Shown here one piece after another: positions 1 to 6,537 of a stretch of DNA of 6,537 bases; within the stretch, counting starts at the first letter, position 1, and each line of letters starts with the position of its first letter. Source of the DNA: an uncultured Asticcacaulis sp. (GTDB taxonomy: Bacteria > Pseudomonadota > Alphaproteobacteria > Caulobacterales > Caulobacteraceae); NCBI GenBank assembly GCA_946480525.1, contig CAMLLA010000243.1:1-6537 (forward strand). The letters are read 5' to 3'. A program made the position numbers and the translations under genes. The notes below the pieces were generated by a model. It did no database searches and was not told where the DNA came from. It worked only from the letters and a program-made list of their open reading frames with translations.

Positions 1-2
1 CG

Positions 3-1268
3 GCAAGCTCGGGCGCCACGGTCGTCCACGCCGTTCCGGCCGCGACGCTCCAGTCGATCGTCAGCACCCATTCCTCGGTCAATGACATTCCGTTCTTCAG
101 CACGGGCGACCTTGGCTATTCCGGCGGCGTCCGCCAGTGGCTCAACAATACCTACGACACCTATTACGCCACCATCGCCGCCAGCGGCACGACCATGGAT
201 GTGAAGGCGACGAACCCCAACGCCGGCACGATGGGCAGCTATCAGAACTTCCTCGACACCTGGACGGTCGAGGAAAACACCGACTCCGCTTACCTCCAGA
301 TGGGTTTCCGCTTCGATGAGGACTTCCCCTTCCCGATCGATGGCGTGATCGGCGGCAGGTACATCGAGACGGATACGCGCTCCAGCGGCTTCAACCGCGT
401 CCAGAACGGCGCGACGGTCACCTTCGTGCCCGGCGTGCGCGAAGGCAGCTATTCGGAATTCCTGCCGTCATTCAACATGCGGATGAAATTCGTGCCCAAC
501 CGCTGGGTCGGCCGCTTTACCGCAACGAAGGTCATGTCGCGCCCGGCTCCAAGCCAGCTGGCCCTGCGCCGCTCCACCGACATTGTCGGCCTGACCGGCT
601 CGCGCGGCAATCCCGAGCTGCTGCCATTCGTAGCGACGCAGTTCGACCTGGGCCTTGAGCACTACATCAATTCGGACAGCTTCTGGTCCTTCACCCTGTT
701 CCGGAAAGACATCTCGCGCTTCATCGTCAACCAGGTCGCGCCGGAAGACATCGATGGCACGACCTACGCCATCAGCCGGCCGGTCAATGTCGACGACCCG
801 GTAAAGATCTCCGGTTTTGAAGCCGGCCTGCAATATGCCCTCGACTTCCTGCCGGCGCCGTTCGACGGTCTGGGCGTCCTGGCCAATGTCACGGTGCAGG
901 AGGACAAGGGCTATAAGGGCACCGACCTCCTGACCGGCGCCGCCCTGCCCTATCCCGGCCTGTCCAAGACCAGCTACAACACCTCGATCTATTACGAGAC
1001 CGACCGGATGAGCGCGCGCCTGTCCTATAACTGGCGCGACAAGTGGCTCATTACCCCGGCCGGCCGCGGCAACCTGCCCGAGTTCAACAAGGCCTACGGA
1101 TCACTGGATGCCGCCGTCAACCTCAACCTCACCCCCAACTGGACGCTGTTCCTGGAAGGCGTGAACCTGACGGATCAGGTCCGTGTCGAATACAATGCCG
1201 ACGCCCGCGTCATCGGCAACGAGACCTTCGGCTCCCGCATCTTCCTGGGGATCCGTTACAAGCAATAA
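3..1268 (+). CDS. TonB-dependent outer-membrane receptor, C-terminal part (5' partial)
   Basis: The frame is open from the first complete codon of the window to the TAA at 1266-1268, giving 421 residues; the ATG at 195 is internal, so the true start and the N-terminal plug lie upstream. What remains is most of the beta-barrel: alternating aromatic/polar strands such as YLQMGFRF and GVIGGRYIETD, the family landmark TATKVMSRPAPSQL (around 519-560), GNPELLPF (606-629) followed by FDLGLEHYINSD, FTLFRKDISRFI, and the late NWTLFLEGVNLTDQ segment before the closing strand RIFLGIRYKQ. These match the Xanthomonas/Caulobacter-type TonB receptor subfamily. Such receptors take up large substrates, often oligosaccharides, across the outer membrane with energy from TonB-ExbBD. 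The substrate cannot be read from the barrel; the convergent esterase suggests an acylated glycan. The barrel ends YKQ rather than in the usual terminal Phe, with Tyr as the last aromatic residue. No frameshift is seen. Confidence 0.95.
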   Translation, partial: ASSGATVVHAVPAATLQSIVSTHSSVNDIPFFSTGDLGYSGGVRQWLNNTYDTYYATIAASGTTMDVKATNPNAGTMGSYQNFLDTWTVEENTDSAYLQMGFRFDEDFPFPIDGVIGGRYIETDTRSSGFNRVQNGATVTFVPGVREGSYSEFLPSFNMRMKFVPNRWVGRFTATKVMSRPAPSQLALRRSTDIVGLTGSRGNPELLPFVATQFDLGLEHYINSDSFWSFTLFRKDISRFIVNQVAPEDIDGTTYAISRPVNVDDPVKISGFEAGLQYALDFLPAPFDGLGVLANVTVQEDKGYKGTDLLTGAALPYPGLSKTSYNTSIYYETDRMSARLSYNWRDKWLITPAGRGNLPEFNKAYGSLDAAVNLNLTPNWTLFLEGVNLTDQVRVEYNADARVIGNETFGSRIFLGIRYKQ

Positions 1269-1309
1269 TCCCCGTCGCCGACTCCTCCTCGTGAAGACGC
1301 GATGAACTG

Positions 1310-1338
1310 GCTGCCACCTTTGGGTGGCAGCGTTTTTT
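1310..1338 (+). terminator. Intrinsic terminator after the TonB receptor
   Basis: A perfect 9-bp stem (GCTGCCACC at 1310-1318 and GGTGGCAGC at 1323-1331) encloses a 4-base loop and is followed by G and six T residues at 1333-1338. It begins 41 bases after the receptor stop, so it ends that transcript. The T-tract is on the + strand only, so the element is not a good terminator for the convergent esterase. Read from the - strand, a separate 7-bp inverted repeat (1341-1347 with 1367-1373, including the esterase stop codon) lies before this hairpin but lacks a T-tract. Confidence 0.88.
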
Positions 1339-1370
1339 CCTGACCGTTCGCGCTGTGGCCGTATTGACGG

Positions 1371-2549
<1,179 letters not shown>

Positions 2550-2680
2550 TTACGCCGTCGTTGTTCGCGGCGCGTTCATTCTTGGATTACGGTAAACAAC
2601 GCGGCGCGGCGTGAGCTTCAGCGGTCGGGGAGTAAAGGGATACCTAAGGCCATCTGCCGGAAGCAGGATCGGCGCCAAAA

Positions 2681-2694
2681 TGTTACCGGTAACA
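2681..2694. promoter_or_regulatory. LacI-family-type operator palindrome
   Basis: TGTTACCGGTAACA is a perfect 14-base palindrome centred on CpG. This is the layout of sites bound by LacI-family repressors, and similar sites are known at sugar-uptake and TonB-receptor genes in Caulobacter relatives. It lies 146 bases upstream of the esterase ATG and directly beside a plausible -10 box read on the - strand, a position suited to blocking initiation. No regulator gene is present in the window. Control of the esterase by a sugar-responsive repressor is inference. Confidence 0.7.
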
Positions 2695-2846
2695 GAAGCT
2701 ATTACATCAGACAATTTCCGTCAATCGCGTAATTCTGCTTTTCGGGGAACACGGTCCGGCCCGCAGGCTCTGTAACTGACTGCGGCGCAGTGGTATTGTC
2801 TTAGGGAATATTTTAACGCGGTTCTTGTCGGACAACAGAAGCTATT
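2691..2846. repeat. Pair of 13-base direct repeats (2691-2703 and 2834-2846)
   Basis: AACAGAAGCTATT occurs exactly twice, 143 bases apart, both copies in the gene-free region. The first copy overlaps the right half of the operator palindrome and the putative -10 of the esterase promoter. The second is preceded by a degenerate GGAC where the first has GGT, so the palindrome itself is not duplicated. It could be a duplicated regulatory half-site, the footprint of a small insertion, or chance. Confidence 0.6.
2696..2724 (-). promoter_or_regulatory. Possible sigma-70-type promoter of the esterase
   Basis: On the - strand, TTGACG (complement of 2719-2724) is a good -35 box, followed after 17 bases by TAGCTT (complement of 2696-2701) as a weak -10. 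The palindromic operator begins one base further downstream and would cover the start site. The -35 match, the spacing and the operator position support the call; the -10 is poor. The 5' leader would be about 150 bases, and I see no clear riboswitch or attenuator in it. Confidence 0.38.
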
Positions 2847-3291
2847 CGTCGGCACCAATGCAGTTTATTTCCGCAATTGGCCCTTAAGAGACATTGGTGG
2901 GCATTCTAGCGCTACGAAAGCGGACGTACGCTGGCAACACTGGAGTTGACGCTTTCCAGACAATCGGTTTGGCAATATGCAAGTCAGCGGACAGTCTAGG
3001 GCGTATCTCACGAATGGTCCGTTACTAAAGTAGTCGTGACTGTTCTTCCGAGGTGATCGTGGATGACATGCTCGCCCATTGAAGTTAATCCCTCCCTTTT
3101 CAAATCCCGTTGATCGGAATAGAAATTTAGCTTGCGCGCATTTTTCAGCTTGGAGCGCACCTTAAAGCACGCGATAGTTGTTTCCATGGTTCGCGGATAG
3201 TGAGCAGATCATCTCCTGGTGGTATTGGTAGCCAGGCACCCACAGGGAGGAACGCGCGCTGCCCAAAAACGACGACAAGGGGGCATCAAGT
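2725..3291. other. Gene-free region between the sugar locus and the ATPase operon
   Basis: About 570 bases with no credible coding frame on either strand; every frame is short or lacks protein-like composition. GC sampled by hand is about 48-55 percent, below the receptor and esterase. Besides the repeats listed separately, AGCGGAC recurs at 2919-2925 and 2986-2992. No tRNA, CRISPR or integrase fragment is recognised. The promoter of the downstream operon should lie near its right end; only weak boxes are visible there (for example CTTGGA, an 18-base gap, then GATAGT, around 3150-3180), not good enough to call. Confidence 0.6.
2853..2899. repeat. Short inverted repeat in the intergenic region
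   Basis: CACCAATG (2853-2860) and CATTGGTG (2892-2899) are exact inverse complements separated by 31 bases. There is no T-tract after it and no gene beside it, so it is not a clear terminator. The match is short enough to be chance; recorded as a low-confidence structure within the likely junction. Confidence 0.3.
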
Positions 3292-3948
3292 ATGCCTGAA
3301 AGCCAGAGCGGTATCGAGCTTGGTTCCCGGTACCGCGACGCGCTTCGACTACTGTTTATTCTGGAAGCCGGCGCTGAGACTGAAACTGAGCCGACCGACA
3401 CTGTGGTCAAACGTTTCCGCGCCGAAAAGCGTCTGATGGCTATGGACTTTCTTGTTCGTTACCCTGACTACCTCGCTGATGCATTGCTCGACCGCTATCA
3501 GGAAACGCAAGATCCAGAACTTCTCATCGAGGTCCAAAAGATATTCGACACTGACGAGCCATCGATCAGGCTTGTACGCATGGTCCGCTGGCATCACGGC
3601 GCCTATCAGAATGTAGAAGAGGCGCTATCCACCCTCAGTTACTACGGCTTGATCCAACCCATGCAGTTCAAATCCGAGGATGGCAAGGTTCGGCATTACG
3701 AGTATCTGATCTCGCCAAAAGCGCTGACCTTTCTCAGCACCTGTGTCGAGGAATATAAGGATCTCGGATGGTACCGCGACCGGTTAAAGCTGGTCATGCG
3801 GGTTGCCACCGGAAAGAGTGGCACGGCGATGAAAGAGTGGCAGTACGAGCACCCGGCTTACGCGGCGACGGTGCAAGGTGATTTCATCCCAAGCATTCGC
3901 GACCAGGTACATAAGCGACTTTCCGCCATCAAAGGAGCGGCCAAATGA
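3292..3948 (+). CDS. Small probable winged-helix protein, first gene of the SMC-like ATPase operon
   Basis: A 218-residue soluble protein with no signal peptide or membrane segment; I do not recognise a named family. Residues 10-26 (SRYRDALRLLFILEAGA) and 41-70 (FRAEKRLMAMDFLVRYPDYLADALLDRY, read in two parts) look helical. Residues about 90-150 resemble a winged helix-turn-helix: helices through IRLVRMVRW and NVEEALSTLSYYGLI, then a basic wing (GKVRHYEYLI) and SPKALTFLSTCVEEY. The C-terminus is charged. Position and size suit a partner of the ATPase, comparable to middle components of ABC-three-component/Lamassu systems or to KITE-type subunits (MukE, JetB); a DNA-binding autoregulator is the main alternative. 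The ATG has AAGGGGG (3277-3283) eight bases upstream. The same frame is open back to 3232, and a stronger GGGAGGA (3245-3251) faces an in-frame CTG at 3259, so a slightly longer product is possible. Its stop overlaps the next start as ATGA. Confidence 0.87.
   Translation: MPESQSGIELGSRYRDALRLLFILEAGAETETEPTDTVVKRFRAEKRLMAMDFLVRYPDYLADALLDRYQETQDPELLIEVQKIFDTDEPSIRLVRMVRWHHGAYQNVEEALSTLSYYGLIQPMQFKSEDGKVRHYEYLISPKALTFLSTCVEEYKDLGWYRDRLKLVMRVATGKSGTAMKEWQYEHPAYAATVQGDFIPSIRDQVHKRLSAIKGAAK
3931..3937 (+). promoter_or_regulatory. Ribosome binding site setting the ATPase start
   Basis: AAAGGAG lies inside the last codons of the upstream gene, seven bases before the ATG at 3945. It fixes that ATG, which overlaps the upstream TGA, as the start of the ATPase and indicates translational coupling between the two proteins. 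Confidence 0.8.
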
Positions 3949-5933
3949 CAAAACGTCGCGAAATCGAATCGACTGAAAAAGGCTGGATCAAAGCCATTGC
4001 CGAAGACAGCCAGAACACCGAAGCGGATGTCCGCTCGGTTCTGCAGAGGTTTGGCGTCAAAGCTCAAACGGCACCACCGCGCGCGAAGAGCCTACGTTTC
4101 CACAGCGTGAAAATCCGCGGCACGCGTGAGGCGTCTGAAAACGACGGCGAGTTTGAACTCATCTGGGACAAACTTGATGCCGGGCTCTGGGCAGTTATGT
4201 CGGAACGAAATCTGCGGGGTAAGTCGTCGTTATTGAACCTTTTGCATGCCAGTCTTCGGGGTGATTTTCCGGGCCGGCTGAAGCCCGACATCTGGAAATG
4301 GCTGGCGTATGTCGAGGTCGTCTATTCGATCGACAATGTTCGGCACAAGACGCTGCTTGAAAAAGACGCCGGCGAAGAAGACCATGAAGTGACACGAGCC
4401 ACCATCAGCCGCCTCAATAATGGAAACTGGGTCGAGCTCTACGCTGGTGACGGCGCGGGGGGTCTCAAAGCCGAGACTGAATCTTTGATGATGTCGGAAC
4501 TCGGTTTCACGCCCATTTTTGCGCATAACTCGAGAACGGGCGGACATGCGCATGGCTGGCCGCTGATTTCGTCCGCACTGTTTCTCTCCAGCGATTCGGA
4601 GAACAAGGCACTTTTCGGCGATATTGTGATGGACGCCATTCCGCTTCGCCTGCTCCAGCTCTTTATCGGCATGCCTTGGGTGTCGACCTACAGCGCGGCA
4701 CTGACAGCGTGTAAATTTGAAACTGAGCAGACGACGCAATCGGAAGGGACGGGCTTGCGCGCGGCTCTGACGGAGCGTCTGCTCTCAGTCGAATCCGATC
4801 TGATGGCCGCCCGCGTAACCGCGGCCGCCGAAGGCAATCGCGCCGATAAGCGCAAGGCGCTCACAAGCCTGGACAGTCAGATCGTCGAAGCACGAAAAAC
4901 TGCCACGCAGTCGCGCGAGACACTTGAGGCGAGCGCGACAACGGTCGAAAACGTCGGCGCCAGTTTCGATGAAGCCAGGCGGCGACTTAAACGTCTCCAA
5001 GACGAGCAGTCCGCCGGCTATTCCTTCCGCAAGCTAAGTCCAAGCTGCTGTCCAGCCTGCGAAGCGTCTTTCACGTCGATCGTTGCTGGGCCCGAACCCG
5101 TTGCAGACGGATCCTGCGTACTTTGCAAAAACACGCTCCCACCGTCAGGTGACGATGTCGCCAATGCCCACATTGCTGACGCCAAACAACAGGTCGATGC
5201 TCTGCAAGCTGCGTTGAATGAGGCCAAGGTTGCGGCCAAGACGGCCAAGGCTAGAGAGGAAACGGATCGAAATCACGTAACCTCACTAAAGATCCAGATT
5301 GACGCGCTTCAGGACGCGTTGTCTCAACTGTCAGCCGAACCTGAAATGACCGTTGTGCAACTGGAGGCCAAGCAGCAACAGCTGGCGGAAATGATCGCCG
5401 CCCTTGACACGCCTACAGTAGCGGCCTCGCAGAGTGCTGCCGAGGTGGACATTCTCAAATCGGCCGCCGAAATTAGCAAAGCGCTGATGATGACGCTGCA
5501 AGAAGAGGTGCTCGGCGAATTGTCTGCCTCCGTCATGGCGCTGGCGCAGAAGTTCGGCGTGTCGAACGTGAGCAGTATGCAGCTGGATAATGGGGGACGA
5601 CTAAAGGTGCATCAGGGGGGCGCAGATACGTTCTTCGGAAAAATGACGGTCGGCGAGCGTCTGCGCATCAAAATCGCCATCGCACTGGCGGCCGTCGAAG
5701 TCGCCAAAAGCCGCGGCTTCGGCCGCCACCCTGGTCTGTTGGTTATCGATTCGCCGGCATCCGAAGAAGTAGTGACGACGGATTTTCAAGAGATGCTTGA
5801 CAGCGTCTCGGCTGCCGCTGAGGCGATCGGTGACATTCAGATCATCATCGGCACCATCGCCCGCCAGGCTGTCACGGCTGTCGTACCGGAATCGCATCGA
5901 CTGCACGCCAAGGGCGATGCGTACCTATTCTAA
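3945..5933 (+). CDS. SMC/Rad50-like ATPase with zinc-hook-like coiled-coil apex and altered P-loop
   Basis: A 662-residue protein. Residues 1-48 are charged and probably helical; the ATPase N-lobe begins near SLRFHSVKIRG (49-59). The P-loop position reads ERNLRGKSSLLN (87-98), keeping GKSS (92-95) but lacking the first Gly of GxxGxGKS. A family-specific lobe follows (about 115-262). Two Ala/Glu/Lys/Gln-rich coiled-coil arms (about 270-360 and 405-485) flank CPAC (369-372) and CVLC (391-394), a four-cysteine zinc-hook or zinc-ribbon apex. The C-lobe has the ABC signature-like MTVGERLRIKIAIALA (567-582) and Walker B LLVIDSPASEE (598-608), where Ser603 replaces the usual Glu; Glu607 or Glu608 might serve instead. 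The switch His is not evident in IIIGTIARQ. Arms of about 85 residues are much shorter than in SMC, MukB or Rad50. It is expected to dimerise through ATP heads and apex and to act on DNA or ends with its operon partners. DndD, RecN and LmuB are relatives in fold, not close matches. No truncation is seen. Confidence 0.95.
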   Translation: MTKRREIESTEKGWIKAIAEDSQNTEADVRSVLQRFGVKAQTAPPRAKSLRFHSVKIRGTREASENDGEFELIWDKLDAGLWAVMSERNLRGKSSLLNLLHASLRGDFPGRLKPDIWKWLAYVEVVYSIDNVRHKTLLEKDAGEEDHEVTRATISRLNNGNWVELYAGDGAGGLKAETESLMMSELGFTPIFAHNSRTGGHAHGWPLISSALFLSSDSENKALFGDIVMDAIPLRLLQLFIGMPWVSTYSAALTACKFETEQTTQSEGTGLRAALTERLLSVESDLMAARVTAAAEGNRADKRKALTSLDSQIVEARKTATQSRETLEASATTVENVGASFDEARRRLKRLQDEQSAGYSFRKLSPSCCPACEASFTSIVAGPEPVADGSCVLCKNTLPPSGDDVANAHIADAKQQVDALQAALNEAKVAAKTAKAREETDRNHVTSLKIQIDALQDALSQLSAEPEMTVVQLEAKQQQLAEMIAALDTPTVAASQSAAEVDILKSAAEISKALMMTLQEEVLGELSASVMALAQKFGVSNVSSMQLDNGGRLKVHQGGADTFFGKMTVGERLRIKIAIALAAVEVAKSRGFGRHPGLLVIDSPASEEVVTTDFQEMLDSVSAAAEAIGDIQIIIGTIARQAVTAVVPESHRLHAKGDAYLF

Positions 5934-5944
5934 TGACGCCATGA
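5931..5944 (+). promoter_or_regulatory. Stop-start coupling junction (TAATG ... ATGA)
   Basis: The ATPase stop TAA (5931-5933) overlaps an ATG at 5933 that encodes only Met-Thr-Pro before TGA (5942-5944), and that TGA overlaps the ATG of the third gene (5941). No Shine-Dalgarno sequence precedes 5941, so ribosomes finishing the ATPase probably reinitiate here. Whether the three-codon frame is used is unknown. Confidence 0.5.
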
Positions 5945-6537
5945 ACGCACTAGAGGCCAAACTGCTGCATGCTGGCGCTTCAGATGGACCTGCGGGTTTG
6001 GATCAAACCACACTCATACAGGCGGTGGGTGAACTCGATAGCGAGGCCGACTTCGCGGACGGGTTCAGCTGGTTATGCAAATGGCACGGGATAGAGCCTG
6101 TCCAGGAAGCCCTCCTGTGGATGCTAGGTCAGGCCGAGGATGGCCTCGTCCTCGCGGAATTGGTGGATGCGCTAGGGCAGCATGCCGCCTTGTCACCGAT
6201 GCTCCGACGCGGCGCGTACGACATTTTTCGTTTGGTGTTCAATGACCAGACCTGCCATCCCTGGTCGCGATCGCAGGCTTTGCGAGGCGCTCTTGTCGTC
6301 GCTCAGGACGACCCGAGCCTCATCCGGCGCTTCCAATCCGACCTTTTGGATATCCGAGAAGATGATGACGAAGGCTATCTTCGAAATGCCGCCAAGATCG
6401 TCGGCGCCATTCTTAGACGGTTTCCGCATGACGACTACCGTCAACTTCTGGTCCGATTATCAGGTGTCAGTGGCGCTGTAGATGAAGCCTCGCTTGAACT
6501 TGGATTTGATGAACTCAGGCAGGCGCTCGGCGCAGGC
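5941..6537 (+). CDS. Alpha-helical, repeat-like protein of unknown function, third operon gene (3' partial)
   Basis: The frame is open for 199 codons from ATG 5941 to the window end with no stop, so only the N-terminal part is visible. The residues are protein-like and strongly helical: LEAKLLHAG, TLIQAVGELDSEADFADGF, then pairs of amphipathic helices such as VQEALLWMLGQAEDGLVLAELVDAL (read as two helices), RGAYDIFRLVF, SQALRGALVVAQDDPSLIRRF, YLRNAAKIVGAILRRF and ASLELGFDELRQAL, a pattern like HEAT or TPR-type scaffolds. No catalytic motif, signal peptide or membrane segment is visible so far; an effector domain could follow downstream. Seven bases separate it from the ATPase stop. An in-frame ATG at 5917 would add MRTYSNDA and overlap the ATPase by 17 bases, but its AAGGG is too close; 5941 is preferred, not certain. 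It is most likely a third subunit of the same system. Confidence 0.85.
   Translation, partial: MNALEAKLLHAGASDGPAGLDQTTLIQAVGELDSEADFADGFSWLCKWHGIEPVQEALLWMLGQAEDGLVLAELVDALGQHAALSPMLRRGAYDIFRLVFNDQTCHPWSRSQALRGALVVAQDDPSLIRRFQSDLLDIREDDDEGYLRNAAKIVGAILRRFPHDDYRQLLVRLSGVSGAVDEASLELGFDELRQALGAG

Follow-up and report, generated by a model that had tools for sequence, protein, structure and literature searches.

A type II Lamassu system, of the type defined by the small subunit LmuC, has been reported to protect against phages in the accessible part of one study (PMC8565338). According to the accessible sections of a review (PMC10586767), Lamassu LmuB is a protein of ~650 aa with a CPxC tip, and section 9 of that review places the effector, in the usual layout, at the N-terminus of LmuA and gives the LmuB Walker B motif glutamine in place of glutamate. 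The available portion of a further paper (PMC12409362) states that the LmuA effector is freed and assembles into a tetramer, which switches on its nuclease domain. The same portion describes V. cholerae DdmABC as an SMC-like ATPase, a small protein and an effector with a nuclease domain and a second domain; in DdmA, a Cap4 domain precedes a C-terminal domain that is left unidentified there, and the operon order is given as A-B-C, the SMC-like protein being the last named.

Relation to Lamassu and operon layout

The window analyzed here, a stretch of 6,537 nucleotides from an uncultured Asticcacaulis sp., ends in three genes that, judged by profile similarity, are a Lamassu immune system, a kind directed against phages and plasmids, already recognised by existing detection models. 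The product of gene 1 matches PADLOC LmuC (PDLC03872) near full-length at E 2.5e-76; that of gene 2 matches LmuB at E 1.1e-173, with residues 9-662 aligned to profile positions 3-657; and the residues available from gene 3 match LmuA at E 7.9e-31, covering profile positions 2-206 of 655 (Table 1). The likeness to type II thus extends to all three subunits (E 7.9e-31 to 1.1e-173): LmuC, the mark of that type, is present, an LmuA effector protein lies within the same operon, and the SMC/Rad50-like LmuB has both the size (662 against ~650 aa) and the CPxC tip of the review's LmuB. The PADLOC models revealed no difference from type II, gene 3 being cut in the present contig. The same models were matched by 10 of the 10 full-length LmuA relatives scanned, from 38 loci, and by all nine proteins of three plasmid trios. 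The sequence-only reading had proposed a defence operon resembling Lamassu and the ABC-three-component systems, and this is supported. It had also called the system undescribed and held that it fit none exactly, having set beforehand, as the refuting result, matches of all three proteins to one named system; because all three match Lamassu, that part is refuted. The operon is an ordinary Lamassu member, and the new detail it adds is modest.

Table 1. Genes of the operon and motifs of its ATPase, by position in the window; fractions refer to aligned rows
Feature	Positions	Strand	Remarks
lmuC, small winged-helix-like adaptor subunit	3292..3948	+	218 aa
lmuB, Rad50/SMC-like ABC ATPase	3945..5933	+	662 aa; PADLOC PDLC03864
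lmuA, 199 N-terminal residues only	5941..6537	+	frame open to contig end; PADLOC PDLC03853
LmuB degenerate Walker A SERNLRGKSS	4200..4229	+	first Gly of GxxxxGK replaced by acidic residue
LmuB coiled-coil tip, two CxxC pairs	5049..5126	+	Cys369, 372, 391, 394
LmuB ABC signature TVGERLR	5646..5666	+	G570, E571, R574 in 36/36
LmuB Walker B LLVIDSP	5736..5756	+	D602-S603-P604 in 36/36; Ser for usual catalytic Glu

The tight packing noticed earlier was borne out: genes 1 and 2 share an ATGA at 3945-3948, a 7-base gap separates the end of gene 2 from the ATG of gene 3, and gene 3 is interrupted by the contig end. Purine-rich, ribosome-binding-like sites precede gene 1 (AAGGGGG, 3277-3283) and gene 2 (AAAGGAG, 3931-3937). 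The gene-free, lower-GC spacer likewise held up, positions 2535-3291 containing only short ORFs of chance size at a GC of ~0.51-0.53, as against 0.61-0.64 in the metabolic half of the window and 0.53-0.61 in the operon. Acquisition of the operon as a cassette is plausible in light of its lower GC and of the 26 plasmid records that hold a relative.

At E ≤ 0.001, LmuB has 63 relatives other than itself. Relatives were seen in Pseudomonadota, in acidobacterial genomes, on Streptomyces plasmids and in one methanogen. A contig profile search with a single sequence returned no loci; the 38 loci of relatives come from an alignment-based contig search. Relatives keep the gene order lmuC-lmuB-lmuA: lmuC is upstream in 34 of the 35 loci tested, a third ORF, 603 aa or longer, follows downstream in 37 of 38, and each of the three plasmid loci examined has the whole trio. 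The ATPase, therefore, does not occur mostly without its neighbors; the trio travels together.

The flanks of these relatives were surveyed in 30 of the 38 loci (ORFs of 200-900 aa, near-duplicate L004 left out); of 142 eligible ORFs, 25 were randomly removed and 117, from 28 loci, were scanned. At E ≤ 1e-15 they had matches to 156 PADLOC families, and the 25 of these listed include GajA (3e-200), GajB, type I R-M, SspF, PD-T7-1 and AbiEi. For the control, six 12-kb stretches were taken arbitrarily from one genome; 48 ORFs from them matched 46 families, with reverse transcriptases, RtcR, a Cas1-type model and mad3 among the 25 listed. Among the 25 flanking Pfam families listed (of 72), 20 were single matches, including metabolic ones. 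Defence and mobile ORFs do flank the relatives, but enrichment near defence genes is at most suggested, because there is redundancy in the family counts and the control, drawn from a single genome, is small and not clean.

Motifs of the LmuB ATPase

The degenerate Walker A of LmuB is a shared trait: 28 of the 36 aligned rows have E or D at position 87, and 34 have both Gly92 and Lys93. At the coiled-coil tip, the pairs CPAC (369-372) and CVLC (391-394) are flanked by short coiled coils, and the four cysteines occur together in 33 of 36 rows (exceptions L012, L030 and L032). Rad50-type zinc hooks have one CxxC per chain. The earlier label "zinc hook" is approximate, the present chain bearing four cysteines. 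The absence of the usual Walker B glutamate makes slow ATP turnover by LmuB plausible; serine stands here where the Lamassu proteins of section 9 of the review have glutamine (PMC10586767).

The LmuA effector and its C-terminal domain

The window's own LmuA ends ahead of the nuclease-like domain, which was read from relatives. Its 199 residues align with the LmuA of one relative, L001, at 91 identities, and by that comparison are the alpha-solenoid part. Behind this HEAT-like solenoid, the C-terminus of the relatives carries a PD-(D/E)XK-like block, GRxD-x12-ExK..Q..Y, in which nine positions are invariant in 41 of 41 aligned LmuA relatives and one further position is shared by 40 of the 41. 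In L001 the block spans residues 499-568 of 629, with E544 and K546 as the ExK residues. The predicted order of helix (499-512), strands (532-536 and 539-548), helix (554-566) and strand (575-582) fits the alpha-beta-beta-alpha-beta core of the PD-(D/E)XK fold, in a model whose confidence falls below 50 at residues 519-528, adjoining the putative active site. Because this conserved block lies behind the solenoid, the last gene probably encodes an effector whose nuclease is C-terminal. The sequence-only reading had seen no LmuA-type nuclease in front; LmuA exists, but behind lmuB, with its nuclease-like domain past the end of the window. The N-terminal effector of the usual layout is thus not found, a departure from that layout and not from a defining feature of Lamassu.

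None of the 10 full-length LmuA relatives scanned had a Pfam family above cut-off. The 31 C-terminal domains examined separately gave 11 families, all sub-threshold, of which eight are not nucleases, one of these having the best E of all 11 (0.048); DpnII-MboI was matched in 3 of the 31 (best E 0.12), and AHJR-like and MmcB-like in one each. These last three are PD-(D/E)XK families. PADLOC matched LmuA in all 31 domains, Cas4 in one (E 0.014) and DrmC in one (E 0.034). In a profile-profile comparison restricted to matched stretches, the domain was set against MmcB (23 of 25 loci, two at contig edges left out), Cas4 (13 of 15, the weaker loci L086-L092 left out) and a NUDIX control (18 of 25). 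The E..RAD..EIK motifs of MmcB fall in register with the LmuA domain (P 0.00096), whereas the control (P 0.23) shows no such motif match; MmcB-like proteins differ in that the HH probability is 22%, the Q..Y helix of LmuA lies outside the aligned stretch, and the model lacks a solenoid fusion. Cas4 did no better than the control (P 0.11, HH 0.5%), although its GxxD..ExK aligns. An earlier run with mutual BLAST sets and a length limit had given P 0.0027 for MmcB, 0.04 for Cas4 and 0.51 for NUDIX, from an MmcB set with one doubtful row and a Cas4 set that included short ORFs unlikely to be Cas4; support from Cas4 was withdrawn when its value rose to 0.11 on matched stretches.

Lamassu structures have reportedly been published. 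A sequence search of solved structures gave no credible match for LmuA, LmuB or LmuC: the match to 8erw (3.1e-9) is summed over repeats of ~30 residues, each at E 75 or worse; that to 6j6f (1.5e-4), an envelope glycoprotein entry, takes in 58 residues from LmuA's helical part; and a further list of 58 matches (best E 0.011) consists mostly of coiled-coil proteins. Foldseek returned none of 868 matches at E ≤ 0.001 for the LmuC model, and 2 of 1214 for the L001 LmuA model, a designed protein and a clathrin adaptor, both of which are generic helical repeats. The Foldseek and VIA lists for LmuA were taken up by the solenoid (VIA mainly residues 1-391) and gave no confirmation of the nuclease fold. 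The lack of a Lamassu entry among the matches listed, 50 in each of four structure-search lists, excludes nothing.

Because Lamassu subtype lists elsewhere include a PDDEXK type, this nuclease type may already be named. A literature search of titles and abstract openings, with subscription journals mostly outside its coverage, found no C-terminal nuclease in LmuA, and a search for Lamassu together with PDDEXK, "Lamassu-PDDEXK" or "Lamassu-Hypothetical" found none. The accessible part of PMC12799240 concerns nuclease-protease pairs, not an LmuA with a C-terminal effector.

Proposed working and alternative readings

Gene content, gene order, homology, motifs and model folds are the observations made here. 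With them in hand, we are confident in a type II Lamassu of order lmuC-lmuB-lmuA whose LmuBC would control a C-terminal, PD-(D/E)XK-like LmuA nuclease. By analogy with DdmABC, a dimer of LmuB, a short Rad50-like ABC ATPase, would sense abnormal phage or plasmid DNA, with LmuC as a putative winged-helix-like adaptor; the N-terminal HEAT-like solenoid of LmuA would probably dock on LmuBC; and ATP-bound LmuBC, on sensing DNA, would release or oligomerise LmuA, which, once freed, may cut DNA and bring about abortive infection. The accessible account of DdmABC (PMC12409362) matches the present operon in its SMC-like ATPase, small protein and effector with a nuclease domain and a second domain, but here the ATPase lies mid-operon and the last gene closes with the nuclease-like domain. 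A more specific version, a mirror-image Lamassu with C-B-A order, an N-terminal solenoid and C-terminal nuclease in LmuA and a four-cysteine LmuB with serine in Walker B, in which LmuA, tethered through its N-terminus, is let go as a nuclease by a sensor binding ATP but barely hydrolysing it, has in our judgment an even chance of being right.

Three other readings were rejected. That of a defence system still undescribed and only distantly parallel to Lamassu draws on the lack of a Pfam or NCBIfam family above cut-off for any of the three proteins, on the public names (among the matches listed, ATP-binding, AAA domain-containing, hypothetical or uncharacterized protein) and on a gene order and effector position unlike the review's description; it is nonetheless very improbable in view of the near full-length LmuC and LmuB matches and the clear N-terminal LmuA match, which recur in relatives. 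The chance of a Wadjet/MksBEF-type plasmid-cleaving condensin is negligible. Wadjet (JetABCD) also employs an SMC-like ATPase in immunity, here with a winged-helix-like partner and weak JetC matches (best E 0.034), but the LmuB match is incomparably stronger, JetC profiles run to 1068-1361 residues against 662, and no JetA, JetB or JetD model was matched at E ≤ 1 by the three window proteins, confirming that no JetD-like gene is seen in them and that the ATPase is shorter than JetC. A housekeeping Rad50-like DNA-repair operon without an immune role is scarcely more credible: although LmuB resembles Rad50 and an NCBIfam archaeal SMC-related protein is matched at E 3e-7 (29.4 bits against a cut-off of 300), the relatives are scattered across the taxa named above and found in plasmid records, with defence and mobile genes among their flanking ORFs.

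It is also possible, if unlikely, that in this Lamassu system the C-terminal domain of LmuA cuts RNA, or has a PD-(D/E)XK fold that is inactive and serves for binding, and so is not an active DNA nuclease. All that speaks for DNase activity is the motif, the secondary-structure prediction and weak profile matches; the full predicted catalytic set is, however, kept in 41 of 41 relatives, unlike in a decayed fold.

On the preferred Lamassu reading, a candidate new defence system is struck off and filed under a known one. The LmuA of the present branch, hypothetical or uncharacterized in the public names listed, can be given a probable nuclease, for which candidate catalytic residues are named. 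If the mirrored layout is true, docking on LmuBC, and not the end of LmuA that bears the effector, would decide Lamassu activation; and if the mirror-image branch is true, an effector may be attached at either end of LmuA.

Assignment of the operon to Lamassu

The three-gene operon had been read from sequence as a candidate undescribed defence or DNA-surveillance system. With PADLOC models, residues 8-217 of the 218-residue first product match LmuC at E 2.5e-76, residues 9-662 of the second match LmuB at E 1.1e-173, and the third matches positions 2-206 of the 655-position LmuA profile at E 7.9e-31. All three proteins match one named system, the outcome that the sequence-only reading had itself named as refuting. 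The system had seemed unnamed because no Pfam or NCBIfam family lies above cut-off for any of the three. The observation was correct and the novelty claim wrong; the system is Lamassu. The anatomy first described, three closely packed genes on one strand, is borne out by the coordinates.

Features of the window
Feature	Position	Strand	Remarks
TonB-dependent receptor, C-terminal 421 residues	3-1268	+	NCBIfam TIGR01782 (TonB-Xanth-Caul); cut by contig start
Esterase gene	1371-2534	-	Pfam PF00756, E 1.3e-18; upstream of operon
Gene 1, lmuC	3292-3948	+	
Gene 2, lmuB	3945-5933	+	ATGA overlap with gene 1
Gene 3, lmuA	5941-	+	7-base gap after gene 2; cut at contig end (6537)

In the protein database the contig carrying this LmuB measures 6537 bases, as does the window. 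About 750 bases of lower GC separate the operon from the upstream genes. The receptor scores slightly below the TIGR01782 cut-off (E 6.7e-90, 302.6 bits against 310). The esterase covers only positions 339-694 of the 694-position NF041944 (bifunctional xylanase/feruloyl esterase; 531 bits, cut-off 1200), and its product is probably a single-domain carbohydrate esterase.

Conservation and distribution of the trio

A genome scan with a 27-sequence LmuB alignment recovered 38 loci (26-56% identity over best segments), chiefly from Alpha-, Beta- and Gammaproteobacteria, with some from acidobacterial genomes. Excluding three loci in which LmuB matched only partly (L035, L036, L038), 34 of 35 loci carry, immediately upstream of lmuB, an ORF that phmmer relates to the LmuC of the window (E 1.7e-31 or better); in the exception, L018, only ~250 bases are present upstream. 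A third ORF follows lmuB in all 38, of at least 603 aa in 37, and was identified as LmuA in each of the 10 loci scanned by PADLOC. In L035 the third gene (9986-10735) encodes 249 aa beside the partial LmuB match, and this system is probably decayed. One genome, a Bryobacterales MAG (G005, with locus L026), contains two separate LmuA matches of this branch. Among 14 control genomes, LmuA matched in one, Methanosarcina acetivorans.

LmuB relatives occur in 26 of 72,556 plasmid records (E <= 1e-20) and in none of 50,697 phage records (E <= 1e-10). The full C-B-A trio was present in all three plasmid loci examined, with 9/9 proteins matching the LmuC, LmuB or LmuA models. On a Mesorhizobium plasmid (L118, 1252-3162 and 11707-13783), a RES-domain pair and a TIR-domain gene lie a few kb upstream of the trio and an IS66 transposase downstream; this is a mobile, defence-like neighbourhood.

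ATPase and hook motifs of LmuB

Across 36 rows (the window and 35 loci), the LmuB Walker B motif reads Asp-Ser-Pro without exception, and neither the glycine nor the glutamate of the signature varies. LmuB generally carries Gln in place of the Walker B Glu (PMC10586767), whereas this branch carries Ser, a substitution that points to slow hydrolysis, in the same direction as Gln. However, Glu608, also invariant and four residues past Pro604, might stand in for the usual glutamate. A CPxCG-like hook is found in many LmuB homologues (PMC10586767); here all four tip cysteines are present in 33 of 36 rows, at least one being absent in L012 (probably frame-broken), L030 and L032. Four cysteines per chain could allow one zinc to be bound within the chain.

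Mirrored layout and the LmuA effector

LmuC has been described as the middle component, and LmuA as having an N-terminal effector domain and a variable, possibly docking, C-terminal part (PMC10586767). In this branch, by contrast, lmuB is in the middle and lmuA last, and LmuA has its solenoid N-terminal and its nuclease-like domain C-terminal. Relative to that description, this is a mirrored arrangement. It is not described in the portions consulted of PMC10586767, PMC8565338, PMC12409362, PMC12904381 and PMC12799240, and the subtype may already be named elsewhere. Comparison with Cas4 gave no support for the LmuA nuclease, and our overall confidence, still high, was lowered marginally for that reason.

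In L030 (10925-13348) LmuA has 807 aa, with a long extension past the nuclease-like domain, initially Ala/Lys/Arg-rich, and the extension in L033 is shorter. The protein P0100 (574 aa) is 90% identical to LmuA across only 17% of its length, the rest carrying Clp/AAA-type Pfam domains, and is a fusion or misassembly.

Hairpins or DNA ends have been proposed as the abnormal DNA sensed by LmuBC (PMC10586767, PMC12904381), and the LmuA effector of DdmABC and other Lamassu homologues is reported to be liberated and to assemble into a homo-tetramer, which activates the nuclease (PMC12409362, addendum). By analogy with these systems, LmuBC would sense abnormal DNA and then unleash LmuA. One Lamassu type II system, of the type defined by LmuC though possibly of another branch than this one, gave E. 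coli protection against at least one phage (PMC8565338). What remains of interest, at a low to modest level, is the effector assignment and the mirrored layout.
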